Assembly: GCA_014871385.1 (NCBI GenBank)
Contig: CM026431.1
Location: 10,379,729-10,443,728 of the forward strand
Direction of reading: 5' to 3'
Length of the DNA: 64,000 nt
DNA from: Ceratodon purpureus
Lineage: Eukaryota; Streptophyta; Bryopsida; Pseudoditrichales; Ditrichaceae
The notes under the pieces were generated by a model, which saw only the letters and a list, made by a program, of their open reading frames with translations, was not told the origin of the DNA and searched no databases. The translations under genes were made by a program, and so were the position numbers. Below, piece after piece: positions 1-64,000 of this stretch (positions within the stretch are counted from its first letter, which is position 1; each line of letters begins with the position of its first letter).

Positions 1-891
1 TGTCACAAAGTACTTGTAACCAGGTTTTGTTTGAGCTAGTAATCTTGACATAAGTTCAAATAAGTTGCAATAATTGTCTTTCATGTCTTCTGAGGTCAGC
101 AATAGACAAGTTGATGATGTACTCACACAATTTAGAGGTAGTTATATACCTCCGTGGGCACCTGCCACTCAACTTCTGTTGTCTTGTACCTCGTAATACA
201 GTAGCTCTATCCAAGCTCCAATCAGTGCATACGTGATATTTGGTGAAAACTCTGTTGTCCCATGTTTTGTGTTCACATTAGATTTCCATCTCTGCAAACA
301 AATCACTTCATAGTTCAAAAATTAGATTCAGGAGCCTCATCTTCATTACTCAAGGATAAATTTCAATAATCAAATAACATTGATCCTCATTTAGGGGTTT
401 CCTGTAAAGCAATGTTTCATATTGAAAGCTGAACACGGCTGATTAGCGATATGCAGGATACCGTGTAAGATGAGAAATTGAACAATAAAGGAAATTACAA
501 GTCCATTCTACCGTACGATGTAATTCAAGAGCTCAGAAACAATTCTTCATAGAAATATCAATTCATATTGAATTCCAACAAATATCGATTCACAACTTAG
601 ATACATTTTGTTGCAACTCCACCCTTTTCGTATATAATTGGTGTTCCTCGCAAGCTATTATCTTTTTTTCTCACCTGCTATTTTCACTGCTGGCACCCTT
701 CATAGATAAATTAGACATCTTGCAAAAAGGCCCCAGGAACTAGGGATCAACGAAATCCATCGGTTGCATAACTCAAGAATTTCACATGCAATTAGCAAGC
801 ACTTTTCTTGGTAAGCAACGAATCCGTCTGGATAAGTATATTTCTCCACCACGCTTTCTACGTTTGGCATACTTTGTACTCAGATATTAAC
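1..891. other. Spacer downstream of the SELO gene
   Basis: AT-rich sequence beyond the SELO stop codon. It must hold that gene's 3' UTR and polyadenylation site. I see no coding exon, RNA gene or repeat structure in it. Confidence 0.5.
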
Positions 892-3800
892 TCAAGACGA
901 GCATGATAGCATGCAAACCCCTGGACGATAAGCCCAGGCAGGTGGAAGCCTGGCATATTTTTCCATCCCAGGTTGGTCATCGTAAGGCCTCTCCATGAGC
1001 TTCAGAAGGTTTTCAACTTCTGAGTAGTCCCCTTGCTCTGCCAAGTCAATGGCACTTTGTAGCATATAATTACGTAGGACATATCTTGGGTTGACAGAAT
1101 CCATCTCAGCCTTTCTTTCAGCTTCTGAGACACCCTCCGCAACCACCTGCCACCAGAAATGTAAATCATACAACTCGATTAGTATGTAAAAAATTGCTGA
1201 CTCCGTTTCCATAACCATAGGAATGTAAAGAAAAGAGGCAATCTACAAGATATCGGTATATAATCCTACTTACCAATTCAACATATTGGTGCAACCAATC
1301 AAGCCACACTTTCTTCCTTTCCTTGCTCAAATCAAGTAACGCATTTTTCAGAGGTGCGATCAGATCATCGTCTGAGGTTGCCGGAGTTGCCTTCACATTA
1401 CCCAACGATCTGAAAAAGTTTGTGTAGTCCACTTTGTCGAAAGCCATATTGCTTAGAAGCTTGCTGAGCAGATCTTTATTGTATGATTTCAAACCAATTT
1501 TGCTACTCATGTGTTGCTGATACAGAGACATAAACTTATCTGCATATCTACCAAGACCGAATTGGGCCTCGTCTGCAGTGATGAGTTCTGCAGTGTACAG
1601 AGTGTTTGCCAGCTGCATCACATTCCACAGACCAATATCCGGTTGGTTGGCAAACCCATAACGACGGCCAGGAAGATCTGTTGTATTCGGTGTGTATTTG
1701 GGATCAAAAGCATCCAGAAACCCAAAAGGACCATAATCAATGGTTAGACCCAATATACTCATATTGTCCGTATTCATAACCCCATGTGTAAACCCGACCG
1801 CTTGCCACTTTGCAATCATAAATGCAGTTCGCTCTGCAATCTCGGTAAACCATGCTGCCATCAAACAAAGGCCTTGTTAGTACAGCTACACCAATCGAGA
1901 AGAACACGTTCGAGTTTAAAATCGCCTCAATGATCAAGAAGGACAGAATGAGCAGATTCAATCAAAATAAAGAACAGGTGCAACATGTACCTGAGTACTT
2001 GTTCTTCGAAACGTCAATTTGAGGAGCGTTATTATCGCCTTTCTGGGTTTCAGAGGAACCATCTGACCCCTGCCGTTCAAACGGCAAATTTTCAAATTCA
2101 GGATAGTGGTGATGGATAGTATAGTCAGCCAATTGTTTGACGATTGGTAGATCAGCCTTATCCCGGGCTGCATGGATCTGGAAAGACCCAAAGCGAATGA
2201 ATGACGGGGCAACACGGCAGACGACAGCTCCAGGCTCCATTTTTACATTGCCGCTGAATGCACAATATCAACACTTAATGAGAATACTAAACAGTCGAAC
2301 AATTAATGAGAATACTAAACACTTAATGAGAAGACTACCCCGAGATATGCTTAGAGCCAAATACTGATACAGAGCAAAATCAATACTATCACCTTCTGCG
2401 GCTCTAAGACAAACAGAACTTGATGAAATAAAGGTTTTCTCCTCGCAGATACAAATTACAAAACCCTTCAATAACCTAAGATTTTCATCTCAAAACGTCC
2501 AATCGATCCAAACTAGGCTGATGATTCGTCCAAAAAAATTGTTTCATAATGTGAGAAATTCATTTCTGTGAATAACTAGGATCATTTGTAGGAAGACTTA
2601 TTTTGGAGAAAGGAGAATGAGCGGTTAATTAAAAAGAACTATTGTGGCAAGAACTTAATTGACAAGAACTATTGTGGCAAGAACTTAATTGACAAGAACT
2701 ATTGTGGCAAGAACTTACTCATAAAACATATCACGCAAAACCCATTCACCGGTGGTCACTAAGCTCAACGCTCGTGTCGTGGGCACTCCCAAATGATACA
2801 TAGCCTCACTGCAAAGAAACTCACGGACACTGCTTCGAAGTACAGCGAGTCCGTCAGCAGTACGACTGTATGGTGTTTTACCAGCTCCCTTCAACTGCAA
2901 CTCCCACCTCTCTCCTTTAGAATTTAACATTTCCCCCAACGTAATTGCGCGACCGTCTCCCAATTGCCCAGCCCACACACCAAATTGATGGCCACCATAG
3001 CACTGGGCGTAAGATAAACTGCGACACATTCATTACAACCATCAGAATACATGCTACTGAATCAGCATAACCAAGAATTCATTGGACAACGGATAAAAGC
3101 GATTAGCAACAACCTACTCAAAATCAAAAGCTTCCTGAAAATACAAGACGGACAAGCTAAGTGAAGAGGGAAGAATCTCACCCGCCCTTCAATTGAGAAG
3201 CCCCGGTAAAAAAAGAAGAAAAGTCCGGTCGCTCGAATCTGGTAAAGCCCACATTGCCACACAGTTCAGATACCAACAGAATATCTGAACAAAGTGACAT
3301 ACGACTGTCATACATGTTCGTTATACAGCTTTGACAGGCGTGGCCATTAATAAGAAGAAAAGGCTTACTCTTTGGAATCGAGGTCCAATATGTCAGCAAC
3401 GTGCTTTGACCATGCAACCAACTCCGGATTTTTCACAAGCACTGAAGGAGTGACCTTCGAGTAGCATGCGTGCAGCACCTGCCCAACCCACCAGAATTAA
3501 CTTCCAATACAACATACACTAGCATATTGACAACTTAACCAAAAAAATAAAAAATTCTCTTCGTAGTCTCATGAGACAAAATATCATGAGAAAGATACAA
3601 ACAACGTTACAGAATTACATGTACCTGGCGAGTCGGACCGCCAATTCGTTCATCCCCGGGAAGTTCTCGGACGAATGAATGGTCCCAATTTAATTCCTCC
3701 AGCTTTTTCCTTCCGGAGCTGCCTGGAGCTTCGTCATCTATCGATTTCCCCTGCTTACAGAATTAAATAATAGGTCTTTCAGGCTACAAAAGTTTCCAGA

Positions 3801-5139
3801 AATGCGAACATTTTTTATCATTCGTGCTTCCAAACATTGTCAACACGAAATACTTCGAACAGAAATAGAGACAAGTTCAGAACAGAAATGCGGGTTACCG
3901 CTCAGTAGGTCCCAAACCATCTACTCTATAACAGAAAGTGTTAGGGTAAGAGAAAAGAACAACAAAAACGAAAGCCAAGCACGAAGATGCATCTATCAAT
4001 CGTCAATATTTCCAAATACCTAACGACACACTACAACTACCGAAAGAAGCTCCGCTGTTCAAAATCAACTCTACAAAATTGCAATCCTAAATGGCCAGGC
4101 ATCCATGCACACGTCTCACAAGTATGTAAACGATCACTTCGCGCAACGAGTGGACGCAACTCCCTCACGAGCAGCCTCCGATCAACGATCAACACAAACA
4201 AATCAGGCCCCGATCTCACCACTCCGCCCTAATAAAAAAACCACCCAAAAACTAATTCACAAAACACAACTCCAGCACAATCGCACGAAAAATAGTACTC
4301 AGAATTAGCCTAAAAAACGCGCTGGGAAGAAGAAAGCCATTCACGTCGGCGCAATTCTCGATCAAAATTCCCGAAAACCTAACGACACACCAGTATCTAG
4401 TAAGAGAACCTTCGCTCTTCGACATTAACTCGACAAAACTGCGACGCCGATTGGCCAAGTACAAATACACCGCTATCAAAAAGGACGAGAACAACCAATT
4501 CGTGCAGCCACTGGACGCAACTTCCTCACGAAGGCGCACTTCATGAACTAATTCCACTAACTTCTCAAGCAGATAACGAAATGAAACTAAGAGCGGTGCT
4601 GAATGGCGTGCTTTAGCAATTCACTAATTCTCTTAAGACAATCAGTTGCGAAGAAATTCTAGAGGCAATCCATCTTTTTCAAGTGAAAAAGTCGAAGCAT
4701 TTCCATAAGATAAAATCACGAAACGAACCTTATCAGCAGCGGCGCCATCATCAAGCCGCAAGTCCTTCAAATTCTCCGCCATCGCAGCAGTAGAAACACG
4801 ACCTCTCCCCGCCGCGACGCCTAAACCTCCAAACGACGCGCCACCGCAACTCGTACTCCGACCTCTCCCTACCGCCACATCACCAGCTCCGCAGCGAGCC
4901 ACACCAGGAGCAGCCACACCAGAAGCGCCGCGGCGAGCGCCTAGTCCACGCCCGACGAGCTCCGCCTCTGCGCCATTGCGGACGCCGATCCAAACCCTAG
5001 GGTTAAGAACGCGCGCCTTGGAGTACCTGAAGGGCGACCAAACCGGGGCGGAATGGCGTGATGAGAAGGTCCTCGGGAGCGCGGCAGCGGAGGCGGACAC
5101 AGGAATGCGGTACGAGGCTGCTCGGAGTGACGATGCCAT
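892..5139 (-). CDS. SELO: SELO/YdiU family protein AMPylase, Cys form, organelle-targeted
   Basis: Eight exons give about 700 residues: 4729-5139, 3625-3750, 3369-3478, 3182-3238, 2719-3018, 1991-2253, 1274-1854, 892-1146. All borders are GT-AG and phases agree. SELO is a pseudokinase-fold enzyme that transfers AMP to protein hydroxyl groups, usually in mitochondria and linked to redox control. Visible family motifs are [56 protein letters not shown] and the active-site stretch with NTDN and [10 protein letters not shown]. The C-terminus is CSS, so the residue that is selenocysteine in animal SELO is cysteine here. Exon 1 adds about 110 residues rich in Arg, Ser and Ala before MAENL, as expected of an organelle transit peptide; this is why I take the ATG at 5139. 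A start at MAENL would give a cytosolic form. Confidence 0.92.
2635..2717. repeat. 30-bp tandem triplication abutting a SELO splice donor
   Basis: A unit containing AGAACTATTGTGGCAAG occurs three times at an exact 30-bp period (starts 2635, 2665, 2695) in the intron after SELO exon 5. The last copy runs into the intron's GTAAGT donor at 2718-2713 (minus strand), so the donor-proximal intron sequence has been multiplied without copying the GT itself. Confidence 0.85.
4018..4545. repeat. Diverged direct duplication inside SELO intron 1
   Basis: Two blocks about 160 bp long, at roughly 4018-4180 and 4378-4545, align throughout. Both open with CCTAACGACACAC, both carry an AA(C/T)TC(T/G)ACAAAA(T/C)TGC stretch and TTGGCCA/ATGGCCA, and both near the end have TGGACGCAACT(C/T)CCTCACGA. 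By eye identity is around two thirds. The intron is otherwise AC-rich and non-coding. Confidence 0.7.
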
Positions 5140-5248
5140 CGCCAGAGAACAACGAAGAAATGGCGGCCTTCGCAGGGAGCTCGACCACGCTGCCTGCTCA
5201 GGTTTTTCTGCAACGTCGTGTTCTCGTGCAACAGCACCATGAGCGCCG

Positions 5249-5327
5249 AGGTATTAACCAGGTATTACTGAGGTATCTCACTGGTATCAGAACAGTATTG
5301 GACGAGTATTGAGCAGGTATTAGATGA
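5249..5327. repeat. Seven-copy array of an 11-bp GTAT unit
   Basis: GTAT begins at 5251, 5262, 5273, 5284, 5295, 5306 and 5317, an exact 11-bp spacing. The unit is roughly (A/T)(G/A)GTAT(T/C)NNNN and only its left half is conserved. It lies about 110 bp upstream of the SELO start codon, in its promoter or 5' leader. Confidence 0.85.
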
Positions 5328-5399
5328 GACCACTGCACATGGTGAGTCGCGTGACACCATGCGCGTGACGATGAGTGCGTGGAGACGACTAGTGTTGGA

Positions 5400-5640
5400 T
5401 GCCACGTAGATTGTTGAAGGGTGGCTTGGCTTGCCATGTGGGATTGCTCGTTCGCCACGTCGGCTGCCGAGGGTGGGTTTGGTGCCATGAGGGACTCAGT
5501 GTTCGCCACGTCGTGTGCTTGGTCGAAGGGAGGTTGAAGGTTGATGAACCGGTTCGATACCCGGGATATATTGCTGAAGAGGCGAGGTGGTGAGATGAAG
5601 GGCACTGTTGACATGTCATCCGCCACGTCGTTTGTGAGTG
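5400..5640. promoter_or_regulatory. ACGT-box minisatellite upstream of SELO
   Basis: GCCACGT occurs at about 5401, 5454, 5515 and 5622, three of them within CGCCACGTCG. A 60-bp unit starting GCCATG at 5433 is repeated at 5493. ACGT-core sites of this form are typical bZIP/bHLH (G-box, ABRE-like) targets. Whether they act on SELO or are a by-product of the repeat cannot be told from sequence. Confidence 0.5.
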
Positions 5641-5900
5641 AGTGGGTGTGCCTCGTGGCAGATTTCTGCTCGGTTGTTCTGCCATTTGGCGTTTTATGGA
5701 TGCTTTCAAGTTACGAGGCGATGCATTTTTGAATTTTTTTGAATGAATGTGGTGATGCGTTTCAACTGTGAGGGTGGGTTTTGTGACCGGTATATGGTAA
5801 GTTTTCTTTTTTCCTTCGCACGAAAAGGCCGAACAGTTTACGAATTACATTGTGCTCGGTCCAATTATGTCCTTCATTCTTTGTCAAGAATGATTCTTAA

Positions 5901-6851
5901 CCCCTAAGTGCCCAGGAAAGCCAAAATGGCTTTTTGATGTTTCGGGCAGCCTAGATTAAGAGGTTAAAAGTAATATTTTTGCCTAATTTTCTTACGGGAT
6001 GCTCCCTTTTACCGCAATGTGTACGTGGTAAAATTTTAGAACCTTCAACTTAGAAATTTTAGAACCTTCAACTAGAAATTTTAGAACCTTCAACTAGAAA
6101 TTTTAGGTTTCAAGTCCAAACGGGCAGTTTAAAAAAAGGTTTTTTTTTTAAAAATAAAATAGAAATATGTTTACAACCAAATCATTACTCAAAATCCAAA
6201 GTGACCCAAGTCAAAAAGTTAACCAATTTTAGAAGGGCAACCTCCAAAAATTACATGAACAAGCTTCAAAGCTTTTGTAATTTTACATTTTCTCCTTTCA
6301 AAAATTGTCAAAATTTGAGATTTTGGATTTTTTCAGATTTTTTTTTTCTAAAATTCAAAAACTCAAAGATGTAACTTTTCACCGATCACTTTTTTTGCAA
6401 GCCAAAAATCTTTAACGTTGTTTAAGTTTGACCATATTGTGGGTTTTAAACCTCCTTCTGGAAAATAATTTGCATGAAGGCCAAAAAATCAAAATGAGTC
6501 TCCAAAATTTTGCACGGAGGTGCTTAACTCAGTTACCTACATGGAAAAAAATATGAGCAAAATGTTTGGAGTAAAAATCATAAAGTCTCCCTTGGCACCA
6601 TTTAGACTATGCCATTCCGGCTAAGCCTAAAAAAAAAACGGTTAACTTTGAACATCATAATCTCGCTGTTGGTAAAAATCCAACGGTTGAATTTTTTTTA
6701 GAAGTACTCAAAATACTTAGGTTCAAGATCTTATGGTTAAAAGTAGAAAAAAATCAGTAAAACATTTAACCATACCTTAATCCCAACAAGGTGGTCAAAA
6801 ATCACTGTTTTTGAGGTTTTGAGACCCAAAACATGCTTGGGCACTTAAGGG
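5901..6851. mobile_element. TTAA-bounded non-autonomous DNA transposon, piggyBac-like
   Basis: A 951-bp block flanked by TTAA on both sides (5897-5900 and 6852-6855). Its ends are imperfect inverted repeats: CCCCTAAGTGCCCAGG on the left and, read inward, CCCTTAAGTGCCCAAG on the right. TTAA target duplication with termini beginning CCC is the hallmark of the piggyBac superfamily. There is no transposase frame, so the element depends on a source elsewhere. Inside, at 6030-6110, a 23-24-bp unit with TTTTAGAACCTTCAACT is repeated three times. Confidence 0.7.
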
Positions 6852-6855
6852 TTAA

Positions 6856-8470
6856 AGCGGAAGTCAAGAGTGCAAACAAGGAGTTACTTCAATTTACTCC
6901 ATTTCTAAGTCAAAAGTAGCTTGACTACTCATGGGATGTCCAATGTTAATGTTAATTACTCAGGAACAGTACAATGTTAATTCCCATGTGACAATTCTTT
7001 TGCCAATAGAAGAAAACTTTGTTACTCAATGAAGTGATTTTTAATGCAAAAGATGTGTGTATGTATGTTACTTACATGTCTTTGCAATCAAATTTAAAAA
7101 ATCATCACCAATTATTTTCAATAAAACATATTGTAAACTCATAAAATTTAGCTTTTAAAATCTACCAAAAATTAGAATTTTACTCTTTTGAAATTAGAAC
7201 TTGGTATGCTTGAGTGGGATTGGCTAAGAATTGAGTGATAATTTTGCAAGATAACATGGACCAATTGTATTGTATGTTATTTACAAATATTTGAATGCCT
7301 CAAAAGGGCATTATGTGTTTTTTTTGTAGGCAACTGTACAAATAGGCAACTAGCCCTTGGAATGCTATAGGTGAATTGTGTGGATCTTGTTTGAATTAAT
7401 TTTGCAATTTTCACTCTTAATTGTATTGGATGGGATGATTGACTTATTTTAGCATCTCCTCTAATTACTGTACTTCTATAATTCTACATTGTCTTTTTTA
7501 GTAAAAGCCCTATTTGGTTCTAATTTTTTATTTTTTTCCCATTTGCATGATTTATTAAAAAAGATTTAGGTACCTTAGAATACTTGGACACACAACCAAG
7601 ATTGTATTTGTCGTCAAATGCATCCAATGCTCTATCTAAATCCTTATCAATTCATAAACTTCATTATATTTTAGTTTTTTTAGGGAAGAGGAAAGCCATC
7701 ATTTTTACTATATTTCATAGGAGATTCAACTACATCATAAGAAAAAAATGAATTTTAATTAGCTGGTGATTCTCATGGTGAGCTATAGAAAGTTGTGAAC
7801 TTTGAAGAAATTTAAGTGTATTCTTTTTAAGCACATCCAAAGTCATTTCATCCTTGTCTTAGGTCTTCATCCATGATGTCTTGAAATTATAGTTATCATT
7901 GCCACTAGCATCAAATACATCTTCAGTCTCCCCTCTTTTGCAGTGTAATGATAGTTCTACCTATGTACGTACCTTTTGACTGCATTTATAGGAAGTTGCT
8001 GACCATTATTGCGCCTCTCGATTGCTAAATCAAACTATATAATCTTGCACTTGCACCTGCTAGCCTTTTCCATGGAGTGCAACTTGTAAATGTTTATGAA
8101 AATTCATTGACTTTTTCTGTTATTCATAGTCTTCGTTCATAGTCTTCATAATCTTGCCTAATTTGTAAATTCTTTGTGGCTGTATAGACCCTATAGCGAT
8201 ATAAATTTGATCAACTTTGCTTCGATCAAATAACTCTTTTGAAAGGTCTTTGTAATAATTTGATTGATGTTGCCACTACTACTCACCATATTCTTCATTT
8301 CCAAATAATCCTCTATTTGAATCATCTTGTTGTTCATATATGTAATCATTAATTTCTTCACTCACGCTTCATTTCTCTCATAACCTATGTTAAAGTTTGC
8401 ACTTTATAGAATTATTTGTAAAAGCATCCGGTACTTGACTTAGATACCATGAATTTTGCTTTGTAGTAAT
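6856..8470. other. AT-rich spacer without recognisable genes
   Basis: About 1.6 kb of AT-rich sequence. No exon, tRNA or clear terminal repeat was found. Parts of 7600-8460 have a more balanced, once-coding look on the minus strand, but I could not assign a family, so an old degraded repeat is only a suspicion. Confidence 0.4.
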
Positions 8471-8471
8471 T

Positions 8472-8697
8472 TTTTTTTTCCTTCAAATAGTTAGAAGACA
8501 TGGAATAACTTTGTAGTCTCACTATATTCAGTGTGTAAGAGCTTGGTGGTTTCTAAAGTCAAGGAAACTAGTTCCGCCATCATTCCATCCTTGAAAACTA
8601 GTTTCCTTGACTTTAGAAACCACCAAGCTCTCACACACTGAATATAGTGAGACTACAAAGTTATTCCATGTCTCCTAACTATTTGAAGTAAAAAAAT
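8472..8697 (-). repeat. Long near-perfect hairpin (about 100-bp arms, 22-base loop)
   Basis: The left arm at about 8472-8573 and right arm at about 8596-8697 are inverted copies with about three differences over 100 bp. In a minus-strand transcript the two internal differences (near 8495 and 8538) become G-U pairs, so that RNA folds almost perfectly. Such a structure fits a young small-RNA precursor or a recent inverted duplication. No terminal motif or target duplication typical of a MITE was seen. The strand is inferred from the wobble pairs. Confidence 0.6.
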
Positions 8698-8798
8698 AAA
8701 ATATTAAAATAAAGCAGAACTCATTATTTTATTTTTTAAAACACAAGGTGACTTTAACGATAACTCTAATAATTCTAATCAAAGTGCCATAATTTTGA

Positions 8799-8872
8799 TA
8801 CAAGTACCGGTTTTGGATACAGTAACGGTTTTGTACATGGTGACGGTTTTGGATAAAAGTAACGGTTTAGGG
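8799..8872. promoter_or_regulatory. Four CGGTTT repeats in the promoter of the small basic gene
   Basis: CGGTTT begins at 8808, 8826, 8844 and 8863 (spacing 18, 18, 19). Two copies read GTAACGGTTT, which contains AACGG, the core bound by three-repeat MYB factors. The array ends about 210 bp before the ATG at 9084, and next to it, at about 8885-8899, is the double telo-box TAAACCCTAAACCC, common before plant ribosome and translation genes. Confidence 0.5.
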
Positions 8873-9083
8873 AGCCCTAGCTCTTAAACCCTAAACCCTG
8901 ATCTATGTTGAATTTCTCACACTGCCATTCCCAATTCGCTTGTAGATTGTCTGCGAGAGAGCCCGGATCTTTGCATTGGCATTTGCATCCGAGCGCAATG
9001 CAAAGCTCACATTGAGAATCGGATGGAGTGAGTGGTGAAGAGGTGCTTGGTGTTGGGAGTTTTTGGGATTTGCAGGGAAAACG

Positions 9084-10425
9084 ATGGCGTCAGGGTTGGC
9101 CAAATGGGCCGGGGAGCTTGCCAAGGGCGTGCACGGCTACTGGGCGAACGGACGATGGACTCCTCTCGCCATCAGTGCCAGGCACCGCGCCAAGATTCGC
9201 AAGGAGACGCTTCTCGCTGGCGGGTACGATGGATTTTCTTCGTGGGTTTAGGATTAGGGTTTTGGGTTTCGGGTTTCGGGTTTTGGGGTTCTGAAGGCGT
9301 TCGTAGATTGCAAGGGTTTGATCCATTTGCATTTCGTTATGCATAATTAGACAACAATGTTATTGCAGGAAGAATTTTGATGTATTGTGGAGAGTGAGGT
9401 TGATGGCGAATTTTGTGTTTAGGGTTTAGGGTTTGGAAATGGCGAGGGAGAGTTATTTGAGAATGGGTAAGTGAATAATTTGGATATGAATGTGGTTTGA
9501 AAGGTTATCGACCTGGTTTATTGTTGAATTTGGGTGCAGTGAATGGCCGTATGATGCTCCACGAAAGCCCGAGAGAACGAGGATGAAGGGTCATAAAGTT
9601 GATCGCGAGGCTGCTCTCAAGTATGCCTCATTCCGTTCGTATTGTGGATGGGTTTCGTATTCTCTGGGGTTCGGAGGTGTTGGGTTATGGTTGTTCAGGA
9701 TTTTGCACTGTTTGGGGCTCAGTCGCGTTGATATACTTGGAAGGTTCCTGTTACTGGGTTAGTGACATGTTTTGTGTAGGATTGCTGCTAGAACGACAGG
9801 AAGTGAGGAAGAGCTCTGTGCTTGGAGTATTGCTTCATGAGTCTTAGAAGTTTTTGTGATTCTTCTTCTGGGGAGACTGAGGGTAGTTAATGTTGTTTCA
9901 GGCGAGCACGCACAGTCGAACTTATGGAAAAAATGCCCCAGATGCTGGCTGATATGAAGGTAAGTCACCGGTTTTGTCACTCCTCAAATGCTATAAATTA
10001 AATGCAAAATTTACAAGACTCAGTGAGTATTTGAAATTGAAAAGATAATTTAAGCTCAAAATTCATAGGAGCATCTGTTGTTAGTTTCTGGTTTATTGAA
10101 CGCATTAAAACTGAGTTTTTTTGTTTGTAAAGCCGTGCCATCTCTGAAACAAACTGAATTTTTTTGGCGCTTAGTGGCTCTTGGGTGATGAGTCCGGTTA
10201 TAAAGTTGGAGATGGCTTAGGTGCTATTCCGTATATTTCATTGACGCTGCACTTTAGTTTGAGCACGGTATCTGAGAACATACAATCAAATTGACAGCAG
10301 TTGCTCCGAAAGCAATCACGAAGTGTATCAGAATGTATTGTGTGCGTGTGTGCGCTGATGTTGCCAATTATGCCACTCGTTTTTTGCAGAAGAGGAGGTG
10401 GGAAAGGAAAGCAGAGAAGAAGTAA
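9084..10425 (+). CDS. Small basic protein, probable mitoribosomal large-subunit protein (mL59-like)
   Basis: Four exons (9084-9223, 9540-9620, 9902-9959, 10390-10425) join in phase to 104 residues. The chain opens MASGLAKWAGELAKGVHGYW, continues with ISARHRAKIRKETLLAGGEW and PYDAPRKPERTRMKGHKVDR, and ends in a basic helix KRRWERKAEKK. I recall the ISAR-RKE-WPYD-PRK pattern from plant proteins annotated as mitochondrial ribosomal protein mL59, but could not align it. Small size, high charge and a telo-box promoter fit a ribosomal component. The start at 9084 is the first ATG in this frame; upstream the frame offers only a TTG. Gene structure is well supported, the name less so. Confidence 0.65.
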
Positions 10426-12569
10426 TCACATTATTTCTTGAGTCATTTGCGATTACATGAACGAGTAAATTTTGCTTAAACCCTCACTACAGAAACCCTG
10501 GCGCATTAGCAAGAGAATTTCACGTGCGGAGGGTGATTTTTCCTCTGGAAACGCCATTTATTTTGGGATCATTAGAAGAAATATTGGCCCATGTTGGCCA
10601 CACCTGGTTTGCAGACTCTACTTTGTGCAACACTCTTGGGGTTTTCAAGCTTCTTAAAGGAATTTCTAGATCTTTGTAGAAACACTTGGTTGCAGTTCCT
10701 ACGGTCACTGTTCACTCACTTTTTTTGAGGTCAGCGCAAGCTTGGTCTATCATCTCATTTATTTCCATCAAAGGGTAATTGTGCTTTTCGTGTGCCAGCA
10801 TCCTAAGTCTGACGATCACCGTGCCCAGTTTTCAACGCTTCCATTAAGAATTGACGTTCATTATTCACTGCAAGCGACACTAATGTATAAATATTCTTAC
10901 CATTTGTTGTGGAAATCTTATCATACCTTACCAGGTCTATTCCATATACATTCCGTTGTAGAAATCGACCAGGTTTTTCCCCTAACGAGACTTCTCAGAA
11001 AAACCTTCTTTCGACACTGTTCAATGGTCACCGTCACATGAAACCCGAGGTCACTGAACAAGTGTCCAGTGACCTCGAACACTGTCCAGCGGTCACCGTC
11101 ATATTTACGAAACCAACAGGCTTTCTCCGCTTGACACCGAAACTCACTCCTCGACACATCACTAGAGTCTGCCGATCCTAATCCACAAAATCTCTCTCGC
11201 ATCAGGATTACTATTCACCACATCTCTAGAACCGCTTCTACTCACCGGGATGATATACAACAAGTCACTATACGGTACAATGCTTGGAAACAAATATCAG
11301 CAGCATAATTCCGGAATCTCATCTCATGAAGAAAGCACACTGCAAGGATATGGCACCAGATCTGACATGTTCACCTGATCTGGTGCAGGCATCAGAAGGA
11401 TGGATACCGTATGTAGAGCGATTCAAGTGCATTCTTCACGAAGAGGTAACCAAATATAACAAGCAACCTTCTCACGTGTTTCGTGCAAACTGCAAAGCCC
11501 TCAACTTCCGGAAACAAAAGTTGAAGTAAAGTTAGTAAACCTTCTTGTGTCGGTGCTCAAAAACTCTCCTTCAAGGTAGAAAATAACGGAGCAATCAATC
11601 TCTCACTACACCTGAGATACCGGAAAGGGAAAAGGGAGGGGTCAGAGAACAGTAACAAGGGGCGTGGATGAAGGAGCATTAATCATGCATTGCAGAGTAC
11701 TTATCATTCAGAAACACATCATTAAAAATGACATAATTAAACACCACACAAGTCAAGGACAGTGAGCATTTGAAAGGAGCCTGACAAACCTTGAAATAGA
11801 ATCCTGGAGCAATCTGATTTTATGAAGGACTGCATCATTGCAGCAACAGGTTGCTGGATCTAGAATTCTAGGGCTGCAATTGCTTCAATGCCTCTCCTCC
11901 ATCGCCGCCTTCCCACTCCAACTCTTCACCTGCTTCAACGTCTCTGCAAGCCCAGATCCTGTGTAGTTTCCTTGTGTGTATAAGTCTACAGTCCGTTGTG
12001 TAGTCCATCTCTTGCAACAGGAGTTGCTTTGTTTGCACACAGATAGAGAAGAATCCATCCCGGACTTACTGCCCACGTTCCACTTCCTGCCTTGTTCGTT
12101 TTTTATATTGACTTGTATGGTTAAGGCAATTTTGTTGTATGGCTTAGTTGATGAATTCCAACAGACCATAGGAGGAGATTCCGATTGCTCATGGACGACA
12201 GAAGAGGTCTGACTTTGATGAGCACAATCTGAAGCTAGTCTCCAGGGTTAGAGGGAGAGTGGTATCTGTTTTTCAGCGGGTGGGGTTATGATATGGATGT
12301 TTTCTACTACATGGAGGAAGTGTTTGGTTGAATTTCGAATGAGTCTAGACGAGGAGGTGACCGAGCTGCTGGTTTGATCGGAAGGTTATTGGGGACGATC
12401 ATCTAGGTGAATTCAGAGGTTGGCCTTTTCTGACATGTGTTAGCTTTCGACATGCACCGTTATGTCCTTTTCCTCTTCTGAAGGTTGGCTATGTCTACAA
12501 AGATTGTCAGTTACGGAGCAATTGTGGTACGTTTGTGTAACGGTTTAGGGTTTTGGAGTTGGCGTGTAG
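10426..12569. other. Spacer with a local palindrome
   Basis: No gene recognised over about 2.1 kb; short open frames here lack splice context and family resemblance. At 11046-11077 there is a perfect 11-bp inverted repeat, CGAGGTCACTG and CAGTGACCTCG, with a 10-base loop. It lies between two direct copies of ACACTGT(T/C)CA(A/G)(T/C)GGTCACCGTCA at about 11014 and 11079. Confidence 0.5.
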
Positions 12570-13346
12570 ATGATGGAAACTGCATATCACCTGGATCATG
12601 CAATGCTACACTCGAGGAACCGGGGGAAGTGCACAAGGATTCACGCCAACTTGGGTCGTGGCGTTGACGGATGCCAGCTTTTCGATGGTGAGAACCCTAA
12701 CGATATGCACTGCGGAGCTTGTGGTTGCCACATGGAGTTTCATGTGAAACTCAACGTGGGCTCGCAGTATGATCTGCTCAGCGAAGGGGTCATAGATTTG
12801 GATCCAGGCTCCAAACGGTACAAGAGGAGTCCGCGGGCTAATTCTCCTGCCGAATCGGTTGGGGACAATCTGGATGCACCTGGCTTGGAGGCCAATAGTG
12901 GGTTCAACCCTGATCAGGATGATTTTATAAGGATTTTTGGGTGTAGCAAGCTGGATGACAAGCCCGCCTCATTGCCAACGGCCATCAGATCGGAGAGAGA
13001 TGACAAGATCAACCGTAGCAATTACACAAGAACACCCCTCTACTTCAAGCTGTGTTCCAAATTGAAGCTTATCCAGGAAGAGTACCCAGAAGACATTCAT
13101 GGAAAATTTTCCATAGTGTATGATGACGATTACGGATACAGGGTGTACTGTGGGGGGTGTGATAAGCGCTATGGACTTGTCAAGCCTGGATTCAGCCTTG
13201 GGAATTTCGAACGAGGTCATCTAGCATGTAAGAGGCACAAGGATCTTCGTGGCTCCGATAGAAGAATCAAAGTGCAAAAATCTGTGAAGGAATTCTTGCA
13301 GCAGGCAGAGGCTAAAAATGTGCTCAAGACTTTGCATTGCAGGTGA
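12570..13346 (+). CDS. ZF-HD/MIF-like zinc-motif protein with a second Cys/His motif
   Basis: A single open frame of 258 residues; a stop lies directly before the first ATG, though an upstream exon joined at that TAG is possible. Residues 21-58 show C21-x3-H25, DGC at 33-35, C48-x2-C51-x-C53-H54-x3-H58, the ligand spacing of the ZF-HD dimerisation (MIF) zinc finger; the DGC and CGACGCH segments match the family strongly. No homeodomain follows. The middle (about 70-150) is polar and probably disordered. The C-terminal half has VYCGGC followed by FSLGNFERGHLACKRH, a CxxC plus His/Cys/His arrangement like a C2H2 or BED-type finger. A DNA-binding or adaptor role is inferred; I do not recognise the full-length family. 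Confidence 0.72.
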   Translation: MMETAYHLDHAMLHSRNRGKCTRIHANLGRGVDGCQLFDGENPNDMHCGACGCHMEFHVKLNVGSQYDLLSEGVIDLDPGSKRYKRSPRANSPAESVGDNLDAPGLEANSGFNPDQDDFIRIFGCSKLDDKPASLPTAIRSERDDKINRSNYTRTPLYFKLCSKLKLIQEEYPEDIHGKFSIVYDDDYGYRVYCGGCDKRYGLVKPGFSLGNFERGHLACKRHKDLRGSDRRIKVQKSVKEFLQQAEAKNVLKTLHCR

Positions 13347-16300
13347 CCTTATGGCATGATAGCATGGTGAGCTATTGATTACATATGGTACTGTGTCAAT
13401 TGCTTAGATTCAACATTGAAGTGTCTCTCTAGTCTACAACTGATTTTACACTTTCCAAGTCCTCTGATGAGGAAGCGTCTTAAAATGTTCAGCTCTTTGG
13501 AGACTTGGAAGGTGTGAAGCTCACTGTGCTGTACCCACTTACGAAGTCCAAGGTTTTGATAGGAAAAAATATTATATTTTACAATTGAAGGATAGTTTTT
13601 TAATATGTTAATTGTAGAAAGGCATCATGCACTGTAGAACTTTTGGTTCCTGATGGAACACTTTCGGAAGAGGGGTCGTACAGACATCAAGGGTGCAACG
13701 GAGGACATTTGCTGGAGCCAGTAATGGATACGCAGCAACAGAGTGGAGTTTTTTTAGTTCCTTGTGCTGTCACAACCAAAAGGTTAGAGCAATTTTTTGC
13801 AAGGAGCTTCAAAGTTTAAGGTACCTAAATGCTTTGCATTAGCATTAGACATGGACGTGCCTTGCCAATTTTCTCTTTGCGGCCTCTCAGGCTTCTTTAG
13901 ATCAAGGATTTTGTTGCTTATTTTTTTCTTTTTAATGGACTGCTCTGCTGCTACTGTGGCCATTGCTTAGGACTTTCGACCCCTGCTACTGGTGGCTATT
14001 ATTGTACATATTTTACTCCCTCGAAAGTTAACAATTCTATACTACAACATATTCATGTGAATTCATTGTTAAAGGTTTTACTTTCCCTTCACAAAAAAAC
14101 CAGTGGGTTTTGTGTAGTGTATGAAATCTTCTACCTCTTTTTCAGAGTTTATTTCTTCATATCTCACTTTGTCTACTTCCATTGAGCAGTTTGTATTTTG
14201 GTATAGCTAACTTGAAAGGACAGTACTCATCATTTGTTTTTCTGCATTTCCGTTGAACCACTTCCCGATGACCGTCTCAAGATAAGCTCATGGTGATGGT
14301 AGTGCTATTTTACAGCCCTTACACAATCTGTCACTTGCCACAAATTGCACTTCTACATGTCTTACATAAATCATAACATTTTGTGAAATTTTAACTCATG
14401 TGTCTTCTCGGTGTCGCTTCATGATTAAAGCTTGACGAGCTGTGAAGGAGAAAACCAAAGGTCCATATGTTCCCTACTGCAGGAAACCAACTATCTAGCT
14501 GCAGAACGAAGCTGCCATTATGTACTGATGAGATCAACGCTTCTTAAGAGCACCCATCTTATGAACAAAGGTAGTTGAAAAGTTTGAAGATGGACAATTG
14601 AAATATACGATTCAGAGCCGAATCTGTTGATCGTTGGTGTTACATCAGTAGCAACTTGAACTTCTCACTGTCTAAACAATAAGCCTATGGGACTACTGAT
14701 AGAAATACTGTCCTGTACATACTTAGCAGTTTGCTAATTTCTTGATACGAAAGTTAATCAGCTATGGCGTGCTCGGGAAAACTGAAGCATCTGCAGTTGT
14801 GTCTGATGCAAGCCTTTTGGTAGCCAGAGCACATGCACCAGCTGCAAACGCTCACGACATTCGAAAAGAGCAGCACTGCAACGTAAATTCATACCTTCGA
14901 TCCGAAACAACTTGCTGAAAGCCAGTGTTGCAGAATGGTTAAGCAAATTGCAAATCGTGTTAGAGAAAGAAAATTTTCCGACAGATGAGATTTGTAAAAC
15001 ACTCGTAAAACAATAAGAGTCATGAATGCAGTGCAAAAGTTGAATTATAGGGAGTTGAGAATGTTATGTGGGACAAACTCTGTCAATGGAAGCGACTATA
15101 TGGAATTACGGTGGAGTAGAAGAGACTCTCCTGCAAGCTGTTCAGAAACAAGGCCGAGCTTAAACGTGAGCTCCTGTGCAAGGGTGCACAATGTCGACAA
15201 TGACACTCTAATTCAGGTTTACTGATGAAAACTGTGAAAAGGAGTATTACTCATGAGGATTAGGAGTATTACTTCATTTTCTTGTAGAGAATTTTTTTTT
15301 ACAAAAAACAAAGTAAATATCATTGTACAATCTTGAAAGTGGAAAGTTTGTCAAATTGTTGAGTGACTCATCTAAAACACTTGATAGATCTTAAATTAAT
15401 AATGGGTTGATTCAATATTCTATCTGAAATAGACAAAAAGCAAGAAGCCTATTGGTTGGTCGACTGTAGAAGGTCATACCTAAGTCCATTTCAATGGTAG
15501 TCTAGTGTGCCGCTAAATAATAGTTTATGATTTATGGTATTTCAACATTAATCCATTGTAATGCAGGTGCATCCAACAAGTGAAATTAGTCGAGTACCAA
15601 GGACACAATTTTGTCTTAAAACTCTTGATCTTCTCATCATCAAACTCTTAGCCTTCATGGCCCTCTTCAACAAGCTAGGTGCTTATGATTAGATTTCATG
15701 ATTTTCTTTGGATTTTAAAACATAATTACTTTATAATCTATGAAGCTTTAAGAATTCAAATTAGATCCACATAGTCTACACCAAGTTTATTACAAAATAG
15801 TATACTATTAGTTGAGATTTCATATTTCACTTTTGTTGCACAACCTTACTCCACATTGTTCATAATGGGATGATGGGCTTTTTGATTCTCTTGCAAATCA
15901 AAATCTATGATCTTGCCCTAAACTTTAAATCATGCCATGAGGACTCATACACTCAGATGTCATAATGAGTAGGGTTTTGTTTATGGTGGTAATTAGGACT
16001 GTGGAACCAATTAGGACTATGGTGCTTTCCACCCCTTTGTTTGCTAACTTCACCTCATTAGGTTCAAAAACTCCATCTTGAGGCTCTCAAAATATTCCAA
16101 AAAACTTAATTTTTGTTAAATTACTTTTTGTTGTTGTTCGATCTTTTCTTCTAATCTCATTTTTTTCTTCTTCAAGCTCTTCTTTTCCTTATTCAAATTC
16201 ATGTTGTTGGTGCTTGACATAAGTCTATTTCTTCAAGTTCTTGGCATTTGTGCATAGTCTTGTAGCTAAGTAGTTGTTCCTTGAGGGTTTGTATATTGTA

Positions 16301-17462
16301 AACGACACTTCTTCCTCTCAATTTCCTCCAATGTGTAAACTTAAATGAATAAGGATAGATATTATTAGTCTCCAATTGTTGGTTGTGAAAAGTTAGAGTT
16401 TCATATTAATTATCAATGTGAGAATAGAGTTGTGTAATATCTTAGATCATTATCTATTTATGTTGGATTGTGCATTATCTTTCATTTTGTATGGTTTATG
16501 GATGTGTTATGTATTTTGTAGTTTGAAGGTGATTTGTGTTGTTTGTATCCAAGAATGCTAACTTGCGTAGAACTAAGGAGGAATCCATGTCAAAAGAATT
16601 TTGGTCTTTGTGAAAGATATGTGCATGTCAATGTGCAAGCAACCATGTTTCCATGTTGTTATGATGTGCACGGCTTCATACTTTTAGTGGTTTGTGATAG
16701 TTTTATATGTCTTGAGTTTGTAGGTGTTATGTGTGTGGAACTCTCGTGGCAATTTTTGTGTTACATTGATGATGCCAGCATTAGACACAGGAGGTGTTTG
16801 AACTCATTAGAGATGCTGTAAAGAAGCCTGTCGAAGGTGTCTATCTTGACATGCCAAGCTCAAACCAAAAAAATTACATAATTTAAAAAAAAATTACAGC
16901 AGAGAGAAATGAAATGAAATGAAATCACTTTTCATGGTTACTGTGAAAGTCTGAAAATGAAAAGTTGGTCTGCTAACCTGGGTGATGAGTAACATTCAAA
17001 GGTGCACTCATGAGTCAAACAAAAATTCCACACTTGAGTGAACCGGACTGGGAGCCCTCAAACATGGCCAGTGTACAACTTCCACTATTGTAGTAGTGTG
17101 CGGAGGAATTTGATGATTTTGCATGAGCTTGCTTGGAGCAGCAGAAGCGGATCACAGCACTTGAGTGTATCCTGATTACAAGCTAGTGTGGATTGCAACA
17201 TTTTAAGTTGCAACTCAATTGTACAGCGCAGTAACTCTCAATGATTCGAATCAATGTAAAATTCTGCATGAGGAGAATGTCAAGTTGCAATGCATGTGCC
17301 GTCGTTGGCTAACAACTCATCCGAATCTAATACAGCACCTGTGACAAACCAAATACTGTACCTGTTCACTTATACCTCATACAAAGGAAAAAACCTTTGA
17401 ATGATCATGTATACTGAGCCAAAGACCTTGCCATCATCATAACTGATCAATTTTTCTTATGA
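13347..17462. other. Long AT-rich spacer
   Basis: About 4.1 kb between the zinc-finger gene and the PEPC stop codon. The first few hundred bases are probably the 3' UTR of the former and the last hundred that of the latter. Open frames near 14.8, 15.0 and 16.5 kb resemble nothing I know and lack splice or start context. The 15.2-16.5 kb part is strongly AT-rich. No tRNA, inverted repeat or satellite seen. Confidence 0.45.
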
Positions 17463-20400
17463 CTAGCCGGTGTTGCGCATGCCAGCCGCTATTCCGTTGA
17501 TGGTAATCAGTAGAGCGTCTCTGAGCTTCATATTCGATACATCCTGACGCAGGCGACGGAGAATCTCCACCTGAAGAAAACCGTGAGTTACCAGTGTTCA
17601 GCATTGGTCCACAGCAAAGAGACTCTTGCACGATGTTCATATATATGAATGCACACGATCAGCCATATTGGAAGGTATAAGAAAAGTAATGGTGAATCGA
17701 GCATTCATTTGAATGTTTCATTGAATCCTAGAGCCAGTCTAAAAAAGATGATTGACAGGGAGACCTAAAAAGCATCATAAAATTTACATGAGATCTTACC
17801 TGAAGCATGTTGATGGGGTCAAGATATGCCAACCGACTCTCAATTAGTCTCTGCAGGGTCTTGTTATTCTCCGAGAGCTTCTGGTGGCCGCTCACATCCA
17901 GGACAGTTGTTTGGGTCGTATGAAACTCTGCTCGAAGCTCTTCACCGAGCTGCTGCCTCGATAGTGACACCAAGACCTCATCATAGTGTTTGGCGATTGG
18001 AATGTCAGCCTTGGCAAGAACCATTTCAATTAGATCGATGGTCGACTGGAAAAATGGCCACTCTCTGTACATGGCTTGTAGTTCTTCCTTATGTCCACGC
18101 GCAAATGCAGCCTCAAGTCCTTTACCTACTCCAAGCCAAGCCGGAAGTACAAGCCGTGTCTGCGTCCAAGCGAAGATCCATGGAATGGCTCGCAGCTGGG
18201 ATATCCCACCGGTTTTTTTTCGTCGAGTTGGACGGCTGCCAATGTTGAGGTTTCCAAGTTCGGCTTCAGGTGTGGCCTCATGAAAATATTCCAAGAACTC
18301 AGGGTTTTGAAATACAATGTCACGATAGTGCTTACAACAATTTTCAGAAATTTCATCCATAATGTTGCGCCAACTAGTGGATCTCGGAGGATCAGGTGGA
18401 TGCAAGGTGGCCAACAAAACGGCAGTGGAATATATCTCAAGCTGTCGGACAGCAGTTTGAGACAAACCAAACTTTGCTTGGATCATTTCTCCTTGTTCAG
18501 TGACCCTCAGTGTACCCATCACAGAGCCAGGAGGTTGTGATTGGATAGCCAGGTACGTAGGACCACCGCCTCGACCAACACTGCCTCCCCGGCCATGGAA
18601 CAACGTGATTTTGATGCCAAATTCCTTGCAAGCTTCAACAACATCCTCCTGTGCTTTATACAACTCCCAAGCTGCAGTGAATCTACCTGCGTCTTTACCA
18701 GAGTCAGAATATCCAAGCATCACCTCTTGATGACCTTGATGGTTAGCAATTAAGTGTTCCCGATACCAATCAATTTTCAGCAGCTTGCGGATAACGGTCC
18801 CCGCTACTTGCAGATCTTGAACAGTTTCAAACAACGGCACAACACGCAGTGTTTCACCAGTGCATGTCTTGCCAAGTTCTCCACCCACCACAAGGCAAGC
18901 CTCTTTTTGTAGTAGCTCCACTGCAAGAACGTCACTTGCCTCAGAAGCCATGGAAATGACATATGCTCCTAGTGAGTTGGTCCCCAACTCTGCCGTTACA
19001 CGGAATGTGTTAAGTACTTCTCGAACTTCAGGTTTCACCGCAATTGTTGGTGGAACCAAAGGTCGCCTTCCCTTGAGTTCGGTGGTGAGAAACTTAAGTT
19101 TTTTCTCCTCATCCCATTGACTATATGTTCCAATTTCCAACCAACCAGTGATAGCATCCAATGCTTCTGTGTGTCGATCGGCTTCTTGTCGCACATCAAG
19201 CTTCATGAGTGTCATTCCAAAAGTAGCCACTCTGTAAGAAACATTGAACAGTTTAAACATAACTCCTTGTGTACATCATAAACAATTCAACTTTCTTGGG
19301 GTTGCTTACAAAAGGGATAAGATTCAAGACTCAATGCTCGTAGACTATATATATTAATTACAACAAACAGGAAAAATCAAATCAACAAAGAGAGTATTTG
19401 GTGGTTTATAGTAAGCAAACATATAGATATGTTACAGCTTGAAATCCTGAGAAAAAAAATTGGAGAGCCGGAAGGCCGAATGCAATTCATATAGCATAGC
19501 AATATCCTAAAACGTCGTATACACAGACTCATTCAAATCAAGAAAGAAGCCTTGTCAATTCACCTGCGAATCAAGTCCGTAAGTCGTCCGTCTGCAAGTA
19601 TTTCTGAGCGACAGGATTGCATTGATTCATGACACAACAGAAGCGGTTCAAGAAGCTGTTCGCCAGTTTCGTAATAGTCGTTTGGATCATAATCGCATGG
19701 AGAGCCCTCGAGCATCTCCTCCATCCTCCGCCGAGTATTGACCAGCTTTTGTCGGACATGGCCAAGTACTACTCTGTAGGGAGCAATGTCAGGCCGACCT
19801 ATCATGCTTGGGTTTAGTAGCTTGTCCATGCTAGACTTGTTGAGGTTTGACTCAAGTAAAGTCTTCTTCCTGAAGGAGCCTGACTTGGAGAGTCCTCCCA
19901 CAACAGCTGCTGCAACAGCTAGCGTAGACGCTTGAGTTGGTGTTACTGGAGTACCATAACCATCTGCAACCTGCGGCGAGTCTGCCATGTCTTTGAGATT
20001 GAACAACCCAGTATGCTCTGCTCCTTTGGATGCTGTAGGTGAGCCTTCTTTCGAATGCATGGCCGAACTTGGGGCCGTGTTTACGCTGGACGTACTCTGC
20101 AAACCAACATTGATGGAGCTAAGCTTTCCTCTCAGATGAATGGTCACATTTATCAACAATGACTGTAGACGCGAGTGCACACGCACAAGTAAGATTCACA
20201 TACATATGATGTACTTATCTATATTGGAAGATCGCAAGCATTTTAAAGATAATATGACAGAATCGCCTCAACAACTTGAGCATAACAAGATACATACACC
20301 TACACATGGAGTCAGAATTGGCACCTGAAAAGTCGACAGCATATCAATGTCGTCTTTCACTGGAAGTTCCAATATCGGCATTTCAGATTCACCGTCTGCA

Positions 20401-21497
20401 CCCGTAAAGGCAGGCATGTCTGCCCCAACAGGAAGGTGTGTAGGCAAAGTCGGGCCATGATATTCAGAATACTTATCTCGTGGTTTCCAGCTGATATGAT
20501 GATGTTCTTCATGGTCATGCTCTTTAGATATGATACTGTAGGCATAATCCGCAAGTTTCTGACTACAATTCATCATTGACAGCTCAAATCGCAGCCCATC
20601 GATTTCCCGAAGATACAAATCAGCAGCAATCCATCTGGCCAGAAAGCAAACATCGCGAGTCACCTTGGCAGTGACATTCGGGTTCCCATCTCGGTCGCCG
20701 CCGATCCATGATCCAAACTTGATGGGAGTGGCTGTCAGAGGAAGAGGCTTCCCAGTGTGTCTCTTCAAAGCATTGCTGACTCGACGAAGGTACTGAGGAA
20801 CAGCCTTCCACAGAGTCTGTTCAACAATGTGAAGTCCTCCACGAGCTTCATCGACAGGGGTTGGTTTCCGCCGTCTTATCTCATCTGTTTGCCACAAGGA
20901 AGTGATCTCTCTCACCAAGTCTTCGATGAGCTGATCCTTATCCTCATGTGTCAAATCCCCTCGATCATTTCTGTCGAGCAGATGCGCAATGCGGAGATGC
21001 TTGTACTGGAGTGTCCGCCGATTGATCTGAGTTGGATGGGCAGTGAGCACGATCTCGACCTTCTGCTGGCACACTGCGTTGTACACTTCCTCCTGCGAGT
21101 ACCCACTTTGTATCAGCCTATTGAACACATCGTCGCATGACTTGGAGACATGGCCAGCAATCTTGGTTCTGCGGACCCGGTGGTGTGTCTCTGCAATGCC
21201 CATCAGATTCAGATAATGGCTGAAAGCACGCGCAAGAGGAACCGCCTCGTCAAGGTCCATTGCTGTCAGTTCCTTCTCAAGCTGCTTGGAGAGCCATTTC
21301 GCTGCATGGTCCACCCCCGCCATGCGCATGTTACATGCACTCTGTGCCAGCAGCCGCACTCTGTCCACCTTGTCCGTGAACCCCTGACCCACCTCCCGTT
21401 GCAAGCAATCGTTGAGGAGGTTCCCAAGCAAGTGACAATCGTCATCGAAGGCTTGAAACGATATCTCCTCCGCAATGTCGTCTGTAGTGTCCGTCAT
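17463..21497 (-). CDS. PPC4: Bacterial-type phosphoenolpyruvate carboxylase (BTPC)
   Basis: Four exons (20325-21497, 19564-20162, 17800-19231, 17463-17570), all in phase, give 1103 residues. PEPC carboxylates PEP to oxaloacetate in the cytosol. Catalytic motifs are LTAHPTQ (His about 154), [13 protein letters not shown] (about 762-774), [12 protein letters not shown] (about 802) and [13 protein letters not shown]. Two features mark the bacterial type: the C-terminus is GMRNTG rather than QNTG, and the N-terminus [17 protein letters not shown] lacks the phosphorylated Ser motif of plant-type enzymes and matches Arabidopsis PPC4 as I recall it. Between about 330 and 490 is a low-complexity Ser/Thr/Gly-rich insert, the region through which BTPC is known to bind plant-type PEPC in class-2 complexes. 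An in-frame ATG 18 bases upstream exists; I prefer 21497 from the family start. Confidence 0.95.
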
Positions 21498-24400
21498 CTT
21501 GGCCTCGCCTCTCACCGCTACACAGAGTCACTTACTTCTCCATAAACCCAACTCTCCGCTATGAAGCTCAAGCGTCAAGGCTCATACATGCTTGATTCCC
21601 TGTCAAATTCTTCACCACAATTCAATAATCTACAGCAATCTTGCTCTTAACATAAACCTCACATAGACGGCAAGTATGGTAACCATGTCAGGATAAACGC
21701 AGCAAACAATTTTTAACAGTCGTCCGAGTTACACTGAGATTGACTTGAATGAAGCATAACTACATCAGAATCCCGCTCATTACAAGCACCACAGAATGTA
21801 CAAACAGAAGAACTTCTCATAGACATACATTGCCCGAACTCAAGATCAGAGTCGCTATTTCAATGATCCACCCATATGCATTATGATCTTTATCATGTCC
21901 AAAGGTGTTCCACAGATATGACCCATATCCCTTTGGGCAAACTCCAAAAGCTGCTCAGAACCCAGATTACGAACTTGATGCCCAAGCTCACATCTATCAC
22001 TCAATCACGATACATAATTTTCCTCTAAGGAAGCATCTCCTCTGCTGAGATGAAATGGAATGCTAAGACACAGTAAACCCGAAGAGAAGTGATACTTCAA
22101 CAGAAGCATCAAGCGACTTGTGAACATATCAAACTCTCTCAACAAACGCCGCTTCTCATCTCGGATACACAAAGCACATCCAAAACCCTACATTCCTAAT
22201 CTGCTCCATCAAACCAAAAGATAAGAAAAAAGGTCTAATTCTTCCAAACACGGGGCAGGGATTAATCTTCCAAGTGCTTCTTAATGAACAGAGCAACTCA
22301 AGCAACTAAATAAATAGGGATACAATTACTCACAGAATTAACAGAAACATGGCTCCATTTCGTCCTCAACGGCTGCTTCTCCAAGAAGTATTTAGACTCC
22401 CCCCATCTCATTCCAGAATGCAGATGATCAGCAGTTCAAGTGCCAAGAAGAGAACTGCATGGAATGGAAGTAGAAGCGAATCCCCATGACGATGGTGATG
22501 ATAGCGGCGAAATGAAATCATGACACTCCCTTGATGAGAATCATAACATGCAGTGCATGTTCCACCGTCCATGCAGATTCATAACCGGCCCACCAAGCCC
22601 TGGCCTATGTCAAAACCCAAAACACATCATGAACAAAACCTAACCAACCCCAGTAAGAGATATCTAATCTAAAGTTGTGATGGTAACCATCGTGAAGCTT
22701 TGAAAGCTGAAAGGTTTTTCATGGACCAGCTCTTCGTAACCAGATCAAGCTCTCATCTCATCACATGGTGTAAACCTCCGAAAATCTTGTGCGAATCAAT
22801 CACCTGGTTCTATGGGTATGTGTTGATGAATTGTCCATGCACAAGAGCGTAACGAGCTGTTGATCGTGGATTCTAACTACGGTAGTGTACTTCGAAGGTC
22901 GAGGGTATACTCATAGCCTAACCCTTCGAGGTTGAAATCCCAACTTGCAAGTAGTTGTTCATGTCTACCTGAACATGCACATGCTACCTCGGATGTCCAG
23001 GAAATGTGAGGTACTATTGCGGAGTTGAGAACCGGAGGAGTTTTTTTGGGGGAAGGCGGGGGTCGGACACCACGACATGCACCAGGAGGCAGGAGGAGGA
23101 GAACTCGAGCATGATGATGATGACGATGCCAAGGGATGATGATTGAGATCACCAGGGTTTCCCGAATTGCCATCTCCTCGCACGACTCCTGTCGTACCTG
23201 CCTCACCACTCCTCCCACTCCCCTGCTCAGTGCTCACTCCCCCACTGCCACCTCCACCCCCTCCACCGCCTGCCACCAACTCCAACTCCACCTACTCCCA
23301 ATTCCATCGCCCGTGAGCCTCAGCTGGTCAGCTTCGCCAATCGGAGCTCCACTGCGGAAGAATTCCTCTTAAGTCGACGCCACTTGCAGTCTTCAACGAG
23401 GTACGAAATTCAATCCATTGAGAGGCCATCTTGCAGTCTCTGAGAGCTGGTTAGCTGATTTCAGATTGGCTTTCTCGGGTACCATGTTCTGGATTTTGCT
23501 ACATTCTGTTGACTGGCTCGGGTTTGGAATTTGAGTTAGAATCTGGGTTGGGAATGTGGGTTTGGAATTTGGGTCTATTTATGGTGGATCGGTTTGCGTT
23601 CTGTGATGAGGTTAGGGTTTGGAAAACTGTATGTGATGGGCTGTCCGTTTGGGAGAATATGGGTTTCGAAAAGTCGGGTATTCAAGCTCATTTGTATCTG
23701 AGGGAGAGTTTTTGATTTCGTGGTGATCAGTGATGGTTTGAGTTTCGGTAGTTTGGGAGGTTTTTAGGATGGTTGATTGTGCTTTAAGTGGCGTTTTTCT
23801 TCTTCTGGTTTGCAGTTTCTTTCAGTGAGTAATTTATGTTTGTGTTTGTGTCTGTGGGAGACAATTTTGGCTACTTATTGATAACTCTCTCATGTGGGAA
23901 TTCTCGGGCAGATGAGAATGAAGGAGGATAGTAGTTCAAGGCTAGAAGGGGAGCTTGTAGGGTATGAAGTTATGTGCTTAGGATGCAGTTTTTGTTCCGG
24001 TGTCTGGTGAATTTGGTGGCGTGAAATTCTCCAGCTCTTTGATTTTGTTGTGCACATCTACTTTGATGAATTCTCGAGGTACTGAAACTGGGGTGCTCTA
24101 AGAGGATTTTAGTCGTGTAGCACATTTGGGGTGCATTCGATCGTCTCAGCTGTGTCTCTTACAACCTGGCAATCCATTTCTCCTCGTTCACTTAGGTGTT
24201 GTAGCAGTGGCGATTGGGAAATAGCAATCTCGCGTAGGTGTTTTGGGCTCATTCCTTACTGCTCCTTCTTCTCGGCAAATACTAGAGGCAGGTGTGGTAC
24301 TTTGCTTTAGGGGCTGAAGAAGGTTCTAGATCTTTGTTTCTTATTCTGATGTACTTCTTTAGGTCATATGTATCTGTTTGTTCCAAGTTCTGACTTGGGC

Positions 24401-24687
24401 GATCGTGAAGAGGATATTGCTTTTGACTTCGAGAGCTCGATCATTTGCAATTTTACATGGCATTGATGAATTTGCGGTTGTGCATGGATTTTTTTTTGAT
24501 TATCTGTACGTTGAATGCTGTGTTGATGTCCCTGTAGGCCAGCAACAACTCCGTGTTGTTCAAGGTTTTTTGAAGAGTTTGTATAATTTCGTTATTCTTC
24601 ATCCTCAAGTGCTCCTTGCCGTTATTTTGCAGGCGCGCAATGTTTTTGTAAGAGGAATAGCGAGTGTATTTTATTGCATCTGCAAGT
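21498..24687. other. Divergent intergenic region between the PEPC and F-box genes
   Basis: About 3.2 kb separates the two start codons, so it holds both promoters and leaders. Around 23220-23310 lies a pyrimidine-rich (CCACC)-type tract. Just before the F-box ATG, TTTTGCAG at about 24626-24633 looks like the acceptor of an intron in the 5' leader. Short open frames in 22.9-23.7 kb follow base composition and are not convincing genes. Confidence 0.5.
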
Positions 24688-27600
24688 ATGGAGGACTACA
24701 GTGGACCGAATTTATGGGACGCTCTACCAGAAGAATGCAAATCGATGATTTTGTCGCGGTTATCCAACAGAGAAGCTGCGCGAATCGCTAGAGTGAGTTT
24801 TATTCTTTAGATTTTTATTTTATTTTTGTTTTCTGCCACGTCCCAAGTAAAACCCTGGTTTCTGTACTCCCTTGGATTTTTAGCTGGCATGGGTACTACA
24901 TCTTCAGTAAGTCCAATTTTTGGTCCGAACTTGAATCTGATCCTTGCTTCGAAGTCACTTTATATAAGCTTCCACTTAAGCAATGAGACTTGTGCGAAGG
25001 AAATAGACTGGGCTGGTGGACGTTTAAGGTTTTTGACAGTTCCTCACTGCACAGTTGATAGTGGTACCATAGACAATGCGAAGTATATAATGATACGAGC
25101 ATTCTAGCTTCTTTCCCAGGCATATAACCTCTTTGAACTCTTTGAAAGCGTTTTAATCTAATTTTGCTCTTCATGCCCAATGTTTCTGTGTTCATCGTTG
25201 CGTTAGGTTTAAGGCACAGCGTAAATCTATTCACTATTTTCTTTGAATAGCAAAGATGATGGAGCTTGTGTGCATGTACTTGAAAAAGCTTTTAAATGTA
25301 AGAGTGTATGTACTTGTGTGCAGTAAACTTGGTGCACTTGAAAGTGTAGCAAGTTTTGCATGTATTGCTCCTGTAATAAGAAGATGGAGACCTTTTGCAG
25401 CTGATCATTTGCTGTTGAATCTGGATGTGCTGAATGAGACAAAACCGAAGAGAAGGTTTTCAAGCTCTTTGACGTTTTTATCATATTTCATGAGTATGTT
25501 TGTGCTTGTGGTTGCGCTTGCACCTGCACTTATTAAATTAGAGACTTGATTTCTCGTTTCTGTGCATTAACAGGTATCAAAGGAGTTTGATGGAGTGGTG
25601 AAGAATATAAGAGACTCAGTTCAACTCCTGGTGTTACCTCCTGATTTATCACCTGCAGCTTTGGAAGGCTTTGTACGTGTCTCGTATCTTTGCACTGGTT
25701 ATTTATATAGAGAACCCATGCGTGCTTCTGAAATTAACGAGGTTATGTCCAACATACGGTGCACTAGTAGTGCAACATGTGCCCGGAATGATGGATCTGA
25801 AAGTTGAAAGGAAGCTTGAAAGTGTGTGTTTTGGGTGGATCATTTGGGACTTGGTATAATCGTTATGCTGCCGATTAAGTCCTTCCTATATACTCCATAT
25901 AGGGTGCGTTTGATCAAATGCGGTGTCCAACATGAAAATTCTAAAGTCAAACACATGACCAGCTTATGTAATGTGTGGTTTGCAGGTGGCTTCACACAGA
26001 AATCTGAAGTCTCTAAGTTTCAAGCGCTGCAGTAAGATTCTGCACTCATGCACATAATAAACCTTATTTTCTTACTTCATTGGTGGATGGTTTATTTGGA
26101 TGTCTCTAATCGCTCGTTTAGTACGACCATTTTCTGTCAATGTTCACAGCATATAACCTGAAGCCTACAGACTTGAAGATGAGTTGGTCCTGTGTTTCTT
26201 GGATTTCTGTAACTGAATGACTTTTTGATAATGTTGTACTCAGGTGCCAAAGTGAAGAGATTCTTGCCCATTTTAGAAGCTGCAGCAGGCGGCAAGCTAG
26301 ATAGCAAGTGGTACCATCGGCGGTCGCTAGAATCTGTTGACTTTAAAAGCTGCGCATTTTTGACTGATGTGGACGTGAACGCACTTTGTGTTCTCCATTC
26401 AAGGGTAAAAGTTTCCTAATTTTGCGACGTATAAAAAAGATTTTATTTAATTTCAATATCTGATCAAATTATGACCAAGTTGGTTGCTTGATTACAAGTA
26501 TTTCATGTTTATTTTCTTCGAGCATTCTGCGGTTGCATTAAGCTGTTTGTAATTTTGGTTGGCAGCTGGAGGATGTCAATCTGGCAAATTGTTCCGGCAT
26601 TTCTGATGTGGCCCTTACTGTTCTCTCTCGTTATCAGCAATCAAGACCTGACTTCGGTGAGCCTTCTCCTGTTGGCTCCGCTACTCCCTCTGAAAAATTG
26701 TTGGAAGATACAGAAGAATCTCCTATGCCTGTAATTCAGGGTCCTGAAATCATCAAGGAGGACCCTGATAGTTTTTGGCCTGAACTGCCTAGCTTGAGTG
26801 CTCAATCTAAAGTTCTCAGCAATGTTGGGGTTGAAGACGTTACCTGGGGGCCCTTATTGACCCACAGTACTCAGTCAGTTGGGCTTCCTCACACTCTATC
26901 TGAGGGATCTGATAGGACTTCTTCAGATAAAGGGAAAGGCTTAAATACCACGAATCCAAGTCCACCTTCCAGGAGCTATGCTCAGGCTGCCTTGAAAGCA
27001 GTTGATAGCTCTCCTCTCATGGTACTCACCAACACTTACAGAAGCAATGTGGATGCATCTTCTCCTTTAGCTGTCAGTGCTGATACAAAGAGCTTCGTGG
27101 ATACAACCGGTGAGCGGGTGGCCCTTCCTCATATAGATTGGACTAGTGTTCAAATACCCTCAAAGACATCTGATTCATCTACCTCTAGCAGCAATGATAG
27201 TCATCTTAAATTTCCCCGTACACCTACACCAGCTGAGGCGTTAGTTGCGGAGGAGCCAAATCAAGGCAAGCTCACCTTGTTTTCTACCCGCAAGAAAAAG
27301 GGAAACAAGGGTAAATTAGCAGAAGCTAGACGTTCTTCAACATCACTTTCAGACCGAATGGACACTTTACGATTAGATCCTGCTACCAAGGCGGATTTGC
27401 TTCAAAGGGACGATATGAGATTACCTTCATCAAGGAGATTGGACAAGGTGGTTGTGGATGATGACGGAAAAGGGAAAAAATATTACAGCCTCGATTTTGA
27501 ATCTTCAGGTGGCCCTCTTGTCGTATCTCGATAGCACCATATATTTTTATTTTATCGTGTTAGAGATTATTTCCTTTAATTTTAATAATCTTGGATTAAT

Positions 27601-30600
27601 GTTTAACGTCCAACCCCACACAAAGTGATCGATCTTATTTATCCTCAAATTTCTTCCATGTGTGTATGCGCAGTGGTGGGCGTTGAAGTAGTATTGAATC
27701 TTGAGTATGCATTTTGCATCTTCACATGTAAGACGTGTACGTGAACCCTGAGCTTGTACTAAAACTGCACCGTCTGATCCTACAGGTGATAGGAGGCTTG
27801 CCACACGGAGGAGCCTTCACATTCCAGATTCTCATGCAAGCACTTCAGAGGCTGAATATCACAAATTAGTGGAGGATTTCAAAGCTTCAAAAGTTGTTCG
27901 TGTTGGAGGGGCTAAACAAGTCACAGACCAGCGGCTTGAAATACCAAGTCACAAGTCCGCGAAGGATCGGGTGGAAGCTTTCAGAACCACGCATTCCGAT
28001 GTCGGTCTTTTTATGATTTCCAGGTCTTTCTCACAAACCGGTCTTGAGCACGAACGTTTGGTCTTGTATATGATATGTGTTGTGTTCTATAGCGTTGGTT
28101 TTTTATACACATTTTTGTTGTCGTTTGTCGAAATCTTGCAGAATTGACTTGAAGCTTTTGCTAGTGTGCTCACATTTGGCAATTCCTTTTCAGGGATAAC
28201 ACTTCAGATAGAAGATCGGATTGTTCAGATGCTGAAGATTCTTTCCAATTGAATTTACTTCGAAATGGAAAGAAAGGGATTCAACGCTCACAAGAGTCAA
28301 TACCTTTACCAGCAGGTTTGGATGGTTTGCAAGTAGGAACAATGATGAAACATGATAAGCGTAAAGATATTGCTCCTGAGTTACTGGAGTATCAGATGGA
28401 AACGCCCATCTTTTTTGGTAAAGGGTATGTTTACTGTTCAAGAGGTTTTGGCTCCTCGTCAATTTATTGTCTTTATCTCTTAATTGTTCATGGATAACTT
28501 TTTCTAATCTTTCAGAAGTAGTTTATGTTGATGGTTGCTTTTGTGACGCAAATCAGAAGTTTTGGCCACGTATATATGCGTTAAAAACACTCAAAACATC
28601 TGTCTACTAAATCACTGTGAATCTAGGGTTCATTCGCAACAGAATGATCCTTTACTTTTATATAGATGGAATATTTCTATGATGAAAAAAGCTTCGCTAT
28701 GCAATCATTACGGCGTCCCATTCTGGAACGTCGGAGAGTAAAGGGTTGAATAACATTGCACGTGTGCTGGAATTGTTGATAGTGGATTTTGTTCGTAGTT
28801 ATGGCGGTTGTTATGTGTTAACATGTTTTTGGTGAATGGTTAATTATTTTGTCGGGCAGGTCATGGATATATGATGCTACGTCTGCTGGTGTTTTTTGTA
28901 GTCATCCACCTAGTAATCTTTGACGTATCTTACTTTTTTCACGAAGTGTTAAATCTGTGACTGGCAGTGATGAAGAACATTGGAAGGCAAGGGGGTTGAG
29001 ATCAGTGTCTCTTGCTGGGTGCAGTGACATAACTGACAAAGGAGTTCAGGTTTGTTAAATCATTTATTCTCATGTTTATAGGTTTAATTTGATATGTATC
29101 TGTTCAAGGATAGATCTAAAAAAATAAGTATTCTCAGGGTCTCACATATCTCAAGAATGCAATTCCTGTATATGACGTTTTTCTTGCTTTTTGTTTGGTA
29201 GTACTTTGTTCAGTGAGATACATCACTGTTTTTTCATTCCAGGGCCTCAATATTGTCTAATGCAGGCACTGCTGAGGGGTCCATCTAAAGATTCTTTGGT
29301 TTCTTTAGACATTTCAAGGTGCTCGGGAGTGACAAGTGCAGGGTTGCGACTTCCGCCAGTATCAGCCTTAGAGAATTTGACAGCTGCTCAGCTGCCTAAC
29401 ATCTCTCGGTTGTTTTTGCAACTTTCAAGCGAGGGTTCTCTTCGGCACCTTAGTCTTGCAGCTTGTCCTAAGGTTTGTTTTCTTTATCACAAGTAATCGT
29501 CTTATTTGATCTACACTCCGCATCTTACATGATAACTTTAGAAAACAATTAGCATAGAACTAGTGATATCCAACTATCTCGAGTATGTGATGCAGAATTA
29601 TCATCACCACTTGCATTTTATCCAACTTGTCCAGAAATCTAACTTTGAATCAGGCTCACTGATTGTTCGATTGCTTGGTTGCTTGATTGCAGCTGGAAGA
29701 TCTGTCCTTGGTGGCTCCCTATCTGCAGACATTGAATTTATCAAACTGCAAGAAGCTCATCCGTCTTCAGCTGAAGTGTCCGGAGCTACTTTCTTGCAAT
29801 CTCTCTCTTTGCGGTATGTTCTTATATTTGCTGAAAAATGAGTGATTGGTGGCTAGATATTGAGTCGACTTCTTAAGCTGATATCTGACTCGTCTGCTCA
29901 TTTGATCTGCAGAGTCATTGGAAACTATTGCAAGATTCACATGTGGTTCACTTCAGGTTGTGAATGTCTATGGATGTCGCTTACTGCGACCAGTAGGCTT
30001 CTCTACCATCTTAGATTCAACTGTTTCATTACGGGAGCTTCGCTGCGGAGGTTGCGACAGACTTGAACGACTAGATATCCCTCAAGCGTCATTTGTACGA
30101 CTTGAAGCTCAGGGCTGCTCTTCTCTCAGAAGGTATGTTATGGGTATCTAATCATAGTCTCTACAGTACTTATGTTGCTTCGCGGTGCAAACAGCTATTC
30201 GGAGTAATCAATAGATTTTTCAAGAAAGACTTGAATAATTAGAAATATGAAACAGACAAGCTGTGATTCTGGTGTCCTTGTGGTGCATTCTTGTAAACCG
30301 AGATCTCAGTTCAATATGGTTCTTACAATTGCACTTATAACACCTTCTTGTGTTCCTAGTAGAGTTGGATTGGTATCACTCGGTTCTTAGTGAGATGTAA
30401 GAATCAAAGTCATCATGATCATCAATGGATCTCAAACCTGTATCCAAATGAACCAGTGCACAAGGTTTCACTGTGCAAAGATGTTATCCCAGTCCAACAC
30501 TGGTTCCTAGAGCTTTATATTCAGGGAAGTTGTCATACTCCCTGCACTTGAGCGTGGATCTAACATATGTTTTTTGCGTTTTCTACAGGTTGAACGTGCA

Positions 30601-31225
30601 ATCTCGATTGCTAAAATCAGTAGATGCTTGTGGCTGCAAGAATCTTACTGAAGTCTACTTATTCTCTCCGAATCTACGTCGCATGCTCTTCTCCAACTGT
30701 GCACTCTTGCAATCACTGGTGAGTTTGCTTTACATTAATCTTCTGTTCCCTTCTGCGAGGTTTTGCGGTGTCGTTAGCTTTAACATGATTTAGCATCATG
30801 TCTTTAAATCCGTGGCAATGTGTGCCTATCAGCTTTTATTTTATATTTTTATAGTGGTTATAGTTTAGGCAAGTTATTTCAAAGATTAATCAGAGTCATG
30901 CACTCGTAATGTAGAGCTGATACGTAGACACGCATATCATTTGCTGTTGATGCTGAAATTTATATTATCTTTACGTTGCTGTTAATTAGTCGTTTTGAAA
31001 TCAATTTCTGGTAGGGGAGACTAATGGTTATTAATTCGGTTCCAGGTCATTCCATTGGATGCCATGAAGCAGTCGGTAGACCTAGCAGTGAAGAGCCGGG
31101 ATCGAGATCCTAATGCTTCACAGGAAGGTCTTGAAATCTCTATCAGTGGATGTAATGTATCAGAGTCTGTCCAGAAAAATCTGGCACGGTTAAGCAAACA
31201 GTGGAAGACCACCTTTGCAACCTAG
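24688..31225 (+). CDS. F-box/leucine-rich-repeat protein (SCF substrate receptor)
   Basis: Thirteen exons in consistent phase give about 920 residues: 24688-24792, 25574-25672, 25986-26031, 26244-26404, 26566-27508, 27786-28023, 28194-28424, 28968-29049, 29266-29472, 29693-29813, 29913-30132, 30589-30718, 31046-31225. The N-terminus LWDALPEECKSMILSRLSNR is an F-box, which binds SKP1 in SCF ubiquitin ligases. LRRs of the Cys-containing type follow (LEDVNLANCSGISD, LRSVSLAGCSDITD, LVSLDISRCSGVTS, LQTLNLSNCKKL, LKSVDACGCKNLTE). Between the first repeats and the main block is an insert of about 400 residues rich in Ser, Pro, Thr and Asp, probably disordered, mostly from the 943-bp exon 5. The LRR-rich part recalls AMN1/FBL proteins; I cannot name an ortholog. 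Confidence 0.85.
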
Positions 31226-32050
31226 GTGAACCTTGCCACTTGAGGTCTTGTACCGATATTCAGCAATGTCCTACAACCCCCTCCGACTGGATTTTCTTAC
31301 ATTTGGGTTTTCATTTTTGGGTGCCCAAACCATGGAATCAGCTTTCTTTTGTGGTATAGTCCTCATCAACTCTTTTTTGCATGGATTCTGGGTCTCTTTT
31401 AAAACTGAGATCTAATTACAATCAGAAAATTCACATGTGGTTTCAATAATACACGAAGAAAAGCAGTGTCTCCTTTAGTTTATAGCACCCCTCTATGATT
31501 GTAACAGATTGTCTTATGGTCAGATGTCTGGGAAAATTGGCTATTGTTTTGATTGTTGAAGTTGATTGTGTTACTCATGTATAAGAATTTTTTTAAGGAA
31601 CTGTTAGATTGTCATATTCTTGTATGATCTTTAATCTACCAAGTATGATTCTTCCATTTGACAATGTAATTAGACATATTCTTGCCACTCAACGGGATGG
31701 GTCATTTCTTGGCTATGACTTCGACATTGAAGGTCCAAGTTTATCATGGCACTTTGAAGTGCATTTGTTGCGTTACAATTTGGTTCCTAACAATTCTAAT
31801 TTCATTCTCCACACTCAATATTATATTAAAATATTGTCAAGATTTTAATTTGAGATTCTTACAAAGTCATATTAGTAATTTTATTTAATCATATGAAAAC
31901 TATTATTGTAATGTCGTTTATAAAAATAAATAAATAAATAGATAAAATATAAAAAAGAATTCTTGTTCTTTTGTAAAATTGGACTAAATCATGTATATAT
32001 AGGTCTAGTATCTTGTACAAATATCTTTAAAACATTGATAGAAAAAATAA

Positions 32051-32055
<5 letters not shown>
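31226..32055. other. Spacer downstream of the F-box gene
   Basis: Contains the 3' UTR of the F-box gene in its first few hundred bases and then becomes AT-rich. No gene seen. Confidence 0.45.

Positions 32056-32139
<84 letters not shown>
32056..32139. repeat. (TA)n microsatellite, about 80 bp
   Basis: An essentially pure TA dinucleotide run of about 40 units. It can extrude as a cruciform and is likely polymorphic in length. Confidence 0.95.
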
Positions 32140-32141
<2 letters not shown>

Positions 32142-32399
32142 TATAAATTATGATTTTTAAAAAAACCATTTAAAAGTCATTATCAAACTTCAAAAGACTT
32201 TTATAATTATCTTTAGACTATCATACAAACTTTTCAGGCTAGGCCTACATTTCTGCTATTACCAACTTCTTTATGTTAGTCCTCATATCATAAGGTTAAA
32301 GTTGTCATTTGTAGAATGTGATTAGCAATATGATATGACATGCTTTAATGTATCATGTAATACGTACAATGTACTATCTTATACACTATCAAAGTAATC

Positions 32400-32778
32400 T
32401 TCACTATTACTAGGTTATTGATGTCAATCATGTTATCATCAACTTGTTAATGTCGATTAGCATGTTGTTGTAAATGGTCTCAGTCGTGTATCTTGTTGGT
32501 GTTAATTACTAAGCTATTGTCAGTAGTGTCAATCATACAATTTGTTGATGTCAATTAGTAGGCTGTTGTCAATGGTGTCAGCATATCTCGTTGGTGTGAA
32601 TTTCTAGGCTATTGTCAGTGGTGTCAATCATACAATTTGCTGATGTCAATTAGTAGGTTGTTGTCAGTGGTGTCAGTAGTACAATTTGATGACGTCAATT
32701 AGTAAGTTGTTCTCAATAATTTGTTGACGTCAATTAGTAAGTTGTTCTCAATCCGTCAGCTGTACAATTTGCTTATGT
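32400..32778. repeat. Degenerate minisatellite around TGTCAATTAGTAGG
   Basis: Imperfect units of about 45-60 bp carry TGTCAATTA(G/C)TA(G/A)G(C/T)TGTT(G/C)TCA and TCA(T/G)ACAATTTG(T/C)TGA. Later copies become more similar to each other and grade into the 110-bp satellite that follows. Confidence 0.7.
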
Positions 32779-33400
32779 CAATTACCTGGCTGCTGTTAGT
32801 CCGGCAACATGATGTGCAACATGATATGATTCCCTTCAATGTGCCATATGCGATGTGAAATTCACCGTCCAAAAAATCTCCGCTACCACCAATTAGCTGG
32901 CTGTTGTAAGCCTAGCAACATGATCTGCAACATGATATGATTCCCTTCAATGTGCCATATGCGATGTGAAATTCACCGTCCAAAAAATCTCCGCTACCAC
33001 CAATTAGCTGGCTGTTGTAAGCCTAGCAACATGATCTGCAACATGATATGATTCCCTTCAATGTGCCATATGCGATGTGAAATTCACCGTCCAAAAAATC
33101 TCCGCTACCACCAATTAGCTGGCTATTGTAAGTCTAACAACATGATCTACAACATGATATAATTCCCTTCAATGTGCCATATGCGATGTGAAATTCATCG
33201 TCCAAAAAATCCCTGCTACCACCAGTTTTATTTTGTCAATGTTGTTGTTTCGGCAATGTGATCTACTACATGATATGATTCCCTTCAATGTACCATATGC
33301 GATGTGAAATTCACCATCCAAACAATCTCCGTTACTACTAATTTTATTTTGTCAATCCTGCAATGCTATCCACAATGTAATATGTTTAGCTTTAGTGCCA
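32779..33400. repeat. 110-bp tandem satellite, five to six copies
   Basis: The unit has CAATTAGCTGGCTGTTGTA, AACATGATATGATTCCCTTC and CCGTCCAAAAAATCTCCGCT. Copies begin near 32780, 32890, 33000, 33110 and 33220, with a partial sixth. The second and third look identical; the outer ones are increasingly diverged, which suggests recent amplification from the middle. Confidence 0.85.
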
Positions 33401-33650
33401 TGTGAAATTTAATTTAACAAACAATCTAATAGAATCTACTCAAAATCCACATTAAAATATCATCTATTAATGCAATAATTTTTATTCAAAACTTAAACGC
33501 AATCAACAAAGATTTTCATATGTGGCCTTTTATTAACAAATACTATTTTTTCTTAAAATCAAAGAATACTAGTTAAAAATAAAATTAATTAAAAAAAATC
33601 ATCCATAAATGAAAACCATTTCCTTTTCCTTTAAAAGAAGAGATGCCATA

Positions 33651-33721
33651 CAATCAAAAAAAAAAAAAAACAAAAAAAAAAAAAAAAACAAAAAAACAAA
33701 AAAAAAAAAAAAAAAAAAAAA
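33651..33721. repeat. Poly(A) tract with scattered C
   Basis: About 70 bases of A interrupted by single C residues. Nothing upstream identifies it as the tail of a retroposed copy. Confidence 0.8.
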
Positions 33722-34273
33722 CATACGATTAATTTCATAATTCCCACCCTTCCTAATCGTGGAAAAATTGCCTCACCTCCAAAAATACAAAAATCTTCCA
33801 CCACATAATCATATCACCCAAGAACAATATAAACAAATTATCAAAAACCAAACTTCAGAAGACAAAAACTTCATATACCACAAAATATAGAAATCAAAAA
33901 CCTCATAAAATCACAACATTCAGAAATCAAAAACCTCAACTCCAAAAACCACAAAACACAAAAAATCACAAACTTCCCCAATTCCAACAAAACTCCGAGA
34001 ATGCACCAAAATCCAGTCCAAGCATGAGAAAGCCCGCGTGTCGGTAATCCCCAAACGGAAGCCACTTTGGAGCCTCCACATCCAAAAACACATTCAATCA
34101 CCGAATCCCTCGCCTGAAATCAAGCCCCTCTCACACGTCGACACAGAATCTGAGCAAGAATCCATGGACTCAAAATGAGCAGTAACTTAATTACAACTTA
34201 CACCAACATGAACAACATCCTCATCAGTAACTCAATTCTACTCCACCACTGTAGTCACAGACTCACTGTCTAG

Positions 34274-34720
34274 ACCACCATCTAGAAAAAAAAGACAACA
34301 CAAATTATACATCATAATGTGCCTGGACAAAGAGAGAGAGAGATTACGAGTCGGCCAGGTTTCCAGAACCACCATCTAGAAAAAAAGCAACTCAAATTAT
34401 ACATGATAATGAGCCTGGAGACTCAAGAGAGAGGTTATGAGTCCGGGTTTCCAGACCACCATCTAGAAACAAAAGGCAACACAAATTACACATGATAATG
34501 AGCCTAGACAAAGAGAGAGAGATTATGAGTCGGCCGGATTTTCAGTCCACCATCTAGAAGAAAAGGCAATATAAATTATACATGATAATGGGTGTCGACA
34601 CAGCGAGAGAGGTTATGAGCATGAGTTTCCAGAGCACCATCTAGAAGAAAAAGACAGCATAAACTATATATGATAATGGTGTAGAGAGGGAGGTTACAGT
34701 ATGAGTCCGGGTTTCCAGAG
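34274..34720. repeat. About 90-bp minisatellite, five copies
   Basis: CCACCATCTAGAA (last copy GCACCATCTAGAA) begins at about 34274, 34369, 34456, 34547 and 34634. Each unit continues with CAAATTATACATGATAATG, an AGAGAGAG run and a GAGTC(G/C)GG...TTTCCAGA end. The array ends about 1 kb before the aspartic protease start. Confidence 0.85.
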
Positions 34721-35710
34721 GCAGCGTTGAACAAAACTCTTTCCCTTTTCCTGGAAGGGGTTCCGGTTTCTTCACCTTGCTTCTCTCCCCCTCTTTGCCC
34801 AGTCTCTAAGCTTGGTTGCCTTGCAGCTCAGTGAGGTGCTGGAGGGGCCAAGAATCTAGACAACCAGGCTTTGGAGCCTGGGAGCTCATGACCATCCTGG
34901 AGCTCATGCTCAACTGGGAGTTCTGAGCTCTGTCTCTTCGGCTCTTGAGTTTCAGGGAGTTTGTCTCTGGAGTGAAGGTGGTGCTCATTTCACTTTGGAG
35001 TTTGTGATTCTAGGTCCAGTGGCTTGTGTTTGCTTCATTCCAGGTGAGTCTAACTTGTGTGTTTACTTACCCTTTCTGGAGCTTGGTTCTGTTTTTTTTG
35101 GTTGTGTGGTGGGAAGGAGGGTGGAGAGCTAGGCTGTGGGGTTTGTTTCCGTGTGTGCAGAGAATTTGGTGGAGGCATTACATTCTAGTAGCAATTTGGT
35201 AGTTTGTTGGCTAATAGGAGAGTGTGTGTGTTTGAGAGGAGGCATTGCTTGCTTAATCTAGGTCCTGGTTGATGTATTTAGTAGTACTGTTACTGTTAGA
35301 ATCTCTTGGTTTACGGTTGTTTTTTTGCTGGAGTTTACCTCTGTTTTGTTTTAGGTGAGTGTTGTACGATTGGGAGCTTTGGAATTTGGTTCTGTTTTGG
35401 GGTTTGAGAGAGAGAGAGAGAGAGGGGGAAAACTTGGAGTTTTGGTGAGTTGGTGGTTTTTTCTGAGTGAGTGAGGGAGGTGTCGGTGGTGGTTCGGGAG
35501 TTTGATGGCTTGTTTGGGGTGGTGATGAGGGTTTTGGATTTGGTTTTGGGGTAGGATTTTGAGATTGACCCATGTGGTGGTGGATCGTTGGTTTTATGGA
35601 TCTGCAGTGGTGGATATTGCGGGAGGGGTTGTTGGAAGGGGTTTGGAGGAAGTGCCATTGACAGCCAATGTGATTCAATTGCAAGTGGAAGTGTTCAACG
35701 AGGGTTAGGA
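34721..35710. promoter_or_regulatory. Promoter/5' leader region of the aspartic protease gene
   Basis: G/T-rich on the plus strand, with a (GA)n run at about 35406-35425, a form bound by plant BBR/BPC GAGA-binding factors. It probably contains the transcription start and part of a long leader. The protease frame stays open upstream to 35588, giving a possible extension of 41 residues rich in Cys and Gly that I consider leader rather than protein. Confidence 0.4.
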
Positions 35711-38700
35711 ATGGAGAATTATGAGAAGAGTGTGGCCATGTCTGCTACTCAGCAGATGCGGGGAGTGGTGATAATCTCGTTGCCGCGGTCTGACTGCGAG
35801 GGAGGCAAGACGATGTGTGCTGCAATGTGGCAACAAGGACAGGAGCAGCAGCAAGTGCAGGAGCAAGTGCAGGTGCAGCAGCAAGTGCCGGAACAGCAAC
35901 TGGTGCAGCAGGAGCAACCGCCACCACCCCCGGCAGCTCCAACTGCGCCCCCACCACATCATCGATGGGGTCGACCGGTTTCGAAGTGGAAGAGGTTTCG
36001 GAGGCGTGTGTTTTGGCCCTTGGTTCTTCTTCTTTTCCTTTACCTGGTATACAAATTGCCCTCTCTTTACTACTCCGAGATGGAGCTGGAGGAGAATGAG
36101 GAGAAGAACGTGCATGTGTATACTTTGCATCCCAAGTACACCTCGGTCCCTATCAAGATGTCTGTAGTTCGGAGGAATCTTCTGGATCGTGACTTGAAGC
36201 GTCTTGGGAAGGCTTCAGTGCCTGAGAATTCTGCTGCCAACAACCGCACTGCCTTCTATCCTGTTCGAGGGAATATCTACCCGGATGGGTATGTGCTTCA
36301 AAAGATTTGCTTTAGAAACTTCAGGGAGAATCATCCTGCATGTTTAAACATGAATGCCATCGAACTCTTTTATGTTTTTTTTTTTCCTAATTTTTCAATG
36401 TTGGGATGCATTGTAGAGGAAGCGTACCCTTGATGTGAGAGTTTGCTTCGGAAGGTAGAACCTGAGGCTATATCTGAATGCATTTTGCAGGCTGTACTAT
36501 ATGGCGATGCTTATTGGGAATCCTGCCAAGTTGTACTATCTTGACATGGACACAGGGAGCGATCTCACATGGCTCCAGTGTGATGCACCGTGCCGGAGCT
36601 GTGCGGTGGTAAGTTTTTTTCAGTTTCGACATGTTCTGTGTGTATTTCGGCTTTAGTTTTGAGTGGGAAAGAAATTCAATGCTTTCTCTGAGTGCCTGTA
36701 ATGGAGGTTGCTTATATGTGGAGGTTACGCAGGGACCACATGGGCTGTACGATCCTAAGAAAGGCCGACTAGTCGATTGTCGCCAGCCTATTTGTGCTCA
36801 AGTCCAACAAGGTGGCTCGTACACATGTGGAGGAAGGGTCCGCCAATGTGATTATGATGTCGACTATGCGGATGGGAGCTCCACTATGGGCATTCTGATG
36901 GAAGACACCATCACCCTGTTTCTTACCAATGGCACTCGAAGCCAGACCAGGGCAATTATTGGGTACAATATTTAAACCCCTTGTCTTTTCATGAAATATA
37001 CTCGTGTCTCATTACAAATTTGTTGCTCTACTTCTGCCGGTTCTTGTCTTCCCTTCGTGCATTCTAGTTGTAGGTTCGGGAGATAGGGTTCATGGTCTGG
37101 GACGCTTTGGGCTTCAAGTTGTTGGACCGAGAGTTTGACATCTTGCATGGAATACAGGTGTGGGTATGATCAGCAAGGCACTTTGGCTCAAACGCCAGCA
37201 GCCACGGATGGTGTCATGGGTTTGAGCAGCTCCAAGATATCTCTGCCCTCTCAGCTAGCGAAGAAGGGCATCGTCAACAATGTCATAGGCCACTGTCTGG
37301 CTGGTGGAAGCAATGGTGGTGGTTATCTTTTCTTTGGAGATGCGTTGGTACCCGCTTTCGGCGTTACGTGGACCCCCATGATGGGCAGGCCTGTGATGTA
37401 AGTTTTGACTGACGATTATTTATTTATTTTCCCAAGTTTTGTCTGACAATTTTCTTTTATGTTAAAAACGCATGGTGAAACATAAAACGCACTATTTTTA
37501 AGGCTTGTTTAAGACGATTTCCATGCTTATTTTTTTGAGAATTGAAAATAATACGAATATGCTTTCAGGGAAGGTTACCAGGCACGTTTGCGCACTATTA
37601 GATATGGAGTAAATGAGCTCAAACTTGCAGACAAGACAGGGGATGTTGGCAGCGCGATGTTTGATAGCGGAACCTCTTTCACTTACCTGGTACCAGAGGC
37701 GTACGAAGCTGTTCTTCAAGCTGTAAGTTACTATTGTAAATAGACTTGTGTAGCCTATACAGTTGCGAGTGAACTGCATTGATTGAGTTATGTGAAGCTA
37801 TGACCGAAACCAGCACTGACCAAGGCGTGGGGATTCAACTGTTTTATTTCAATATGAGTATCTTGTGCAATTGAGATAATCTGGCACTTCCTAACTGCTT
37901 TGGGGGCTGTTCGGGGGTGCAGGTGAAAAATCAGGCGGAGATTATCTCTGGTCTTGTGAGAGTCACGACTGACACCACTCTGCCTTTCTGTTGGCGTGGC
38001 ACCTCCCCGTTCGAGTAAGCTGGCTTGTGTCACGTTACTCTTCATTTCCAATTGATGTCTGAGCATAGAGAAGCTCGAGGAGTCTCGTGTTTATGATTAT
38101 GTAGCTTTGGTGAATGGTTGAAGAAAAAAGGAGTTGGGTTTACAGTAGGAACTTGGAGTTTATGTACTGAGAAGGTTGAGATCGTCTGGACCAGATCTGT
38201 AGGCGATGTGAATCAATATTTCAAGACGGTGACCTTGGATTTTGGAGGAAGCAGCTGGTTTTCTGCAAGCAAGACATTAGAACTCTCCCCTGAGGGTTAT
38301 CTCATTGTTTCGGTAAGTAAGCATGTGTTTCTGGCTCCAGCCAGCGTACTGCCATTCTGGCCTTGTTCATCTCAACGAAAATGCACAACACTGATTATTG
38401 TATATAGTGTGGCTTCTGAGACGAAGTGCATGGTCGTATGTGCCATGAACTCACTAATTAGTAATACTGGATGGCTGGAATTTAATTTTTCCCGCCTGAT
38501 TTCGTAAGCAAGTGATCATCTTCATTTGGTGGCTTTTACTTCGCTTCAAAGCAATATCTAAACAATATAATATGGTGGCATGAGTGCAGACGCAAGGAAA
38601 TGTGTGCCTCGGCATTCTCAATGCAAGTGGAGCAAGTCTGGAGGTTACGAACATCATTGGTGGTATGAAACAGCCCCTTTTAGTTGTGATGCAATTTATA

Positions 38701-39020
38701 TATGAACCAAATCTCTCAGTCTTACATTATTGTGCAATTTCGACAAGAAGAACGAAAGTTTCCTCGTAGTCCTGCTGATTCTGAAAGAGAAAAAGGTAAC
38801 AATTTCACATCGCTCCCCTGTTTTATCCCACTATTTGACTTCTGCTGTCGAGGCTGAAATTTTGTTTGGTTTGGGTGCTGCAGACATATCGATGCGGGGT
38901 TACCTCGTCCTCTACGATAATGTTCGAGAACGGATAGGGTGGGTTCGGAGGAACTGCCACAACAGGCCAACTAGGCCTACATCACAGATTGTATCACAAT
39001 TTGCTCACCTGTTTGATTGA
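35711..39020 (+). CDS. Membrane-anchored pepsin-like aspartic protease, APCB1 type
   Basis: Nine exons in consistent phase (35711-36288, 36491-36608, 36733-36962, 37158-37397, 37569-37722, 37923-38014, 38195-38312, 38590-38662, 38884-39020) give 579 residues. Residues 41-69 are Gln-rich and 70-82 Pro-rich, then a basic stretch (KWKRFRRR) precedes a membrane segment at about 100-116, predicting a type II membrane protein with a lumenal or apoplastic protease domain. Both catalytic Asp motifs are intact: DMDTGSD (Asp 213) and FDSGTS (Asp 421). RGNIYPDG, CGYDQQG, ISLPSQLA, GNVCLGIL and DISMRGYLVLYDN match Arabidopsis At1g49050 (APCB1), which cleaves the co-chaperone BAG6 in immunity; that substrate is not shown here. 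Confidence 0.92.
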
Positions 39021-40489
39021 TCAACGTACTTGAACCTCGCAAACAAGTTGGCGCTTGGACAATTTGCAAGTTATACATTCATGAGCCCACTCAGTCTCCT
39101 TAATGAGTTGGGCTTTACATGTTTGTTTGATTCGTTCGAACAAGCCTCTGGTTCCAGGTTTTGGTTTAGCTTTCCTTTTACTTAACAAAGTATGTGCGGT
39201 AATCAGCTCAATACATCCACACTACTTTAGTATACAGACATGTTTTGACACTAGGTCGCTTCTCGTTAAGCTTGTAGGGAAGTCGTGCAACCCAGACGGT
39301 GTTGCTAGGTAAAAATGCTCCAGATCTTAGAGGCATGAGAACTGGATGAAAGAATATCAAACTTTCGCACAGAATGTACAGGTATGTGATTGATGCAAAG
39401 GCTTAATATTTGCTGTGAAATAGAAAGATACTGTTAGATGTGAAATGGCATGCTCTTGTGTGGTGTACTTGCAATTGAGAGTGGATACCGTGATTAACAT
39501 TCTGTGCTTTGGTTTATGAGAACCGTGTCAAAGCATTGACCCTGTGTGCCAGAGAGGAAGCCCTTTCCGATTTGGTGGGCAACGCTGAAGAATAGTGGGG
39601 ACTCTCTTTGTATAAGGCACCTTCAAAACTGGTTGCTTACTTCAGAGTATCATTTAAACGATAGAAATAGCTTTTTCTTGCTTGGATAGATGTGAATTGG
39701 TGTTGCCCGTCACATTGAAGGCCCCTGCACAATTACTTCAATTTAACCCGCTGCGCACAGAGCTCTTGTCAATCCATGTGCTCAGTGAATCGACTTGGAA
39801 GGTAAGTGCAATGAGCTTTGCATTGGTGATGTGCACATCACCAGGAGGGTGTCATGTGAAGGCGAGGGAATCAAGATTGTTGAGCTAACCTTGAACTACA
39901 ATGTGATGTATTTGCTGGCTATCTCCGAGAACGTGATCTCTCACAGAAAGGAAGTTACATGATATATTAAGTTGACTTTGGAATGGTCCATAAGCCAAGC
40001 TTGAAAGACGTATGGTATCGGTCTCGATGCAAGTGCTGGCTGGCTGGAGCTACTCCGAATATCTGCACTATTCTGCTGAAAGCTGCAAACCAGTACAAAG
40101 ACATCACTGAAATACTTTACAATAGCATATCATGCATCCCAAATTCAACATACCTTGAAAATTGAAAGAGAACATGTCCACAGCAGATCACATCCCGGAC
40201 GACTCAATGAGAGATCAGATGAAGATGAGGAAAGCAATTTCCTTAGAACAATGTTACATAATTTTTGAAAGTGAGATTCCAGCTTAGATGCCACAGCCGA
40301 GCAGTTCTATCTTGGCATAAGTTTGACACACTGGTATTGAAAAAGTACGGATTCCTGAAGCCATATCTCCACGCTTCAGTAGTCAAAATAATTTTACAGC
40401 AGAACTTCAAGTGGTACTGATGGGCATGGGCATGAAATGACTTACTGTATTTCGGTACTCTGAGCATCGAATGTTGTCCCTAATCCCTA
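39021..40489. other. Spacer between the protease and the kinase duplication
   Basis: Holds the protease 3' UTR. No further exon, RNA gene or repeat recognised over about 1.5 kb. Confidence 0.45.
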
Positions 40490-42440
40490 CAGCCTGTTGC
40501 GTATGATACTGTAGCCGGAACCCAACAGTGTTTGACTCAGTCTGTTGGCAAGCTAGGGTTCCAAGTCATTATTTAGCACCTTACAAACTGTTTCTGAACT
40601 CTATGATAGATTGCTGTTCTTACGCTCTCCTGATTGTTGCGCTGTTCGACTCACATCTTGCACTCTTTGATCAGCGCTTGCCGACTCTGCTTGGATCCCG
40701 TCTTTTATGAATTGTGCTTCCTTGTCCTTTTGAGAGAGCCTCACCTCAGTCCGGTTGCTTCGATCTTGCGTGCCCTATTCCCAGAGGTATTTTGCTCATC
40801 ACTCTCTTTCGAAACCTTGATCCTTGCTATGTCGTTAGGTTTTCCAGAATAGCTCGAGTCGTAGTCAGCGTTACCAGGCCTTAGGGATTTCTCACCTGTC
40901 GAGGAACATTCTTCTGGATTCTTCACCTGGGATGTGAACGTTAGTCGGTCTTACGCGCTTGGTGCCGGGTTTACGATTTCGCCATGTCGTAGTTGAGCTA
41001 GTCGCAAATCCCGGTTCAAAGTCGATCCAGTGTCGATTCATTTGCTATTCCTTCTCATTTACTCTCGAATCTTAGTAAATTCCAAATGATGTTTCGTCTT
41101 GCCAGGACTGCGTCTTATCATATTTCCATACGGCCAGAGAAGAAGGCGCTGTGAACTTGGCAGCAGGGAAAATGTCACAAGCGGAGGCGAGTGATATCAC
41201 CTCAAGCTGTAGTGCCGACGCCGGAGGTACTACACCTGCGACAGAGGTGTCCTCCAGCGTTGCAGGTGATGAATTTGTCACAGCATCATCAGCATCGATA
41301 TTGAATTCTTCACTAGGTGGCGAGTATATGACAGCGGGCATGAGCGAGGAGCAGATACAGGCTGCGATAGAGACATCGGAGGTGCAAGGGTGGTCCGAAC
41401 TGAAACAGAGATCTGATGATGGTGCAGCGCCATCTGAGCACGCCCAAGAGAACCGAGTCATTTGGGAGCAGTTGAAGGAACAAGATCCTCGTGTCTTCAA
41501 GGGTTTTGGTGAAGGTAGGATTTTGAAGCTGGGACAAAGGATTGCGGAGGGAGGCCAAGCACACATCTACGAAGCCACAATACATGATCTCAAAGGTGAT
41601 TTGCCAGACTATAATTGTGTGGCGAAGGTGTTCAAAATGGAAGGCTTTTCATTGGCATACCTCCAACGCGAATGGCCCCTTGCCATTAAGAGACCCTTTA
41701 ATGAGAGGTCCAAGTTAGAAGAGAAACGTAATTTTGTAGAGGGTGGAGTTGTCTTTGGTGAAATGTTGCTTTATTGTGGTTTGATACACTATGGAACATT
41801 CCTTGAGAATGGAAGGTTTGCTTTTGTGATGAAGAGATATTGGGGTGATTTACGAACACTCATCAATCTCAAGATCAAGGATAGCAATTATCAAGGGCCA
41901 CCCTTCTCACATTTGGATACAATGCGGATCATGTATGAGATTTCTGTTGGTGTAGAGGAGCTCCATGACAGAGGTGTCTTGCATAGAGATCTTAAAGCTG
42001 CCAATGTTCTTGTTACATATTGGTCAGAAAGAAGTATCATAATGGATGCTTGTGTGGCAGATTATGAGAGTGCAATGTTAGTTCAAGGAACTGGATTTTG
42101 GAGAGCACCCGAGGTGTTGGAGCAATTGTTGAAGAGGCCATGTGACTGGAATGTAAATATATGGACTGAGAAGGTGGATGTATATAGTTTTGCAATGACT
42201 TGTTATGAGGTTTTAACAGGTCATGTACCATTTGATGGATATGGGAAGAGCGATTGGAAGAGAGTTATTGATGGTGAACGACCTCATCTACCAGACTATA
42301 TAGATGTTAGAACACGAGAATTAGTAGAAAGATGTTGGCACAAAGAGCCTGCAGAGAGGCCTACTTTTGGATACATCACAGGTGAGTTGCAGTATCTTCG
42401 ATTATGTGCCGAGGTGTACAAACATGGAGAGTATGCATGA
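40490..42440 (+). repeat. Copy A of an inverted segmental duplication
   Basis: This block, including about 680 bp upstream of the kinase start, matches the minus strand of 60726-62690. Upstream landmarks shared in order are AGCCGG(A/G)ACC, GTCTGT(T/C)GG(C/T)AAGC, TCTTGCACTC, CCGACTCTGCTTGGATCC, and GGCG followed by GTGAACTTGG just before the ATG. The downstream limit seems to be near the kinase stop codon. Confidence 0.75.
41172..42440 (+). CDS. Intronless protein kinase with altered DFG motif (copy A)
   Basis: Single exon, 422 residues from MSQAEAS. This ATG aligns with the start of the paralogue at 61973; the frame upstream offers only GTG. The N-terminal 100 residues are acidic, with MSEEQIQAAIETSEVQGWSE, conserved in the paralogue. 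The kinase domain has a variant glycine loop (IAEGGQAHIYEA), Lys in CVAKVFK, HRDLKAANV, APEVL, DVYSFAMTCYEVLTG and RCWHKEPAERPTF, giving a TKL-like character. DFG is replaced by DYE in VADYESAM: the metal-binding Asp stays, the Gly is Glu. A signalling role is inferred, and activity is uncertain because of the DYE change. Confidence 0.85.
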   Translation: MSQAEASDITSSCSADAGGTTPATEVSSSVAGDEFVTASSASILNSSLGGEYMTAGMSEEQIQAAIETSEVQGWSELKQRSDDGAAPSEHAQENRVIWEQLKEQDPRVFKGFGEGRILKLGQRIAEGGQAHIYEATIHDLKGDLPDYNCVAKVFKMEGFSLAYLQREWPLAIKRPFNERSKLEEKRNFVEGGVVFGEMLLYCGLIHYGTFLENGRFAFVMKRYWGDLRTLINLKIKDSNYQGPPFSHLDTMRIMYEISVGVEELHDRGVLHRDLKAANVLVTYWSERSIIMDACVADYESAMLVQGTGFWRAPEVLEQLLKRPCDWNVNIWTEKVDVYSFAMTCYEVLTGHVPFDGYGKSDWKRVIDGERPHLPDYIDVRTRELVERCWHKEPAERPTFGYITGELQYLRLCAEVYKHGEYA

Positions 42441-43330
42441 ATTTTGACAGCCCAGAGTTGATTTCCTGATGGCACATGGCGAGACGACTGCAGAGCGATG
42501 GTGTGGAGGATGCACGTTTACAAGAAAGTCTCTTCACAGCACCTCAGGACTGGATGGCGCATGTTCCGACTTCTCTCTCCGAGGCCTGATGTTGGGTTGT
42601 GGTTTGGATGTCCAGCTCCCACCTTGTGAATTTTTTGCAGAGCAGTATGGCCAGTCATGTATGTTTAGCAATGAACTGGATTCAAAACTATGCTATGGTG
42701 CTTTGAATCACACTGAATAGTGGATAGTTTGTTGTAGCTTGACAAGATTAGAGCTGTTAATTATTAAGAATCTCTTCCTTCTGCCTGTACGCAGAGAATG
42801 GAACCTTGCTGGACAAGTGTTGGGAATAATACATGTCCTACATCTTCTTTGGCTCAAAGTAAGCATGACATGTGTGTGTGATTGCCGAGGCTTGCTCATT
42901 GATAGCTCACTAGTTAGACCCTCTATTTCTACCAAAGCACAGACTCAGCACCTGTTTTGCTGAAGAACTGTTTACTCTACAACAAAACAGTAGATTAAAT
43001 TGATACATTTATCATCTCTCACTAGTGTTGCAAAGCATCTAAAGCTAAATCTAGCAGAGACAAGCATCCAACTAGTTTACAACAGCACGAACATGCATCC
43101 CGAACTCAATATTCCTTCAAAGAGAACATTTCAGATGAGTCATTTCTACAGAACACAGCGGTCCTCATTTCAGATTATCAAGATTTATTATCAAAAAGAT
43201 TAGAGACATGCAACAGTTGTGAGCGCTTTCTAGAAGAGCTGTAATCAACCAAGATTAATGAAAGAAAGCAGTGACTCTGCAAAATGATCTTGACAGAAAA
43301 ACACCTCGGAAACTCTGTTTGCTGGTGATG
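42441..43330. other. Spacer downstream of kinase copy A
   Basis: No convincing gene. A frame at 42469-42720 lies in the likely kinase 3' UTR and has no family features. Confidence 0.4.
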
Positions 43331-43505
43331 CTAGGGTGGGCAAAATGCGCCCCCTGTGCTGGATCCGCCTGCACCATTTGGCCGCCTCTTCTTGTAGACG
43401 TAATACCACGCTGTGACCGAAACCGCCAATGCTACAGCCAGAGCAGCTGCCTTCTGCGGAGATATGTTGCCCGGGAATTTCTTCTCTTGCTTCGCTTGGC
43501 ATGTC
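43331..43505 (-). CDS. Terminal exon of a small single-span membrane protein (partial)
   Basis: From an AG acceptor just above 43505 the frame reads 57 codons to TAG at 43333-43331. It contains GNISPQKAAALAVALAVSV, then TAWYYVYKKRRPNG and a short Gly/Ser tail ending FCPP. The Ala/Val stretch is a clear membrane segment followed by a basic KKRR stop-transfer, so the C-terminus should face the cytosol. There is no ATG in this exon and the frame closes upstream, so a first exon ending in phase 2 must lie towards 43.6-44.0 kb; I could not find it with confidence. Family unknown. Confidence 0.4.
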
Positions 43506-44878
43506 CTTCAATTAAGAGGAGAGCACCATCTACAACTCATGAGTACTCACAGGAACTTCAAGTGGGCCAAAAGATTGAGTGATTAGGGTTTCATTCTGCA
43601 ATAGGCTCAGATGTTGATGTGGAGACATGAGGCTGTGGAAAAGCATCATATTCAGAAATCGAAAGAACGCATGCTTTCAACAACGATGGCAGCTGAAACT
43701 CTAAGACTTCTTTCTTTGATATTCTGGTATCAGTTTTTGCGGAAGATCACAGATGGCTAGTATTCCTGTTTGCAAGCAGCTCCTTCGACTTTACCAGAAA
43801 TCAGTGCAAAGCAGCAGAAACATGGGATGCTATAATCTCACATCAATTGCAAATCATTAATCGGCACGACGTCCTGAAACAAAGCGAGAGAGATAAGATC
43901 TTTCGTGCTGCAAGTCGGAGCTGATCCGCCTCTCCATGGCAGTTTCAAATATTCCATGCGAAGGTTGGTCTCGGTTCAAAGCAAAGCAAGACTCTAAATC
44001 AAATTTGCATCTGTGTAAAGATTGAAACATGGGTTTTGGATTCTTTTAGGTGATGAAGATGGGAGGAGAAGAGGGACAGGGAGTGAATGAAAGACAGGGG
44101 AGGGTGATACCCTTCTTCGCCCATTTTGGCAACCCTGCTCCACAAGCTCCTCCGATGAAGGGACGAGGAGTTATGCGTTTAACATTCAGTTATGTTCCTT
44201 GCGGTTCGGCTGAGGACGAAAGTTCGCGTTCGCTTTGCAAGAAAGAGCACCATGCCATGTCAATGAGGGAGGGATTTGTTTCTTCGCGACTCTCAGATAC
44301 CTGCTTATCCAAATACCCTAATCTTTCACGACAGGGTGCGCTGGGAGGCGGTCAGGCATTCCTCACCGTCGCACCCCCTCGTTTTTTCATGTTTACATTC
44401 ACAGCGCCTTGGATGCTTTGAACCCTGTTGTGAGTACCTTGAATGATTTCGAATCTTAGACTGTGTAAATGAGATGTCATGTTCCATTGTTTCGTATTCC
44501 GGATTTGCGACATAAACCGAAGGAAGGATGGCGGATGGGGGAGTGACCCACAACCGGAAGATGCATTGCTTAGTTGGACCGGATACCCACATGTGCCTTA
44601 TCAGTAACTCTACGACAGAAACAACGAGAGGAGTCATTTGCTTAGGATTGGACTTCATCGACCCCGATTCTCTCCGAGCTCCGCTTCAGACTGAGTAGAT
44701 CAACATTGTCATACATGATTCTGAGAAGGTGGTCTTGAGTGCATGTCAGATAAGCCGTTTTGATTCTGAGCAGGGCTCAATGCTGAAGTTGCCGAAGCTC
44801 TCTGGAGGCTGCAAAAGCGATGACAACAACTGCAGGGCTTGTCACAGAATGAGACACCTATGACACCATGAGCCGACC

Positions 44879-45229
44879 ATGAGCTGCAATGGTGATCAAT
44901 TCCCTTGCAATGTTACGGCGACACGAGCATTGATAGCAGCTCTAGTGATCTCACTCACTGCGATTTATGCCATTCTGAGGAAGCGTATCCAACAGGACCC
45001 TCCGGAAACTTCACAATTCGGCGTGCAAGTCGGTGATTTCCACCGAGCTCGGTTTAACAACTCCGGTTCGTTTCGGTGGGCGAACCTGCGACCCTCGAAC
45101 CTGACAAGGCGTAGCAAATGGACGATCGTTGCAGTTTTGTTCACAATAGCATTCTGGCAGCTATACTGTAATTGCTACATTCCTCAAGTGGTAAATGAAT
45201 GGGTTAAGAACATTATGAACACTGGATAG
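44879..45229 (+). CDS. Possible small two-span membrane protein
   Basis: A 116-residue frame with two well-formed hydrophobic segments, about 17-36 (ALIAALVISLTAIYAIL) and about 80-101 (WTIVAVLFTIAFWQLYCNCY), each followed or preceded by basic residues. I recognise no family. The hydrophobic periodicity is better than chance frames around it, but there is no splice, promoter or paralogue evidence. It may be lineage-specific or spurious. Confidence 0.3.
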   Translation: MSCNGDQFPCNVTATRALIAALVISLTAIYAILRKRIQQDPPETSQFGVQVGDFHRARFNNSGSFRWANLRPSNLTRRSKWTIVAVLFTIAFWQLYCNCYIPQVVNEWVKNIMNTG

Positions 45230-46330
45230 TAAGGCTTTGGACATGGCCGCATTCAGCAAGAAATGACACCGAAAGGATAATGCAGGAAAGAACAACACCT
45301 TGGAGCAAGTTGGGCTACTTGGGTAGATAGGTATCCTCGCAGATCGTCTGAAGCCGCCATTCTGGACGAAAATAGAATCCTCGAGAAGATGATCTCAAAA
45401 GGTATTAGTCAGAAGTTGGCGCTCGTCCTCAAGGAAGGCACCTCGACGATCACCAAACTATTGCTCACATGTTCTGTCAGCAGCCGTTCCAACGATCACC
45501 AACATCATGACTGACATATATTTCAGCCACGAATCCATTGAGTAAATGCCTACCTTTCCATTTGTTTATAATTGAAAAAGTCTACATTCACAGCCATGGA
45601 GTCCTTTCTGTGTTGAACCGTGCACAGGCAATTGTTGAGAATTGTGGACTTTCTGTGTCAGAAATAAGGTTGAAATCAGTGTGTCATACTTGTGCACATT
45701 TATGATACATGAAGAATCAATTTGACTATTGAGAGATGCTTTTACTTGGAGAGGAGTACGCTCTAGATTCAACTTCAGCTGTAGAAAAACATTTTACTGT
45801 ATTGATTCATTACAAAACAAAACCAGAGGCTAAGTTGCGTTTGTGATGCAGGACTCAAAGTGCGTGCATGATCAAGAGCTTCATGAGATCGTGTAGACAG
45901 GAGTGCTTATCAACCCAATTCGTCGAGGTATAGGTTTCCTTCCCTCTTTAACCATGGACTAACCAGCGCAATCGGGCAGGTTTTAATGAATCCAACAAGC
46001 CAAAAGCCCTATAATTCGAATACAGTACAGTACATGCGTTGACAGCCAAGTAGCCTGAAATGATTGTGGCATTTCTGCAAAATTTGACACTGAAAATGTA
46101 TGATACAACTCTGGACATTAATGTCCGTGGCTAACTGTTGCCGTAAGAATAGAACTACACTAGCAAAATCTTGTATTCCTGAAGAAACTCTAGTAGAATC
46201 TATCCATGAACATCGCCTTCTTCCTGAAGATGGTTACGTTCAATGGCGTTCGTGCGAATTGGCAACGAACTGCTAGAAAATTGTCACTAGAAGCTAACCT
46301 AATTACATCGTGAATCTCTGAAGAATCATT
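45230..46330. other. Spacer downstream of the U-box gene
   Basis: No gene seen. The part near 46330 is the expected 3' UTR of the U-box gene on the minus strand. Confidence 0.4.
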
Positions 46331-48502
46331 TCAGAGAACTATTTGACGAATTCTTGGGGTGTCCACAGGTTCCTGCAAGCTGCGGAGGAGCTTGAGAAGA
46401 GCACTAGCCTTACGCTTCGCCCTTAGAGTGCCCGTGGTGAGCACGTGGTAAAGATATTGGACAATGTTGGTCGAATGTTTGAAGAGGTCATCGATGATCA
46501 CTTGATCGCCGCTTTTGCACATAGCGAGCAAAACTGAGGTAGCGTATTCACGCGCTTTTGGCGAGCCATGTCGTAGAAGAGGAACCAACATAGAGATGGC
46601 GGTCGCATCACGAAGGGCAAAGACTCCCTCCGGGGAAGTTGCGAGCAAAGCGAGGACTGCCGCGCAAGCGTCGGCAACGGTCTCGGATTCGTGACCCAAG
46701 AGTGCGAGCAGCGTTGGCACCGCACCGGCTTCAATGATCTTGGCCTTGTTGCCGTGGTATACTGCCAAGTTGAACAATGCAGTCGCGGCGTCTCTCTTTC
46801 CTCTTTGCATGCTTCCCTCCTGAAGTAGGATGACCAGGGCTGGGATTGCACCGAACTTGCTTCCGATCTCCACTTTCACCTCGTCACTGACAGAAAGCGA
46901 AAACAGTGCTGCAGCAGCATTTTCTCGAGCTTCCATCGTGTGGCCTGATTTCAGTACCTCAATGATCAAGTCCAAGGCACCAGCTGCAACAATCTCTCTC
47001 TTGTTGTCTTCAACAATGGAAAGATTGAGCAAAGTTGTGACAGCGTGCTCTTGGGTTTTAGCGTCGGAGGACGACATTAGAGGAAGGAGAATGGGAATGC
47101 CTCCAGCTTCTGCAATGCAGATCCTGTTGTTCGCTCCAACCTTTGAAAGGAGGCGAAGCTCACGGGCAACTTGCTTCTGCACATGCGCGTTACCTGTAGC
47201 GAGCTTCTGGCACAACAACGCCGCAGTGAGCTTCATAGCCTCGAGGCCAACCCCAGTGCTTTGCACATGTTGCATACCAGCACCTTTCTTCCTGCCTCTG
47301 CGAATTCCATCATCGCCGAAAGGAACGTTGTTGTCTTCACACCACTGTGCAATCAAACTTCTTACTGCGAAATTGGAAATCAATTCCTTGTGAGAGAGCT
47401 TCTGGCCCGTCTTAGGGCATGTCGAGTGACCTGCCTGAATCCACCTCGTGATAGATGTCCTGTCATATGTCTGCCCTGTTGCAACGATCACAGGGTCGAG
47501 CATAAGGTCAAGAGTGATCGGACACAGGTACTCAACTGGCGGGTTCACCATCGCCGCGTCACCATCTTGGCAGCTTGTGGAAACCTCACTCGAGCCTTCA
47601 ACACCATTTCTCGAACGAACTTGAGAAACCTCCTCTTCAACGCCTTCAAATTCTGCTGAGTAAAGCACATATTTCCCATATCGCACAAAACCGATTAAGC
47701 CGGCGATGCCGAACGACTTCGGATCATCCTTTTTACCTTCTTCCATACTCAACTCCTCCAACCGATGGATCTCCGTCTCGCAGTCTGTACCATTCAACAG
47801 ATGCAGCATGTCGAAAATACGCTTCAATTCAGAAGCGCTAGGAGCTCCCTTCGCTGTCACCAGCTTCAACATATCAATAACGTCTTCACGAAGCTGAAGC
47901 TCAACAGGATTCAGAGCGGGACGCGCTCGAACCAACTGCGCACGCACGAGAACAGTCTGCTCCAGAACCTCCTCAGACGGATCCAGAAGATCCAAAGGAA
48001 GCGAACTCAGCACACTCCCCAAGCTATGCGTAAGCTCATAAAAATACTGCGAATACGTCTCCTGCTCCATCAGCAACCAAAAACTGCTGCTCTCCCGGCA
48101 CTCCTCAAGCAAGATAAAAATCCGCTGCATCAACCCATGCAACTCCCGGAACGCAATCACCACAGTCGGAGGAACAGGCCGGTCCGAATCCCGAACTTCC
48201 TCAAATAGAGCCGTCATCAACTCAATCCTCCGAATCACATTCGACGCGTTCCGACTCTGACACACCTTCGGCTTCCCCGCAGACGACACAGCCTTCGCAA
48301 GACTGACAAGCGCTCTCACCAACGTCTTCGCCGACGGAGTCGGCGGCGGCGCCATCGCCAGCACCGAGCTCCGCCTCCTCGTATTTATCTGCATACCAGC
48401 TAGATGCGCCATACTAGCTAAATCTCCACCCCCTCTACCCCTCAACCCACTACTCCGATCCCAACCAACACCCAATCTCCTCCTCCTCCTCCCTTCGATC
48501 AC
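46331..48502 (-). CDS. U-box E3 ubiquitin ligase with ARM repeats (PUB)
   Basis: An intronless frame of 723 residues. Residues about 55-260 form the helical UND region found in plant PUB proteins. The U-box is at about 322-395 (VEYLCPITLDLMLDPVIVAT, GQTYDR, CPKTGQ), which recruits E2 enzymes. From about 430 to 710 there are ARM repeats (IPILLPLMSSSD, EHAVTTLLNLS, ARENAAAALFSLS, GKRDAATALFNLAVY, ACAAVLALLAT), which bind substrates or receptors. This UND-U-box-ARM order is that of Arabidopsis PUB2/4/10-14, regulators of hormone and immune signalling; the exact ortholog is not resolved. The first ATG at 48502 gives an Arg/Gly-rich leader; MAHLAGMQIN at 48412 is an equally plausible start. Confidence 0.93.
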   Translation of the reverse strand: MIEGRRRRRLGVGWDRSSGLRGRGGGDLASMAHLAGMQINTRRRSSVLAMAPPPTPSAKTLVRALVSLAKAVSSAGKPKVCQSRNASNVIRRIELMTALFEEVRDSDRPVPPTVVIAFRELHGLMQRIFILLEECRESSSFWLLMEQETYSQYFYELTHSLGSVLSSLPLDLLDPSEEVLEQTVLVRAQLVRARPALNPVELQLREDVIDMLKLVTAKGAPSASELKRIFDMLHLLNGTDCETEIHRLEELSMEEGKKDDPKSFGIAGLIGFVRYGKYVLYSAEFEGVEEEVSQVRSRNGVEGSSEVSTSCQDGDAAMVNPPVEYLCPITLDLMLDPVIVATGQTYDRTSITRWIQAGHSTCPKTGQKLSHKELISNFAVRSLIAQWCEDNNVPFGDDGIRRGRKKGAGMQHVQSTGVGLEAMKLTAALLCQKLATGNAHVQKQVARELRLLSKVGANNRICIAEAGGIPILLPLMSSSDAKTQEHAVTTLLNLSIVEDNKREIVAAGALDLIIEVLKSGHTMEARENAAAALFSLSVSDEVKVEIGSKFGAIPALVILLQEGSMQRGKRDAATALFNLAVYHGNKAKIIEAGAVPTLLALLGHESETVADACAAVLALLATSPEGVFALRDATAISMLVPLLRHGSPKAREYATSVLLAMCKSGDQVIIDDLFKHSTNIVQYLYHVLTTGTLRAKRKASALLKLLRSLQEPVDTPRIRQIVL

Positions 48503-50964
48503 TCCAAAACCTCTCCTACAACCCCATCTCTACAACCTCAAAACGAAACTCTTCAACCTGAAACACCATCCACTCCTTCAAACTAAGCAGTAAGAATCAC
48601 TTCTAGCACCAAACAAACCTGAAGATGATATCGATCGAACCTAGAGATATCGATACAAATGAGCCCACTTGGACCGAATGCGGTGAACTCGAACTTCGGA
48701 GCTAGCGCTAGTCTTGGTTGTGTTATCGATGTCGATCAGAAAGAGATGGTTTTTTTGTGAGAACTAGAGACGGATTCTTGAGCTTATAAGGAGAGTGATT
48801 CGGGGAGGATTGTCAAAGAGGAGGACTACCAGTGCAAGTGCAGGTGGGCAGGGAAGCCGTGTTGAGCTGGACTGGAAGCTCGGCCGCCCTCGACTGGTCG
48901 TCGCCGCGGCTTTCCTCGTGGACAGTGGACTGGAGGTCCGAGGTGTGAAGATTCGGCATCGATGTGCATATTTTAATGGTATTTTTGTTGTCATGAATGC
49001 CAGTGCCGATCTGCATTTTGGTTTTTTGGACTTTTGTGTTTGCTTTTGGAGTTAAATTATGTGTTTGTTGTGGTTGCAGGGTGCCAGATGGGGAGGCTCC
49101 TGGAGGCGGCGACTGGGCTTTCATCAATTGGTTAAACTGTTTGTTCCGGAAATCAGGACTTTGCATTCAGCCATCTGGTTGAAACCGTCTTAGAAGATAA
49201 TAGTTTTATTGATTTTGTTATCTGATTTGTGTCCTCCACTTGACACGTTTCGGAATTTAATCAGATCGTTATCTTCAAGTTGACAACTGGGTGTTTGTAA
49301 GTATTGTTTTATATTGATCAAGCTTGATTGGAGTATGGTTTGGAGAAGAGTTTTTTTAACAGGTGTTGACTAGATTTTTGTATGAATATGCTGTTGTTTT
49401 ATAGTTGAGTTTGTATCAAGATTTTATCAATGGTTTATTTGATGTATGAGGATCCTAAAGAAAGTTGTGTTGAGGGATGGCACTCCATCTGTAGATAACA
49501 TGCACTTCAGAAGCATGACAACACATGGTTGTGGGAGCCATTGAAGTCTAAAGATTTTGCATGTGAGAAGACTTTAAGCTTTAAATTGATTTTAAATCAT
49601 GGATGGTATTATAAATCAACCAAGTAATATTGTGAAGGCAAAAGGAATTTTATTGTTATAGATTAACTAATTGGACCAATACCTTTTTTATAAATCCAAA
49701 ATTACCATTATTTCTAAAATGCCACATACATATTGCCACATACATAATGCCACATGCAAGGCATGAAAATCTTGACCATGAAATATTGCATAAATTTATT
49801 GTAGATGATGTAGATCAAATTTGGAATTGTGAAGCCTCATAGAGTGGAAAGTCATGATATTTTATTCCTTTTAAAAATAAAATAAAATTTTATTATAAAT
49901 TTATTTAACATTATTTCAAGAGCACACTCATGAAAATATGATAGGTAATATTGTATCCAAAAGTTGTCTTGTAATATCAAAGATGGATCAAATTTTATTT
50001 TAAAATAAAAAATCATTATTAAATATTTTGATACATAAAATCCTTCTTGAATTATCATAACATTTTAAAATAAATTTAAAAATTACCACAAGAATTTGAC
50101 TTGATTTTGGATATAATTCTATGAATTTATTGAAGTCAAACAAAGGATAAAAGAGGAACAACTCTTTTAAAAGTTTTAAAAAAATAAAATTAAAAAAAGC
50201 ACTATTATAGAAACATGTATGCATTGGTAGATCTTAAAGTAGAATTAGAGAAAAAAATTACAACTAATCAAGAATTATATAGAATAAAACAACGTAACCA
50301 AATTCTATGTATGGTCGAGAGTCAATTAATTTTGTGTCATAAGCAAAATTATAAAAGATAATTTCACATTGCAAACAACACTACACTGAAATGTACAGTA
50401 CAGTACAGTGGTCAGTAAAGGACTTTGGAGGGATTCCTGAGTACTTCTCAAGAAAGTACACATGTAACATCAGTAGATCACTTGCAGTGAGCTTCCTGGC
50501 TCTTTCAAAGAATGGAATATGTCGGTTTCTTTTGTAGCTAAGATTGCTGAAAATGGTGACCCATGGGTTGATGATTCAGCATCGGAATCTGTGAAACCTA
50601 TATTGTTCATTGACTAGTATGAAAGTCTTGGATGGTCAAGGAATCAATGATGATGACTTTCATGCTCTCCTATTTCTTGTCAAATTCTCACAGTTGTATG
50701 TTTTTTTCTCTGAAGTTATTATTTCTTCCGGTTTTCTCTTCCTCGACAGTGAAAGTTTCTTTCCTTGTAGAAAAACAGAAGGGACAATATGAGAACTGTA
50801 CAACCTATGTCTCACTAGAGAGTAGACACCTTGACAAGGGTGACATTTGAGACTTGCAATTTCTGATAACCGGGCAACGGTCAATTGAGGTGCAAGTGTG
50901 CGAAACCCACATGGTTTTCTACTCCAGTCAATGCCAGTCATGGTAGTATTATATGATTTCTTTC
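48503..50964. other. Promoter of the U-box gene and AT-rich spacer
   Basis: The first 300-400 bases are the U-box gene's leader and promoter. From about 49.2 kb the sequence is AT-rich with no gene. GTACAGTACAGTACAGT at about 50394-50410 is a short GTACA tandem run; a similar ACAGTACAGTAC lies near 46024. Confidence 0.45.
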
Positions 50965-50968
50965 TTAA

Positions 50969-52044
50969 CCCCTAAAGCATTTGGCTATAAAATCCCAAAT
51001 TCTGCCTCAAATCTGCATTGTTTTAGTTCAAGGTAGAATTATGAAAATTTAAACGTATTTAGAAGAATCAAACCGTAGGATCTAGTACCTAACTTGTACA
51101 TGTATGTGTACACAAAATTTTAGACTGTAACTCCTCACCGTTTGGAAGATCATAAGGTTTGAACTTGAGTGAAAAGTTTTTTTTGGTCCTGCCCGGCAGG
51201 GACAGCCACACTTCGGAGAGCAAAACAGCCAATTTTTTGAGATCTTGTGGTTGGAGGCTCTTCAGTTTTGGATTCTAAAGTGAGTTGGGAGTATGCTCAA
51301 AAAAATTGAAGAGAATACAACACAGAGAAGCATTGGAAAACCACATTTCTAGTGACGGGAGTCAAATGAAATGCATTTACACTGGCTCTTTTTCCACACT
51401 ACAAATGCCTAAGAAGATCATCTATTTTTTGAAATCCGAACGGTGTATACGTGCATTTCTATGGAAAAGAAATTGTGGAGGAAAAAAATCTAAGAAATAA
51501 ACAAATCCGAAATAGATATGAATTTTATAGTGGTTTAGGAGGAGATAATGGTGAAGGAAAAATGGGTGATGAAGGTGACCCAATCACTGTAGATCTGTTT
51601 GACAGTTTTTATAAAACTTGGAACTTTGACTGAATATATCTCAAGATCCGTACGGTCAAAATTAACAAAATTTGGTAAGTAGACTAATTTGATGGCTCTG
51701 AACAAGATCCTACGGCTGGATTTTTCAAAATCAAGTTTTAAAAAAAATTGTAAAACGATTTCAGAAAGGGTCATTTGGAAGTCACTGTAGATTGTCATAG
51801 ATTTGGTACACCACTTGCATCAGCCACAAACCTGCCCGAGCTGCCCTGAATTGAATTTTGATCTTTAAACACGATTTATTTCTTACCTACGGGCCTGATG
51901 AAAGTGAAATTTGGTCTTGCTAGAAAGATATGACAATTTCCCATGTTGTGCCAAAGTTACAGCCACATCGGGTAAAATTTGACTCATAGGGAGCCTGACC
52001 GGACCCTAAATCATACCAAAACTGTTGAGTTGATGCTTTAGGGG
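50969..52044. mobile_element. Second TTAA-bounded non-autonomous DNA transposon, piggyBac-like
   Basis: A 1076-bp block flanked by TTAA (50965-50968, 52045-52048). The ends are inverted: CCCCTAAAGCATTTGG on the left and, read inward from the right, CCCCTAAAGCATCAAC. The first 12 bases are perfect. The 7-base terminus CCCCTAA is shared with the element at 5901-6851, but the interiors differ. No transposase frame. Internally an ATCCNACGGTT-like motif recurs at about 51071 (inverted), 51434, 51645 and 51706. Confidence 0.7.
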
Positions 52045-52193
52045 TTAAGTATGCACAACTTGCATTGTATACGAACAAAATACGTGCAAGAGCTGTGTCC
52101 TGGAAGACGACTCCACTCCTCCATGGAATATGAACATGGTACAGTGCAGGAGTTGTATCCTGGAAAGTGACTTCTCTGATTACATTTTATGAA

Positions 52194-52530
52194 TAAGGTA
52201 GCGGCACCCATTCCCGTGGGTATAAGAGAGATTGCACAGTTGTAGAATAAGGAAATAATTTGCAACCAGATAGGAAAGAAGGCGAATACAAAACAAATAG
52301 GATCGTGAGAAAAAAACCATGAATATCAAAGGATTTGAGTACAATCTGGTCGCTCAAACAGGAAAGTGGTGAGGCACTCCTAACCGTGTCAAAGTGGTGC
52401 CACTCCTGTGAGCACATGACATACATTACACGATACCGGATTGGTGTGCCCACTCAAAGTGAACCGGATTGAGGTGCCGCTGTAGTGCACGGCAGTGGGC
52501 ACACCCACGGGAGTGGATGCCGCTACCTTA
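52194..52530. mobile_element. 337-bp MITE with about 27-bp inverted ends, TA-flanked
   Basis: Left end TAAGGTAGCGGCACCCATTC and inverted right end TAAGGTAGCGGCATCCACTC, both continuing CCGTGGGT, give about 27 bp with two differences. If TA is the duplicated target, as in Tc1/mariner (Stowaway-like) elements, the element proper is 52196-52528. No coding capacity. Confidence 0.7.
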
Positions 52531-52533
52531 GAC

Positions 52534-53376
52534 ATTTTAAAGTTGCAAGAAGAAGAACTCTAGTCCCTTTTGAGGGGACCAGCTCTCCCACATCTGATAA
52601 CAGTTATAATTGAAAAAAACTATAAAACTTTGCAAATTCTAAGAGGAAAATCTATTGCCCAAGAAAGAGTAACAAAGCAAAATTTATGATATGTTGGCCC
52701 ATTGTTAGGGCGTAATTAATATCATGAAATAATATGAAGTTTTTTGGTGAAATAAACTCGTCAAACGAGTAAGTAAGAGTTTTCCAAAAAAATAATCCAT
52801 CCATTATTTTCTAGGTAGTTGAAAACATATCTTTTTTGTAGAAAATTGTAGATTTTGATACTAGAGTATATAGACAAAAAACAAAACAAAATGCACTTTA
52901 GGCATTTAATCATAATGTCATAGACAAACTCATCACTATAGAGCTCTGTTTCTTGTGGTACATATTGGATTTTATATATCTACCAATAAGTTTTTTGACT
53001 TTTCCCTTTCTAATAATAAAGGTACATGAAGCACTAATTTTTATATCCAGAATTCACTAAAATTGGATTGAATATAAATAATATCCATTAGGATTGCAAA
53101 GAAATCTATTATCACTAGGTTCCATGTATAAAATCTTAAATTTAAGACACTTATAAAATTCATTTCTATAGACTATCATAAAACAACATAGAAGACAAAA
53201 ATTGTACATCCATTCTATTAAGGAATTTATTCTTAATCAAATTGGTTTTATATTCCAAGTAATTTACATTATAACAAAGTTACTAAATTTCTAAGTTCGT
53301 TCTCATTTGATATAAAAATTTCTATGAAATAGAAAAAAGTTCATGTTTAAATGTGCATTTTGTAAATAGATCGACG
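52534..53376. other. AT-rich spacer between two MITEs
   Basis: Strongly AT-rich; no gene, RNA or clear repeat seen. Confidence 0.45.
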
Positions 53377-53379
53377 TTA

Positions 53380-53632
53380 GAGCATCCCTAGTAGTACTGT
53401 AAACCTGGAAGCCTGTAATCATGAGAACGTGGTTCTCCCAAACATGAGTGTCTTTCCGAAGCAAAACATTCCAAAACCGTTTACAGGTTTATAGGTTTGC
53501 CTCAAAAAACCTTCTAAAACCAGGTTTCAACCTATAAATTAGAGGCTTACAGGCTTGGCCTAAACCGCAATTCACGTCTTTCCACTTCTTTCCGCTTTCA
53601 GGTTTACAGTATAAGCCTTAATGGGGATGCTC
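53380..53632. mobile_element. 253-bp Tourist-like MITE with TTA target duplication (PIF/Harbinger)
   Basis: TTA flanks both ends (53377-53379, 53633-53635). The left end reads GAGCATCCCTAGTAGTACTG and the inverted right end GAGCATCCCCATTAAGGCTT; both run on to CTGTAAACCTG(G/A)AAGC, so inverted similarity covers about 40 bp. A three-base T(A/T)A duplication with GAGCATC ends fits PIF/Harbinger MITEs. Confidence 0.75.
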
Positions 53633-53635
53633 TTA

Positions 53636-54366
53636 GAGATCAAGTACATCAGGAAAGTCTGATGGAGTAAATTTTATATAAATTCTGTAAAAACTTACTG
53701 TTGAATATAACAAGCTAGCCAATAATTGTAAATCTTTTGTCAACTTAATTAGTATCCTCTGTACTATAAAAATAACATTAATTATAAGTACAATTTTGAA
53801 TGTAAAATTTATATAAATTTTATATAAATTGCATATAAAATTTGCATGAAATAAATCTTAAAATTGCACATGAATCCACTTCTTTGTTAAATTTTGGAGG
53901 TGGAATATTTAATATTTGTAGATTTCGGACTGAATGCTCATGTAGCTACAAGGTAGATTTAGAGTTGGAGACATGAGAGAATGTGGTAGATTTAGAATCA
54001 GTGAACTGTAAACATATGGTAGATTTTTTGCCCATAAAACACATACAAATGTACATTCCATATTCATCCAATGTAACAATGACGCAGATGTATAATAGAT
54101 CAAATGTAACAATTGCATACATTTAAAAGGTAAAAAGTACATGCTAATAAGGAGAAGTTATATCTAAATGAGCAGGATTCTTCAAATCGGATCCTTTGTG
54201 CCCTTGCTGCGGCTATATGCGCCTGTACAAACGGATTGTAAAGCTACAGATCAATAAAGCTACACAACAATATTAAGTTCCAGATCAACAATCTAAAGCA
54301 GAATAATATAACCTGGAGACCTTCACCTAAAATTAAAAAATTCTATAGATTGCATCCACTGATTAC
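53636..54366. other. AT-rich flank of the chimeric gene fragment
   Basis: AT-rich sequence with repeated TTTATATAAATTTTATAT-type stretches near 53.8 kb. On the minus strand this is where the V-ATPase H gene should continue, but I find no further H-subunit exon. Confidence 0.45.
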
Positions 54367-55058
54367 CTTTTCTTTAGTAGAGCTCTTCACAACGTCCACA
54401 AGACGTGGTACCACTCTCGCTGTTGAAAACGCTTCCACGGCACCATCGTGAAACGATAGAAGCCATATGCACAGCGTTGCCTCATATAGCAGCTGCAACA
54501 CGAACAGGCATCACATAGGTTTATATAAATTGCACCCTTAAGCGAAAAGAAACTGAAATATGCTGTAACTAAACTTGCTATTTGACATGAACTCTTCAAC
54601 AAGATCAACCATGAATGAAGCAAGAAAAGGCAAAATACAAAGTCGACTATACTAGCATGAATATATTGCTGATTGGAGCCATGGGTAATTATGGGAGCCA
54701 GAAGTTTGGTGCCATCGGCCTTGATGAATATAGCCCGCACTTTAGTGCTACGCAAAAGTGTTGCCAAAGAACTAACAGCCGTTGGAATTCCCCGAGTTGG
54801 ATGGGCCGGACTTCTCATCTGCACGCAGACCAAAACATGTTACACACCCTAGAGTCTTCAATATTTTTGGAAATGGAAAAAAAAATTCAAAACATAACAC
54901 CGATAACATCACCGGTACGAGGGAAACATGCATAAAAACTAAAAATAAAAAGGCTCTACGTGAGAGATAAGCCAATCCACAACAGCACGAAGAACCTCAT
55001 TGAATGAATCAACTTTCTTCTGCGGAGCTGAAGGATCCTCGGGGTCTATTTCCTCGTA
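54367..55058 (-). pseudogene. V-ATPase subunit H gene fragment, three internal exons
   Basis: Three exons match the middle of V-type proton ATPase subunit H, the regulator joining V1 to V0: 54960-55058 (SFNEVLRAVVDWLISH), 54657-54818 (HPTRGIPTAVSSLATLLRST, KADGTKLLAPIITHGSNQQY) and 54367-54492 (LLYEATLCIWLLSF, RVVPRLVDVVKSSTKEK). Introns are retained, so this is a genomic, not retroposed, copy. The N-terminal third and the C-terminal half are missing. The donor after the second exon reads AT/GCTAGT instead of a GT donor, so it would need a weak GC-AG splice. It follows the importin-11 fragment in the same orientation and phase. I call it a fragment; expression as part of a chimeric transcript is possible. 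Confidence 0.8.
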
Positions 55059-55176
55059 CTGTCGGAATAGTATACAGAGGTCGTACGATTTGGAAGGTAC
55101 TTCAGCATGAGCAACGTGCATCTATCTTTCCATGTTAAACAAGTCGAATAGACAAAGTAGTAGTCCAATAAAGCAC

Positions 55177-56571
55177 CTGAATGAGAGAATCGATAACAGG
55201 GAGGGTACACAACATTCCCCTCTCTTTCACATTCCCAACAACAATCTCAAAGATTTTCACCACACCACTTGCATGTAACCTCAGAAAGTCAGCTCCTCCA
55301 AGGAGGATGTAACTCTCAATGATTGACATTGCAGCCTACAAGCCCAAAATACTTCAGAATATGATCAAATACAAACGGAAGTCGCTCAACAATGCTAATC
55401 TAGTACTTTATCAGCAACACCCGAACTAAAATCTTCCAACTTCAGAAACTCAGATGAATAATCGTTGCTATTTAAATCTATGATAAAAAAGAGGCTAAGT
55501 AGAAGCAATAAGATAAACAGTACGTATGAAGGACAGGAACGCGTTAATATGTCAGCTCACCTGGAGATGTTCGAAATTAAGCTCCATCACAGACACAAGA
55601 TGAGGAAAGAGGTTCATAAGTTGAGGCACCATAAGAGGAGCATTTCTCAATGTAGTTTGCCACAGCTGCAAATCCAAGTGACAGTGATCAGTCTCCAAAA
55701 CACATTTGGTTCTACCTTCGAAAAAGGGAGAAAATTCACATGTCAACTTTCCTCGGAACATCACATTTCAGTGGAAGAAATCCAGATACTTTCTCCAAGG
55801 CTACAGGATAGCACGGATAATCATGGGCCCAACTAAAATAATGATTGGTACATCCAGAATCCAAATGAAGCATGCTGCTGAACACAAGCTAACATACAGC
55901 AAGAGAATAAATCACTAACACAACAAACAGTCAAAAATGAGATCAACCACTACAGATAGCACATCATCAACAAAACAAGTCTGTAAATGGAAACAAGACC
56001 CACAAAGTGGTAGAATTACAATACCTGCATACCATCCTCCAACATATTAAGCTCATCAGGCTGATTTACATCTGTACTGTACTGCAAAATTGGAAAAAGA
56101 ATCTCATAGCTTATTGGAGAGCGAGGGCCAAGTGCAATCAAAAGACGCTGGAGTGCAAGCATCACTTGTATCTGCAACAAGCTTTGTCCTTCGGAGTCTT
56201 GCCAAACCTACAAATTCCACGACGGAAAACATTAACATCTATCGATCATGCTCAGACGCATGAATTGATTGATACACCTGATGAAAGACAATATACACCA
56301 GAATGTGGGCAAGCTGAAACGACACACAGAAAACACATATACAGCAATGCTTCTTAACACTTGAGTTTTTGGACCTTTCAGTGCAAAAAGGAGATGGTAC
56401 ATAGAACTATGGGCATTAGTTTAGGTAAAATAACAGCAATCACTGACTTGGACCATGGTGCACAACGAAATGCCTTACCCGAGGTAGAAATGCTAGAATC
56501 TTCTAAACACATGGAACAATCTTCTCTCCTAGACGATCAATTATAAGGGACACAAGGTTGAAAATTTGAAG
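55177..56571 (-). pseudogene. Importin-11-like (karyopherin beta) gene fragment, four exons
   Basis: Four phase-0 exons match the C-terminal HEAT region of importin-11: 56479-56571 (LQIFNLVSLIIDRLGEKIV), 56025-56207 (VWQDSEGQSLLQIQVMLALQ, ALGPRSPISYEILFPILQY), 55561-55665 (LWQTTLRNAPLMVPQLMNLF) and 55177-55335 (IIESYILLGGADFLRLHASG, GMLCTLPVIDSLIQ). Importin-11 carries ubiquitin-conjugating enzymes and other cargo into the nucleus. The first exon contains an in-frame TAG after VPCV where the family has a charged residue. The roughly 600 N-terminal residues and the last exons are absent. After the final exon the next acceptor leads straight into V-ATPase H sequence. A doubtful extra exon may end near 56798. 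Confidence 0.8.
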
Positions 56572-56849
56572 CTGCAAGAGGGAAACATCACCGCTTAAAA
56601 ACAACTACTAGTTATTAATATCCAATTTCAGCCGACTATAATCCACGAAACCAATCCACGAATCCACTTCACAAATCTAATTGCAGTCTTCGGTGATAAT
56701 AATTCCTTTAGAAATGGTATTCGGGTACGTAAAAGAAATGAGACATTACAATTGCAACGAAATTAGGGATTGCGAAGTGATGCTTCAAACAACCAGCCAA
56801 TATTCAACATCAAACACTAACCTCGACTGTCCAGCAGCATCCAAATACT

Positions 56850-57443
56850 TCATAGAATATGCGATAGAATGCAAAAACTGGTTCCGTGTCATCACAAGTG
56901 TCTCATTGAGCTTTGCCATCATCGAGCCGAAGCACCAGTGAATGAACCTCACTGAACATGAGTTTCTGATCACCTTCAATCCAAACTTCATGCATTGTGA
57001 CAATCAAAAATGCGACACTCCTCGGAACCCGCATTGAATTTGAGCTCATCGGAATGGAAACACTGAAAACCTGACCAAGACCTAAATTCAAAATTCGTGA
57101 CTTTCGGCCATGTAACCATGGCCAAAGCTTTAAAATTTTGAACACTAGAGAAGAAGAGAAACTTACCACAGTAGAGAACCCCCGCCAGACAGTAAGCTTG
57201 AATCCGAGAGTGAGAAACAAACGCAGAGGTGTGCGCCGCCACAATGCTTCTGAGCTCTTGAACTTCCGAGCTCTTGTACAATGCTTCTCCAACATTCTCA
57301 GAAACCCATAAAAACCCACGAAGCAATCCAACTCCCTCAACCACTACACTCCAACAACAACATCTATAACGCACAACAAGCACCCAAAATCCCTCAATAC
57401 CACCCAACAAACACACAGAAACCCTAACTCCCCCGAAGTTCAT
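56850..57443 (-). other. Possible leader/first exon of the chimeric locus
   Basis: On the minus strand a frame running from 57443 ends at a strong GTAAGTTTC donor near 57171, and an AACCCTAA motif lies near its start. The protein in either candidate frame resembles nothing I know. It could be the promoter and first exon that would drive the fragments downstream, or unrelated sequence. Confidence 0.3.
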
Positions 57444-57940
57444 TGGCTAATGGTTCATACACTTACAGATTTTCAGATTTTGATGATACATAAAGTTGAT
57501 ATAATTTAATATAAAATTCATATCATACTAATGTTAAAATTATATAAGTTTAATACTAAATATTTTTATCAATATTGTATAAAATTAACACCAAGTATTT
57601 TATCACTATAAATTTCATATGTTTTTTTTTCAACAAAGAATTAATATCCAATTTTTTAGTTATAAATTTCATAGTATGTAATGGATGTTATAAATTTTAT
57701 ATAAAATGTATGTCCGAGAATTAATACAGTTTTCATATTAAAAAAAATTACGTAAATTCTATGTGACAGGAACCACCAAAGAACAGGAAATCAATGTCAA
57801 GTTCACATTGATTATTTTTTAGTCAATTTATTATGAAATTTATATAAAATTTTACAAGGCAGACTTTCCTGATGTAGTGATGATCGCGGGCAGACAACCG
57901 GTCGAGGCCAATTCCAAATACTTAAAAAGGGATTCATACC
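57444..57940. other. AT-rich flank upstream of UTP11
   Basis: AT-rich, with TTATATAAAATT-type stretches like those near 53.8 kb on the other side of the chimeric locus. No gene seen. Confidence 0.4.
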
Positions 57941-58024
57941 CGTTCCAGGGTATAAATGTTCATACCCAGTTCAGGGTATCGGAGATCGGGTATGTTAACG
58001 TAAACGCGGAGGGTTTAGGGTTTA
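57938..58024 (+). promoter_or_regulatory. UTP11 core promoter: TATA box, paired ATACCC/GGGTAT inverted repeats, telo-box
   Basis: ATACCC-6 bases-GGGTAT occurs twice (about 57937 and 57963), and the first GGGTAT overlaps TATAAAT at 57951, about 208 bases before the ATG. Another GGGTAT follows near 57988. GGGTTTAGGGTTTA at 58011-58024 is a double telo-box in reverse orientation, typical of plant ribosome-biogenesis genes. Confidence 0.6.
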
Positions 58025-58158
58025 GTGGCGATGCAGGAAGCAGACTTATCGAAGTCTCGTTTTCGCAGCGATTGTGCGAGCTCTGCGAGGGCGAGGCAAT
58101 TGACAAGACGACGGTGGTGAGTCGCCTCACAGGTTGAGCTTCAGGTCCAGCAGGAGCC

Positions 58159-58839
58159 ATGTCGTCGCTACGGAAGGCGAGCAAGGCCGCGGCGGGCGGG
58201 CGGGCGCACAAGGAGCGTTCGCAGCCAGGGTTCCGCTCCCGGTTCGGGCTTCTTGAGAAGCACAAGGACTATGTGCTGCGTGCGAAGGATTTCCACAAGA
58301 AGGAGCAGAATCTGCAGAAGCTGCGGGAGAAGGCGGCGAATCGGAACCCCGATGAGTTCTACTTTAAGATGGTGAACTCCCAAACGGTGAAGGGGGTTCA
58401 CCGGGAGGGGAGTGGCGCCAAAGTTTATACCGAGGAGGAGCTGAAGTTGCTGAGGTCGCAGGACGTAGGGTATTTGGTGAGCAAGGCGCAGAGTGAGCTG
58501 AAGAAGGTGGAGCGGTTGCGGTCTGCGGTGCTGCCGGTGAGCGCGAATGCGAATAAGCATGTGTTTTTTGTGGAGGATGGGGATGAGGTTGAGGGGACGC
58601 GGGAGCGGGTGGTGAGCCGGCCGGCGGAGCCGCTGCAGGTGCCGAGAGTGAGGAAGAAGGTGGCGAAGGAGATGCAGGAGCGGACTGAGAAGGCGGCAAA
58701 GCTGAAGGATATGGCTTCTGCGGTTGATTTGCAGAGGCAGCTGAGTGGGAAGGGCAGGAAGAGGAAGGTCCGGCCTAATGAATTGGAGAATCCTTCGGAC
58801 TTGCCTGTGTATAAATGGAAGATAGAGAGGAAGAAGTGA
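58159..58839 (+). CDS. UTP11: UTP11, U3 snoRNA-associated SSU processome protein
   Basis: Single exon, 226 residues, starting MSSLRKASKAAAGGRAHKER. UTP11 is a nucleolar component of the small-subunit processome needed for early 18S rRNA maturation. Family hallmarks are the RSQPGFRSRFGLLEKHKDYV segment with RAKDFHKKE, NPDEFYFKMVNSQT and DVGYLVSKAQSELKKVERLR, and the C-terminal VYKWKIERKK. It is rich in Lys, Arg and Glu and mostly helical, and the length is close to usual for the family. GC content is well above the surrounding spacer. The gene is intronless here. Confidence 0.97.
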   Translation: MSSLRKASKAAAGGRAHKERSQPGFRSRFGLLEKHKDYVLRAKDFHKKEQNLQKLREKAANRNPDEFYFKMVNSQTVKGVHREGSGAKVYTEEELKLLRSQDVGYLVSKAQSELKKVERLRSAVLPVSANANKHVFFVEDGDEVEGTRERVVSRPAEPLQVPRVRKKVAKEMQERTEKAAKLKDMASAVDLQRQLSGKGRKRKVRPNELENPSDLPVYKWKIERKK

Positions 58840-60725
58840 TTGAGTGGTTATGCTTTAGGTTGTAGAAATCTAGTGTAGTCATGACTAGTGATAGGTCGTT
58901 TTAGAAAAGACCTAATTGCAGTTGAATTAATTGCGCATGTCACGAAAGACTGTGGGAGCTGGTATCTGTGGTAAACTGCAGCAACCATGCTGCAGGTTAG
59001 GTTAGTCATGCAGGCTCTGTTTCAGTAAAAGGACTTCGAGATACCAGGGTGACAATCATTGAATATCAAATAGGTAAGAATTTTGTAGCAATATTAGGGT
59101 TCTCGGAAGCTTTGACATCTTGTTGGAAGGCATGGAACAAGTCGTTGATGATGAAGTGAGCTTTAGGAGCTCGCCGATCGGGACAGTGAGTTAATATATG
59201 GAGCTTGTGCCAAATAAGCCGAAATTTTCAAGTGGTTGAAAGAACGTTGGAAAGGATGCGGGGTTGGTCGAGTACGCAATCGAGAAGTATGTGGTCGTCT
59301 CGAAGCTTTTGCCCAAAATCTCGGTCTCAATTCTACAGGTGCCATTGATTTATCCTGCTCGTGGAGCTATGTACGAGTTGAAGCTGCAGCAGTCAAGGAT
59401 CACAGAACCGTGTTCTGGAAACTTTTTATTCGAATGCAAAGGGTATGAATCAGATCATCGTGGCCAGCAAAGAGGCCTTAAGCGAAGAAGAGGTCATGGA
59501 GGGATGTAAGGGACTGAGTTCTTGAACTATGTTCTTAGTGGAAAACTTGGGTTGCGGAGAGGAGGAAGGCAGAAGTTCATGTAGACGCCAATTTGCTGTA
59601 TTAATTCTTGACCAAGGCGGCAAGGAATGAAGAGTTTTCTGGATACCATATTTGAGAATATTAGCATTTTCCGCTACAGAACAGGTCTTTTGCTCTCTTC
59701 TTAAGTATCTCATACATGGGATACTAGTGAAAACAAAAGTACCATACAGTTTACAAACATGTGGGGTGGCGTTTGTCTTTGCGGAACATGATCCTACATG
59801 TTGATACAATTGTCAAGGTTCTGATGTACTTCTCTGCTCTTTTCACACCTGTCTTGCTCTAGGCAAGGTCCTGCAGATTGTCGAGGTGTGTCTATGTCTA
59901 CTTGGATTGCTTCCATCTCAGGGATGTTCCAGAAGATTTTTGTAGCATTCTGTCATCTTGCTCGGTAGTAGGAGGTGCACAACGCCGAGGTTCATTTTAC
60001 TCTTCCTGAGGTTTTCGCATTGCAGTCTTCAGCGCCGAGCTCCTCCTGGCATAAATGGACTTGACCCAAGGTTCAGCCAGGAATACCGAGAGGCGGATCA
60101 AGGACATTGTCGGATATCTTGGACTTAAAATTGACATTTATTAAAACAAATTCTAAACCCTAGGAATGGCTTCACATCCTTTCTGCATCAGATATTCAGA
60201 GTAAATGAAAAGCATCTGTGTATTTTATAAGGTCCATAAAGTCTTTTTCAAGTTTCTATTTAGTAAGAACAAGCTTCATGTAGGAATGCATAATGTTCAT
60301 ATGATAATGCCTTCTTCAATAATTGTTATAAAGATATACAATCAAAGGATAAATCCAGCATTCAATTTCAAATTTAAATAACCCAACTTCAAAATTGAAG
60401 TGACCATTACAGATTAATTATGATTGAAACTTGAATATATTCCAACCAATCTTATTGTAAAATGTTGAAAGGAGGTTGTTAAACTTATACCAGAAGAATG
60501 TTAGTTTACAAGATTTTAAAATATTACTATGCTAAGATAGAATTTAGAGTTCTTTTGAAAAATTTCAACTTAGTGTTTGATAAAAGCTTTGGAAAAAGGG
60601 GATACATTGTGACTGAAACTGTGCCATCCAGCTGTGAAGAGACTTTCTTGTACATCTGCATCCTCTACACCATCGCTCTAGAGTCATCTCACTATACGCC
60701 ATCAGCGAAACATCTCTGTCAAAAT
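58840..60725. other. Spacer between UTP11 and kinase copy B
   Basis: UTP11 3' UTR, then sequence with no recognised gene. Frames around 59.2-59.5 kb show no splice context or family match. From 60.1 kb it is AT-rich. Confidence 0.4.
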
Positions 60726-61973
60726 TCATGCACTTTCCATGTTTGCATATCTAGGCCCAAACCAAAGATGCCACAACTCAGTTTCCATGTCTTCAAAAGT
60801 AGGCCTCTTTGAAGGCTCTTTGTGCCAACATCTTTCTACTATTTTTCGTACTCTGAGATCTATGTAGTCTGGTAAATGAGGTCTTTCACCGTTAATAACT
60901 CTCTTCCAATCGCTCCTCCCATATCCATCAAATGGTATATGGCCTGTCAAAATTTCATAACAAGTCATAGCAAAACTATATACATCCACCTTCTCAGTCC
61001 ATATGCCTACATTCCGGTCACATGGCCTCTTTTGTAACTCCTCCAACACCTCGGGTGCTCTCCAAAATCCAGTTCCTTGAACTAACATTGCACTCTCAAA
61101 ATCTGCCACAACTGCATAATTTGTGTCTGAGTCACCATTTTTTTGCGCCAATGGAAGAAGAACATTGGCAGCTTTAAGATCTCTATGCAAGACACCTCTT
61201 TCATGCAACTCCTTTACACCACGAGCAATACAAAGCATGATCCGTATTGCATCATAATGTGAGAAGGGTGGCCCTTGATAGTTGCTCTCCTTCATCTTGA
61301 GATTGATGAGTGTTCGTAAATCACCCCAATATCTCTTCATCACAAAAGCAAACCTTCCATCCTCCAAGAAGGTTCCATTGAATATCAAACAACAAAAACC
61401 CAAAATTTCACCAAAGACAACTCCACCCTTATTAAATCTCTTATTTAAGGGTTTCTTAGTGGCAAGGGGCCATTGGCGTTGGAGGTCTGCCAATGAAAAG
61501 CCTTCCAATTTGAACACCTTCACCACACAATCATAGTCTGGCAAATCACCCTTGAGATAGTGTGTTGTGGCTTCGTAGATGTGTGCTTGGCCTCCCTCCG
61601 CAATCCTTCGCCCCAGCTTCAAAATCCCGTCTTCATCAAAATCTCTGAACGATCCAGGATATTGTTTCTTCAACTGCTCCCAAATGACTCGGTTCTCTTG
61701 GGCATGACCAGATGGCGCTGCACCATCGTCAGATCTCTGTTTCAGTTCGGACCACCCTTGCACCTTCGATGTCTCTATCGAAGCCTGTATCTCCTCCTCG
61801 CTCATGCCCGCAGTCATACACTCGCCACCTTGTGAAGAAGTCAATATCGATGCTGATATTGTGACGCATTCATCATGTGCAACGCTGGAGGACGCCACTT
61901 GCACATGTTTAGTATCTGACCCTGCGTGACCAGCATAGCATGCGGTAAAAGCTCTCGTCAGTGCTTGCCCCAT
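60726..61973 (-). CDS. Intronless protein kinase with altered DFG motif (copy B)
   Basis: Single exon, 415 residues, paralogue of the kinase at 41172-42440 in opposite orientation. Kinase landmarks: IAEGGQAHIYEA, Lys in CVVKVFK, HRDLKAANV, VADFESAM in place of DFG (Gly to Glu as in copy A), APEVL, DVYSFAMTCYEILTG and RCWHKEPSKRPTF. The start MGQALTR has Gly at position 2 and could be N-myristoylated, with a nearby Cys for palmitoylation; copy A starts MSQ and lacks this, so the two may differ in membrane attachment. The segment before the activation loop is longer here (LPLAQKNGDSDTNYA). Role inferred as signalling. Confidence 0.85.
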   Translation of the reverse strand: MGQALTRAFTACYAGHAGSDTKHVQVASSSVAHDECVTISASILTSSQGGECMTAGMSEEEIQASIETSKVQGWSELKQRSDDGAAPSGHAQENRVIWEQLKKQYPGSFRDFDEDGILKLGRRIAEGGQAHIYEATTHYLKGDLPDYDCVVKVFKLEGFSLADLQRQWPLATKKPLNKRFNKGGVVFGEILGFCCLIFNGTFLEDGRFAFVMKRYWGDLRTLINLKMKESNYQGPPFSHYDAIRIMLCIARGVKELHERGVLHRDLKAANVLLPLAQKNGDSDTNYAVVADFESAMLVQGTGFWRAPEVLEELQKRPCDRNVGIWTEKVDVYSFAMTCYEILTGHIPFDGYGRSDWKRVINGERPHLPDYIDLRVRKIVERCWHKEPSKRPTFEDMETELWHLWFGPRYANMESA

Positions 61974-62690
61974 TTATTCCCAAGTTCACGACGCCTTCTC
62001 AGTCCTCTGGGCAATGGAAATTACACCTGGGCGGATAGATCAGGCTGTGCAGACCCCTGCAACTTCAGAATTAGAACGCCATATGAAGTTAGTTGCAAAA
62101 TTCAAGAGTGTAAATGTGAAAGAGAAGAAGTAATAGATTGAAATTGTTGTTGCATCAGAAGCGTCTTGCTAAATCATCACATGCCAAACCCGCAAATCTC
62201 TCAGCAAGAGCGGACGACTAGGTTCCTTCACAAACGTATTGCATAACCCAAATGGGGAAACCAGTCGACGAATTCACAATGAATAATAACAAGTATGAAG
62301 GTCTGGTGACGCAAGCTGTCTATACACTTCGAAAGCCCACGAACAAAGCAGAGAAGAAACTGCGAAGGAGAGTAGTGAGCGTGCAACCTCGGAAACGAAC
62401 ACACTCAGGATCGGACCAACTGAACCGAGATGAAGTTCCTCCGACAGTAGATCTAACAACGAGTGGAATAATAAACGGCGAGATAGGATCCAAGCAGAGT
62501 CGGTATGTGTTGTGGAGTGCAAGACGTGCATATGATGAATACCGTTACTACAAGGAGCGTGAGAGCACAGCGCGGAGTCTGCCGATTAGAAACCTGAGAG
62601 CTGCAAAGTTCGGAGTCGTAACCCTCGCTTACCGACAGACTTGGGCAAACAGTGCAGGTCCCGGCTTCTTCACGCAACATAACATGCTTC
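60726..62690 (-). repeat. Copy B of the inverted segmental duplication
   Basis: Minus-strand counterpart of 40490-42440. The shared upstream landmarks lie near 62670 (AGCCGGGACC), 62640 (GTCTGTCGGTAAGC), 62525 (TCTTGCACTC) and 62495 (CCGACTCTGCTTGGATCC). Order and approximate distance to the kinase ATG match copy A, so the duplication took the promoter and leader with the gene. The 187-codon plus-strand frame at 62252-62815 lies antisense to this region. Confidence 0.75.
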
Positions 62691-64000
62691 TGCATGGTGT
62701 TTTGGCTGCTCCTGGACTGCAAGGACACAAAGCAAGTGGCACTGCTGTCAATATATATTTACATATGTCAAGTGCAACTTTTGTGCAAAGAACTCACATA
62801 GTCTCAATTGCTTAACCTCCATTCTTACCTTCTTTGTATTTGTCAGCTTCACAGCATACTAATCCTTGTCTGTGAGGATTTTGCAAACATGGACTTTCAG
62901 TTGAAGTAAGTTGTTCACTGTTGTAGTAAGGTAGCGAGTTTGTCCATAAATAATTTTAGAATAAGAAAATAAGAAAATAGAACTTAGTTCAAAGATATAT
63001 AATAAAAAAGTACGAAAACAATTTCTCTAATGATATTTTTTTATTTTAAATTCATAAAAGGTAATTTTTAGTTATTTTAAAAGCATCAGTATCAAAAACT
63101 AATTTTTTCTAAAATATTAAATATTCATTTAGAGGTGAACTACTGTAACCCTGTTAGGCGACACATGATTTGTTCTAGTGAAAGGACTTTCTTGTTTGAC
63201 GGGCTCTTATTTGAAGAATGAATTTTGGGTTGCAGGTTGCTACTGTTGAAATTGTTTATGTTTTATTTATTTATTTATTTAATTTTATTTTTGAGTCAAA
63301 TGGCGAAATTCCATTGCAAAACGAAGCTGTTGAAAAATGTTTGTGTGCTACCTTTGTACTATGTTAGAAGCAGCTTATGTTTTGCAATTTTGCATCACTT
63401 GGGAGAATTGTCTGTACTAAATAGATTTAACCACTTCTATTTGATGTGCCACAAGTTACAGCCAAAGAACTACAGACCACTATCGCACTTAGGATGTGAA
63501 GAAACAGAGATGTGACTCAATGTGATATTCCTTTTGAGCCGTTTTGTAGTCTCTGAGCAAGCCTCCTCAATCATATGCTCATCTCATACATTATATGGGC
63601 CATAAGGTAAGAAGTATTCATCCTCAACCTTTTTTTCCGGAAATATTCCATACTTTCTTCGAGGAAAAATATCATGACTAGCGCTATAGGATTTCACCTT
63701 CCATCATCTCTACATGGTAGTCAAATAATAGATTTATTACACCATGCAAAAATTCTTTTTTTTTGGAAGAAAGCAAAGCTCACTTCTTAAAAGTTATCAA
63801 TTGTTTAAGTGATGAGGACCCAAAATGACCACAAAACGGCTTAAAAGAAGCAGAATATGGCTAAAACAATTGATTCCATATTTTTATTATATATAATATT
63901 TGATATAATGTCCCGTTATACTCTTTTCTTTGTTATCTTGTAAGCAACTCAGCATGCTTGCCTTGCCCCACAAATATTTATTTTTTTGGAAAAACTAAAG
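62691..64000. other. AT-rich right end of the window
   Basis: No gene recognised. Contains short ATTT runs near 63260 and long AT-rich stretches. Whatever lies beyond the window cannot be judged. Confidence 0.4.

Follow-up and report, generated by a model that had tools for sequence, protein, structure and literature searches.

Exons of two genes on one strand

The window, by which is meant the whole 64,000-nucleotide stretch of DNA that was analysed, carries seven exons on its minus strand between positions 56571 and 54367. Four exons of importin-11 lie upstream, followed by three exons of V-ATPase subunit H (VHA-H), and the introns are retained. This arrangement had been described in an earlier note on the same DNA and is borne out exon for exon at the following positions:

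56571-56479, minus strand: importin-11 exon A, 93 nt; codon 23 of its 31 is an in-frame TAG
56207-56025, minus strand: importin-11 exon B, 183 nt; placed by Pfam, PDB alignment and tblastn
55665-55561, minus strand: importin-11 exon C, 105 nt; placed by Pfam, PDB alignment and tblastn
55335-55177, minus strand: importin-11 exon D, 159 nt; placed by Pfam and tblastn
55176-55059, minus strand: junction intron, 118 bp, shorter than the other five; importin-11 donor and VHA-H acceptor
55058-54960, minus strand: VHA-H exon E, 99 nt; placed by Pfam and PDB alignment
54818-54657, minus strand: VHA-H exon F, 162 nt, with a GC rather than a GT donor; placed by Pfam, PDB alignment and tblastn
54492-54367, minus strand: VHA-H exon G, 126 nt, with a GT donor; placed by Pfam, PDB alignment and tblastn

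All seven exon lengths are divisible by three, and each of the six introns is in phase 0. Because both exons that flank the junction are phase 0, the phase is compatible between 55177 and 55058, as the earlier note had said. Intron lengths, from A-B through F-G, are 271, 359, 225, 118, 141 and 164 bp; five of the six introns have GT-AG borders, and the F-G intron is GC-AG. Across the 309 codons of the joined exons there is a single stop, which falls within exon A at codon 23. No exon following exon G was found, despite its GT donor. The capture breakpoint should fall within the junction intron, which combines a donor from one gene with an acceptor from the other. A processed retrogene, which would lack introns, does not fit, since introns are present between all seven exons.

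The joined importin exons match the Pfam family TPR_IPO11 (E=1.3e-32, profile positions 2-140 of 371), and the joined VHA-H exons match V-ATPase_H_N (E=1.5e-23, profile positions 138-257 of 314). The VHA-H part aligns over 118 residues without gaps to residues 151-268 of chain 7uw9_P (452 residues; E=1.6e-37), a plant V-type proton ATPase subunit H. For the importin part, the alignment is collinear but gapped and covers residues 616-748 of KAP120 (6fvb_A, 1031 residues; E=1.2e-6). Judged by sequence, both pieces are internal fragments that lack the ends of either protein. In the three minus-strand frames of 48601-58100, translated with X for stops, a Pfam scan found no exons beyond the known ones; its listed matches fell on exons B, C and G and on one unplaced importin stretch, such that it recovered at most four of the seven known exons and short exons could escape it. 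With plant proteins as queries, tblastn across the whole window recovered five of the seven (B, C, D, F and G) and gave eight further matches, each at E=0.22 or worse, among which there was no additional importin-11 or VHA-H exon. Relatives were also sought with one scan of a prokaryote collection, which yielded 34 pattern matches, and one of a viral collection, which yielded 27; none of these was confirmed.

Inverted repeats and repeat-rich borders

The exons lie inside a larger unit, the parts of which are as follows:

53645-53661, plus strand: left terminal inverted repeat (TIR) core, 17 bp, perfect
53662-54130, no strand assigned: left subterminal region, AT-rich, with a TTATATAAA-type motif repeated in both orientations
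56572-57450, minus strand: gene-like sequence, with the importin acceptor and probably some importin intron; placed by composition and sequence
57451-57859, no strand assigned: right subterminal region, AT-rich, with the same TTATATAAA-type motif
57860-57876, minus strand: right TIR core, 17 bp, perfect; reads CACTA when 57877-57879 are added

The two TIR cores enclose an interval of ~4.2 kb that holds both gene pieces. The inverted match extends to ~40 bp, with 53645-53684 matching 57876-57837 at 86% over 42 columns (BLASTN). A perfect inverted match of at least 17 bp was seen in none of 1000 dinucleotide shuffles of 600 bp around each end, the longest being 14 bp. No second copy of the element ends lies within the window. 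The earlier note had suggested that the flanks be checked for long inverted repeats and for Helitron 3' ends; inverted repeats are present, outside 54367-56571, where they had gone unnoticed, and a strict scan limited to perfect stems found no Helitron 3' end. The terminal sequences are CACTACATC at the right and AAGTACATC at the left, meaning that the terminus is CACTA at the right and AAGTA at the left rather than CACTA at both.

Motif counts and a repeat search both find subterminal repeats in the two orientations, as in CACTA elements. TTATATAAA occurs ten times in the 912 bp of the terminal regions (six copies left, four right), compared with two copies in the 3.32 kb of cargo and one in the other 59.8 kb; 300 shuffles gave at most three copies in both ends combined. 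Four overlapping motifs, this one among them, were counted; they were selected after the repeats had been seen, and all four are enriched in the element ends. For the shorter TATATAAA, there are ten copies in the ends, six in the rest and at most five in shuffles. The inner borders at 54130 and 57450, on which these motif counts depend, were placed by eye from a composition table. Composition also differs between the parts: the ends are rich in AT but show little skew, and the cargo between them is gene-like in composition, its plus strand being A-rich. From 54200 onward, the AT skew of 22 windows ranges from 0.01 to 0.54 and exceeds 0.1 in 18 of them. An A-rich plus strand is expected for intron-bearing genes that are read on the minus strand. 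The CpG value of the cargo is 0.64, as compared with 0.64-0.96 for five neighboring genes and 0.49 for an intergenic stretch, values that are uninformative on methylation.

A transposon as the probable vehicle

What carried the two gene pieces to this site? They are most likely the cargo of a non-autonomous TIR transposon, because of the TIRs, the subterminal repeats, the composition and the outcome of the transposase searches: Pfam gave no transposase match at E up to 0.05 in the three minus-strand frames of 48601-58100, and none in the three plus-strand frames of 53301-58100. The locus is, very probably, a non-autonomous Pack-TYPE TIR DNA transposon of ~4.2 kb (53645-57876) that carries fragments of importin-11 and VHA-H. 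Capture at the DNA level by a transposon, one of the routes that the earlier note had proposed, is well supported, with introns kept and with TIRs and subterminal repeats flanking the cargo on both sides. The importin-11 and VHA-H fragments would have been captured as genomic DNA, and the package would have been mobilised by a transposase from a full-length relative. The element would have inserted upstream of a gene that, by eye, is UTP11-like; the ATG of this gene is 282 bp from the right TIR.

CACTA is the likeliest superfamily, with a chance of about one in two of being correct. Support for it comes from the right terminus and from the subterminal repeats, but the left end and the target site weaken it. 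If the ends are those of a CACTA element, the element would be a few bases longer than 53645-57876. At the target site, the 3-bp CACTA register gives ATC versus ATG, agreeing at two of three positions (at least as good at random, 0.168), and the 5-bp CACTA register agrees at one of five (0.772). The 8-bp hAT register agrees at one of eight (0.905). The symmetric 9-bp register expected of a MULE agrees at five of nine (0.057), and a seven-of-nine match appears solely in an asymmetric register, in which the ends are cut unequally. The Pack-MULE named in the earlier note was right in kind, as a TIR element, but the 9-bp target duplication that would mark it as a MULE is unclear. The left flank is disturbed, since a miniature element (MITE) adjoins the left TIR. 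This MITE, at 53380-53632, is 253 bp long and has GAGCATCCC inverted ends and TTA target duplications, the right one of which ends 9 bp outside the left TIR; it is PIF/Harbinger-like.

Other origins for the same arrangement can be weighed against these borders. Plant Helitrons typically carry several host fragments in one orientation, introns included, and a rolling-circle element of this type could have captured both fragments in the same orientation; the multiple, intron-bearing fragments here fit that habit. However, the TIRs argue against a Helitron, which the earlier note had put forward as a vehicle, and a strict scan (perfect stem of 6-12 bp with at least half G+C, and CTRR plus T within 3-14 bases; degenerate ends would be missed) found no Helitron 3' end on either strand of 53300-54400 or 57300-58100. 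A Helitron origin is therefore highly improbable. Some rearrangement or repair event independent of any transposon could instead have fused the gene pieces, with the inverted repeats belonging to other, nested elements. The lack of a clean target-site duplication would fit such a history, as would the small transposon (the MITE at 53380-53632) next to the left end. Nevertheless, TIRs, subterminal motif arrays and a change in composition coincide at both borders of the cargo, and an origin of this kind is unlikely; the specific version raised in the earlier note, repair with filler DNA, leaves the inverted repeats unexplained. The chimera could also be an assembly artefact, produced by a false join of two loci between 55177 and 55058. 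The join sits within a single TIR-bounded unit with matching ends, which speaks against an artefact, and such an origin is very improbable.

A possible third fragment

The gene-like composition continues upstream of the importin exons, over 56.57-57.45 kb, where a leader-like TTAGGGTTT motif stands at the start of the minus strand. Besides the importin acceptor and probably some importin intron, 56572-57450 perhaps holds a third captured fragment; this may correspond to another gene's promoter and first exon. No Pfam family reached its cut-off in this stretch (best E=0.0027, 18.8 bits versus a cut-off of 22), and three reading-frame stretches from it had no match in the PDB up to E=5. If a promoter and first exon were indeed captured at 56.57-57.45 kb, this would matter for transcription.

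Coding potential of the fusion

The earlier note had suggested that the locus, if transcribed, would encode a HEAT/ARM-type fusion protein. The in-frame stop within exon A and the GC donor that follows exon F make such a gene or protein doubtful; the fusion probably does not amount to a functional gene. These two defects, together with the presence of internal protein parts only, also suggest that the cargo is decaying without a coding role; it is probably not under coding constraint. A functional chimeric gene, which would be compatible with a transposon origin, might nonetheless be driven by a captured leader near 57.4 kb, with translation beginning downstream of the exon A stop or with exon A left out by splicing, and would yield a HEAT/ARM fusion protein. 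A leader-like sequence is indeed present on the same strand, and the exons, all phase 0 and all multiples of three in length, could be skipped with the frame preserved. Exon skipping or a later start could thus still leave an open frame, and a chimeric transcript is conceivable. Set against the exon A stop, the GC donor and the absence of the ends of either protein, these properties leave a functional chimera very unlikely. That the transposon put together three pieces in working order (a captured promoter or leader and the cores of importin-11 and VHA-H), and that the locus is transcribed and spliced to yield either a new HEAT/ARM fusion or small RNAs that target the parent genes, is likewise quite unlikely.

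Comparison with known gene-capturing elements

Read as a transposon with host cargo, the element belongs to a known kind, namely Pack-TYPE-like gene capture. A close precedent is Tgm-Express1, a CACTA element of soybean. Tgm-Express1 is an inverted-repeat element of ~5.7 kb that holds parts of five unrelated genes, exons and introns alike; the splice sites of this cargo are functional, and it is spliced into many chimeric transcripts (PMC1947982). The moss element resembles it in that exons and introns of unrelated genes lie within an inverted-repeat element, but has two identified fragments, perhaps three, rather than five. Its CACTA left end and target duplication are also not clean. The Tpn1 family of Japanese morning glory, also CACTA, is described as mostly non-autonomous, with 28-bp TIRs, and as keeping its TIRs and subterminal repetitive regions around an interior of captured host genic sequence; 3-bp target-site duplications flank all except one of its 339 copies, with a mismatch in 14 (PMC5105172). 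TIRs, subterminal repeats and a host genic interior are shared with Tpn1, whereas the element described here is a single copy within the window and lacks a clean target-site duplication.

Pack-TYPE elements of Arabidopsis, rice and maize, which include Pack-CACTA and Pack-MULE, are reported to carry coding DNA from one or several loci, with examples in all main plant TIR transposon superfamilies; the CACTA target duplication is there given as 5 bp (PMC8903248). In a mechanism proposed for capture, two insertions lie near each other, their terminal deletions complement one another, and the host DNA between them becomes enclosed in a hybrid element (PMC13317346). What is shared with Pack-TYPE elements is a TIR element with host coding DNA inside and without a transposase; the difference is again that the target-site duplication is not clean.

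What would such an element mean for the host genome? The locus offers a clear snapshot of exon shuffling by an apparent cut-and-paste element, a route of shuffling already known in plants. Since the join lies inside an intron, splice sites and phase are preserved. For annotators, a well-spliced model of an "importin/V-ATPase fusion gene" at this position would be transposon cargo.

Neighborhood of the element

Other genes in the window, named by eye, include PEPC, a SelO-like gene and the UTP11-like gene. A protein-kinase-like gene (also by eye) is present as an inverted duplicate, with 41122-42540 matching 60631-62021 at 82% over 1433 columns, and its two copies flank the transposon, one on each side. 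Rfam gave no match at gathering score in the window. A near-perfect hairpin occupies 8470-8700, with 98 base pairs and a 22-nt loop (-156.6 kcal/mol, z -28, 0 of 200 shuffles); it looks like a young inverted duplication, either a foldback element or a newly arisen hairpin for small RNAs. Arrays of tandem repeats, their periods being ~49/95, 111 and 88/178 bp, span 32406-34719, and a run of 41 TA copies lies near them at 32057-32138. Finally, a perfect 17-bp inverted repeat (50964-50980 and 52033-52049) with arms ~1.05 kb apart is possibly another small TIR element.
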